This document shows positions 1-64,000 of a DNA stretch of 64,000 nucleotides, in pieces. How positions within the stretch are numbered: the stretch's first letter is position 1; each line of letters starts with the position of its first letter. The position numbers and the translations under genes were made by a program. Below the pieces are notes generated by a model. That model was not told the origin of the DNA, did no database searches, and was given only the letters and a program-made list of their open reading frames with translations. This stretch comes from Diphasiastrum complanatum. Lineage: Eukaryota; Streptophyta; Lycopodiopsida; Lycopodiales; Lycopodiaceae. The stretch lies in NCBI GenBank assembly GCA_029204225.1, contig CM055113.1:11926234-11990233 (forward strand). The letters run 5' to 3'.

Positions 1-862
1 ACGTCGGTGGATAATCGGAACATATTATGATATCCAGGGATAGGCTCTATGGGAAACCAGATTGCTCTCACCAGGTGTGAATAGATCATTATCGGTTGTG
101 TCTGGTCTAGAAGGTTGTATGTATTGATCACGCCTTCGACTTGGCCATAGTATAGGCCTTCAACTACTCTCCCTCGTCTAACAATTTTGTTGTGCCATGC
201 ATCCTTTTGTGCTGTCGCTGCCTGGTACATCGTCTTGCTGCATTTAAGAAGGTAGAAATCCTCTCCACACTCTGCTGCTTTGATCGCAAAATTGTCCCCA
301 GTGGATAGCAAGTCACACAAACTATCAGGGTTCCCCTCATACATGGATAGGTTGGTGTCATTATGCATTGGCATGGATCCGTAAGCACCGTCATTATCTC
401 CAGCATCATCTGTCTCTGACTCTGACAATGGCTAGATAAACAAATAATTTCACTCTTCCACGTGTTGTCTGTCCCTGCATCTTCTCCATTGCCTTGCAAT
501 ACATGAATCGCAGAAATATGACAATGTGCGACATCGTAGTGAGCATGGACTATCCTGGGAATATCCATCAACACAATGGAAATAGCGTGAGCTTGTGATG
601 CGCTGACAATCCCATTTCACATCACGTTGTACCTCATCCTTGCTGACCAGCCAAAAAGTTCTTCTTGTACTGTAGTTGTGACCTTCTCCTTTTGGCCTAA
701 ATGTTTCTTTCAGATATGTAACCACATCTGCTGCACATTTCAAGGGACAGCCATCTGGTTTCAACTCCTCGTGAGTGAGAGTTCTCTTGATGACCGCGCC
801 CGCTCCGTTGTGCTTGCCTTTTCCATGGCCTGAGGCAGAAAAATTATGCATCATTTGCAAAC
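1..862 (-). pseudogene. C-terminal part of an HGKG-motif protein, possibly transposon-derived, truncated by the window edge
   Basis: On the minus strand one reading frame runs from a likely splice acceptor near 862 to the window edge. It begins near MHNFSASGHGKGKHNGAG followed by KRTL, then a CxxC pair (FCDSCIARQWRRC), then an acidic linker. The final part contains GLYYGQVEGVINTYNLL and HLVRAIWFPIEPIPGYHN. Two in-frame stops interrupt it: TGA at about 450 and a TAG shortly after. They may lie in a short intron or be mutations. From memory, the HGKGxxxGxG..KR motif occurs near the C terminus of large proteins of unknown function that look transposase-related in plants and animals. I cannot verify the family. 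Upstream exons are not visible because GTACCAA repeat sequence starts just to the right. The coding pattern is clear; the function is not. Confidence 0.5.
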
Positions 863-939
863 CTGTCAAGTATTAATATCTGGCCAAAACGTGATCAAAT
901 TGTTAGATTTTTTATTTTTGTGTAGGCTGCAATAAACAA

Positions 940-1774
940 TGCCTGCAAGTAGTATTCGTAGTTCCGAACCTGGTGTCCTGTCTAGTACCAATTTGGTACT
1001 ATATTCGGATGTCCCGTATAGTCCCAGTTTGGTTAGGGAAATAGTACCAAAATTGGTACTCCGGAATAGTGTATTTTGGTACTACAAGACGAACTATGTA
1101 CTTAAAGTCATATATCCTATTCCAGAATGTCGCCACAATGCTCCCTCCCCATCGGCATGGGTACTCCAAAGTCTCGAGAACACGTAAACATTACAAAAAT
1201 AGTACAAATTTGTAAAACTGGTAGTAACTAAAGCTTAGATTCCACCAATTGGTAAACAACACTAGAATAGTACCAAAAAGACCACAATGGATTGTATGCG
1301 AGCTGCGAACACAAATAAATATAAAGAAAAAAGTACCTAATTTTTGTAGTTTTATGCGTAAAATATAGTCACGAGAAATCTAAATAGTACCTATTTGGTA
1401 GATTTTAAAATAAAACTTAGACACTTAGTATAAAAGACCTAATTTGGTAGTTAGTAGGATCGGAACTGGTTTACGGTAAGATTTTGTAGTACGAATCTTT
1501 CATTTAAAGAGTGTCACCAACACAAAAATAGTACCAAAACAGTATTAGTACCCGACACTGCACTAGTGGACACTGGTGCAGCTCAATACAGTGTTGGTTT
1601 GTTCAAAACTTCTTAAAGATTTCTTATGCATTAAAGTCATTGTTAACATCTTTAAAGTGAACTTGAGAAGTATTCTCATTACCACTGATCTATATTCAAG
1701 AAGTCTTATCGTATTACAAGTAAAAAGTACCTGTAGGTAGTACCAAAGCATCATATACAGGTACCAAAGTATCA
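940..1774. repeat. GTACCAA-rich repeat array, left part
   Basis: This stretch has no gene. It has at least 15 GTAC tetranucleotides, mostly as GTACCAA or its complement TTGGTAC, sometimes facing each other (for example near 985-1005). A block at about 1185-1460 reappears with few differences at about 9825-10100, right of the Gypsy insertion, so the array contains long diverged repeat units. Gypsy E1 is inserted at its right edge. Confidence 0.75.
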
Positions 1775-1779
1775 TACAC

Positions 1780-2739
1780 TGTTAGTCGATTCTCTAGTGT
1801 CGAGCCAAGCTGAAGACAGAAGTTATCTCTCACCCATGACCGAGGAGGTCTCAGAAGGAAGAGAGCAGAAGAAGCTGAGAGCCGAGCATGAGAGCCGAGG
1901 AAATACTAGCTAGGAAGATAGTGATTAACCATGTGAGCCTACATGGTGTATCCCAAAGAAGGAATGACCACGTAGGAGCTAGTAACATTTTCTTGAATAG
2001 TTGCAATAAATGTAGACCCCCCTTAAAATAGTAAGAGTGAGCCACCTTTTGATGGTGACCTCTAGTGGAAGGGCAAAATTCACATGTAATTTCTAATTTA
2101 GTGGAATTGCCACATGGGCAGCCTTTTTGCTTATTTAAGGACGTCCCTCTCTTGTGAGGGAGCTTTGATTGTATTTTCAAGTTCTCTTTAGCTGATAAAG
2201 AGGATCCTCCACGAGTTCTTGAAGATCACTAAGCTCCTTGTTCATGGCAATGATCTTGAGTGATATTTCTATGAGCATGCTTGATTCCTTGCTTGTGGAT
2301 TAACTAGGTTCTTGTTTCTTGTTCTTTCCTAGTTGTGGATTAGCTTCAGATCTTGCTTGTGGAATCTTGTAGAAATCAGCATTCAAATAAACTATAGAGG
2401 CTAGAAATGTGGTGTAAATCTTGCGCAATCTTGACATTCTAGTTCTTGATTGTTCTTTGATTCAGTAGCTAGTAGTAGGATCGCTCTCTGTGCTGAATGC
2501 TGATCTACTTGAGCTATAGATGGTTGCATGGCTAGTGTATGCATGTAGCTGAGTATCGGATTTGAGTTACCCACTGACAGGTTGGGAAATACGTAATGCA
2601 TCCTTGAATATTGCTTCTACTCTGTAAATGTTCTAATAAGAAGAGTAATCACAAAGAACCATAACAACAGAAGTAATCCAAGAGAGATAAGCAACAAAAA
2701 GAGAAAAATGTGTTCACAGATTCAGTGAATTTGTGAACA
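1780..2739 (+). repeat. 5' LTR of Gypsy E1
   Basis: It is 960 bp, starts TGTTAG right after the TACAC duplication and ends GAACA right before the primer site. Related LTR sequence recurs at 18029-18769 (plus strand) and 28068-29160 (minus strand). The last 29 bp form a near-perfect palindrome. Confidence 0.9.
2711..2739. repeat. Terminal palindrome of the E1 LTR
   Basis: The arms TGTTCACAGATTCA and TGAATTTGTGAACA flank one central base and pair with one mismatch. The palindrome ends exactly at the LTR terminus, so the RNA could form a hairpin immediately upstream of the primer site. Equivalent palindromes occur in the other Gypsy LTRs here. Confidence 0.85.
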
Positions 2740-2741
2740 TT

Positions 2742-2755
2742 TGGCGTCGTTCCAC
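2742..2755 (+). other. Primer binding site of E1
   Basis: TGGCGTCGTTCC lies two bases after the LTR end. TGGCGCCGTTGCC-type sites are usual for plant Gypsy elements. The same position carries TGGCGCC in E2 and TGGCGTCGTTGCC in E3. Confidence 0.75.
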
Positions 2756-3059
2756 AGCTACATGCACGCTCAACCAAGCCATATCTCAATCTCCTGTGTT
2801 GCAACACCATCGTCTAAGAGCTCCTACACATTCATTGTCGAGCTCATCACTTCGGTCTTGACCGAAGTCCTGCTCGTTTTTCAACCGGAGTCTCACGATC
2901 CTCACCATGATGAGCTCCACGACTCAAGTCTGGACCGGACCACTACCTCATACCTCTCGACCGAACCACAACTTCACGATCCTAACATGTCCTAAGCTAC
3001 ACCTCAACCACCGCTAATCGTTCAAAACTCTAACAGAGTCATAACTCCACATTTAGAGC

Positions 3060-3690
3060 GAACATCTCTTTGATATATCGACCGAAGGAAACCGTCACAT
3101 CTCAACCGGACCCTTCAGTCCAAATTTCAATCGGAGTGCTCCATCCAAACTCAATCGGAGCACTGCCATCAATTCTCAACCGAAGCATTTCTTTCGCACC
3201 TCAACCGGAGTGCTCAGTAAAAAAACTCGACCGGAGCACTGCCATCAATTCTCAACCGAAGCATTTCTTTCGCACCTCAACTGGAGTGTTCAGTCAAAAC
3301 TCGACCGAAGCACTGCCATCACATCTCAACTGGAGCATTTCGCTCACATCTCAACCGGAGTGTTCAGTCCAATCTCGACCGAAGCACTCTGTTCAGATCT
3401 CGACCGAAGCACTTCTGTCAGCTCTCGACCGAAGCATTTCGCTCAGATCTCAACCAAAGAACTCTCCTTAGATCTCGACTGGAGCAGATCTCGACCGGAG
3501 CACTCTTCTCAAATTTCAACCGGAGCACTCTGCTCAAATCTCAACTGGAACACTGCTCTTGAATCTCAACCGGAGGCCATAGTCACCTCTCAATCGACGG
3601 CCTACTTCCAATCTCAACCGGAGCTGGACCCGTGTCAAATTTCAACCGGAGCCGGAGCCTCACTCAAGTTCCGACCAATGCACATCCGTC
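3060..3690 (+). repeat. Degenerate CTCGACCGGAGCA repeats in the E1 leader
   Basis: About twenty imperfect copies of a motif close to TCTCGACCGGAGCACT, spaced roughly 25-30 bp, fill the leader between primer site and gag. Similar GACCGAG/GACCGCA motifs occur in the E4 leader (19500-19760 and 20395-20500). Open frames across this stretch are by-products of the repeat. Confidence 0.8.
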
Positions 3691-3875
3691 CTTGACCGTC
3701 AAAACCGCAGTAGACCGCAATAATACGGTTTATGGCCTTCAACGACCTCCATCGACCATCCCAAACCAAAATCAACTTGTCACAGACCACAACAACCGCT
3801 TTCCGACAACCGTATCCACCGTAACCAGAGTGCACGAGTTTATTTCCACAATCCTACGACACTCTACGAGCTGTC

Positions 3876-4718
3876 ATGGATCGCCCTAACGATCCAAATA
3901 CTACAGAGGACTATCCACCAGAGATGGTCTCCCCATCTACCGAACAGGCTCGATTTAACAGGTATTCTAGGATGAGATCCCAAGTCCAAGAGCCATCCAC
4001 AAACCCATTCGACAGATGGGAACCTACGCGTTATGAAGCTCCATACGAATGACCACAATTCCATGCTGCCGAATCATCCCATGCAAGAGCTCACTTAAAC
4101 GGAGCTTTCGCAAATAATGTTCCACGTACTGAAAAAAGGACCCCAAAGCTAGACTTACCTAAGTACAATGGTAACACTGATCCTCAGAGATTTCTCCAAG
4201 TCTTTGAGAATGCATGTGACGTCTACGACGAGACATCACCAGAGGCCATGGTACAGCTCTTCTCGATGACCATGATCGATCGCACACGAGAGTGGTATTT
4301 TAACCTTGATCCTGACGATATATGTGACTGGTTACTCTTGAAAGAGGCATTTATCAAATGGTTCAAGCCTTTTCGCTTGATAGAAAGTCCTTTTGTCAAA
4401 CTAAGTAGTATCAAAATGACAAAAGACGAAAAAGTACGTGACTATATCGAACGATTTAAACGATTAAAAAGTCAGGTACAACAGCAACCTACCGAGTCCA
4501 TGCTCATCATTTGGTTCCTCGTTGGACTTCCCCGATGGATCAGATGTGAACTTTGTTCCAATGATGAATATACATCATTGAAACAAGCCATGTCTGATGC
4601 CATTCGAGAAGAAGACGAGGGCTCAGATGTTGAGGAACCACGAGAACGGAGAGCACATCGTGCTGTCCAAGAAGCTCGACCAAACGATGACACACGAGAA
4701 CAGCTATGGAAAACATAG
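3876..4718 (+). pseudogene. gag: Gag capsid region of Gypsy E1
   Basis: The frame starts with MDRPNDPNTTEDYPPE at the first ATG after the leader and runs to 4718 with one internal TGA at 4050-4052. It contains the plant Gypsy Gag pattern: KLDLPKYNGNTDPQRFLQ, then REWYFNLDPDDICDW, then KDEKVRDYIERFKRLKSQV, ending in an acidic stretch (REEDEGSDVEEP). This is a retrotransposon capsid that would form the particle around element RNA. The paralogous Gag of E3 (25435-24680, minus) has the same block order. A stop at 4716-4718 separates it from the nucleocapsid part. Confidence 0.88.
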
Positions 4719-6070
4719 ATGGAGTTGCTTAATCAGCAACACCAACAACAGATGGAAAAACTCACAAAAGAGTCTCAAAACACTCTTATGTCTATCCAAA
4801 GTTCGATGCCAGGTCAGTTACCCACTGGCCAAATCCATCATAGACGAGAGAACACGTGGTGCCCTCACTGCTGAGGTACACACACTGGCAATGACTGCCC
4901 TTCATACCAACCGGTTCCCGATACCTCCTCGATCAAATGTGAAATCTATGACTTTGTGAGGCATACCTCCCTTTATTGCTATTATAACCTGAGAAATCAG
5001 CCTCACAACCAGTCAGGAGGACATTATCAACCTCCTCGACAACCATTTTTTTCACAGCAACAACACACGTCCTATCCACCACGAAACAACCAGATCCATA
5101 TACAAAAGTTGCCCAGACAACCTAGACATCAACCTCAACAACAGCTGGCACTCTTAGGACCACCACCACGAGGACAACAGGATCTAGGAGCACAAAAAAA
5201 TAGACATTCTCGAGAGTTTGCACACACACACCTGGTAGAAAACTCCTATGATCAATCAAACATCATGATACATCAATTCCATCATTTTGCCATCACCAAT
5301 ATCAAACTGACAACTCATGCTCGTGCAAACAAGTTGAGTATTCCACAGCACAAGAAAACCCAACTCAGCTAGCCATCCAAGATGGTTATGCTATCGCCAC
5401 TGGACCCATGAGCAACTGCTGCTTTATTTGTGGCGAAACAGGACATTTCATGGCTGACTGTAAAGTTAGAAACCAATACCATGCCGAATGTCCCGATTGT
5501 GTTCGCAAACACAACTTCAAAGACTGTACTAAACAACCTAACAGGATCCTTCCAGCACTTCATATCACATCCGAACATGTTAGAGTTCTTACTCGAGCAC
5601 AACGCCAACAACAATAACAACAGCAAAACCATGGACAATCAGCTGACCCACATGGAAGCCATTTGACGGCCTCCACATTACCAAAAGATTACCCAGACCC
5701 AAAAGTGGAACAAAGGCAATACAACGAATTTCAAGATGAATTTTTGCAAGAGGAAGAACATACGGACAGTCTGTTATCAGCTCATATCCCCGAAAAGGAG
5801 CAATCCCTCCAGGGACTTGAAGTATTTTCTGACCTCCTGCAAGCTCAACTCACAATGTCATTCCATAGTGCTATCAAATCCTTCACCGGACTTCAACGTT
5901 ATATCCATTGTAGTTTTTAGCTACCTCCTATTCCTGATGAACAACGAAAACCAAAAGCGATTTCTGAAATTCCTCATATTTCTATGAATCTGATGAATAT
6001 AGGTGTTGCTAAGGGGAATAACATCACACTACCCTTGTCCTATAAAAATTATCCCGCAGTATCTTGATAG
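4719..6070 (+). pseudogene. gag: Gag nucleocapsid and spacer region of Gypsy E1
   Basis: Reading frames are broken here but remain recognisable. A Gln-rich linker (LLNQQHQQQMEKL) is followed near 4850 by a damaged zinc-knuckle-like stretch (WCPHC, then GTHTGNDC), a Pro/Gln-rich region at 4980-5200, and at 5408-5470 a clear CCHC knuckle (CFICGETGHFMADC) with a second Cys cluster (CPDCVRKHNFKDC). An acidic segment with EKEQSLQGLEVFSDLLQAQL at about 5790-5850 has a relative in E4 (EQEHPPQGIDIFTTLQFQI at about 21350). The knuckle would bind element RNA. At least three stops or frameshifts interrupt it. Confidence 0.7.
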
Positions 6071-6500
6071 CAGATCATGCGTCAATATAATGGATTTGTC
6101 ATTGGCAAAGTCATGGGGCTTCAATACCCTCGATCAACCATGATATAAACTTCGTATGGCTGATCAACGAGTTACCGACCCTGCTGGTCATTTATCAAAT
6201 ATAACAATTCGAATAGCAGGTGTCAAGTTTATCATCGATTGTCATCTTAGACCTATCAGAAGATGCCAATACGTATAAACTCCTTCTTGGTACACCCTGG
6301 CTCCAGATGGCAGGTGTTGTCCAAGACTGGAAGAACAACAAAATTACCTCTGGCAACCACGATAAACGAGTCACAGTTGACTCAAATGGCCATGTCAAGC
6401 CCGCCAAGGTATACGGTGATTGGTCATCTACAACATATGACGAATCGGATAGTGTCCCGATCCAACCAAAAGGCCACTATACACAAACCACGAACATAAT
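6071..6500 (+). pseudogene. Retropepsin-like protease of Gypsy E1
   Basis: Across two frames the order is DHASINIMDLSLAKSWG, then LRMADQRVTDPAGHLSN, then EDANTYKLLLGTPWLQMAGV. This matches the retropepsin domain seen intact in E3 (LDGGSGINIIS, LRMADQSVVRPTG, SYELLLGRPWL). The catalytic DGGS/DTGS-type motif is replaced by DHAS. Together with a TGA and a frameshift, this makes the protease inactive. It is the usual aspartic protease that would cut Gag-Pol. Confidence 0.75.
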
Positions 6501-6503
6501 CAA

Positions 6504-7175
6504 TTGGGGTCATGCACTAGCTACCGTGGACTCTTTTCGGAAGAAGGTATTCTTTCCATGGATGATGTCGAAATGACGGATGATCATGTACTCCTCTATC
6601 TAGATGCTCAACGTTATCCGTCCAAAGTCATTTCTAAGAAGATCAAGTCACTAGGACCATTAGCTCATGTCCAACTAACATCCAAAGTACCAAACACACA
6701 AGCATATAGGCCCAAAACCAAAGTATATACTTGGGACGGGTATCCCGACAAAGTTTGGGATACAATCGACGACGATATGGTAAGTGAGGCCACAACACCA
6801 CCCATTCAAAAACCACAAAAACCTCGGTTACAAAAAAATAACATTATTGATACAAAATTAACCGAGCGACAGAAACAGATGCGTGCGAACCTTAAACAGC
6901 CAATCAAGCTCTTGTCAGAGGGGACAGACAATAAACACTCCGACAAAGCTTCCACGTCTGATAAAGAATCACCTCAAATGATTCCTAAAGTCCTAGAACA
7001 TTTTGTGGACCCACCTTTCGATCTTCCACAGAAGTTCAAAGACTTTACACTGGATGATGTTGTTATCCAGTTACCGCAACCACATCGGGAACCTACACCA
7101 AGTTCCAATTCCTTTGAAAGACCCACTAAGACAATTCCACTAAACCTTAAAGATCCTGATGAGGACATAGATTGA
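6504..7175 (+). pseudogene. Linker between protease and RT of Gypsy E1
   Basis: An uninterrupted frame of 223 codons lies between protease and RT. It is hydrophilic and Pro/Lys-rich with no motif I recognise, containing KTKVYTWDGYPDKVWD and a phrase ending LNLKDPDEDID. E3 has lost the corresponding region, so there is no second copy to compare. It is probably part of the polyprotein rather than a separate gene. Confidence 0.55.
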
Positions 7176-7196
7176 ATAGTTCATGTTGGTGCACAT

Positions 7197-8695
7197 TTGT
7201 CATCAACCCAACTATTTGATCTAGAGACTTTATTATGCAAATACAGGGATGTATTTGCATGGAATTATACTAAGATGAAAGAAATTCCCCCGGAAATAGT
7301 AGTACATTGGATTCCTCTAGAAGACAATGCTAAGCATGTTAGGGCTAAACCTTACCGCAGTTACCCAGTCTATCGTGAGAGGATCGACGAAGATATTAAG
7401 AAATTGCTGGATGCTGGCTTCATTTATGAAGTCCAACATACTGATTGGTTATCACCCATTGTGGTTGTACCCAAGAAAAACGGCAAGCTTTGTATTTGTG
7501 TTGACCTCCAGAACCTTAATGCGGTTATGAAGAAAGACCATTTTCCCTTGTGCCTAACAACCCAGATGTTAGAGAAAATGGCAGGAGCTGAAGCTTTCAG
7601 CTTCTTGGATGGATTCAGCAGCTATTTCCTTGTTCAAATAGCCCCTGAAGATAAACATAAAACAGCTTTTGCCACAGAGAGCGGCATTTACGCTTATAAC
7701 ATTATGCCTTTTGGCTTATGTAACGCCCCCTCAACATTCCAATGGGTCATGCAACTGGCCTTTCAAGATCTGTTACATCGGGTCGTAGAGATTTATCTCA
7801 ACAATCTAGGTGTACATTCTTCCGCTGCTACACACCTAGACGCCTTGGAGAAAATCTTCATTCGTTGTCGTAGGTTCGGCATCTCACTAAACCCTGATAA
7901 ATGCCAAATATGGGTCACCCATGGGGTTGTACTCGGGCATATAATATCAAAGGACGGTATTTCTACCGACCTGTCAAAAATCAAGGTTATCGTGGACATG
8001 CCCCTACCTGCAACAGTGAAGGAAGTATATATCTTCCTCGGTCATACCAACTACTATCACATCTTTATAATCGACTATGTCGGCAAGGCACGTCTCGTTT
8101 ATTTAGTTGTGGTAGATCCTCGCTGGACCGAAGAATGAATTAAGGCCTTTGAGGAGTTGAAGACAGCACTCACAACGGCTCCCATACTCCGCTCGCCAGA
8201 TTACATGAAAGAATTCCATGTGCATACTGACGCAAGTAAGTATGCCATTGGGGGTCTTCTTGCACAACTGGACGAGTATGATAAGGACTTTCCCATACGT
8301 TTCTTAAGCAGGCAACTGGTGCCTGCTGAAGTAAACTATACCACTACCGAGAGAGAAGCATTGGCAATGGTCTATGCGGTACAACAACTACGACATTATT
8401 TATTAGGCCAGACCTTTGCTTTCTACACAGACCATCAAGCACTCCTATATATCGTTAATAAGTCCTGTAAGACGGGACGAACAGCTCGATGGCTACTAAT
8501 TTTGGAGAATTTAATTTCCGTATAGTCGTTCGGAAAGGGTCCCAACATTTCATGGCGGATCACCTTTCCAGACTACCAAGTGCTAAAAAAGCAACTGCAC
8601 CAGTCAACGATGATCTTCTTGATGCATGCCTTTTTCAGATCGATGCCACACCCCTATGGGCTGAGGAGATCACTCAGTTCCTCACAATAGGCTGA
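7197..8695 (+). pseudogene. pol: Reverse transcriptase-RNase H of Gypsy E1, catalytic box altered
   Basis: The frame contains the Gypsy RT series: KHVRAKPYRSYPVYRERID, IVVVPKKNGKLCICVDLQNL, then MPFGLCNAPSTFQ. The catalytic box reads YLNNLGVHS instead of the usual YxDD, so both metal-binding Asp codons are now Asn. RNase H follows with FHVHTDASKYAIGGLL, TEREALAMVYAVQQLRHYL and FAFYTDHQALLYI. A TGA at 8136-8138 separates RT from RNase H, and a frameshift near 8490-8520 separates RNase H from its end (FNFRIVVRKGSQHFMADHLS). The related minus-strand RT at 38160 reads YLDNLGAHS. The enzyme is certainly dead in this copy. Confidence 0.9.
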
Positions 8696-8749
8696 CTAAA
8701 AGAAGGCTTGAGTACAACGAAAAAAAAAATTAATAAAAGCAGAGCCCTT

Positions 8750-9445
8750 TCAGTTAATTGTGGGACAACTTTACAAAAGGGGCATTCACGACATTATTCG
8801 ACGATGTGCCTATGAATCTGAGATACGACCGATAATATCTCAGGCTCATGAGGGCATTGGAGGTGGCCACTTTTCTGCTGAAGCCACAACGAAGATTATC
8901 CTTTGAGCAGGATTGTGGTGGCCATCTTTGTTTAAAGACACGTTTGTTGTCATTAAAGCATGTGATGTCTGTCAAAGAGCAAAGAAAAATACCAAAGCAG
9001 ACTTCACACCATTGACTTCCATTATAGAAGGCAAAGCCTTCCATAAGTGGGGGATTGACTTTGTTGGACCCATCAGTCCAGTGGCGAAACATACCCAAGC
9101 TCGATACATCCTCATAGCCACAAATTACGCCACTAAGTGGGTAGAGGCCCGAGCAACGAAGGACGCCAACGCAAAAATAGTTGCACGTTTTCTTTACAAA
9201 AACATTATTACCCGTTTTGCCTGTCTCATTGAGCTTGTTAGTGTTCGCGGCACGCATTTTTTAAATGTTGTCGTTGATAAGCTCCTACGCCATTACCTTA
9301 TCGTTCACAGAAAAAATACACCGTACTATCCGAGGTGTAATGGCCAGGCTGAATCAACTAACAAGACTATCTATAAAATTCTAACCAAGATAGTTGAAAC
9401 CAGTCGTTCTGATTGGGAAACAAAACTTTTCTCAGCTATTTGGGC
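8750..9445 (+). pseudogene. int: Integrase of Gypsy E1, truncated
   Basis: An HHCC-type zinc segment ends in ACDVCQRAK near 8960-8990. The catalytic core follows: WGIDFVGPISPV (first Asp), a degraded second block (ELVSVRGTHFLN, where Asp is expected before RG), and CNGQAESTNKTI (Glu). The domain breaks at 9445 inside the region WETKLFSAIWA, where it fuses to the LTR 3' end. A TGA lies near 8904. A complete end of the same domain is present on the minus strand at 36648-36034. Confidence 0.85.
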
Positions 9446-9532
9446 AAAGAACCATAACAACAGAAGTAATCCAAGAGAGATAAACAACAAAAAGATAAAA
9501 ACGTGTTCACAGATTCAGTGAATCTGTGGACA
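9445..9532 (+). repeat. Remnant of the 3' LTR of Gypsy E1
   Basis: These 88 bp are collinear with the last 88 bp of the 5' LTR (2652-2739) and end in the same palindrome. The junction with integrase falls at a short shared CAAAGAACC, which suggests a microhomology-mediated internal deletion. TACAC follows at once. Confidence 0.88.
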
Positions 9533-9537
9533 TACAC

Positions 9538-10860
9538 AGGTACTACCAGGAACGTAGAAAGTACCTACAGGTAGTACCAAAGCATCATATACAAGTAGTA
9601 CCAAAGTATCATACACAGGTAGTACCACGAAGGTAGAAAGTACTTGTAGGTAGTACCAAAGCATCATATAAAGGTAGTACCAAAGTACCAAAGCATCTTA
9701 TAGTACCAAAGTACTACACATGCAGAAAGGTAAAAGAACCTTAATTGGTAGTCTGGAGGATCAAAATTGTTACATGATAGGTTCAAATAGTACCAACCGT
9801 GAGGTACTCAAAAGTTTCAGAAACATGTAAACATTATAAAAATAGTACAAATCTTGTAAAATTTGTAGTAACTAAAGCTTAGATTCCACCAATTGGTAAA
9901 CAACACTAAAATAGTACCAAAAAGACCACAAAGGATTGTATGTGAGCTGCAAACACAAATAAATATAAAGAAAAAAGTACCTAATTTAATAGTTTTATGC
10001 GTAAAATATGGCACAAAAAGTCTAAATAGTACCTATTTGGTAGATTTTAAAATAACAATGAGACACTTACTATAAAAGAACCTAATTAGGTAGTCAGGAG
10101 TATCAGAATTGGTACATGATAAGTTATTGTAGTACCATTATTTTGTATTCAAGAGTTTTACCAACACAAAAATAGTACAAAATTTGTAAAATTAGTACCC
10201 GACTACTGGAGTAATACTACCAATTGGTGTAGCAACAGTACCAAAAAGATCGAATCGGGTCATGTGCAAATTGCAAATACGATGAAATTCAAAAAAAATA
10301 GAACCAAATGCCGTAGATTCTAAAATAAAAATGGTACACACTATAAATCTTAGTAGACCAATTTGGATGATTTTAGAATGAAATTGAGACACGAGGTATT
10401 AAAACACCTATTTTGGTAGGTTGTATTATCAAAATTGTTACACGATAATTTCCAGTAGTACCAACACAAACATTCAATACCCAAAAATTCCAAAATATTG
10501 AAAAGCACCAAACATCTACATGCTAATAGATCAAAAAGTACCAAAATGTTGCAAACAACAAATTGAAAAAACGTTCAAAAACTACCAAAACTATCAAAAG
10601 CGCCAAAGAGAAACAAACAACAGTACTTTCTGCACACTAGGAGTACAAAATGTTCCATGAGGTCCAAACAACAACAAAAAAAATTATTTGAAAAAAATAT
10701 AGAGTACCAAAAGTACCAAAAATATATCTTACGCAAGTTTTCATAAGTACCAAATACAAATAGTTGTTTATAAGCTTCTACAAGTACGAATAGTCCCAAA
10801 AGTCCAAAAGAGCAAAATATTAATTGAGTAAGAACTACAAAATAGTTCCAAACAGCAAGA
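9538..10860. repeat. GTACCAA-rich repeat array, right part
   Basis: This continues the array interrupted by E1. It has at least 25 GTAC tetranucleotides, mostly GTACCAA. Its 9825-10100 part matches 1185-1460. Near 9590-9720 short units such as GTAGTACCAAAG recur in tandem. No coding gene is visible. Confidence 0.75.
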
Positions 10861-11923
10861 GGTGGAGTGTGTATCTGCAGAACTAAAGAACAGGAGTATC
10901 AAAGATTAGTTTCAGCAGTGCAAAAGATCAGCATTACCAAGAAAACAAAAATCCAGAAAAAAAGGACTTGAGTATCGTCAAAAAGATGTATTGGATGTCT
11001 AACAACACTCATTCTTCCAATCCTCTGTCGGCATATGTCTTTTTGTTAGGGGATACTCGAGTTTCTGAGCTCCAAAAGGCATGCACTAGTTCCTTGACCC
11101 AAGCCATGATTATGCTACCTCTAGGCAATTGTCTTTGATAGGCACTCAAGGGCATAACCTCCTCATTGTCCTTAATGTTAAGGCGAATCAATTGACCACC
11201 AACGACCTTGCTTTGGAAATCAATACCAACGGAGCTCAAATACAGACCACTTTGTACCTACGATTGGGTCATCACTGGTTTCCCCTATTAGTTCAAGTTG
11301 CACTACTAGACGGGATACCTCGAGCAGCCTTAGGGTTCATATGACGGACCTAAGATACCAGTTCCTACCCCTACCAGGTGACGTATGCCAACTATTTAGA
11401 CGAGGAGTTGCAAGATATCATTTTTACACACCTGAGTTTCACCACAACTTGCAACCCTAGGATATCTTATTTAGAATACGACACCACAAAGATTATAGCT
11501 ATTTAGATGTATATGAGTTCAGGCCAAACGGTTCGTGGAAACTAATTGACGCTACATCCATGCACTTCGCAAGCTTTGAGATGTGCTAAATTGAAGCAAG
11601 CATCAAGAAAATGCAATATGCTAGATCTCGGCCATCTTAAATTATTTCTGATATTGAAGTAGCTTGAGCTCCACTTTTCTTGCTAGATTTTATCGATTTC
11701 AGCTTGCTACCTCATTTCTAAGAAGATCGCATATGGATCTATGCATGTATGAATACACATCTATGGAACATCTTGTAAGGTCGTGAAAGATCCTTCAGGA
11801 CATCATTCTCTATAAGAATCTCATAAGCTCCTTGTTTATAGCTAGAATTCTTCTAAGAGTATTCATTTATCATGCTAAGAGTAGATAGATGCGCCATAGT
11901 TTTATCAAGCTCAATTTGAGGAG
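10861..11923. other. Sequence without a recognised gene, ending in a Copia 3' region
   Basis: A minus-strand open frame at 11239-11009 (76 codons, with VVGGQLIRLNIKDNEEVMPL) is not a family I recognise. From about 11570 the sequence probably belongs to the internal 3' end of a plus-strand Copia copy, because it ends in the purine-rich TTTGAGGAG just before an LTR start at 11924. Confidence 0.4.
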
Positions 11924-12270
11924 TGTGAAAAATTGTCATAATTGGCAAATTTTAGCTTGATTAAACCTTGTAAAATTGTATATAGGTGGGTCCCACACAT
12001 GTGGAGGCTGCTCATGCATGTGAAGAATAGGCCTAGCTAGGTTACATTCTAATCATAGATATTAGTTAGTCAATTTGGTCAAGTTCCCTAGAATTTAGGA
12101 GCAAACTCCTCAAATCATGGAAGTAGTTAAGTAAGCTAATCATCAAATTTGCATAACTCTAGGGTCAGGTAAGATTGACATATTAGGACAAAAAAATGTC
12201 AATTAGTCTCCTTGAAACATGCTGGATTTTCACCTAACTTCAATGGAACCTAGGTAGGATCTAACGAGTT
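11924..12270 (+). repeat. Copia 3' LTR, plus orientation
   Basis: It starts TGTGAAAAATTG right after a TTTGAGGAG purine tract. It is an inverted copy of 14680-14922 (for example TTTTAGCTTGATTAAACC against its complement). The right end is unclear because homology to the partner fades near 12270. Confidence 0.7.
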
Positions 12271-12696
12271 CTCAGAGAATCTGGGATAGAAATCGTTCGA
12301 GGGATCTCAAAGAGATTTCTAGCCAAGAGTCTTGTGAGATTCAACTTAGATCCAACCTGAACGACTCAAATGGTCCTCACTTTTAAGCTGATACTATTAG
12401 TGAGGTCTTAGATAATCCATTACTTGAAATATTCATGACTAGTTCAGGGTGTTGGTATATTGCTCTTTGATTTGTATTTATGGGTCTATCTTCTGGATTT
12501 ATGTTCTTGCTATTTGCAGTCCCAGGTGACTCTAGATATTGTTCAGATAGATCAACATAAGGGGTATTTGCGAGTGTTTGCGATACTTCTTGCACCATGC
12601 CAAGATTTGAATTCCAAGGCATTTTGTACACTTGATGATATATCAATCAATATTATAAGTGCATAAGGAATGTTTCCAAATTCATCTTGCCTTGCT

Positions 12697-13733
12697 TTAT
12701 CCAGGTACATAAAGAACATTGTCTAGATCCATGCCTTTAGAAGATCTTAGAAACAAATGGATGGTTCCAATACCATCTATTCTACATTCTTCATCACTTG
12801 ATGTAAATATGGACTTTTTAGCACCATTAAAAGAAAGTAGAGTTGAGAAATAGTCTTTTTCAAATGTCATGTGGGAGATTGCCCCACTATCAATCCACCA
12901 TGACTCCCTTGAGTTGCTCTTGCTTGTTGGTGAAGATGTAGATGCCATCAAGGATGATGATTCTTCATCCTCCTCCTCTTTATGTGCAAGGTTTCCTTGT
13001 TTGCTCTCCTCTCGTGAATTTTGCCTCTTCAAGCATTCAGATGCAAAGTGCCCCTTCTTTCCACAAAAGGCACTTAAGCTTGGACTTATCTTGCCCTTTG
13101 CCTTTGATCTTTTTGGTTGATCTCCTCCTTGGCCTCCTTTGATTGATCTTTCTTTGCTCCATTGGTCTTCTTCTTGCCCTTGAATGAGAAATTTGCTTTC
13201 TCGTCTCCATCTGAAATGATAAGGAATTCATTCTAGATTTTTCATGGAGCATCCTACACTCTTCAGCAACTAGTACACTACGGAGCTGGGGATCACTTGT
13301 ACTAGATCATTATCAAGTATCTTGTCTCTAATAAAAGCTAGTTTTTTGTTGAGAGACTGGATTCTCCATATATTTCATCACTTATCTTCATGCATTGCAA
13401 GACTTGGTTTCTTAGCATTAGCACTCTTGAATTGTTATTTGATTCATATATAGCTTTTAAAGAATCCCAAGCTTCCTTGGCTAATGTAAAGAGGCTACCT
13501 CCTTCAAGAGGTCATTACTAGCATTCATTTTGATGCAATGAAGTGCTAGTCTTGCCTTGTTCTTGTATTTGACAAACTCTTGTCCTCCAAGAGGCTCATC
13601 CTCTTCATCTAGGACAATATCAAAGAGGTCTTGAATCACTAAGAGTGACTCCATCCTCACTTTCCATATTGAGTTGTTTTGTAGAATTTAACCTCTCACT
13701 AGGTTCAAGAAGGAATGCACCAATGGACCCCAT
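12697..13733 (-). pseudogene. gag: Copia gag-protease, frame-broken
   Basis: The start MGSIGAFLLEPSERLN matches C1 (MGSAGAYLLEASERLN). Several frameshifts follow. In the last frame (13032-12697) the protease motif is WWIDSGAISHM, followed by FSTLLSFNGAKKS and a terminal DLDNVLYVPG. The zinc knuckle of C1 (CFFCGKKGHYASEC) corresponds here to a damaged KCLLWKEGAL. A large deletion follows VLYVPG, because sequence just downstream corresponds to the region preceding RT. Confidence 0.8.
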
Positions 13734-14475
13734 CTTCCTAATGACTTGTACTATTGATGTACTTCTCGGCCCTCTCTAAGTTCTTTTCCAAAATTTTTCT
13801 CACTAGCAACTCACTTGTTGTTCACAAAGACACAAGTAGCAAGATCCTCTTGATCTTGATTCAAAAGAGCTCTTATGAAAGATTCTACAAAACAATGCTC
13901 AAGAAATTGAAATTGATTTGAATCTAGAAACTCACAAAGGTTTCACTTGATTTGATTACCTCAAATTTGACTTCTAGCCCCTTTATGGACTTCAAATCAT
14001 CTCCCTCACAAAGATAGAATGGAGATAAGATTAGTTTGAATCAAATATTATAAATTTTTTCAAGAATTGGACAAAAAAATGACTAAATCTCTCTTCCTCT
14101 TCTTGATGATTCTTCAAGACCTGTAAAAAAAAATTGAAGGGCTTGAACTTAGCCTAACTTAATTAGACCTCATGAAAATAAGTCAAATCTCATTGATGGA
14201 AAACAAACTTTGATGCTTTTCCTTGAATTCATACAAAAAACCTCATCCAGATGATGTAGAATCAAATTCTTTGGATCTTATGAATATTTGAAGTTAAATG
14301 TAGGTACAAAGGTGCCCACACGTGTGGGAAGTACGGCTGTTGACCCTCACAAAGTTTGGATCACAAAACTTCACATTAAAACTTGATTTGAACTCGCCCT
14401 CACAAGACTAGTTTTCTAGCAACAAACTTGCTAAAAATGGATTATGCTTTGATAATTAGTTATCCTCTTGTATTT

Positions 14476-14488
14476 GGCTCTGATACCA
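14476..14488 (-). other. Copia primer binding site
   Basis: The plus strand reads GGCTCTGATACCA, the complement of TGGTATCAGAGCC, the classic plant Copia primer site for initiator tRNA-Met. It directly abuts the LTR start at 14489. Confidence 0.9.
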
Positions 14489-14922
14489 TGTTGAAAGTAT
14501 AGTACTAAGGACCATAAATGAGCCTACAAAATATTCCAAGAGTGATTGATTGATTGATACACCAATCTATTGCAAAACTAGTCACCAATTTCTTGGTCTA
14601 GATTAGCGATTTGGGACCACATGGATTGATAGTACGATAGGGATCTTCTCCTTTGAAGCTAGGTGAAAATCCAACATGTTTCAAGGAGACTAATTGACAT
14701 TTTTTTTTTCCTAATATGTCAATCTTACCTAACCTTAGAGTTATGCTAATTTGATGGTTAGGTTACTCAACTACTTGACCAAATTGACTAACTAACACCT
14801 ATGATTAGGATGTAACCTACCTAGGCCTATTCTTCACACATATGAGTAGATCCACACATGTGAGACCCATCTATGTACAATTTTACAAGGTTTAATCAAG
14901 CTAAAATTTGTCAATTTTGACA
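14489..14922 (-). repeat. Copia 5' LTR, minus orientation
   Basis: It is about 434 bp, bounded by TG at 14489 and CA at 14922 on the plus strand and adjacent to the primer site. It is an inverted copy of 11924-12270 and is diverged from the C1 LTR. Confidence 0.75.
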
Positions 14923-15291
14923 TAAAGTGGAAGAGCCAGATGTAATGCAAAGATGTGAGGTCGAAGAAGATGGGTAGATCATCCAAGATGGTATTATGTC
15001 GAGGAAGCAGACAAAAGAAGATATTGGAATGATATTCTTTGTTCATTCCATGTAGATTCATTGCCAAAAAAACAATATGGAGCTTCATTGATTTCTTCTT
15101 TGACCATCATTTTTTTTTTCATGGGAACACGGGTTGTAGACTGAAGAAAACAAATAGATTCAATTCAATATCTTTGGATCTACAATGCTGCTATACATAA
15201 CATCCTTAGTCAAGACTACTTAACTGAGGCGATCAAAATGATTAGGCAAGCATCTTCATTTTTTAGGACAAAAATGTTTAAGTAGGGGAAG
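14923..15291 (+). other. Possible internal remnant of another LTR element
   Basis: No open coding frame is left. The block ends in GTAGGGGAAG, a polypurine tract, immediately before an LTR-like start at 15292, so it is probably the 3' internal end of a plus-strand element. Confidence 0.35.
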
Positions 15292-15807
15292 TGTCATGTA
15301 CTTTTAGTACATCAATGCTTATCAATATATTAGAATATCCAGTGTAAGCTTTGTTAGGCCCACAAGGAGCTATTAGCCTTCAAAATAAGGTGGTTCTCTC
15401 TTTAGGCCCTCCAAAATACTTAAATAAGGATAATAGGCCAACAAGGGGCCAATGTATAATTAATAAGACGTAACAAGGGCTAACTATCCTTCAAGATAGT
15501 TGTGCTTAGTTAAGTTTGGGGATTGTCTATAAGTAGGCAAGAGACATCATTTTGAGCATCTTTTGGCTCATTTGCAAATGAGAGAGCTCACCTTCCTCTT
15601 TGTGAATGTGAGCCTTGGGAATAGAGCTTGCTAGATCTCATGTGCCCAATCCAAATGATTCTCATCCCCATGTTGTGTTGATTTGCTTCCATCCCCTAAA
15701 TTTAAAAAATTATTCCATGGAATTCTATTTGTGATTTGTGTTTTATGGCTATATCAACATGAATGCTATCATTAGTATTGCTATTTGATTAAGTTTGGCA
15801 CATGACA
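15292..15807 (+). repeat. LTR of an unassigned retroelement
   Basis: The 516-bp segment begins TGTCATGT and ends ACATGACA, a perfect 8-bp inverted terminal pair with TG...CA ends, and is preceded by a purine tract. A putative leader-type promoter region precedes CAAGAGACATCATTTTGAGC. No partner LTR is visible in the window. Confidence 0.6.
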
Positions 15808-18028
15808 CGGATTATATATTGTTGTACTCATTATACAATCTACAACTCTTTGCAACAATACCCAACTAAAGCCTTTGATTCTATGATTGGTTAGGTCATT
15901 GAGCTTGATGAGGATTGACTTGCAAATTTGAGTTATCCATTAAAAAGAGCAATAGATCCACAAGTTTTTTTTTTCTTCTAAATTGAAAGCCCTTTGAAGA
16001 TGACTAGTGAAGATATTTTTGATGCACAATATTCCACGCAACAATAAACTCATTTGTCTATCAACTTGAATTTGTTGTCCATTACCTTTGGCTTCTTGTT
16101 GTTGTGCATAGTCCTATGCTATTGCCTCATCCAATTCAACTGGTAAGAAGTAGTTGAAGTCTACTCGTGGTACACCCATAAGAACAAGATTAGTGACAAT
16201 GTCTTGTTGAAAATGCACAATCATATACCTGTTGGTTTCTATTGTGAGCAAAATGTTTGATACACCATGATCATGTGATGTTCCAAGTCAAAGATGTGTC
16301 TATTATATTTGGCCACATCCCAGTGATATTCACATTTATCATAATGTTCAAATAGGTCATTAATATATTGGCATCTAAATATTCATTTCCATTTTGATTA
16401 TTAGAAAGATTATCCACATGCTGGCCCTTGAAGCTAATATTGCCATATATATTTTGATAGTCAATATTAACATTGTCTCCGACAACTTTTTGATCGGTAT
16501 TCTCAAAAGATAGATTTTAATAGCTCCTTGCTGCTCATGTAGAGGCTCTTTTTGGGCGATCTGAAAACAAATGCTACAATTCCTCGATTCCTTTTGAACC
16601 ATGGTCAACTTGAGAAATTTTCTTGAGAAGATATTTTTTCATACCATTAGTTTTCTATGTTGAAAGTTTGTACTTTGACTTATCCGAAGGATTTTCTTGT
16701 TGTAGTGGCCGATGATGAGCAGAACACAATTGTATAGAAGTCTATCCATGTTAAGACTCCAATTTGTTCTCTTTTTTCACCTTATATTGCCATGTTAAGA
16801 CTCCAATTTGTTCTCTTTTTCATCTTATGTTTCCTTACCCTTATATCTTAAATCAATGCTTTTTTTATCACATCCATTAACATTAGGATTTATGAAAGAA
16901 CTTTTTCTAAATAAAAATGAGTGTTATCTTGAAGACCGTGTAGATAGCATTCAATAGAATGTTTTTTCACTAAGCCACACCATCTTCGATGATACCAAAT
17001 AAAATTTCTCGTTATATGCCTTCACAAAACCAATTTGTTCCAAACAATACCAAGATTCCATGTGATAACCTTGAAGTCCTCACATGTTTGTAGTATGAAT
17101 TCCTAGCTATGTAATATGCTTTGTCACCATATTAAGGCTTTATATAAGGTAAGCTTTTGAGGAAAGTATCCATGTTTCAACATCTGAATGCTTATATGTT
17201 AGCTCCAATTTGTGGTTCTACTGAAATAACATGATCATTGGTAAATTCAGGTTAAGTAGTTTGAACAACAATTAGTTGTTGTGAAATATGTGCCAAGATA
17301 GAGTCCAAAAGTGCAACAATCCTATTACACATTTCTTCCTATCTCTATTTTCAGCTTGCTTGCATTTGCTGCCACAACTAAACCCTATATACTCTAGATG
17401 TATACCTCAAGAATTCAAAAAAGGCTATGTTGGCACTATATAACATGCATCTACCCTTCAAGATTAAGTGAAAGAAAGAACACATCATTTCTTTAATGCC
17501 AATTGGTCCTTTTTTTTACCTTGAGAGTAGTTGGAGCATGTGACTTTAGACTATAGAATATATCTTAATGTTTACAATCAAATGTTTATATACATCATAG
17601 TCCACTCCCTACACCGCACATCCAAATTCTCCTTCCCTAAAAACCAACTTTGCCCCTTCTTTGAATGTCCATATTAAAACCCGAATTTATCTTCTCTTTG
17701 CTTGTCCTTTGGTTTATTGGATTTTGCTTTGTACGTCCACCAAGTATAGTTTGCTCCTCTCTATGGAAACAATTCTTTTTTAGTGAAAATACTCCAAAAA
17801 AATAGTAGCAATTCCCTTTATTGAATTGTGAGATGTTTGAAATGTTAGAAAGTGCCTCATTTTTCAATGTTTTTGTTTTAGGTTACATGTTGATGCCAAA
17901 ATTTTCTATCCTAGCCACTTGATTTTCATATAACTACAAGCCTCTCTCCATGTGCATCATAGATGTCATGGCGATCAAACCCCCAGATCATACTTCAACA
18001 TATGCTAGACGGCACACTTTGGTATACT
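15808..18028. other. No recognised gene
   Basis: AT-rich sequence with only short broken frames. I see no domain motif, tRNA or complete repeat. Partial similarity to decayed retroelement sequence is likely but cannot be shown by eye. Confidence 0.5.
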
Positions 18029-18769
18029 AAAACTATAGAGGCTAGAAATGTGGTGTAAATCTTGCATATTCTTGACATTCTAGTTCTTGATGTTCTTGGG
18101 ATGTCCAAGAATCAAGAAATGAGTGTTTCTTGATTCTTGGACTTTCAAAATGCTAGCTAGAGTAATTTTTGTTTCTTGTTTCTAGTTGTGGATTAGATTT
18201 TTTGTTTTGATGGATTAGTATAGGTTGCAAGCATCCAAGAGATTTGTAGCCAATAATGTGGTATAGATCTTGCAAATTCATTTACGTTTTGGTTTCTTAA
18301 GTTTCTTGGAAAATTCAAGAATTAAGAAGATGGAGCTTCTTGGTTCTTGAATGCTTGTAGAAATTCGTTTTCTTGTTCTTTATGAGGAATGTGGCATGCT
18401 AGTCTAAGTTTTCTGGTCTTGCAAGTAGTTTAGTTTTCGTTTTGCAATGATCCATTCTAGCATTTTGTCTTTAAGTGCCATAGTAATGCCCAACCGTGTT
18501 TTAAGAAGAGCTGTTTTTGGGCATTCTTGGTGTGATTGCATGGTAGAATGTTTGCAAGTGATCTCAAGAGTTCAAGAGTGTTCGAAATCCGAGTATCCAT
18601 AACAGGTTGAACTATACTACAACCCTGAGAATCTTTCTGCCTAATCTGGACATGGTAATAAGCAAGATAAAAACTAAGACATGCCCACAGTTCCTGGTGA
18701 CAGGCAGAAAGTAGATGTTGTAACAAGAAAGAAACAATATCAGATTCTACAGTGTAGAATCTGCCTACA
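18029..18769 (+). repeat. 5' LTR fragment of Gypsy E4
   Basis: The segment starting ACTATAGAGGCTAGAAATG matches E1 LTR position about 2391. It ends at CTACA before the primer site. The terminal palindrome at 18741-18763 is perfect: arms CAGATTCTACA and TGTAGAATCTG around one base. Confidence 0.75.
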
Positions 18770-19499
18770 TTTGGCCTCGTTGCTGCTTGACCTCACACAC
18801 ATCATAAACCTTTTACAACTACAACGTTGTTCTCAAACAACTCAACAAACGTTCTACCTATCTAGATCTGTCATCCTCTACAGTCTGGAATATACCCTCT
18901 GCAACCTGCAACACCCAACAGAATAAACAAGCAACTCCAGACACCTTGCCACCTGGAGACAACCTGCCAACGTCCTCCATATTCTACAAATGACTTCCAA
19001 ACGACCTGCACATCCCATGTATGACACTCCACTCCCTCTTGACTGCACAACATGCACACAACATCTAACACACTTGCATCTATCCTACACACACCAACAC
19101 CAAACCACACCCTCAACGACCTGCAAAAGCTCTCTACAAGCCCTCCAAACCAGAAACCTGTTGGGCAGCTCCACGACCTCCACATATGACCATTCCAAAT
19201 CCTACCAAACTCTCCAAATCTAGAGCAGGTTCCATATCCATACACGACATCAATATTCACTGTTTTACAATCACAAGGAGCTATAATGAACTACAACGGC
19301 TGTACGGATCTAGAACAACACCACACACTAAATGAAACTAGATTGCCAACGATTCGAACAAGCCTCAAAAACTACACACAGATGCAACACACAGCTCCTT
19401 GAATCCAACATTAGTAACTATTGGTTGATTACAATCCATGGCAAACTGAGCTCTTGCACATCATTCTAAACTTCACAATTGTATCTACAACAACATGCT

Positions 19500-20980
19500 T
19501 ATTTTTGTTCTGGACCGAGTTTTCTGAGTGACAGTCTCGATCGAGTCCATGGAAGACGTTCTGGACCGAGTCTTCTTAAAGAGAGTCTTGACCGAGTTCA
19601 TCTAAGAGATCTGGACCGAGTCAAAGAACACACATATCCCAGTCAGATCTGGACCGATGAGTCGAAGAACACACGTATTTCAACTCGATCTGGACCGGAG
19701 CCAAAAACACGCATATCCCAAACCGAGCCGAAGAGCACACATCTCAGTCCGCCCTGGATCGACGAGCAGAAGACCACGCCTACCTCAAGAAACCACTTCC
19801 TACACAGATTTGCAACACAACCTGCAAAATCCAAAGTCTGCAAGCAAACATGAGCTGCAAACATTTGCAACACACCTTGCAAAAAACCAAAGTCTACAAG
19901 CAAACACGACCTACAAACAGATCAACAAAACGACTTGAAGACTCCACAATCTGCATACAACATCGTACTGCAAGCAACCAGGCCAAAAAAAAACAACAAA
20001 ACAGGCAACATGAGCAGGAGTTTATCAAATTCCATCACTATTATATGTTTGAACACACTACAAGCAACGACATCCAAGCGAAGAACTCCTGCGAATCAAT
20101 CTGTGACAGAACCTCCACGCTGCCACGACCTATGTAAGCAAACCGAGCAGAAGCCTAGCTTTAGGAGACAGCCTCCTTCCAAAATGCTCTTCTCACATCG
20201 AGGGTTCCAAAAAAAAAACATTCATAAACCCTAGAATCTCAGACGCACACAATTCACGTCTGTTTTGATGCATCAGGAAAACAAAAAAAGGCTCTACCAC
20301 CAAATTTCACCCAAACATGGACACATCACTTACCTAGTAGGAACCAAGTCACTTCACTACATCAGCTGATCAAGCAGACACACGCTCATTTCACTTTCGA
20401 CCGACTCCGTCAATCGCAATTCAACCGAGCCCCCAAATGCACTCCATTATTCTCGACCGCACTCCCACAGTTCCATCTCGACCGCATACCCACATCTTCA
20501 ATATCGACCAGACCGAATGCCTAAAGTCATTCCATCTCGACAGGATAAAAAGACAATTGACCCTTCATTAACTTTTCGAACCTTTGTTATTTTCTTTTGA
20601 CCCTTCACACTTTTTTTGAACTTTCCTACTTTTTCGACTAATCGTTAATTTTTCGATCATTTGTTAAATTTTTTCGCTCTTTCGTTTCTTTTTTTACCCT
20701 TCATAATTTTTTCTAGTTCAGTTTCCGATCCACCTCATTTCCGAACCATCTAGTTTTTGATCTTCCACTTTCCAATACATCATTTTTTTCGACCGACCCA
20801 TTTTTTGATCCACCCATTTTTCAATACTTCCATTTTTTTGATCTACCACATTTTTTCGATCCATCCAATTTTTCGATACCATTAATTTTTAATACCATCC
20901 ATTTTTACGACCCACTCCAATTTTTCGATCCCATTAATTTTTCAAAAGCAAAAAAAAACTAGCTTATCCATTACCCAAGC
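19500..20980 (+). repeat. GACCGAG and TTTTTCGATCCA repeats in the E4 leader
   Basis: At 19500-19760 about ten copies of a CTGGACCGAGTC-like motif recur. At 20395-20510 CTCGACCGCA-type units follow. At 20570-20960 a different low-complexity series resembling TTTTTCGATCCACC recurs. Proteins predicted from this block are repeat artefacts. Confidence 0.65.
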
Positions 20981-21300
20981 CCCAACGTTACCAACTAACT
21001 TACCTATTATCCAACAACCCCCTAGCACACCCAGTACCAGACAACTAACTTACATACTAATCGAATCCTACGATACCTAACTAACTGACCGTAAAACAAA
21101 ATTAAAAAAAAAAAACCAAAAACAAAAAACACCCTAAAATTCAAAAATAAAAATTAAGCATGTCCCCAATGGAACACCATACAGATCCCCATATCATAGA
21201 TTCAACTTGCTGCTCACTCGAGAAGTTATTTGAAAACTTCTACATCACCACGACATTTACTAGATCAAAATCGAACATAGACGTTATATGAAATGAGTTA

Positions 21301-21590
21301 TTGCAAGACGTAGAGAATACCGATATTTCGTCATCTACTACTATTCCTGAACAAGAGCACCCTCCCCAGGGAATTGACATTTTCACTACACTACAATTTC
21401 AAATCTATATGTCTTTCCACTTTCTGATGAGATTTCCACTACATGCATATCAAGAAACCAATCTAAGATATAGGAAATCTAAACAAAGGTCCATTTATGA
21501 ATCTCATGATTCGAAGGATACTAATGGGTATAGTACCTTTTCTTCCTATGCATTTCAAGCTCTATCTTACAATATATGTTATCAATGATG
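21301..21590 (+). pseudogene. Gag-protease spacer remnant of E4
   Basis: SSSTTIPEQEHPPQGIDIFT followed by LQFQIYMSFHF aligns by eye with the E1 spacer (LSAHIPEKEQSLQGLEVFSD, LQAQLTMSFHS). No protease core remains. It fixes the orientation and family of E4. Confidence 0.55.
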
Positions 21591-22053
21591 ATAGATTTCA
21601 TGCTACCAACCCCATCTTGTTTTTGACAAGGGCATATCAGAGTAAGTCTCATTACTCTACAAAACAAATGGAATATTGCAATTGTCAAGGTGAATTATCA
21701 ATGTTGATGAATGCAAGTTTTGTTCGACAAGTGTAATACAGTTCTCACTCTCTGTACCGTTTGTTTATTTTCTTGTTTCTCTTCACATGTTTCGTGTGAT
21801 TGATTTTTGCATGAGAAATAACTACTGCACAAGAGTCTTCCATAGAGCATCTCAAAAACACATTTTCATTCATCTGTCCATCTTCAGATCACCTTGCACA
21901 GAGTTTACGATCTTTGAGCATATTGAAAATTTGAAAAATCTTTGTCACTTTTGAGTTGATTCCTACATATCATCGTCATATTCATTTTTGAGTCAACTAC
22001 AACAAGATCGAAATAAATCTAGTTAAAATTTGTTCAATCTTTAGTCCAGTCGC

Positions 22054-23330
22054 ATGTTCAACGTGTTTCAACTATGTGTTCCACACGCCGATCCAATCTT
22101 GAGCATGAACAGTTACCATCAACAACATCCCCACCAACAGATTTGGGGGGAGGGGAGAGTGGATCTGCTTGGATCCACTGAAGTAGTTACGCTACCAACA
22201 ACAACAACATCAAGATCGACAACCAAGGCCACACAACCAAAGACGACAATGACAAAGCTAAGAAGGCAGATGGGCAATCCAAGCAACTCAATCAGAAGAA
22301 GTATCCCAATCACGACAAAGGTCCTTCAGAAAAGGGAAGCACAAGCATTGGGAAATCAGTCTCCCTCTTTAGCCAGCCCTCTTGCCACAACATCTGCATC
22401 TACTCTCATGCCTATCGCCCACACCATCTACCAATGTCACCACCACAATTCTACCCTCCATCTCTCTATTTTTCACCATTCCACTATTCATCTGAGAAAT
22501 ACCCAATATTTTCAGACCTTGATAATCTTACCGAGGCAGCTAAAAGATCGTTGCAAATGTCTTGCGGAGACCAACTACCACCTACATTGGTCGGTCAGCT
22601 AGAAAAGAAGACCTAAGAAAGCAGGCGAAGCAACAAAAAGAAAAAAAACAAAGAAGCTGAGGAGGAAAGGAATAAACTAAAGCAACAGATGAGTCAGATC
22701 GATTTTGATCAAAAGAAACTCTCTGGGGCAATGATAGTCGAATTCTCTCCTATGAAGTCCGAAGAAATCCAAACATAATGGATCAAAGGAAGAAAGAGCT
22801 GCAGAAAAGCAAAAAGATGAAGACAACCGTGAACCTGCAGAATATAGCGAGCTCCTCACTCAACAAGTGGTGGTCAAAGCTGAACATTGCAAGGGTCCAA
22901 GGCTACGACGGTAGCATTATCAATTCCTTCACCCTCCCACCAGGCTTCATCATGTCTCCCTACCGTCACCAAACTATCCATTTAAATCTGTTCCTACCAC
23001 CAATTTTGTTGATAAATCCAACCCCTTGAAGACTGATAACCCAAGGTTTGTGCAACCTACCAAATCGAAGATTCTTCCTCTTCTTGTCAAGGCAAGAGCA
23101 TCGACAAGACTGGAACTTCAACTGAGAGAAGAACTGCAGAAACACCCAGAAGCAAAATGGAGGATACAAGAGTGCCAAGACAATTGATGAATATCTAGCA
23201 AGACCTCCCAGAAAGTTAGAATCTGCCAATAAACCAGAATTGAAATCGTCTATGGTAGATGCAAATGTAAAAAAAGAGAAAAAGACACACGGGAAGCACT
23301 TAGGCATGCAGAGTTGTCAAGCTGTTGGGA
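22054..23330 (+). pseudogene. Additional ORF of E4, frame-broken
   Basis: Fragments in different frames include PMSPPQFYPPSLYFSPFHYS, then DLDNLTEAAKRSLQMSCGD, then a Lys/Glu-rich stretch, and near 23185 KTIDEYLARPPRKLE. The last resembles KALDDYLARPSQPRR in the E2 additional ORF (minus, 30225-29605). This identifies it as the same extra protein downstream of integrase. Its function is unknown. Several stops and frameshifts make it non-coding today. Confidence 0.5.
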
Positions 23331-23562
23331 GCTCTCCAATTTTGAAGATGTCAATTACTTGCGGTAATAGGACATTTTGGTTAAATTGCGGCAATCTGTG
23401 AAAATAATTTTTTGATAAAGACTGACAACAATAAGCAATTGGTTTTATGTAAGCGAACGAGGATCTACGCTTTTCCAAGTGACAATCAAAGGTGCCAATA
23501 GCGGAGCAATATCATCCAATATGGATTGTAGTGGATCCTACAACACATTAGCAGTGGGATGA

Positions 23563-23662
23563 TGTTGGCTGACTCGGCCATAGGTACCCACGATCACCTC
23601 TACCCTTAGACCGAGGAGGTCTCTAAGAAGATGAGACGAATGAAGATTGAGAGCCAAGGCCT
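23563..23662 (+). repeat. Truncated 3' LTR of Gypsy E4
   Basis: It starts TGTTGGCTGACTCGG after a purine tract and contains CCGAGGAGGTCTC, also found in the E1 LTR at about 1843 and in the E2 LTR in complement. It stops where E3 protease sequence starts. Confidence 0.65.
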
Positions 23663-23682
23663 TTGCTCCAGTCATGAACGAC

Positions 23683-24039
23683 TCATGCATTGGTGAGCCA
23701 CGGACGACCAAGTAGTAATTCATAAGAATAGGCATTATTGGGAATATCAAGTACTACAAGGTAAACGAAAAATTTGAGTCCTCCTAGTTTGATCAGCACG
23801 TGCGAAAGGAAACCGGTAGGTCGGACCACACTTTGATCAGCCATTCGAAGCTGACAAGTAGGTTTGGCTAGCTTGTCTCTCAGATTCCATTCCATCATGA
23901 GGGATGTGGAAATGATATTAATCCCGGAACCTCCATCGAGTACTGCTAAAACTTCATGGTATTGATGATGGGTAGCTGGGATTTTGATGTTGCCTCGTTC
24001 GCTGAGTGGATTGGTTAGATGTAAGGGCATTTCAGGCAA
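23683..24039 (-). pseudogene. Retropepsin of Gypsy E3, intact active-site motif
   Basis: The frame contains VLAVLDGGSGINIISTSLM, an intact aspartic protease active site (D-G-G-S). It is followed by CQLRMADQSVVRPTGFLSH and YSYELLLGRPWLTNA, the flap-side and C-terminal blocks of Gypsy retropepsins. This 118-codon piece has no stop, but the element breaks off right after it, so no Pol follows. Confidence 0.85.
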
Positions 24040-24740
24040 CTCATCAATAGTGGTGGTGGTATTGAATTGGATCTGTTGTTTCCACTAGCCAGCATGCTTT
24101 GAGAGGACATGGAAGGGAAGAGTGACATTGGCTTGTAGTAAATCTCCCCAAACTTCGGTACCTTCAAGGGTTTTGCTTTCAAAGGGCTTGTGAGATACTT
24201 TATGGGAAGAGGAAGAGTGTTGGTTGGCATTACGGATTTGTTGGCAATACTCATGATGCAGCCGAATTTCTTCAAATGGGTGGGGATAAACTATCGGGGT
24301 TGAGTTTTGCTGGGTGCAAGTGTAGGGGATTGGTGTTGGGTTATAAGCTTGGGCATTGGGATCCAGTGGTTGAGCATTAGAATCATAGTTATAGTAAACA
24401 ACCGTTTCAGTAGAGTACTTCGGTTGAGTATTGTCTTCCACATAGTAGGTGGCCAGATCGATGGTATTCGGATCAAGATAATGGACAATATTTTTTGTGG
24501 GGCAGGTTGGTTAACAACAAACTGTTGACGTGGGGATGGATATTGATTTGGTGCAGGTGGTCGTGGTTGGTAAACTCCTGGTCGTGGCACAGGTTGTTGT
24601 GGCGGGTAGGGCGGTAAGCTCGATAAATGGTGGGTCTGGTGGCTGCCGGGAAATGATTTCACAGTTGAGGGCATTCAGTAGCAGTGTAATGTTGTGAGCA
24701 TATTGGACACCAGACATTTTCTCTTGCTGGAAAGGATTTC
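24040..24740 (-). pseudogene. gag: Nucleocapsid/Pro-Gln-rich part of Gag, Gypsy E3
   Basis: Fragments include CNICSQHYTATE-type Cys/His remnants near 24690. A Pro-rich stretch (PPYPPQQPVPRPGVYQPRPP) follows at about 24545-24610, then PYTCTQQNSTPIVYPHPFEE and an acidic-to-basic tail with TLEGTEVWGDLLQANVTLPF. That tail corresponds to the E1 spacer (LEVFSDLLQAQLTMSFH). Frames shift at least twice. Confidence 0.65.
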
Positions 24741-25435
24741 TCAACAATTCGTTTCATGGCGGTTTGGAAATCGGCAGTGAGTTTATCCATATGTGATTAT
24801 TGAGCTTTTTGCCAGGTTTCCATTTGATGTAGAATCTCAGAAGAATGAGCAATATTATCAGACTTAGGACAATCCGAATTCTTAGATTTCTTTCACGATG
24901 GTCAAAGTCATCATCGGAACCTTCGTCTTCTTCATGGATAGCATCGGTCATCACATCTTTAAGTTGATCATAAAGGTCAACTAGTTTGCGTTCACGACGG
25001 ATGTTTTATGGCCATGCGTTCAGTGATATTTTTGTCAACACATTCTACTTTGAGACATTTAAAATGCTCAATGTAGTTTCGAACAGACTCTTTGCGATGC
25101 ATCTTGATATGAGTAATTTGAATGAACGAGCTCTGAGTCAGTTTAGATGGTTTGAAATACTTGATGAGAGAGTCCTTGAGGGTGGTCCAAGAAGCAAGAT
25201 TAGGAGTTTCGAGATTCAAGTACCACTCCTTGGCAGTGCCATAGAGTACCATGGGAAATAGGCGAAGCTTTTCAGTTTCAGAGGTATCTCCATAAAAATG
25301 GCATGCATTATCAAAGTCTTGGAAAAATTGGACTGGGTCTGATTCGTCATCGTACTTTGGTGCATCGATACGTGGAATTCTTCGTTCCATTTGTGGAGGA
25401 GTCAGGTTAGAAGATTCAGCACAGTCACGAGACAT
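24741..25435 (-). pseudogene. gag: Gag capsid region of Gypsy E3
   Basis: It starts MSRDCAESSNLTPPQMERRI and contains RIDAPKYDDESDPVQFFQDF, then AKEWYLNLETPNLASW, then HRKESVRNYIEHFKCLKVE. This is the same layout as E1 Gag. A frameshift near 24992 separates it from the acidic end (AIHEEDEGSDDDFDHRE). The start was chosen because it follows the leader and matches the usual Gypsy Gag N-terminal length. Confidence 0.82.
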
Positions 25436-25539
25436 GATGCAGAATACAGAGTAGCAGGGTAGAACTGTACTTGACAAAAAGGGCAGTTTGCTTGTAGATT
25501 GGATAGTGTAGGACAAAAACTGCACTCTCTGATTGTTAT

Positions 25540-26040
25540 AGAATTCGCGGACAGGCTGAAAAATCGTGGAGAGACAGATAAATCTAATTGTAATACTCGC
25601 AAATTCTGAACAAGTATTCTGAATGTCTAAATAGTGAGTTTTTTAGATTTTCTGAAAAAATTTGGCGATTCAGAATTCGCGGATAGTACAGGGAATTCGT
25701 GCTCTGTGAGGGCGAATTCTTAGGCTTGATGGTGAATTCTAACAGAGAGGTTTGACTAACAGATAGGGAATATAGATAAAGATGTGATGTTCTATCAGTA
25801 AACAAGTAAAATCTATGAGGTAGAATTCACGGAGCTGCTGAAAGACTGCTCTTAATGAGATCTAGCCTCAGTGAAGTCGGCGAATTCTAAGACAAAGATT
25901 TTGATGAGAAATAAGGGATTTTGACAGTATAACAGGCTGTTTTCTCAAAATCTGATTGTGGTCAAAATTCATGGAGGTGATAAAATGAAAGATTAGGGTC
26001 TGTTAGGGCTGCAGACAGATTGGCGAATTCTGATATACCT
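25540..26040 (-). repeat. GCGAATTC-rich leader of Gypsy E3
   Basis: About nine imperfect copies of GGCGAATTCT or its complement AGAATTCGCGG occur between gag and the primer site. A similar series lies at 35440-35860 between integrase and the additional ORF of the partner element. Confidence 0.65.
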
Positions 26041-26277
26041 GTTTGGTTGTGAAAAAGGTCACTTGGGTCACTTCTTTTGAAGAAAATGCCCAAGTTGACT
26101 CTTTTGTTGCTTCCCCCCGGTTTGAAAACTTGCTTCGCAGCTCGTGTAGGAATTGGAGAGACGACGCGTGCTGTTTGTTGGTAGATAGAGATAAGCACAC
26201 AAGCAAACATACAACACGGAAGCAAGAAATAAAAGAAAGAAAGGAGAAGAAGCTAGGTAGAAAAATACTTAAAAAGT

Positions 26278-26290
26278 GGCAACGACGCCA
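26278..26290 (-). other. Primer binding site of Gypsy E3
   Basis: The plus strand GGCAACGACGCCA is the complement of TGGCGTCGTTGCC, a plant Gypsy primer site, adjacent to the LTR end at 26292. Confidence 0.82.
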
Positions 26291-26291
26291 A

Positions 26292-26829
26292 TGTTGGAAG
26301 TATTTCTAGTGAGTGCGGTGGCTAGATTTATTTACGGGTGTAGTATAGGGATGTAGAGATTCGTCCACTTTTTAAGTTTCTACAAAAGCTTCAACAGAAA
26401 TATGAAGGAATGAGAGCACTAAGGCTTACCCAACTAGTGCCCAAAATGGAAATAAACTAATTAGTAACAACAATGAAAATCCTTGCTAAGGCTTACCCAA
26501 CTAGCAAGGTGACTAGACTAATCCTAGATTAACACCCGAAGGGTAATAAAATGAGATTGCGGCTAATACTAAACAAATAAGCAATAATGAACATGCCACA
26601 ATAAACCCGATGAAAAGGAGGCAAGAGGAGACCCGAGCACCTTCCCTCAAGCTATGCACCTTTCCAAGGAGAACACAAATGAAATAGAATGATAATTCTC
26701 CAAAATAGAGAGCAAGATAGCTTAATCTCAAAAGTGTCATTTACAATGCAAATACCTCTCCTTTTATGGCAAGGAGGGTCTTCCATAAGTGTCTCCTAAC
26801 TTATGGGACTAATCTATTTCTAGCCTTTC
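26292..26829 (-). repeat. Partial 5' LTR of Gypsy E3
   Basis: From 26292 (TGTTGGAAG) the sequence matches 32957-33430 over long stretches such as CTAAGGCTTACCCAACTAG and CCTTTTATGGCAAGGAGGG. Homology ends near TTTCTAGCCTTT at 26829, so the outer part of this LTR is missing. Confidence 0.8.
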
Positions 26830-26860
26830 AGCACTATCACTAACTGTTCCTTCTTCTGAG

Positions 26861-27124
26861 ATGTCTGAAGTCCTGACCGAGGATAGTTGGTATGCTCATC
26901 TTGTGAACAATACACTGATTGATAACCCACTTGGACCATTGGGCAATCAAGGAATGGGTGGTTATCCAAACTTATCATTTCAAGAAGATTATATGCAGAG
27001 GAACAATTACTTCCTCGCTACCAAAGGGATGACACTTGAACAAGTCAATGCAGAGAATGAAGCCCGAGCAAAGGCAATCTTTCACAGAAAGCCAGCCACC
27101 AAAAAAAGACAACGTAGAATGTGA
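26861..27124 (+). CDS. Unrecognised open frame
   Basis: An 87-codon frame begins MSEVLTEDSWYAHLV and ends with a basic tail (KPATKKRQRRM). The middle has LGPLGNQGMGGYPNLSFQED and TLEQVNAENEARAKAIF, the latter suggesting a short helix. I do not recognise a family. It sits between E3 and E2 and could be a fragment of a host gene or of an element's extra ORF. The composition looks coding, but there is no second copy to confirm it. Confidence 0.3.
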   Translation: MSEVLTEDSWYAHLVNNTLIDNPLGPLGNQGMGGYPNLSFQEDYMQRNNYFLATKGMTLEQVNAENEARAKAIFHRKPATKKRQRRM

Positions 27125-28067
27125 TCAGACTGTTTGCGAGCTGTTGCTCAGCTGAGGAAGGAGATATGTGAAGGCCTATGATTCCACATTATCCAGATTA
27201 AATGTTTTATATTGTAAAGTTTTCAATTTTTGTACATGAAAATATGTTATAGTGCCTAAATCAATGTAAAGGCCTACTTGCATCTTGTAGATTCATTGTA
27301 ATTAAGAACTCGAGATGTTTTTGGGTGACATTCTAGAGCAACACATTACCTGATCCCAACCGACACCTTAACGGTTGGTCATCGACGGTTTAGGCCGGTG
27401 TTCATCTCTATAAGGGCAACACTCAGAGCCATTGTACACATGTAGAGATTCAGCTATCAATAGAGAGAAGAGAGCCAGTTTCTATAGCTTGTGCATTCCT
27501 TTCCTCTATTATCTGTTATAGTTACACTTCTTATCAATTGAGCAAACACACTTTGAGTTAGTCTGTAACCGATTTTGATAGACATTTGTTTGCAACATTC
27601 ACTCTTCACTTGTACTGAATTCTAGATTTTCTAAAGTGGATTTACAGGCGACATCTGGGAGCGACAATTCTAACTAATGTGTGCAAGGAAATTAGATGAA
27701 GCCTAAAGCATAACACTAAACAAAACCTCTTTTAATTTTGAAGGAGCTATGTGTTCAGATAAAGAACTTAATTGATGTTCTACTTTGTTTGCTTTTTGTG
27801 ATAAGAACTAATTTTTTGTGCTTATTAAGAGGAATCAAAAGTCGAATGGATTCTGTTGTGAAGGATCATTTTGCTCGTTGTTGTCAGATTAATTTACTTA
27901 TTGTTGTCCTAAGAGCCTGGAAGATAACGTACCCTTCTATACTTTTAGACCTTGACCAAATCGTTTCATCCTTGGTGTTTCTAGACGTCAATTTACTCAA
28001 TATCTTTCGATAACCAGATTCGTCATTGTAGTACTATGTTTTGAATATTACATCCACCATTTATCCA
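27125..28067. other. No recognised gene; LTR-like promoter signature
   Basis: A TATA-like CTCTATAAGG at about 27413 follows a CCGACACC...CGGTTTAGGCCGGTG block with inverted similarity. Near 27650 GGCGACATCTGGGAGCGACA could be an LTR end and primer site of another element. Neither is confirmed, and no protein is evident. Confidence 0.3.
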
Positions 28068-29160
28068 TGTTCACAAATTCACTGAATCTGTGAACATGGT
28101 TTTGTTGTTTCTTTTACTTCTTCTTGTTCTTCTATAGTTACGGTTCTTACGGTTCTTCCTCTTATTAGAACAGTTACAAAACAGAAGCGTTACTCAGATT
28201 GCAACGTGTATTTCCTAGTCTGTCAGTGGGAGTCACGGATCCGATACTCAGCTACATGCATAAACCAGTCATAGCTCAAGAAGATCAATATTCTGAAATA
28301 GGGAGCAATCCTACCACTATCTACTAAATCAAAAAGCGATCAAGAACAAGATTAACTCCTGAAACAAGGAACAAGAAACAAGTGACTAGATTCCTAACAA
28401 CATTTTAACAGTCTAAGAATCAAGAAACACTCATTTCTTGATGCCTAGATTGTTCAAGAACAATCAAGAACTGGAATGTAAGAAAGTATGCAAGATCTAC
28501 ACCACTATTCCAGCCTATTTAGTTTACTTGAGTGCTGATTCCTACCTTATTCCACAAACAAGAAATAATTCCTAATCCACAACTAAGCAAGAAACAAGGA
28601 AACAAGAAACTAGTTAGTCCACAATACAGGAAAATCAAGCATGCTCATAGAAACTTCACTCAAGAACATTGCCATGAACAAGGAGCTTAGCAATTATCAA
28701 GAACTCATGGAGGATCTTCTTTATTTTCTCAAGAGAACTTGACAATACATTCAAAGCTCCCTCACAAGAGAGGGGGGCCCTTAAATAAGCAAGAAGGCTG
28801 CCCATGTGGAGCCCAAGTGGCAATTCCACCAAATTAGAAATTACATGTGGAATTTGCTCTTCCACTAAAGGTCACCATTAAAAGGTGGCTCACTCTAACT
28901 AATTTAAGGGGGGTCTACATGTATTTACAAAGCCTAGGAAATATGACTAGCTCCTACATGGTCATTCCTTCTCTGGGATACACCATATAGGCTCACATAG
29001 ATATTTCACTGTCATCCTAGCTAGTAATTTCTCGGCTCTCATGCTCGGCTCTCAGCTTCTTCTGCTCTCCTCTTTCTGAGACCTCCTCGGTCATGGGTGA
29101 GAGGTATTCTGTGTCTTTGACTTGGCTCGGCATCTAGGGATTCTTTGGAATCTACTAGCA
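28068..29160 (-). repeat. 3' LTR of Gypsy E2
   Basis: It is about 1093 bp, ending on the plus strand in CTACTAGCA next to a complement purine tract (TTATCCACCCC). It resembles the E1 LTR through ATGACCGAGGAGGTCTC and ATCTACACCAC in complement. The palindrome at 28068-28096 lies exactly at its 3' terminus (arms TGTTCACAAATTCA and TGAATCTGTGAACA, one mismatch). Confidence 0.82.
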
Positions 29161-29604
29161 TTATCCACCCCTAATCTGTTGCAGGACCCACCACAACACC
29201 GATGATGTCTTTCCGCTTGGCACTTGGAAAAGCGTGGATTTTTGTTCACTTCCGTAAAACCAGATGCTTATTATCCGCATAATTTATTCTTTTCAAAAAT
29301 GGAAGTCTCTCAGTTGGCCACTACATTCCAGCCTTCCTGAGAACTTCTTGCGAGTCTTGCTCGCCTTGTCGTCGTGTCGTTTGCTTTCTCTCGCTCTCGT
29401 CCCAAGGCTTCAAAAACTTGGAAGTGGAGCTTACTTCCAAAATTGAGAGGCCCCAGGTATTCTCTTATCTTCTCCACAAAGTCCATTTCTTGCCAGTCCT
29501 CCACCATGGTCACATAACGCGACGACATGAAGGCCACTCTTTAGTATAGCCTGGCCATCATCTCATGGTCTTCTTTCGACTGGAGGGCTACATTCGGGTT
29601 GATC

Positions 29605-30225
29605 TTAATGGGATCCAAGCCTCGATCCCAGAAACAATCTTGCTACATCAGAAAGGCCATAGATCTGCAATAAGTGCCCAAAGTCGAGTAACTGCGGCCT
29701 CAGATCATCCGGGGAGGTTCTCTCTAAAATTCTCGAAATGACTGGCCAGTTCACCAACTCCGCTCTTGGCTTTTCTTTCGGCCATGGATTTCTACGTTTG
29801 AGTGGCATGTAGAAGGGATCCACTCGCTTCCATGTCGGTGCCTTCAGATACTCTTGGAGTCGCCTACTATCCTTCAGGAATTTATTTTGCCACTCCGGTT
29901 GCGTTTGTAGCGCTGCGATGATCTCAGCCCTGGTGGAGTACTGGCTTTGATCTATATCCTCTTTGCCTCTCCTCATGTTAAGAGGGTATTTCCTCTCAAA
30001 TTTCTCTGACTCTCTTGTGTTAGCCAATTTGCCTATGGGCCTGGTAGGGGAAGTTGTCCTACGCGGTTGGGATGGCCTTGCCAGATAATCATCTAGGGCC
30101 TTGGTGCCCGTGTCTTTTTCTTTGGCTTTCTCGCTTGTCGACAGCTCAACTGCGCCCGTATCTTGTCTGAGTGAGAACCTTCTTGTCTCTGGTTGATCTG
30201 CCAAGAAGTCATCATCACCCTCCAT
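29605..30225 (-). pseudogene. Additional ORF, C-terminal part, Gypsy E2
   Basis: An open frame of 206 codons begins MEGDDDFLADQPETRRFSLR. It contains KALDDYLARPSQPRRTTSP, then FERKYPLNMRRGKEDIDQSQ, then AALQTQPEWQNKFL, and a C-terminal segment rich in Trp/Pro (KRRNPWPKEKPRAELVNWPV). E4 has DEYLARP and the E3-type element has KKYPMTKERGG followed by DLDQSQ, so this is a conserved element protein downstream of integrase. No enzymatic motif is visible. Tat/Athila/Ogre-type plant Gypsy lineages also carry extra ORFs; whether this one is homologous to theirs is unknown. Confidence 0.6.
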
Positions 30226-30404
30226 GTTGGTGTTAGTTTATGGAAGGTCAGGGATGGAATGATCTGGAGAGAGGAGTGCGAGAACGACAAGTTTCGGAGG
30301 GGGTGGGTTTAACAAATTATACACCGCACCGGGGGAGTGGAGTTGTTGGTGGAGCTCGTCCCGTCGGGCCTTGTATGTGTCAGCTGGACCTTTTGATATG
30401 CCCA

Positions 30405-32223
30405 TTATTTTGCTAGGAGGTGATGGAGGGAGGGAAGATGAAAGAATCGAATAAGTTGGAATAAATGTTTTGAAAAAATTAAATGCAGAGTAGGAGGAGG
30501 GGTTAAAGGTGGGAGGGGTCGGAGAAAAGTCCTGAAAGCAGCATCGGCTCTCTGTCCACCCGATCTCGAACTACCGTCTGAAGATTGGGTTTGCCTGTCC
30601 TGATTTCTTGTTCCATCATTCCCATCATCGTCCCTTGGCTTTGTTGATTGAGCGCCTGCTTGGGCCTTGCACGCCGTATCCCATAGTTGGTTCACCTTGT
30701 CCAAGACTTGCTGCAGGGTCTTCGTGGTATCTTCCAGCTGCTTCTGGGACTCCAGGATGATCTTCTCTTGCTTGGCTACGATGTTTTCAAATTTTTTCTT
30801 TTCGGCCTCTCGTTCTTGGATTAGCCTTACATACTTTGGCATCCGCATGGCTGGGTCCTGTGGGGCCTGTAATTGAATATCCTCAGGCTTGACAAGAGGA
30901 GCGTCGACTGTCATTGCACCCAATGATCCATCTCATACTTGGTCGATTTGGACCATTTGGTGCTTTAGTTGCTGCTGGACCTCTTCCAGAGTGGTCTTCT
31001 GCCCGGCCATCACGGATTTGATTTCCACTGTCTCTCTTTCTTTCTCTTTGGCCAGCCTCTGATATTGCACAATTTCTTGGTCTTGATGATGTACCCTGCT
31101 CTCGAGCATTTGATATTGGCTAACCAACCAATGCATATGGTAGCTCATTTCGGATAGGCCGGTCATTGAGCGTTTGGCTGCTTCGGTGGGCTTCTCAGGG
31201 TTAGTGAGGGTTGGGTATTGATCTGGGATGGTGAGGCCAAACCAAAAAATAAACGTTGGATTAGAGCTGAAAATGGAGGTGGAGGTGGAGGTGGAGGTAG
31301 TGGAGGGAGTGGAGGGATAATGTTAGTAACTGTTGTGGTGGTGGTGGTTAGTGGAGGGGTCAGACTTCTTCCTGGCTGCTTCCCCTTCTACGGCTCATCG
31401 TCGCTTATTTCCATAAGGTTCGCAGCATCAAAATATTGCGATGTGTCCAATGTGTGGACATGTTGGGCCTGTGGTTGCTGAGCCACTTCCGTGACATGGG
31501 GACTGGATATCCCCACTCCTCCCCCCCCCCTCCCCCTCAAACTCGTGCCGATGGTGATGTTGGTGGCGTTGGCATAGTAATCAGTGTGGGTGGGGTGGTG
31601 ACTTTATCTGGCTGACCGGTGACTTGAGATACTATCGTGTCAGGTGCTGGTGTAGAGGTAGTTGCTCCATCACCCTCGTCAATGACATGTGAGGGTGATG
31701 AGTGTTGTTGTGATGCCGTGGATGAGCTTCCATCATCTGAGGCAGAACCATCTGAAACTGATTCCACTGGTGATGTGCTTCTAGCTTGAAGCTTCTTTTG
31801 CATCCTTTCTTGCCTTGTGTCTGGCAACTGGGCCTTGGAGGTATCGGCCTCTTGAGCTCTGGATGTTGCGGCTGCTTGTGGATCCGGTTGTGGGCTTGTT
31901 TGCTTCTGGACCAGTGGGAGTATACTTGTGTTGACCATTTTAGGCTGGGATCCCGATGGGGAGGTAGTCCGTGATCGTGCACGCTTGGACTCTTTTGACT
32001 CGATGGGAATTTCCCATGCCTTGTCCGCAAGCTGCAAGTGTTGTTGAAGGTTTGGCCAGTTCTGGACTTGGTGGAGGGTGATATCTGTCAAGAGATATCC
32101 AAGTACTGTTATCGGCTGCTTGTTCTTAATGTACTCATGAAGACAGTTCGAAACAAACTGTGCCCAATCATAGAGATTCTGGGAATGCAGTCGTGAATCT
32201 GCCACCATGTGAAACAGGGACAT
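30405..32223 (-). pseudogene. Additional ORF, N-terminal and coiled-coil part, Gypsy E2
   Basis: Three open frames in series. 32223-31537 begins MSLFHMVADSRLHSQNLYDW with a compact alpha-helical start, then a long Ser/Thr/Pro-rich region. 31166-30933 holds heptad-like sequence (QDQEIVQYQRLAKEKERETV). 30923-30405 contains IQEREAEKKKFENIVAKQEK and continues as a coiled coil, then a Ser/Gly/Arg-rich tail. Together with 30225-29605 they look like one protein of roughly 800 residues, now split by stops. An N-terminal globular domain, a disordered linker, a coiled coil and a conserved C-terminal domain would suit a structural or chromatin-binding role, which is inference. Confidence 0.55.
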
Positions 32224-32489
32224 GGGTACCCTCTACAACTTGGTTCTTGGTCGTTGTGTGCACTTTGTCAAGTACGCACATGCCGCTTGTAGTTGTGGGT
32301 CATTGATTGCTTCAACTCGATACCCATCCTTGTTTTTTCACTTGGCCATAGATGGGTCAATGAATTGAAATATGTTGTCTGCTCAATTTTTTTAAGTGTC
32401 CTGGTGACACCATTGGGTCCTCTGGGGAACCCAAAAGGTTGCAAGTCGGCCGGTGCAAATGATATGTTGTAAACATAGTTCCTCACAAT

Positions 32490-32590
32490 CTTGAAAGGCC
32501 AGTTGCATGACCCTTTGGAACATTGAAGGGGCATTGCATAAGCCAAAAGGCATAACGTTATAAGCATAAACCCCGTTAAGATGTGAGCAA
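32490..32590 (-). pseudogene. RT scrap in Gypsy E2
   Basis: The minus strand near 32580-32520 encodes LNGVYAYNVMPFGLCNAP, the conserved RT block before the catalytic box. Flanking RT sequence is missing on both sides, so this marks an internal deletion. Confidence 0.7.
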
Positions 32591-32857
32591 ATGCGTCGAT
32601 TGAGATGTGACTCAAGACATGGCAGGATTGTTCTATAATAGCTCGGTCGAGAGTTGATGTGTATCGGTCCGGTCCAGACAAGAGTTGTGGCTCGGCTTGG
32701 GAAGGAGCGTGAAGCGTCGGTTGAGAACTGAGCTTCACCCTAGTTAGGACAAAAGTGGTGAGCTCTGTAATGGAGGTGTAAAAGTCCTGAGAGCGATGGT
32801 TTTGCTGCACAGATCGGAATGGTTTGGGACGGTTTAATGTTTGTGTAGCTGCGGAAT

Positions 32858-32866
32858 GGCGCCAAA
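32858..32866 (-). other. Primer binding site of Gypsy E2
   Basis: The plus strand GGCGCCAAA is the complement of TTTGGCGCC, followed on the minus strand by ATTCCGCAGC. E1 has TTTGGCGTCGTTCCACAGC at the same place. It abuts the LTR palindrome (32867-32895). Confidence 0.78.
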
Positions 32867-32955
32867 TGGTCACAGATCCACTGAATCTGTGAACACGGCT
32901 TTGTTGTTTCTTTTACTTCTTCTTGTTCTTCTGTAGTTACGGTTCTTACGGTTGT
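32867..32955 (-). repeat. 5' LTR stub of Gypsy E2
   Basis: It matches 28068-28155 (for example TTGTTGTTTCTTTTACTTC) and contains the terminal palindrome with two mismatches. It is cut at about 32955 by the adjacent E3-type LTR. Confidence 0.8.
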
Positions 32956-32956
32956 T

Positions 32957-33696
32957 CTTGTCCGCTTCCTAAGTTTCTACCAAGCTTCAGACATAATGCG
33001 AAAGTAGAAAAGACACTAAGGCTTACCCAACTAATGCTCGAATTAGAAATGAAACTAATCTAAAATGACAAAAAGCAAAACCTTACTAAGGCTTACCCAA
33101 CTAGCAAGGTGCTTAACCTAGATCCTAGATTAACACCCAAAGGGTTTAGAAAATATGACTTGCAGCAATACTAAGCAATAAGCAAATAAAAGCATGCCAC
33201 AAGTAAAACCAATGAAAGGAGGCAAGAGGAGGCCCTAGCGCCTTCCCTCAAGCTATGCACCTTCCAATGGGAACACAAAGAAATAGAATGATAATCTCAA
33301 AGAGGGAGCAATTTAGCATAATCTCAGATTGTTATTTACAAGACAAATACCTCTCCTTTTATGGCAAGGAGGGTCTTCCATAAGTATCCACTAACTTATA
33401 GGACTGATCTATTTCTAGCCTTTCTAGAACTTCTAACTTAGGATTTAGAACTTCAAAGTTTCTTAACTTAGGAAACCTTAAGATAAAATATTTCTAATCT
33501 TAAGTTTTCTAAGTCTAAGTTCTAAATCTAAGTTTAAGCTATTTTATTATTTTTTAAGCTTCTACTCATGGGCTTACAAACACATGCCATGGCAGAAGTT
33601 TATTAACAAATACTCGCACATGGTCTTACAAAACACATGCCACGGAGTTTTATTTTTTTCTTTTTTATTTTTTCTGTGTTAGCACAGATGCTAACA
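32957..33696 (-). repeat. 3' LTR of the E3-type Gypsy
   Basis: It starts on the minus strand with TGTTAGCATCTGTGC next to a purine tract, AAAGAGGGGGATAA. Its other end is truncated relative to E3: the roughly 65 bp up to GATTCG present at 26292-26360 are missing here. Confidence 0.8.
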
Positions 33697-33925
33697 TTAT
33701 CCCCCTCTTTATTGGATTGGTGGTCCCACACCAATCAAAATATGCTTCTGGTAGAATACACAACAGTTGGTGACCATGTCTTCGGCTAAGTTGCCGGTAT
33801 CGACGCCTGTGAGCTTGGGCCAAATCACCCTATTCTTGACCTTGGTGGCAGGAAACGGTTCTCGCCTTGCTACTGGATAGTAATAAGAATTTGTGCGCAT
33901 GTAGTCTCGAGGGAGCTTCGATATA

Positions 33926-35085
33926 TCATGTCATCGAGGTCCTACTTTGTAGGAAGAGCTGATGGCACGAGAGAGGTTGTGGATCCAGGAGTTTGACTGC
34001 TTCTTTATGTGTTTGACTCTGGTCCAAATCTGGCAGTATGTAGCCACCTCGCTCTTTTGTCATTGGATATTTCTTGGCAAACTCTTGAGAGACGCGCAAC
34101 TCCTTGCTTGGTCCTATGGAAGTGATTCTGTGTCGGATGGTTGGTGCTTCAGAGGCAATCTCATGTTGAATTTGGGGATCAGGGTCAGGAGAGAGGGGAG
34201 ACGAGGGATTAGCTTTAGCAATTCTTTGTGACTCAGGAGAAAATTGTCGTGGAATAAATGGGGGGTTAGTGGTGTCGAGAGGGTTAGAAGCGGTGGAAGG
34301 AAAAAGATAATGTTGGGAGCTGATACCACTAGAGTCTGATGGATTGGTTGGTGCTTGAGTTCCTTGCCCCAAGGGTTGGCCTTGAAAGGAGGAGCCTTGA
34401 GTAGCAGGAGAAGATTGTTGGAATCTTGCTCCATCTCCACCATCTGGTCCATTAAAGGGGTGTCCGAAATCATGGAACTGGACGTGCTCTGCATGAACAG
34501 ACGACGTTTACTGGACAACTGTCTTTTACCATTCTTCCAATGTGGCAATGTGCTGGTTCAGGGCCTCGACGGAAGCAAGGTATGATTGTTGTAATTTTGT
34601 GTGTTGCTTCGTCATGACTTTCAACTTTTGGGCCAGCGTTTGATAAGCCACCACTAGAATGGGAGTTCCCTCAGGAATAGCTGGTGGTGCGAAGTCGTTG
34701 AAGTCCACCAATTCCAACTTTTCCCTTCATAGCGGAACGTGCGGCTTGTGCATTTGCTATAGCCTCATCCCTTTTGGCTTTGAGGGTATCGATGGTATTT
34801 AGCATGTTGGATACCTTCAGTTGGTGTTGGTTCTGAAGTGGTGACAGTGGTTGATGGAAGTCCGGTTAGTAATTGTAATGCAAAATCATCTACGTTGACT
34901 GTAGAGTCAAGTAGGGTGGAGATTTGTATAGGTGAGGGCTTTTGTGGAAGTGTGGAATCGAAGCCCATGTTGAGAGTGAGTGACGGTGTGGAGGTGGTAG
35001 TAAATGGTGGAGGTGGTGGTGGGAGTGTGAGAGCAAGTGAGGGAGTTGGGGTTATGGATTGTCTCTCCGAGATTAGGGAAGCCAA
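33926..35085 (-). pseudogene. Additional ORF of the E3-type Gypsy
   Basis: Three open pieces. 35085-34765 is Pro/Thr-rich with LALTLPPPPPPFTTTSTPSL. 34717-34526 is helical (QTLAQKLKVMTKQHTKLQQS). 34372-33926 ends in a conserved block (VSQEFAKKYPMTKERGG, DLDQSQTHKEAV). The E2 version has FERKYPLNMRRGK and DIDQSQ in the same order. It is downstream of integrase and upstream of the 3' LTR, so it is an extra, third-position ORF. Stops and shifts separate the pieces. Function is unknown. Confidence 0.55.
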
Positions 35086-36033
35086 TGCTCTGGAGATGCT
35101 CAGGAGAGACGTTGATGATTGTATAGATGCACTCTTAGATGTAAGTTTAAAAGTCTGGAATTCATCCGAATAGGTGGATCAGGCCGCTCGGATCAGGCTC
35201 TCGTTCTATTGGTCACGAAAGTGCGTTAGATGAAATCCAAGGGTTGTGAGGATATCCTTGGCCAAGATGAGCTGCTCGGCGTAATTCTTGATACAAATCA
35301 TAAAAATGTCCCCTGAATAAGACCTAGGGGGTTTACGGCGATCCAAAGAGAGTGAGGAATCACAGGAGGCCATAATAGTAGTGATTTTAGATTGCTCTGA
35401 TAAGTTTGAAAAATTTGAAAAATTTTGGCATGAACTCGAGAGCAGGAATCTAAAATGAATTCGTGGAGAGAAGGGTATAGACTTTTTTAGCAGGAATTTG
35501 CAACTCTATTGAGAATTCATCCTCAGTGTCCACGATTTGGTAATGATGGTCGCAAATTTTGAGACAACATTATGAGGGTCGGCGAATTCTTGTAAGTGAT
35601 TTTTTGATGCCAAAATAGGAAAAAATGTCTGACAGTTGAAAAATTTGTCTGATCAGAATTTGCGGAGATCACAGGGAAATCGTGGGAATTATTTTAAGCT
35701 TCAACGAATTGTTTGCGAATTTTGATAGTGGATATCTGATGCAAAAACTAACTTTTTCTATTTCTAAAAAGTTTGTCTCAGAAACAAAATTTGTGGAGGC
35801 AAAAAGTGAATCGTGCACTATAAAAAAGGGGTCAGACGAATTCTATCTAAGATGGTGTGAGACAAATCTTCTAAAACTAATGGCTTTTGTGATTTTCTCA
35901 AAGAAGATTGTTGGTATACCTGATCTGATAGTATTTTGATGGTTTGAACAAGAAAGCACAGCAAAAAATTTGTCGAAATGGCAGACAAACAATAAAGAAA
36001 AAACATAAAGAAGAACAGTAGGAAAGAAAACAA
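35086..36033 (-). other. Spacer between integrase and additional ORF
   Basis: It contains several GAATTCGTGG/GGCGAATTCT-like motifs (35440-35860) like those in the E3 leader. A minus-strand frame at 36033-35818 is hydrophobic (FSFLLFFFMFFLYCLSA) but looks like composition bias rather than a gene. Confidence 0.45.
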
Positions 36034-36900
36034 CTAATACATATCAAGATAAAAATAGGATTCATTGTACTTTCTTAGTTTGCTCTCATTGACTACAATG
36101 TCGAGGATATCGCCTTGAAGGGTTTGGAGTTGTATATATCCAGAGGCAAAGATTTTTTTAATGACGTAAGGACCTTGGCCAAAAAATTTCAGTTTGTCTT
36201 TGAAGGCTTTGGCCTGGTATAGCAGGATCCTATCTCCAACCTGAAAGGCTCTAAGTTTCAATGATTGATCATGCCATGCTTTTTGTCATCATTTGTGGAC
36301 TTGTTGAGCATGGATGCTGATCCGTCGTGTTTCGCAGAGTTGCTCCAGATGGAATAACCTGTTTGCTAGAGTCTGTTGAGTATCAAACTCAAGATTATAG
36401 GCCACTCGAAGGGAGGGGATATGGAATTCCACAGGGATAACGACTTCTTGGCCATATGTTAGCTGGAAAGGGGTTAACCCTGTAGCTCTATTCGGGGTGG
36501 TGTGATAAGCCCAGAGAGCAGCATGGAGTTTGAGTTCCCAATCAGATCGGCTGGATTCGACGGTTTTGGTGAGAATTCCACATATTGGTGGATTCCGCCT
36601 AGCCATTGCATCATGGATAGTATGGGGAACTTTTGCAATGTACCACAAATTTTTTTGAAAGGAGATCTGCTATGACAAAGTTAAGAAAATGTGTACCCCT
36701 ATCACTGATAAGTTCTAGAGGACATCTGAAACGAACTATAACTTGTTCATAGATAAATTTTGCGGTAGAATGAGCGTCAGCATTGCGAACAGCTCTTGCT
36801 TCAGCCCATTTGGTGCAATAGTTCATAGCTAAAATGATGTAAGGGGATTGTGTGTCTCGAGCAGCAGGACTAATAGGTCCGACGTAATCAATCTCCCATT
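36034..36900 (-). pseudogene. int: Integrase of the E3-type Gypsy
   Basis: Minus-strand pieces in order: 36826-36611 (NYCTKWAEARAVRNADAHST, then ELISDRGTHFLN with the second catalytic Asp), 36648-36289 (SRSDWELKLHAALWAYHTTP and TGLTPFQLTYGQEVVIPVEF) and 36261-36034 (MKLRAFQVGDRILLYQAKAF, GQGPYVIKKIFASGYIQL), the C-terminal DNA-binding barrel. The first catalytic Asp block lies just upstream and is interrupted by a TAG at about 36902. The segment with the catalytic Glu is damaged by a frameshift near 36640. Confidence 0.86.
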
Positions 36901-36901
36901 T

Positions 36902-38256
36902 CTAGAAAGCTTGATCAGTGGTTACAAGGTGTAAAGGCATGTAGTCGGTCTTTTGAAAGCGTTTTGTGTGTTGGCAGACATCACAAGCCTTAGTGTAATT
37001 GTGCGTATCCTTGAAGAGTGTTGGCCACCAAAAATCGGCCAAGAGGATTTTGTTAGCAGTCGTTTCAAAAGAGAAATGGCCTGCACCAATACCTTTATGA
37101 GTGAGAAAAATTATAGACGGTATTTCTCCTTCAGTAAGACATCGTCGAATGATTCCATCTAATCCTTGCTTGTAGAGTTGTCCTGCAATTAACGTATAAG
37201 GTTTAGTTTTGAGGATCAATGCACGTTGTTCAGGTTTAGACAAGGAAGGATCCATTTGCCTTGAAGTTAAATATTTTGGGATTTCATTAGCCCATACGGG
37301 GGTAGAGTCAACTTGGAAAAGGATGGCATCTGGTAAATCATCGTTGACACCTTGATCAGGGGTAGGAAGATTAGGGATTCGGAACAGATGATTTGCTAGA
37401 AAATGTTGAACTCTCTTACGAACCACGATCCTAAACTCAAGTTTTCGCAGTAATAGGATCCATCTAGTAATACGACCTGTGGTGCAGGTCTTGTTGATGA
37501 GATACAATAGTGCTTGATGATCGGTGAAGAACGCAAAGATTTCTCCTAGAAGATAATGGCGAAACTTCTGAACCGCATATGCCATTGCCAAGGCTTCACG
37601 TTCGGTGGTGGTATAATTGACCTCAGCAGATATCAATTGTCGACTAAGAAAACGAATTGGGTAATCCTTTTTTAATTCTCCTGGTTGGGTGAGAACTGCT
37701 CCAATGGCATACTTGGATGCATCGGTATGCACATGGAATTCTTTAGAATAATCAGGAGCCCGAAGGATGGGTGCTTTGGTAAGGGCTTCTTTGAGTTGAT
37801 TGAAGGCGACACGTTGTTCATCCGTCCATTTGGGAACTACAACTACTTTGTGGATTAAGCGGGCTTTGTTAGCGAAATCGAAAATAAAGCACCGATAGTA
37901 GTTGGCGTGGCCAAGGAAGAAGTAAACTTCACGTATCGTACGTGGTTCCGGTAGATTTTGAATGATAAGGATATTTTCAGGATCAGTGGCAATGCCATTT
38001 CGTGAGATAATATGTCCTAACACAATACCATGGGTTACCCAAATCTAGCATTTTTCAGGATCAAGAGAGATACCGAAGCGTTGACATTGGATAAAATTTT
38101 TTTTGAGCACAGACAGATGGCGTATTTTTTCTGAATGTGCTCCTAAATTGTCCAAATAAACCTCTAGGATATCGCCCATCTGTTGAGAAAATGTCGCTTG
38201 CATAACACGTTGGAAGGTGCTAGGGGAATTGCAGAGACCAAAAGGCATGACTACCA
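36902..38256 (-). pseudogene. pol: RT-RNase H-integrase zinc region of the E3-type Gypsy
   Basis: From 38256 the RT reads MVVMPFGLCNSPSTFQRVMQ and the catalytic box EVYLDNLGAHS, with Asn at the second Asp. A TAG at about 38046 separates it from a 373-codon frame: the RT thumb (LGHANYYRCFIFDFANKARL), RNase H (FHVHTDASKYAIGAVL, TEREALAMAYAVQKFRHYLL) and the integrase zinc segment (HKGIGAGHFSFETTANKILL, KACDVCQHTKRFQK). The RT N-terminal half is missing where the Copia LTR begins. Confidence 0.9.
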
Positions 38257-38958
38257 TGTGAAAATACTGTACTTTAGGACCATAAATGGATCTACAAAAG
38301 ATCCACAAGAGTGATTGGATGCTTGCTTAACAATCTATCAAAAAACTAGACACAAGAAAGTTGATCTAGATTGGCAATTTGACAAACTACAAGCATTAAC
38401 AATCAAAAGCATTGATAAACATTGAAATCCGAGCCCACACGTGTGTACTACAGGCTGTAGTACGACCTTCAACCTGAGAAAGAAGTAGAAATTGATTTGG
38501 TTTCATTTGGATCACAAAAACTCTATGTACATAGTGAACTAGCTTGAGATTGCCAATGAGCTCCAAAATTTTTCTATTTTCTCACTATGGAGAGAGGGAA
38601 TACATAGCAAATTCGACTTCCTTCTTGAAGTTAGGTGAATTTCCAGCATGTAATAAGGAAGTTAACTCACTCTCCTTGACCTAAAATGAAACCCTAGTCT
38701 ATTTCCTAGAGTCATGCTTGGTAGATAGCTAGTTGGTCAAATTTTCACCTTAAATCTAGGATTTAGGTCCTATAAACTAGGAATCACTACCAGAATGACA
38801 TGAACAACCCTATGGACTTGACCTAACCTACATTATGAGTGGGTTGCCATGTGGCATCTTGGCCTCACATGTGTGGAATCCACTTATGTACAAAATTTAC
38901 ATTATACTACATGGTTTTTGATCAAGCTAGATTTGCCAATTTTTGGCAATTCTTCACA
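38257..38958 (-). repeat. 3' LTR of Copia C1
   Basis: It is 702 bp, with TGTGAAGAATTG at its minus-strand start and ...TTTCACA at its end, and shares TGTACTTTAGGACCAT with the 5' stub. It is preceded on the minus strand by AAATTTGAGGAGGAG, a polypurine tract. Confidence 0.82.
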
Positions 38959-39169
38959 CTCCTCCTCAAATTTAGCTTGATCTATCTACAACTCTCTTGC
39001 TAGATGAATGAATGCTTTTAGAAGTGTCTACAAAATCCAGTTACAAACAAGGAACTTTTGAGACTCCAATAGAGAATGATGTCCATGAAGGGTCTTTCAC
39101 CACCTCTTAAAGGATCCCTTACAAGATGTTCCACAAATGTGTCTATATACATGTAGCACACTTCAAAAA

Positions 39170-41323
39170 CTATACATTATGCCAAGCCATGGATTCCAAG
39201 GCATTTTGTGCACTTGAAGATACATCGGTAAAACTATTAAGTGCATACATATTGTTGCCAAAGACAATTTGCCTTGCTTGATCCATATGATTGAGCCTAG
39301 ATGGCTCCATCTTGATACTCATGGTTCTTCTTGGAGTCCTCGGGTCTTGAGCTTGCTCCTCCACTTGACTTGACTCCAAACCATCAATGAATTGAATAAG
39401 GTGTTGATCCAAAGGTGCTTCTTCAAGTTTACAAATCTTCCACTCTTGAAAGATCACATTTCCACCATTGACAAATTCTTTGGTTGAAAACATGTAGATT
39501 CTACAATCTCTACTTGAAGAGCAGAACGCTACCATTATTCCTATCATTGAAATAGGATAATCTTTGGTCCTTACATTGGAATGATCATGCACAAAGCATG
39601 TGGACACAAAGATTTCCAAAGCAAATGATGTTTCATCTTTTATGACTCTATTCAAACTATTACAAAAATAGTTATCCAATGAAATTGCTTTATCAACAAC
39701 AAATGTAGATTTCAAAGCAACCCATTTCATTGTCTTGTCATACAAAGTATTAAACACCATGAATCTTAAAGGTAAGAAACAAGTCACCTCATGTCTACTA
39801 CTACTTTCCAAAAAGTATTCAAAGATAGTAGACTCTCCAATGCTCACCACCATTGCAAGATGCACACTTGAATGGACAATTTGCATGCAATTTGATGACT
39901 CGGCCATTGTCATTGAGGACTCCCTTGGAACTCTCATGCTTTGAAGCTGATCCTCAAGATCTTCCTCCTTTTGATGCTCGTCCTCAATGCAAGCAAGATC
40001 ACACTTTGCCAAGATCTCCTTTTGAGTGACCTCCTTTGCCAAGCTCATTCTTTCAAAAGCAACACTAGCTTCCAACTTAAACAATCTTCCATGTTTAAAT
40101 CCCTTTGCAATGCAAACATCATTCTTCAAGATGAAGCAAACACCATGCTTAAAGTGGACATCCAAACCACTTTCTAAGAGTAGACCAACACTAAGCATAT
40201 TCTTGGTGATTGATGGTACATAAAGGACATTTTCTAGATCCATGCATTTTGAGGATTCCAGACACAAAGAGATGGTGCCAACACCATCTATCCTAAACTC
40301 TTCATCATTTGCAGTAAAGACAAAATTTTTAGCAGCATTGTAAGAGTGTAAGGTTGAGAAAAAGTCCTTTTCACAAGACATGTGAGAGCTAGCCCCACTG
40401 TCAATCCACCAATTGTCTCTTGAATTGCTATTGCTTGTTGGTGAGAATGTAGATGCCATCAAGAATACATCTACTTTATCCTCCTCCTCCTCCTTTGCAA
40501 GGTTTCCTTGTTTGTCCTCCTCCACTTGTGCTCTTAGCCTCTTGTAGCATTCCGATGCATAATGCCCCTTCTTTCCACAAAAGAAGCATTTCTGCTTTGA
40601 CTTGTCCTTTGAGCTTGATGCATCATCCTCTTCTTTGGCCTCCTTTGGATGCTTCTTCTTTTCATCGGTCTTCTTTTTGCCCTTGAATGAGAAATTGCCT
40701 TTCTCATCACCATCCTGCAAAGACAAGGAACTCATCCTAGATTTTGCATGGAGCATCCTACACTCTTCAGCCACTAATACACTGTGAAGTTTTTCTATAG
40801 TTGGCAAAGTGTCTTGGATGGCAAAACTTTGGACCAAATTTGCAAAGTCATCTCCTAGACCATTAAAAACAATTTGTACAAGCTCTCCATCATGAATCTT
40901 CTCTCCAATGGAAGCCAACTCCCTATTTAGAGACTTGATTTTGAGTACATAATCTTGTGCACTCTCTTCACTTCTCCTCATGCTTTGCAAAATTTGATTT
41001 CTAAGCATAAGAACTCTAGAAGTGTTGCTAGACTCATAGATTTATTTTAAAGACTCCCAAGCCTCTTTAGCACTAGCACAAGCTGATACTTCTCTCAACA
41101 AATCATTGCTCACATTCATCTTCACACAATGAAGTGCAAGCCTAGATCTCTTCTTGTATCTAGCTAACTCCTGTGCACCTAGAGGTTCATCTTCATCTTC
41201 AATCAAGAACTCATAAAGGTCTTGGAGCACCAAGAGTGACTCCATCCTAACTTTCCAAATAGCATAATTTGTAGAATTCAACCTCTCACTAGCTTCTAGA
41301 AGGTATGCTCCAGCAGATCCCAT
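39170..41323 (-). pseudogene. gag-pol: Copia Gag-protease-partial integrase polyprotein
   Basis: Starting at MGSAGAYLLEASERLNSTNY, the frame is broken only by one TAA at 41044-41042. Then 612 codons are open. In order: capsid helices (SMRRSEESAQDYVLKIKSLN), a zinc knuckle CFFCGKKGHYASEC, an aspartic protease motif WWIDSGASSHM with LENVLYVPSITKNMLSVG, and degraded integrase C-terminal sequence (STCFVHDHSNVRTKDYP, RIYMFSTKEFVNGGNVIFQE). It ends at SSSAQNALESMAWH, which in Copia elements lies just before RT. The integrase core, RT and RNase H are absent. The long surviving frame suggests fairly recent mobilisation in trans. Confidence 0.86.
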
Positions 41324-42112
41324 CTTACTAGTGACTTCTACAAACACGAAATAGATTTGATTGACTTGAAACTCACAAAGGTCTCACACTTGCAGTGTTC
41401 ACTCAAATTTGATTTCTAATCCAACAAATGGACTTATAATCACAGTTCTATCACTCCCTCACAAAGCTGGAATGAAGATAAGATGAAGTGAAAACTACTG
41501 TCAAAAAATCTTGCCAAGCATGAATTTGATTGTCTCTAGAAACTCACTAAGGTCTCTCTCTTGTAGTTTTTCACTCAAATTAGATTTCTAATCCAACAAA
41601 TGGACTTATAATCTCAGTTCTAGCACTCCCTCACAAAGTTGGAATGAAGATAAGATGATGTGAAATCTACTTACAATCAAATCTTGCCAATTTTGACTAT
41701 TTTTGGACAAAAAAATGACTTAATCTCTTTCACACTTTTTGATGTACTTTCAAGACCTGTAAAACAAGTTTAGAGGACCTGACTTTAGCCTAGATTAATT
41801 AGATCTCATGACCCTATGTCAAATCTAATCAATGGCACTCAATCTTGGTAGCTTATCCTAAGATTTCCACCAAAAATTACATCAAAAGCTCACAAATTGA
41901 ATTTCTTTGGATCAAATGAATACCATGCATTAAATGCAGGTTCAGAGGTGCCCACACATGTGGATAGTACAGATTTGGACCCCTACCAAGTTTGGGATCA
42001 AATCTCCTCACCAAAATCAAGATACTAGCTTGCCCTCTCAATACTAGTTTTTAGCACCAAAACTTGCTAAAAATGGATCTGCATTAGATCAATGGCTTAT
42101 GCTCTTGTACTT

Positions 42113-42125
42113 GGCTCTGATACCA
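42113..42125 (-). other. Primer binding site of Copia C1
   Basis: The plus strand GGCTCTGATACCA complements TGGTATCAGAGCC, the initiator tRNA-Met site, directly next to the LTR stub starting at 42126. Confidence 0.92.
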
Positions 42126-42150
42126 TGTGAAAGTACTGTACTTTAGGACC

Positions 42151-43877
42151 ATGGATATGTAGTCATTTTTAAGGCGATCTACTATTTTACACATTGATGC
42201 ATGTTTTCTCTTAGGTTCTACTAAGTTTGTGATCCCCGAGAGCATTCTACTTACTAGTGGGGGAACATATTATGTTCCTTTAAATGGTCTTTATAAGTTA
42301 TTTGTTGTTTGATTCTTATTAGAAGAGTTTTAAATTTTCCATATTGACCTCAAAGAAAAGTTCTCAAAGAACATCATAAGCATGCATTCTAGTGTCCATA
42401 TCAAGGATGACAATGAACCATGACATTTACCCACATACTTTCATATTGTTTCTTGCTTTACTTTGAGCCTTTTCTACAAATCTCTCGACTTCATATGATG
42501 ATGTAAACCCAACTCTTATGGTCACTCTACTTTCCTCCTAAGTGAACATGCACTTGTCATGCTTTTGATGCTAACTCCATCACTAGTAAACCATACACTT
42601 CACAAGAAACAACTCATAATCCACTTTTTGAGATTATGTCACGCTAGTCTTATCCAAATCCAATATTGCTCCCATTTGAAAAACCATAAATTCAACCTAC
42701 CCATTGTTTTATTATCATGTTTTTAGTGTCACATTTTTCCATAAACTTTGACACTTTCAATTTTGGACCCTAAGGAAATGGCGATCTCAAGTGATCACCA
42801 AAATCAATGGATCAGTTGCTTGATTGATTATGATGTGAATGATGTTCCACCAATTTCTTTAATGGTGATCATGACCCTTATCAACTTCTACCGTTGATTT
42901 ACTTGAGTTTTCCTTGATCACTCTCTAGCATTTGCATTGTCACCTTGATTGCACAAAGAGTGATGCTCATAATAGTGATTTCATTCTTGCTTTCTTACAC
43001 ATCTTGACCAAGAATGTCCATGTGGTTCTTGATTTTTTGTACATAATGTTCAAGGCTTCCCAAGTGGATCTATGTTGTTTCACATAAAAGAGGTAATCTT
43101 CTTTGGGATTCCCAACTATCAGGAGATCTTCACTCAAGATTACAAGACTAGAAGTATTAGAGTTATAAAGCCCCATGTTACTTTAATTTGATACTAGCAC
43201 CATGTCATCTAATTTTTCAAACCTCATTAGACCTCAATTTTGATGAAAACTGACATAATTAATCCATCCAAAACATGCAAAGTTCATAAAGAGTTGCAAC
43301 ACACTTGGTTGTTAAAAAAGATGAGCATAACAAAATGAAAATACATTTCTACCCAACGTTGTTAAGTAAAGTATAGTTTTACTTGCGAATTCCAAGAGTA
43401 ATAAAGTGTGTTCACTGTCTTTTGCTAAATAATCTTGTGCACTTCATCCCTCAAAAGCCATCCGACTTCTTGAGTCTTTTGTTGGTGGGAAATTTGGATA
43501 TATGCATCTCATCCTCAAGCCTCCTTAAGCACAACTAGGCTTACACCCAATTAATCACCCTACTAACTGAAGTCATCAGACTTTGACCAAGCCAAGATAA
43601 TTTGCAACAAGAACAAAGACAACATATCCACAAGGCCTTAAACATCAACAAAGGGTTCTAAATGGTTGCAAATGTTATGTATCCTTGAAATTCCCTTCAC
43701 ACATCCAGAGCATTACTTCGTGCCCAAATCTCCACATACTTATAGCAAAAATTGGATATCAATGCCTACATTATGAATATAATCTACATATGTAATATGA
43801 GAAATTGTCTTGTTTCATCAAGAGAGTCTCTCTTTACGTAAAATCACTTTTAACATTTTTACAAAGGAAATGGAGTA
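42151..43877. other. Decayed repeat sequence with a Copia gag scrap
   Basis: On the minus strand at 43176-42967 a frame reads MGLYNSNTSSLVILSEDLLI and ends near HRSTWEALNIMYKKSR, which resembles a Copia Gag helix (xxxAWEALxxxY). Elsewhere only short broken frames are present, and no other gene is recognised. Confidence 0.4.
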
Positions 43878-44165
43878 GCCTCACAGAACATAATCTGTGA
43901 GGCAATTTTTTTTCGGATGCTGGAAGGGGCTCGTAAAAAAAATTTACCTTTTTTTACATGCACCTTCTGCCCGGAAAGTGCGTGTAAAAGAAATTTACAA
44001 CAAAAAAGAAAAAAAAAATGTAAAAAGGGATTTCACGTCGCGGAAGGGCCGGCTCCTCAGCCCTTCCGCCTGGGGAAGGCGATGCGTCCTCGGGCCTCCA
44101 CCCTTGGGTGTAGAGCCTTCCTAGGAGGAAGGGCCTCAGAGCGCCCCCCGACCGCCATTAATTTG
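43878..44165. repeat. Hairpin and GC-rich block
   Basis: At 43878-43903 GCCTCACAG and CTGTGAGGC form a 9-bp stem around an AT loop. Between 44030 and 44165 the GC content rises sharply against the AT-rich surroundings. Within it GCGGAAGGGC and GCCCTTCCGC form a 10-bp inverted pair (44039-44068). It may be a small non-autonomous element. No protein is supported. Confidence 0.5.
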
Positions 44166-45690
44166 TCATAATCATCATCATCCTACTACTCAAAATTCAT
44201 AGCAGCAAGACAAGGAAAAAAACATCCATAGCCTCCCTTTGAGAAGGCTCATTACGCATGAGGCTCACAAAAACATGCTTGTGCAAGTCATTATCAACAT
44301 GAGAGATATGAAAATCAAATGATGAACATGAAATAACATGACACAAACCACAAATGATAGATCCTCAACATCATGAATTTCTTCCATCATCTTCATACTC
44401 TCACAAGAAAAATGAAAGCAGACAAGATTATTGATGTCTAAAATGCAAGAAGATTCTCAATTTGGGCAAGTCGACTACTGATCAATGCAAATGTGAGAAA
44501 AGCAAATAACACATATAGAAAGTTTTTCCAATGAATGGTAAATCTCCAAAATGCACATTCACTTAGCAAATGCATACAATTTTTAACTAGTCCATATGTA
44601 AGAGACCCACCCTTGAACCTTCTCCATTTTGAAGCATGCAAACCCTCGATCCACACCCTTGACCACCAATAGGCACAAGTTCGTTGTGCGATTATTAAGT
44701 GCTATGCTATTATTAACTCTAGTATTAATCCGAATTTCAAGGAACCAACTCGTTTGGTATATGTTTTCGTGATGCTAGTGTCGAGAACTAGATCACTGAT
44801 ATTACATATATCAGTACTTGACTATGGTTGTTCTTGGCCTCGGCAATACTCATTTTGATGTTTGAGCCAAGTTTAACTTATGGATTTACTTTGGTATAGC
44901 TTGGTAGCCAAACTTTAAATACATGAGACATTTTGTTCATGGTACCTCAACAACACTAGTGGGTCTCAATGAAGTATTGCTTTTTAAGAGTAACTACATA
45001 TTGCATACTCGAAAAGGTCATGCCTTTTAACTAATGCACGTCACCCTGCATAGAAGTATGTGCCTTACAACAATATACATATAAATTCATGATTGGGTTG
45101 ATAACATGATGACATCATGCTTGTAATACCATTATGGTTTATACCAATCTACAACTCATATACCATAATTGATACATGACGAGAATAATTTTTTTGAACT
45201 TTGTCGCGGTAGGGATAAGCTATTGTGACCATTTGCAAAAAAAATGAGGTGTTACTCCTAAGTTAGTTTGAGCATTGAAATGAGTTTTTTTTTTTTTTAA
45301 CTTTTAATATGCAATTTTGGTTTTTCTATTTTTTAACAACTTGAATGTCTCGAGTAAGGCAAAGCTTCTTGTTATGTATCTATTACCTTGTCTTGATAGT
45401 GTGCTACCATGGAATCGGCTAGTTAAACAAAAAAGGGGAATCTTGCGTTACGAGGGCTTGGCTGGTGGTCCTGAAGTTTCAACCAATGCTCTGGGTGAAC
45501 GTTGTGACCCTGATCCAAGAAATTGAGCACTCATTGGTTGAAAATATGTTGCCATGAACATACAATTGTAATTTGTGTCACACAAGTTTGGAAGTCTTCT
45601 AAACACTGAGCTTTGTGTTCAGGCTTTGCCGAAGGTGCAGTTTCAATATGAGATTAAGAATAACATTCTCCAAGCAGCAGAGTGGAAGAG
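44166..45690. other. No recognised gene
   Basis: AT-rich sequence with short frames only and a T-run at about 45284-45298. No motif or element boundary is clear. Confidence 0.5.
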
Positions 45691-45808
45691 TCCCATGTGG
45701 CAAATCCAGTTTTATGGGATATAGCCTCAGGGCTTGGGGTGTGAAACCTCCCATGTGGCAAATCCAGTTTTATGGGATATAGCCTCAGGGCTTGGGGTGT
45801 GAAACCTC
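45691..45808. repeat. 58-bp tandem duplication
   Basis: Two adjacent, apparently identical 58-bp units begin at 45691 and 45749 (each with CCATGTGGCAAATCCAG...GGGTGTGAAACCTC). The absence of visible differences suggests a recent duplication. It lies about 1.3 kb upstream of the conserved plant gene. Confidence 0.9.
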
Positions 45809-47082
45809 GTGTGTAAGATACCAGGAGGGGCCCCAAGGAAAGGTCCTTGGAGAATCCAAAGTAGAGACCCCAACCATGTGCCTTGGGAGGAAAAGGGAAC
45901 AAGGGAGAGGGGAGGGCCCCCCCCCCCCCCCAATATGCGTATGCAAAGCACCGTTGGTTATTTCAACGTGGGCTGCATAAGGGGCTATGGCCGCCCATAG
46001 CATCCTAATTTCAACGCTAAAATAATGAACGGGAGAGCACTTTTCAAGCAGGTGTGACATCGGAAGCGGCAAGGGAGGAGGAGGAGGATCCTCGCATCGC
46101 ATCTCAGAAGCACGCAGGATGGCGATGGAGAATTGAAATGGAAATAAAGATGAGGATGAGGATGGGGATGGGGATGGTGGTGCTGCTGGTGGGTCATGGT
46201 GGAAATGGGATGGCGATGAGCCCACAACAGATATACGAGGGAATTGCAAGTACCTATGATGCCAGGTTGTTGACATGTTTCACCATCACAAGTTTCAATT
46301 TTTCAACCAATGCATTTCAATTGTGGCATGAATTCTTTGTAATTGGAGGCAGAAGAATGCAGGATCTGGATGTTTGAGCTGTCCAGCTTAGTCTTAAATG
46401 AATTGGATTGAAAGAATAATGGTTGAGAATTTAGAAATGAGGGGAGCTTTATCTGATGTGAGATAAATCTTCACTTTATGCGTTTAGCTCGTGGAATATT
46501 CTTGTTGCCTACTGTGAAAATTTGCTGCACGGTTGAGTGTTTGTGATCTTTCAAGGTCCTGTCTTCTATCCATGCCTAGATCGTGTTTGCATAAACGATG
46601 ACCTATAGGATCTGAGTATTTGTAGGCTTGATTGGTTCACACTCAAGAGAACTCTCGTAGTGCTTCACAAGGATCTATGTTCGTCGGCTCTGCCTTCTTC
46701 CGAACTGGCTTGACTACGGGCACGGATACTCAACTAGCTCGTTAGTATGTTGGCAAGGGCTCGTTAGTATGTTGGCAAGGGTTGCGATCCAGTTGTGTCT
46801 TTAGGCTGATATCTTTGCATCAGATGGTGGAGCTCATGTTCAAGCTGATTCGTCATCAGCACCAAGAGCAATTCAAACCAGCTTGTCCTTAATATAGAAG
46901 AGATGAAATCGTAACTACTACCATTAACGGCAGTTGAAGAAATATGAGATCCAACTCACGAAGAGTGACGAATGAATTGAAAGGTCATGGAGTGGTTCAT
47001 GGCTTTTGATTGCTCTATTTCTTCCAATTGATAGACAGTTTTTTTGTGCGCAACACTGGCAGGTAAGGGTCAAGAACACAAA
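45809..47082 (+). promoter_or_regulatory. Upstream region of the conserved plant gene
   Basis: It includes a G-rich tract ending in a run of about 16 C (45917-45932), a purine-rich GGAGGAGGAGGA / GATGAGGATG segment at 46075-46190, and a short frame around 46217 (MSPQQIYEGIASTYDA) that might be a 5' exon or upstream ORF. A clear TATA box or transcription start cannot be assigned. Confidence 0.35.
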
Positions 47083-49708
47083 ATGAAAGGTCTCGGACAG
47101 AGGCAGGTTGTGGCAGTGAAATCTGTGACCGGCGCTGGCGGTTTGGAGTGGTGGAGCAAGGATAAACTACTTCCAGGAGATGTTCTGGAGCAGCTGAGGG
47201 TGGTAAGCAATGTTGTGATATTAGTGAATGCCCCTTTCCCAGGGGGCAAGGCAGGTCTTCAAAGTGAACTTCGCGAGATCTACAATGTTGGCGCAAGAGT
47301 AATCGTGAAGGCGAGGCGAGGACGACGACAAGACAAAGAAGCCATAATTGTAGAAGTGCATGCCTGTGTGGTGGCTGAGGAATCAGTTATGCGGAAGAAA
47401 CACTACTCCTTAGCTGATGCCAATGATAAAAGCCATATAATCGTACTTATGGATGGGTCAGAAGAAGAGTGCATCTCTTTGCAAAGTAAGAGCCATGGCT
47501 TTCAAATAAATGAGCTTTCCGCAGCATGAGCTATCAGAAATGCCTCAATGCTTTTGCACTTTATTGTGAGAGTGGGATTTTGTCGTTGACCTTGTTCTTG
47601 TCTTTGTATTTCATTTTTACGTGTGCCGATTGAAGTCCTGCGGAATTCTAAGCTATACTGCTTCATTGTTCTCGATCTCTGATTTGTTAATTTATTAAGT
47701 TCGTACTAGTTTCTTCTTGACTTGCTATTGTTGAGATATGGGCGGCAGATGAAACTCGCAAGGTTCTTGAGGAGGTAAGGAGATCACGCGTGGCTAATGC
47801 TCAATTGAAGGATTGCCTTGTACCGTACACTTGGCAGCAAAAGATGCAGTCCTTTCTTCCCTGTCCGAACTCTGGCATGATATTTTCCCTGCTATTGATG
47901 CCCTTCCAACCAAATCGTGCTTTTCCAGAATTTTACGATATGGAAGAGACGTCGGCGAGGGCAATGGCCTGGCTTTCGTCTGCACAGACTTCTGGAGTTC
48001 CCATCACCTTTGTTAACATTCAAATCGAACCGATACTACTGCAGGTCCTTCCATTGAACCACCTCAAATACCGTGCTTGTTTTCTAAGCCTTTTCAAATC
48101 ACATTTAGCAATACATGTATGTTGATGTAACAGCAGTTGGTATGTCTGGTTGAAAATCGACTCTCATATATTCTTTGTTACGCAGGGATCAGGCTCAAGT
48201 TATTTTGGTTCAAGCTCAAAGGAAGACCTTCCGAGTGTGGTGAATGTAGGCAAGTACACCATACAAGATTGGCAGGGAACTGATATTCACATCGTTAGGG
48301 CAATAAGACTCTGGTTTGCCCCTGCTGCGGCTGAGCTATCCGTCAATCTGAAGCCAACTGTGGGTGAGACACGACTAGGTGTTGGCATTAGCAGGACTGA
48401 GGAGGTAAAATAGCCAGGACTTTAGGAATCTAGAATTAGGTTTCTGTAATCTCCAAAAGCCATGAAATCTTCTGAAATTTCGCTAACAGAAGTTGCACAT
48501 CATATCATATACGATAGTCAGTGAAAAGTTTGGAGCTAAGGAGTTCACCGTTTTTAAAGCTTTGGTAGGCTGTGTTTTTTATTTTTCTTCATTCATTCAA
48601 CAACTGATGCTGATAAGTAGTACTCCTTGTCCTGTTCATGTTGATGGTTTGATATGGATATTTGGACTCATTTAAGTCTATATGTATTTTGTTCTGAGCA
48701 TATTGCCTAATGACATTGCTAATATTACAATTCCAACTTGAATACTTGCCAATCTCATAATGAGATATAGTACTGATTGTCTTCTCGAATTCTATAGTGA
48801 TGTGGTGTACATTTCCTATCATTAAAATGAGGAGCTAAAACAAGCTATTGTGTTGGCAGGGCTTTTGCTATGTTTCTTCAGTAGATCATGGAACAGCAGC
48901 AGACCGTGCTGGTTTAAAGAAGTTTTATGAAGGAGCATGTTCAGCTCAAAAGCTTCTTGTTATCTCTCGTGTAGCTGGAGAGAAAGTCACTCCTTGGATG
49001 GTAAATTCATCAGGGTCAATCAGGTGCTTTGATACTATATCTATAAGTGAAAAACTCTCTGCACACCGACAAGCTCAGCAACCTATTCAATTCCATCTCA
49101 TGATCTGGGATGGTGCTTTTGACGGGCAAGGATGGAAGTTAGAAGTGAATGCCAGTTCTAGGACTGGGGTAACAGATGAGCCTGCACCTGTTGGTTCGAG
49201 GGATGGGCGTTCTAACCCTACATCACGAAATTCAAGTCCAAGGAAGTTGGATCGGCACCAACATCATGCATCAATTAGCAGTTCCAGCCCAAAGCAATCT
49301 GAATGGCATTATCAGTCAGATGGCAACTCTAGCCCAACGCGTTCCAATGTATATCATTCACCTGATGGTAGCACAAGCTCAAGACTTTCAAATCAGGATC
49401 ACCAAACAGATGCCAATGGCAATATTAATCATTCTTTTAGTTTCAATCGATCTCAGCCCCAAAAAATTGAGTCCATGCCCTGGGGGTTGACTCCAAAACA
49501 GAGTAGAGAAGGAAATAATCATTGTAGAGTTCATCCCAGAGACATTTCTAGTGAAGATGGAGTTGATGATGCAGTAATAAAGGAACAATCTGAAAGCAGA
49601 GAGTCTCGACTTGCATCTGCCCTCAAAAGAGCTGTCAGTGATAATGAGCTTGCAATTGATGAAATACAACCTGTTAAAGAAAATATGGACTTCTCTTTTA
49701 GTTTTTGA
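47083..49708 (+). CDS. Conserved plant protein of unknown function with a PDZ-like domain (4 exons)
   Basis: Exons: 47083-47485, 47749-48044, 48186-48404 and 48860-49708, with GT-AG introns whose phases keep one frame without stops. Exon 1 carries GGLEWWSKDKLLPGDVLEQL and VVILVNAPFPGGKAG, exon 2 QLKDCLVPYTWQQKMQSFLP and LSSAQTSGVPITFVNIQIEP, exon 3 VVRAIRLWFAPAAAE-like sequence (IVRAIRLWFAPAAAEL). The join of exons 3 and 4 (LGVGISRTEEGFCYVSSV, then GTAADRAGLKKFY) looks like a PDZ fold. The C-terminal 180 residues are Ser/Asn/Gln-rich and probably disordered. I recall similar uncharacterised proteins in angiosperms but know no function. The start is the first ATG in exon 1; an upstream exon beginning near 46217 is possible. 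Confidence 0.85.
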
Positions 49709-50519
49709 ACTGCAATTACTTGAAAACATGCTGACACAGTTTACTGCATTCAGAACTGTGAGAACGTGAAATAGGTACATACGACTGCCTGGATCATCAC
49801 TCTCAATTACCTACTGATAGTTTCTACACCTCAAACTTTTGTACATACTTATACCATTTGAAAGCAACTTTGTATTGTAGCAAGGTGATAAAACTAGAGG
49901 CCTTGCTCGTGTTTGCAACAGTCTCTCTCAGCCTGAATGTAGGAAATAGAAGTAGGCTTCAAAGTTCAAATACATGATGTTCATGCAAGAGGCCAGACAT
50001 CACAATTACACTTGTAATCTGTAGTCCATAGCTTCCTTTCTCTATAAAGGGTATCATTTTCTTGTAACCTGTCTTGGTATGGTACTTTATTTTATGCCTT
50101 TCAAATGTCGTGTATAGAGAAGTTTTAATATTTGAAGACATGTTCTGAGATGTGTTTTTGAAATGAATTCTGAAAACCTTGGCTTTCAAACACGAGGTTG
50201 ACATATCCTTGAAAGCCTTGCCAAAAACTTTCACTTCATTTTTTAGGGCATTATAGGATATCACAAACAAAAGACTTTGTTTAATTTAAGGATTTGTTAT
50301 GCTGAGAGCCCATGGGTTTTATGAGCATGGTAGGATAGAAGCTAGAGTGTTGAGCTTTACACCATTTTGCCTCCCCACCCATGGATTGGTAGAGCGGCCC
50401 TTGAAAGTGTAAAGCTCTCCCACATATGCCTTTACCCCTCACGTAAAGAATTTGCTTGGAAAATTCCCTCATGTTTCTTCATGATTAAATCTTACAAAAG
50501 GTTGGCTTTCCTTAAGAAT
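49709..50519. other. 3' flank of the plant gene, no further gene
   Basis: This is probably the 3' untranslated region and intergenic sequence. No other coding frame with recognisable content is present up to the inverted repeat at 50520. Confidence 0.5.
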
Positions 50520-50546
50520 CATTAGAGGAGTTCTCAATATCAAAAA
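50520..50546. repeat. Left inverted repeat of the candidate element
   Basis: A 27-bp sequence beginning CATTAGAGGAGTTCTC is repeated as its exact reverse complement at 58098-58124. Confidence 0.85.
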
Positions 50547-50986
50547 AACCTTTTGTAAAGATACTTTTATTTTTATTTTTTTAGTTTCGACCGTCACCAG
50601 GCCCAATAAAAATTCACAGATTTGAAATCTACGTAACGTAGTTCAAATTAAGTAAAAAATAAAAATGCAATATAGAAAACTTTGAAATTTGTGTACGGGC
50701 AACATGGACGTATCCCATTGGTTTCTTCTTCCTGCCCGACACGTGCTAATCTGCCCGACGTCAATACCTCAAGTTAAATTTACTTTACTATGCTGGTTAG
50801 TATAATGAAATTTTCTAACTATACTAGTTACAGTTATAGAAATATAGTATGTACAGTTACATAAAATATGGTATACGCAGTAACTTTGACTATGTTGGCA
50901 TTCACATTAGATTAAATGTGATACGAAAAATTAAAATTAAGTAATATATTAGAGAGATTTTTGGCGCCCAAGCTTTGAAAATAGCA

Positions 50987-52357
50987 ATGGCAAGGAGACC
51001 CAGATCTACAATCGATTCTGTGATTCTTTACAATGAGAAAGATGAAGCTGATAACTGGAAGCCAACAAAATATATGAAGAACTCATGGGTATTGCTGCAT
51101 CAATCATCAAAGGGCAATTTTCGACAAAAGAAAAGAGCAAAAATGACTTACAAATCTTATTGGAAAGCAAAAAATTTTGAGTTTAAGACTACCCCGGGAG
51201 GCCAATCGATATCAGAAGTCTTAGTGCAACATGTATATATGCATTCAGAGATCAAAGTACATGATATCAATCCTCATGATCATAAAAAATATAATTGTAA
51301 GTATATCAAAACATATGCACTCTACAGCAATCATAGGTGATTTCCTTTATTGATGCTCTTCAGATTATGATTTAAATGCCTCAACATTATTTTTTTCTTT
51401 CAGATTTATATCCATCATGCATAAGTGAATGGGAGCCCGCACAATCACTTGCAAGAATATTAGACGTGATTCACTCTGATGTTGGAAAGCTGCAATACAG
51501 AGAAAGAAGTCCAAAGGAGCTTGCAGATTGTGGTATCTATTTTTATGAATCTTTATATACGCCACAAACAGATGGAGGTTTTGGCAAGCTCGAAGCAATT
51601 CCATTGCCTAGTTTTCAAAGTAATGAGTGGCCTACTCGTCACAGCATTGTTTCTGAATCCTTCAGATGCAAGCTACTTTGATATTAGAAATGCTATGAAG
51701 ATAAGCCCAGACTCGAAAATTGTTCACCTAAGTTGATTTATCTCATTACATATATTTGTTGATTTTTTCTCGAGTGCTAGTGTTCGTAGGACACCAACTT
51801 TATTTGTTTGCAAGGATTTATCAGATGAGACTTTGTCAGATCTCATGGATCAAGGTTGGGATAGTAAAACAAATAATGACATAGAATGCAGGACTAAAAA
51901 GTCCTCAATGATCTTTCGTTATCATATCGAAAAGCAAATGCTCAGTCTCACATTTAGCTACCAGTGATACAAGAAAATTGAAGGTACATGGCTACCACTG
52001 GATCAAGACATTGAACTAAAAGGTCACACAAATCGAATGGAAATAAGCATTATCTACAATGAAGAATATTTTACTATGGTTGAGGTGGAAGAACATTGGA
52101 AACTTGATTTTATCAGAACAGAGCTCATGCTATTACAAACCAATCTACCAACATATTTCAGATTTATCATCAACGGAAGACTCGTAAGTACTTTATGTTT
52201 ATTGCCATGTCAAAATAGAACAAAATAATAGACAATTTCATGATTTACAATTGCACATTCACTAATATTTGTCATGTCACAGATGCGAAAAAGACAGGAG
52301 CTGATAACGTGCTGCAAAGATCTACCTACAACAATCACCATTGAGGGAGAACAATAG
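50987..52357 (+). pseudogene. Cassette gene A, unrecognised spliced protein
   Basis: It starts MARRPRSTIDSVILYNEKDE at an ATG (50987). Exon 1 ends at 51296 (T|GTAAGTAT), exon 2 starts at 51404 (TTTCAG|A), and the last intron is 52184-52282. Readable parts: KMTYKSYWKAKNFEFKTTPG, GIYFYESLYTPQTDGGFGKL, FDIRNAMKISPDSKIVHL, LFVCKDLSDETLSDLMDQGW, MEISIIYNEEYFTMVEVEEH, and an end TCCKDLPTTITIEGEQ. TGA stops occur near 51734 and at 51967, and a frame change near 51640-51670. The IYNEEYFTM phrase resembles YINDDVYFTM in gene C. I do not know the family. Confidence 0.6.
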
Positions 52358-52553
52358 TTTCAAATAAACTTTAGTAGAAATCTGTGTATACACTCTTTCA
52401 TTCAATAAATGAAAGCCCAAGTTGGGCATCAATACATGTATTTTGTGCTCCCAAATTCATAAAATGGAGCAGCAATTGATATATAAATGTATATTTTTCT
52501 ATGAATTCTATACATGTAATTTTTTTTCTATGCTATCTATATATGTTCTGATC

Positions 52554-54196
52554 TTAATTTAGTACTTCTACATCATCCTTTGCACCATCATCAATAAAGG
52601 GAGGCTGAAGCCTTGCCCTAGCCAATATACTCAGGATGATTTCTTGTCTGAATCTGTACACCTAGCTTGATGTGTACTCAGAAAGTGTAAACTGCAAAAT
52701 AGAACATTCATGTATTAGTAATGGCTAAAAACATCAACAAAATAGAAAACTAATCATGATTCCAAAAATAAGAATAAACAGTTTATTACCTTGGAAATAT
52801 CAACATCTTCTGGAAGGTTGAACCACTCAAAAAATAACTTGGCATTGTATAACGTGTACCACCCACAGCTGAATCATTTTGCTATGGTGACTGCAAAATA
52901 ATTCAACACAAAAGAAATCAATTATGAAACATAATGAATTAGAATGAAACAATCACGTTAGAATATTGATTTCAACATGCTATTAAGAAAGATAGAGTTT
53001 ACCTACAAACTCACGATCTCCCAATCCACAGAATGGGAAACATCTATAGAAATATATTTACTTAAATATGACAGGTATATATCTACATCCTTATGCGTAT
53101 TATTCGCCAAATTCATCTTGACACAAAAACCTTTGATACTATTATTTACAAAGCTCTTAATAGAGATCAGGTTGAAACTCCAGTGGTCACTGCAAAATAA
53201 GATTGAAAGTACTTTAGCGGCAATTCTGAGATCTATTTAAATTAAAAATGTCAATGTTATTGCATAAAACAGGAAGAATCACTTAATATATCCTACTTGG
53301 TATGATAAGGAATGACCAGATACTTTGTTGCTAGTGTGAATCCACTTGTCAGACACTGTGACAATGTGTCATTATTCTCCTTGAAGGCCTGGAGCAAAAA
53401 GTTACTTAGAACCAGCAACTCGTTTGATGAATCTCTTGCAATGTCAAATTGCAAGAGTGTCAGCCCAGACTCTATCATAGGATCACTGATAGAAGTCCGT
53501 CTATCTTTGAGATCCAAGCAATCTAAAACTCTAAAATTATTACTAAAATCAAGTTCATCTAGTCTAAAACAAAAAGGAGTGCCAATTTTATCTATAACAT
53601 CTGATATGTCTTTCTCAAATCTAAGATACTCATCCGAATCTATATATGTATAAAAAATTGGAGGAAGAGGAGGAGGTGGATGTGTAGTATCTATAGGAAT
53701 TAAAGCGGTATCCAAAACAACTATAGCTATATTTACAGCATTATCAACAACAACGTTATCTAAAATTGATTCTAGGTCAGGTTTCACAGAATCTGTGGTG
53801 TCTACGATCTTTGCTTTCTTTGGAGCTCTCTTGGGGGCACTCTGCTTCCTAGGACGCTTCATAGGAAGATCAGTCCTATCTACAGGTGTTGGCCTGGGAG
53901 CAGAAGGCTGAGATATGTGCAACCTACAGAACTTATCCCTCATTCTCATTAGGAGCTGAAAATCCTTGGGCATTATTGTGACTCTCTTGGAAGGAATGGC
54001 AGGCGAAAATGAATCTTCAAAAAAAAGACTAAGGTAATCTTCAGCAGCCTCCTAAAGGAACTGAAGAGCACTGGGTGTAAATTTGACAAGCTATCCGAGA
54101 TCATTTCTTGTTATGTTTCGGACAACACGGTAGAATGGAGCCCTTGGGATCAACAGCGCAGTTGATCTCTGGTACTTGCGTATCTCAGAGAGCCAC
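52554..54196 (-). pseudogene. Cassette gene B: CENH3-like histone fold fused to a Ulp1/C48-like protease
   Basis: Minus-strand exons: 54196-53297, 53189-53015 (or 53003), 52890-52790 and 52691-52554. Exon 1 shows VAL, then EIRKYQRSTALLIPRAPFYR, then KFTPSALQFL, EAAEDYLSLFFED and IPSKRVTIMPKDFQLLMRM. These are the N, 1, 2 and 3 helices of histone H3; LLIPxAPF and a longer loop 1 are typical of CENH3. A basic linker follows (MKRPRKQSAPKRAPKKAK), then about 180 residues with FRLDELDFSNNFRVLDCLDL. Across the first splice YLVIPYHTNDHWSFNL gives the Ulp1 His-Trp block. Exon 3 has PxQNDS next to CGWYTLYNAKLFFEW (catalytic Gln and Cys), and exon 4 ends YRFRQEIILSILARAR. Damage: TAG at 54093-54091 and 54054-54052, a frameshift after VAL, TAGs in the last two exons, and a frame change just before CGWY. 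The histone N-terminal tail is not found. Confidence 0.72.
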
Positions 54197-54284
54197 CTGC
54201 TGCACGCGCACAAGTGCGATATGCGGAGCAAAAAAAAAAAGTGAAAAAAATTCATCGAAGTTTGTGATTTTATATTCTGGTTCG

Positions 54285-54561
54285 CACGTGCGAAAGAATG
54301 TCCAATCACACGTATGGGAGTTGTACGAACAAATGACAGAGCGACATGTGTCACATTGTCACTTTACACGTGTGGAATTTGTACGAGCAAATGATAGAGC
54401 GACACGTGTTTTTGAGCACACGAATGAACATGCGACACGTGTTCAGTTGTCATTTCACACGTGTCCAGGTGTCACCTCACACGTGCCAGTAGTTGTAGTC
54501 GAATCGAAAGTAGACACGTGTCTATTGACCGTTGATCGCACATGTGAAAATTTAGTATAAA
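54285..54561. promoter_or_regulatory. Divergent promoter with seven CACGTG boxes
   Basis: CACGTG occurs at 54285, 54367, 54403, 54436, 54458, 54480 and 54515, mostly as ACACGTGT/ACACGTGC. Related ACATGTG sites lie near 54345 and 54541. A TATA-like GTATAAATGG (about 54554-54563) faces gene C. CACGTG is the G-box bound by plant bZIP and bHLH factors, and ACACGTGT resembles ABRE-type sites. The block lies between the 5' ends of genes B and C. Confidence 0.75.
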
Positions 54562-54787
54562 TGGCATGAAAACCGATTAATTTTTAACTTTTTTCCGTTA
54601 TCGAAAGTCACGGCATATCGCTCTTGTGCGTGCACTTTGTTGACCGTTTGCACTCAACGACACCTACTTGCGCTCAAGTGCAATATTCGGTATCTCGAGC
54701 CGTACATATCTCTCTTGTGCGCCATCTTGATAGTTAGTTTTCTTTCTCGTCTCCCTCGTGCACAAGTGCGATATTCACTTTATTTCA

Positions 54788-56271
54788 ATGGCCTCTTCCT
54801 CAGGATCCTCACGAGATTCAGGCTTGAGTTCATTTCTTAGTGAATTTGGGATTACTAAAAATCTGGACTACTTCCACAACCTATTCAGGCCATATCTGCA
54901 TGTTTTCAGGACTGCACAACCGAATTTTGACGTTTTTTTATCAACATTATGTTAGCTTCAGAGATATACTTAGTAAGCCTGTTTTCTCCATAGGTTCAGT
55001 CCAGTACATGCATTATACTAATCTGGTTCACTTCTTTCCAGCTTTCAGACATAGATTGGATAGAATGTTCACCAAATTGTTTGATCTTTTCAAAAGCAGT
55101 TCAATGTGTCCTTATTGCAACAAAAAATGTCGATTGGTTGAATATCAGAGTGTCGTACTTTTTTTGTTAGTTCAGATCCCAGATTTTCATCATCCTCCGT
55201 TCAGTCAGCTATCAAGGACATCAGTCACTTTCTTATCGACACTCCTGATAAGCAAAGTGACTTTATAAATATAAATACTGATTCTCTACGGGATTCTTTT
55301 ATTGGCCAAAATACATCTGCTGATGAATCCAACCCTACAGAGGATTCTAAATGTCTATTCAATTTGTCTGTATATTATATTAATGACGATGTATATTTTA
55401 CTATGGCTGATTTATGTAAATTTTTTGACTATCGTGAAGACGAGGTTCTATGTTTATTATCCGGCACAATTTTCAAATTCTCCGACTTCGTAGATTTTGA
55501 AACAGATGATCTTGTTGCTGGTATTGATTTTGATGATGAGGAGAGAATTATGAGTGCTGAAGAATGCTTGACTAAGACTTTATCAAATATAGCTGAGGAT
55601 GGGCAAGGCAAACCATCCGATGAAGAATTCATGGCATTTCAATCCCAGATGGGCTTCTCTCGTCCATCATTATTGCATTTCATGGATGATTCCAGTTTAG
55701 TACGTGGTCATTATATTGATCATCCTGATCTGGTTGCTGTTGATGATGAAGAATGTGTAAGTGTTAAAACCTCCTTGCATTACAATATTTCTCATCACTG
55801 AATGTGTTTTTGCTAAGAAATTTCCTATTGCAGGATGCTCTCATAATAGATGATTTTGCTACAAGATGAGGTGCTTTCAGACAACATGCATCGTCTTTCC
55901 ATAGGGATAGTGGACTTGGCCACTATCTTAGGCATTTCCTGAAGAATGAGATATGTATTGCTCATTCCAAGCTGAGCCCAGTCGGGGAGACTCTTATAAT
56001 GGCAGTTAAAGCTTTATCATTTTACCTAGGAGGACATAAATTTGTAAAGACAAATAAGATCATTTTTGTCAAAAGATCTTATGTTTTGAACATTTTAGGC
56101 TTTACTGATGGGAATGTTCCTTTAAGGAGCTCCCATTATTCATTGTATTCCACTTATATTGAGCTTAGTGGAAATAAGGATAATGCAAATCTATTAGATG
56201 CATACGCTAGCAGAGAATTTTTTCATGACAATACTGCCATAGAATTTGACACAAGATCTGAAGATGAATAG
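54788..56271 (+). pseudogene. Cassette gene C, unrecognised spliced protein with a CxxC motif
   Basis: It starts MASSSGSSRDSGLSSFLSEF at the first ATG 230 bp after a TATA-like site. The frame changes at a T7 run (about 54930-54937) into YQHYVSFRDILSKPVFSIGS, continues to SMCPYCNKKCRLVEYQ, and changes again at a T7 run near 55160 into PRFSSSSVQSAIKDISHFLI. Next comes VYYINDDVYFTMADLCKFFD, an acidic middle, an intron (55757-55833), and the final exon. That exon has a TGA just after DDFATR, then KALSFYLGGHKFVKTNKIIF and KRSYVLNILGFTDG. Restricted damage, two shifts at homopolymers, means it could be intact in reality. YINDDVYFTMADLCKFF vaguely recalls KilA-N/BRO-type starts, unproven. Confidence 0.62.
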
Positions 56272-56396
56272 TTAACACTTTGTATTTTGGTATAATACAT
56301 TTACATTGAGTATTTCTCCTTTCTTGTTCAATGAATTTGCAAAGCAATTCTGAACATGTCATGATTTGATGATAATGATGATCTTGTACTCAACAA
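56272..56396. other. Convergent 3' ends of genes C and D
   Basis: About 125 bp of AT-rich sequence separate the stop of gene C from the last recognisable codons of gene D; probably shared 3' flanks. Confidence 0.5.
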
Positions 56397-57863
56397 TCAT
56401 CTAATTTTCTCTTCTTGTATGAACTTGCATGCTTTTCTAAACTTGTTGTATTGTGTGAACTTTGTTGTATGTCGAATTTGAACTCTGCGGTAGAACCACT
56501 GAAACAATTGACAAATGTAGTTTCGTTTTTCATTGGTTCCTCCATGTTGTGTATTTCGATGAAATGCTGCTCGTGCTTGCTAGTGTGACTTCTCCATCCC
56601 TTGTGATGACCATACACTCAAGCTTCCATATGTATTTGCAAAAAATGTTGTATGATCTCTTAGTATGTGCTGCATATGTCAAAATCATAATGTTAGTCTT
56701 ATGTTTGGATCTAAATATATATTTAAATTTGAAAGCATTTTAAGAATTTAATACTAACCATGTAATGAGTGATGTGATCATCTCCCCATGCTTTTGATAC
56801 TGCATTAACAAACTCGACACAAGTCCTTTGGACAGCTTTCTTATCAATATCAGAATATTTTTCTTTTCTTAAAATAGCAATCATAATATCAAGCTTTTTC
56901 CATACATCAACTTTTAGTACTCTGATTTTGCCGTCTTTCTTGAAGTCCTGAGTAGCAGCAATAATATCTGTCCAGACTGCGTGTTGAATATTAGAAGCCC
57001 TACCAGTATGATTTGATAGGAAATGATGTGCTTTTGCTCCTCCTATGCTTGGCTTAGTTGGCATGTTCCCATTCTTTCCTGAAAGCTTTTCATCTTTTTG
57101 AATTTTGACATGTCCTTTATGGAGTCCTGCTTTTGATAAAACATCTTCTAATCGAGAGATAACTTCCTTTGCTAATGATGTTGGCTTAGTATTCCAAGCA
57201 AAAACTATATGAAGATAAATGATCTTTTCTATTAATCTAACTTCTGCATGAAGAGTGCAAACATGCACATTTTGTAAGGGGATAGACAGCACAAGCTTCC
57301 AGTTTGGATCCGCATATTCTCTAGTAATTCATGTGCTCCTAGTTACATCTTTTGCCATTTTCATACAGTACAAACAAGGGTGTTTTGATGTAGCACCGTG
57401 AGAGACATTATACATACATTTTAATGTTTTCAAATCACCTGCTAAGTGTCATTCAACATTGAAGTCTCCAACTCTTGGAACATTGAGAAGTCCTCCATCC
57501 ATATGGTCCTTGATGATCCTAGGATAAGATGTCCTTGAGAATATCCATGATAATATATCATGATCCTCTTTTAGCACCTATCCAAAAAAATTAATCAGAC
57601 TTAATTTACAATGTATTAATACTATTCAATGAATGTAATGTAATAATGAGGCTAGTTACCTGAAACGCTGCCAACCACCATATATCATTTTCTGACTGGA
57701 CACTGAATCTGAAATCTTCTTGGTTCTCTATTTGTGATAGAGCACCATTCATGAGAGTTATACTAACCCTCTCCATCTTCTGCCCTTTCACAATTTCTGA
57801 CTCATCTAACATATGTAAACATTTTGCAATTTTTTCTGATTCGAATTTGGGGATGGCGGTCAT
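56397..57863 (-). pseudogene. Cassette gene D, transposase-type protein, spliced
   Basis: Minus-strand exons: 57863-57660 (MTAIPKFESEKIAKCLHMLD to ENDIWWLAAFQ), 57577-56759 and 56670-56397. Exon 2 has GGLLNVPRVGDFNVE, then KTLKCMYNVSHGATSKHPCL with a CxxC pair (CLYC), then LQNVHVCTLHAEVRLIEKII and GKNGNMPTKPSIGGAKAHHF. Exon 3 has GSLSVWSSQGMEKSH, then QARAAFHRNTQHGG and QLFQWFYRRVQIRHT. From memory, phrases like GSL..SxQGxEKxH and NCxLHAxxRIxEK occur in large transposon-encoded proteins of plants and animals. I cannot name the superfamily. In-frame stops: two TGA in exon 2, one TAG in exon 3, one TGA at the end. No DDE triad can be assigned with confidence. Confidence 0.6.
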
Positions 57864-58097
57864 ATTCTAGATCTATTGAAAATATTGCTCTTTTCGTAAC
57901 CAATGGAGGGAATATTTTTGAATTTAGTAAGTTATACTGCGAACTGTTAACAGTTTTTAACTGTGACTATAGACACTGTGGTTAGATCATTGGGAGTTGG
58001 GGAGGCCTTGAGAGTGGTGTGGGCAAGCAAATAAACAATAATGTTTTTTTTTTTTTTGATATTTTTCTATATCCTACATGGCATTCCTTAAAGGGTC
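57864..58097. other. Right-hand noncoding part of the candidate element
   Basis: This is the upstream region of gene D. It has a T-run at 58026-58039 and no other recognisable signal before the right inverted repeat. Confidence 0.45.
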
Positions 58098-58124
58098 TTT
58101 TTGATATTGAGAACTCCTCTAATG
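58098..58124. repeat. Right inverted repeat of the candidate element
   Basis: Exact reverse complement of 50520-50546; it reads TTTTTGATATTGAGAACTCC at its start. Confidence 0.85.
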
Positions 58125-63370
<5,246 letters not shown>

Positions 63371-63570
63371 TGTTCTTAACTCAGGTAGCTATGTAGCTTC
63401 AAAGGTTCAAGTCCATTAGAAGGGTGTTATTACTTGTGAAAAGTTGTTATTTTGTATTAAAGGAATCAATAAAAATCTTATTTCTCTATACGTTACTTCA
63501 TAGGTTGATATGAATGATAAAAGCTAGATGAGGATTGACCTAGTGGTTACTCATGGTTTAGCCAAAAAAA
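63371..63570 (+). repeat. Possible tRNA-derived SINE fragments
   Basis: At 63404-63414 GGTTCAAGTCC matches the internal B box of tRNA-type promoters, about 30 bp after an A-box-like CTTAACTCAGGTAGC. At about 63538 TTGACCTAGTGGTTACTC resembles another A-box start. No cloverleaf can be drawn, so these are not tRNA genes. A decayed SINE is possible. Confidence 0.3.
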
Positions 63571-64000
63571 AATCTCATTTCTGAGGTAGTTTCTTGATGG
63601 AGATTATAACAAGTTGTCCAAGATATGAAAACATGACAAACATACATATAGTTTGATATATACAATATATCCTACTATTAATTGGGCTTGGAGGTGAAAA
63701 TTTGCAAAGAATCCATAGAGTCTCAATCATAAGGATGTTTGTGTTAATCATCAAAAGTCAGGATTTTGTGCAAAGCTAGTGCAACTTCAAATGGAAAATG
63801 AAGGATGACTAGTTGAATCGGTTGGCCAAATTTGTACTGTTGAAGAAATGTAAGACTGATAAACTTAGTCGTTTTCATGGAAAATTATTGCCAAAGGCCT
63901 CTTGTTACTTTGAAAACCATTTTTGTTTCACACAATTTGATGTATGAATTCATATATTATTATGATTGCCTATTATCTTGAAGATGGGGGGTATTTTGTA
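63571..64000. other. No recognised gene
   Basis: AT-rich sequence to the right edge with no frame or repeat I can assign. Confidence 0.5.

Follow-up and report, generated by a model that had tools for sequence, protein, structure and literature searches.

A histone H3-type fold joined to a Ulp1/C48-like protease domain in a predicted multi-copy DNA transposon of Diphasiastrum complanatum

Introduction

Some transposons encode proteases, chromodomains or anti-silencing proteins. Giant viruses encode histones, and a bracovirus encodes H4. These virus-encoded histones resemble the gene described here in that a histone is carried by a mobile or parasitic genome, whereas the H3 fold reported below lies in what is very probably a short DNA transposon and is fused to a predicted protease domain. 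We know of no transposon that carries a core histone, and open-access texts, judged by their titles and the starts of their abstracts, yielded no report of a transposon-encoded one.

The closest described systems are transposons with Ulp1 domains. According to excerpts of a 2026 review of gene capture by plant transposons (PMC13317346), Arabidopsis elements with Ulp1-bearing VANC (KIU) genes induce hypomethylation of related elements. These Vandal/Mutator-like elements are multi-gene plant DNA transposons with one gene that contains a Ulp1/C48 domain, as is the element analyzed here. In the KIU elements, however, the partner of the protease domain is VANC and the ends are of the non-TIR type, whereas here the partner is an H3 fold and the ends are inverted repeats (same excerpts; VANC was sought in our sequences via Pfam alone). 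Ginger1 transposons, in excerpts of their description (PMC2836005), bear Ulp1 or OTU domains. They are inverted-repeat elements that have Ulp1 in some members; unlike in the present element, their Ulp1 domain forms the C-terminus of an integrase-type transposase and they make 4-bp target duplications. The word 'histone' does not occur in the Ginger1 paper PMC2836005, nor in the main text of the review PMC13317346.

Here we describe a gene in a window of 64,000 nucleotides from the lycophyte Diphasiastrum complanatum and its relatives elsewhere in the same genome. The relatives fall into three families of elements with H3-like genes, called A (to which the window copy belongs), B and C. The multi-copy transposon, its three other genes and a second family that has the H3 but no detected C48 all go beyond the initial annotation of the window, which had described an H3 fold fused to a Ulp1-like protease.

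The fusion gene in the window

The gene occupies positions 54196-52554 on the minus strand, where all of the H3, HW and Cys blocks reported earlier were found (Table 1). Two pieces of the broken frame, scanned separately, match the Pfam Histone profile with E-values of 1.8e-8 and 7.9e-6. A read-through translation, with X for stops and the exons joined at the introns, gives 6.2e-21, and the intact relative L021 described below gives 1e-27. The earlier observation of minus-strand H3 blocks that continue into a basic linker is confirmed. A search of the PDB with the window H3 returned H3 chains (best E-value 3e-19). Scanned by itself, the protease half falls slightly below the 20.7-bit cut-off of Peptidase_C48, with 19.8 bits and an E-value of 7.6e-4.

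The three introns (53296-53190, 53002-52891 and 52789-52692) start with GT and end with AG. Their borders align across the window and seven other copies, individual splice sites being mutated in some of the others, and the four-exon splicing suggested earlier agrees with this alignment.

The window gene is a degenerate copy, a pseudogene. Its H3 part has stop codons at positions where relatives have Gln, the frame breaks before EIRKYQ, and a 4-base deletion precedes the active-site Cys, with additional stops downstream. Several of the stops are TAG where relatives have CAG (in one case GAG), and TAG is, by our own reading, by far the most frequent stop among the listed genome H3 matches. TAG in place of CAG would fit decay at methylated CHG sites, that is, formerly silenced copies.

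Some other reading frames of the window were inspected. The frame 48839-49708, which adjoins the element, encodes 289 residues, finds nothing in Pfam at E<=1 and resembles a host-gene exon. Long open frames at 4053-8138, 36902-38044 and 39170-41041 resemble, by eye, gypsy- or copia-type retrotransposon proteins.

Table 1. Predicted features of the family-A copy, in window coordinates
Feature	Position	Strand	Basis
Entire DNA transposon copy of family A (7.6 kb), with internal deletion compared with other copies	50520..58124	.	Inverted repeat pair, shared right borders with unrelated flanks
Terminal inverted repeat CATTAGAGGAGTTCTCAATATCAAAA...	50520..50554	+	35 nt, 94% complementary to other arm
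Terminal inverted repeat, opposite end	58090..58124	-	35-nt pair with 50520..50554
Third element gene ('right', MARRPRSTIDS...), broken in window; no credible domain	50987..52228	+	Related family-B protein by eye
Exon 4: arginine-rich C-terminus and stop codon	52554..52691	-	Alignment of copies
Exon 3: block with Gln and Cys (QND...CGWYTLYNAKLFFEW); frame shift in window	52790..52890	-	Alignment of copies
Exon 2: C48 HW (His) block	53003..53189	-	Alignment of copies
Exon 1: H3 fold, basic linker, N-terminal part of C48 domain; 5' end in window lost or unclear	53297..54196	-	Intact homologous exon in L021
H3 fold (alpha-N to alpha-3), with frame shift and stop codons	53930..54196	-	Pfam Histone, PDB H3 chains
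Second element gene ('middle', MASSSGSSRDS...), broken in window; no known domain	54788..56271	+	Conserved in relatives
Large transposase-like gene remnant, approximate limits; relatives' blocks KLDE.EIVKG, EWHLAGDLKTLKCMY, GGAKARHFLSNHT	56500..57866	-	Comparison with relatives

The transposon surrounding the gene

Twenty stretches of 10 kb were taken around H3-like matches elsewhere in the genome. They were picked from the listed matches mostly for long open frames, so that the sample is skewed to better copies. Eight of them (L013, L017, L018, L021, L024, L025, L027 and L028) align with the window over kilobases and form family A together with it. The window element has the inverted ends CATTAGAGGAG.... 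The right end, ...CTCCTCTAATG, stops at the same base in the window copy and six others, and the DNA beyond it is unrelated; L013 deviates by one base and L025 by three within the last 22. L021 and a neighboring stretch contain both ends of an element, 8.7 kb apart.

A 31-base end of family A occurs exactly 604 times in forward and 593 times in reverse orientation, 1197 in all, in the 1.74 Gb genome, and its reversed control does not occur. The family-A H3 DNA, searched with an inexact query pattern, has 96 + 86 = 182 matching places (control 0), of which a few of the 100 listed may come from other related families. Inverted ends, sharp borders and differing flanks in many copies are what is expected of a TIR transposon. 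The fusion gene is therefore almost certainly a gene of a multi-copy, multi-gene TIR DNA transposon, as judged from the sequence comparisons. A host gene is excluded because the gene sits within an inverted-repeat element that occurs in many copies. Across 11 end pairs, nine of which were assigned to one element by spacing alone, there is no consistent target-site duplication: a 3-bp match was found in two pairs and a 2-bp match in one.

The transposase-like protein of family A, assembled as a composite of relatives, has no Pfam match at E<=10, which also distinguishes it from the KIU/VANC elements. Its family-B counterpart matches nothing transposase-like in Pfam, and an NCBIfam scan of the transposase-like protein gave nothing credible. 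The transposon is possibly a new superfamily.

On contig C1, 28 of the 99 family-A ends lie within about 1.8 Mb (C1:64.97-66.68 Mb) and 26 lie at C1:95-100 Mb. All ten ends sampled from the 28 have a common outer flank, 94-99% identical, and two ends sampled at 98.4 Mb have another common flank. The sampled ends are duplicated blocks rather than separate insertions, which excludes centromere targeting as the cause of the clustering. Because of such blocks, the counts of ends exceed the number of independent insertions.

The intact protein and its C48 half

The first exon of L021 has an open frame from MDRRKQTRRDFF, and removal of three GT-AG introns gives one open protein of 470 residues without a stop. 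This protein matches Pfam Histone with 97.3 bits (E-value 1e-27; cut-off 26.4) and Peptidase_C48 with 42.2 bits (1.1e-10; cut-off 20.7). The profiles thus support both halves, the window copy itself having fallen just short for C48, and the family-A gene is predicted to encode an H3-type fold, a basic linker and a Ulp1/C48-like cysteine-protease domain in one chain. The possibility that the two halves are always separate genes is contradicted by eight of nine family-A copies, the window included, in which the C48 part is joined to the H3; it is lost in L025. Of the nine, L021 is the only copy demonstrated to be open through all four exons, and most are broken. A search of the genome for the C48 family, with the exons searched separately, gave three matches among the 150 scored of 520 candidates.

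The C48 half of L021 finds Ulp1 chains as its best matches in the PDB, with weak scores (0.0011 for 6dg4 and 0.0015 for 1euv). It shares the HW block, the oxyanion Gln and the catalytic Cys with the ULP1/SENP SUMO proteases, from which it differs in its divergent sequence, in its position behind a histone fold and in having no evident Asp of the catalytic triad. In the eight aligned copies the HW His and the oxyanion Gln are present in all, and the Cys, which follows the Gln by six residues, in seven, being deleted in L024. Of the catalytic residues that the initial annotation named as required by Ulp1/SENP proteases, His, Gln and Cys are thus kept, but Asp is not evident: in the eight copies, inspected by eye, Lys occupies the aligned position and the closest candidate is an Asn a few residues further on. 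Papain-type proteases have Asn at the third catalytic position. With no evident Asp, the predicted protease may be weak, altered or inactive. The domain is assigned to Peptidase_C48 by profile score, and proteolytic activity is not claimed.

Families B and C

The genome-wide search for H3-like sequences reported 153 matches. Among the matches listed, thirteen score near 164 bits and the others 83-110; of these others, the 20 in the stretches above were assigned to a family. The thirteen, one of which was read through, look like the host H3 proper.

Eleven of the 20 stretches contain a different H3, that of family B. Its start was sought in six stretches and found in five: it reads MSEEMARTKQTARDPRV in L009, L010 and L011 and has one or two changes in L012 and L016. 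The start includes an exact H3-like MARTKQTAR, and it is separated from the fold by a long, acidic tail that is rich in SR and in proline. In the four copies looked at, the fold ends after alpha-3 with RRER, one further residue and a stop. The whole gene is one open frame of 417 residues in L009, which matches Pfam Histone with 101 bits (cut-off 26.4). A tblastn search with the C48 half of L021 found no C48 in the 11 stretches at E<=5; since family B has the H3 without C48 in the part read, not every such element needs the fusion.

Family-B ends (CATTAGGGCCCTTTTTGGACTC...) have 328 + 325 exact matches in the genome (control 0), and the family-B H3 DNA occurs at 95 + 103 = 198 places at up to three mismatches (control 0). 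Families A and B have the first six bases of their ends, CATTAG, in common. Their transposase-like genes are 40% identical across 555 aligned positions, and two further genes are, by eye, common to both. The order of the four genes also appears similar by eye, with the H3 and middle genes oppositely oriented in A and B relative to the transposase-like gene. Two family-B ends at C1:67871296-67872435 are separated by just 1.1 kb and likely mark a non-autonomous derivative.

Family C is represented by L026. Its protein starts with MARTESTARATTT... and matches Pfam Histone with 93 bits (cut-off 26.4), and an element end lies nearby. In families A and C the H3 runs on into a linker and a predicted C-terminal protease. 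Two different H3-bearing elements are adjacent in L026, the second being a truncated, decayed fusion copy.

The nature of the transposon H3

The transposon proteins have a complete histone fold and an H3-like start in common with H3 and CENH3/CENP-A, and a LIPxAPF-type motif that resembles plant CENH3. They are distinguished from both by Trp47, by tails without ARKS where scanned and by being transposon-encoded at hundreds of places. Core H3 has an ARKS tail and ends after alpha-3; the fold of family B ends there too, whereas A and C continue into the protease half. The fold is 54-56% identical to host H3 in family A, 55% in B and 48% in C; the corresponding values for an approximate reference sequence of Arabidopsis CENH3 are 50-51%, 47-48% and 43%.

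Trp at H3 position 47 and the LIPRAPF-type motif are present in all six A, B and C sequences compared, one A copy having V for A in the motif and one K for R. At nine of 18 checked positions the residue of host H3 is kept in all three families (R69, R83, H113, K115, R116, T118, K122, D123 and R131), and several of these are presumably sites of contact with DNA or of H3-H3 or H3-H4 contact. Given these kept positions, the transposon H3 fold may still pair and bind DNA. At the other nine positions (47, 56, 63, 64, 72, 79, 110, 126 and 128) one or more of the families depart from host H3, and R63 is replaced by Pro in all three. H3-like N-terminal starts are MDRRKQTRRDFF, MARTKQTARDPRV and MARTESTARATTT. 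None of the 15 tails scanned contains the ARKS motif of the K9/K27 type, although those from family B are in many cases incomplete.

The window H3 had been credited with hallmarks of CENH3. The LLIPRAPF motif is present, and together with AAEDY and KDF it is similar to plant CENH3 in an alignment with approximate reference sequences; the longer loop 1, however, amounts to one additional residue in family A and is absent from B and C, which have the length of H3. A specifically centromeric identity finds no support in the PDB matches, the C1 clusters or a small tree. The best 60 of 171 PDB chains all carry H3 or general histone names and no centromeric one. The tree (11 rows, four of them approximate references, poorly resolved) groups A with C, leaves B unresolved and places none with CENH3, without deciding between H3 and CENH3.

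Selection on the copies

Substitution ratios were calculated with codons containing stops or gaps skipped and broken copies included. For exon 1, dN/dS is 0.23-0.36 between the two family-A subfamilies (9 pairs) and 0.40-1.13 within them (6 pairs), the higher values within subfamilies being expected of copies that are dead after insertion. In the H3 domain pN/pS is 0.14 between subfamilies (9 pairs), 0.30 within and 0.17 when six copies are pooled. For the C48 half the ratio is 0.30 between subfamilies and 0.41 and 0.52 within; it is 0.58 pooled for the linker with the start of C48 and 0.40 for the H3 domain of family B (ten copies). Such values suggest that the H3 and C48 halves of the family-A protein have both been under purifying selection. 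The introns diverge by 0.095 between subfamilies, less than the synonymous values of 0.21 in the C48 half and 0.358 in the H3 domain, so that the deficit of amino-acid change (pN of 0.063 and 0.051, respectively) is milder when measured against introns.

Discussion

The best explanation, to which we assign a probability of roughly 45%, is that a transposon-encoded H3-protease enters or docks on nucleosomes and either counters silencing or aids transposition. The H3 fold would pair with host H4 and would enter, or dock on, nucleosomes by the element's DNA or the transposition complex. Its tail would lack ARKS, where the silencing marks on H3K9 and H3K27 are written, and the protease would remove SUMO-type modifiers from silencing or repair proteins nearby. 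The element might thereby oppose silencing or help transposition, in the manner of anti-silencing proteins with a Ulp1 domain from plant Mutator-like elements. Evasion of silencing had already been suggested in the initial annotation. As for the mechanism, anti-silencing by an H3 variant without ARKS combined with a deSUMOylase is favored over targeting, and targeting over centromere mimicry, a tentative preference that falls somewhat short of even odds.

Targeting alone would mean that the H3 fold, by attaching to H4, nucleosomes or DNA, just positions the transposase complex, and that C48 serves to mature or regulate the transposase or to make repair easier. The H3 gene accompanies a transposase-like gene in both A and B, and a role of Ulp1 domains in transposition has been proposed (excerpts of PMC2836005). 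The exact H3-like MARTKQTAR of family B, however, hints at more than a docking fold, and we regard this account as unlikely. Rather less probable is that the element mimics the centromere, with a CENH3-like variant whose loading is aided by the deSUMOylase, giving the element a means to seed, invade or exploit centromeric chromatin. The CENH3-like motifs noted above would agree with it, as would the finding in Arabidopsis that SUMOylation of alphaKNL2, undone by ULP1d, controls the targeting of alphaKNL2 to centromeres and CENH3 loading (excerpts of PMC12903445). Against it, identity is 43-51% to the approximate Arabidopsis CENH3 reference versus 48-56% to host H3, the best 60 of the 171 solved matches bear no centromeric name, loop 1 is longer by one residue at most, and the ends clustered at C1 65-66.7 Mb belong to a duplicated block (10 of 10 sampled of 28).

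The broken state of most copies, with L021 alone of nine shown to be open across four exons, and the mild deficit of amino-acid change against introns would also be seen if functionless fragments of host H3 and ULP had been captured by chance, and gene capture is frequent in plant transposons (excerpts of PMC13317346). We think this improbable, since family A and B H3 sequences occur at 182 and 198 places, Trp47 and the LIPRAPF-type motif are common to A, B and C, pN/pS is low in both halves, and the copies share introns and include one that is intact. An endogenous virus with a viral histone is the least credible origin, although giant viruses do encode histones. The element has short inverted-repeat ends and four genes, among which no capsid or polymerase was recognized (by eye, and with Pfam on the three other genes). 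The fusion has no relative in a collection of viral contigs, a search whose reach is close relatives only, and a viral relative is excluded to that extent.

Beyond the preferred reading of a nucleosome-directed H3-protease, one may envisage that these DNA transposons form a lineage, perhaps a new superfamily, which brings along its own nucleosome: an H3 that cannot be marked at K9 or K27, tethered in some families to a deSUMOylase and deposited to rewrite chromatin on the element's own copies. This is a speculative extension, and we consider it slightly more doubtful than anti-silencing as such. If it is true, no core histone encoded by a transposon would have been known before. The many copies and the intact reading frame make the system directly testable. 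Should the protein enter nucleosomes, a mobile element would be influencing host silencing in a novel manner, and the protein would provide a natural tool for learning what an H3 without silencing-mark motifs does in plants.
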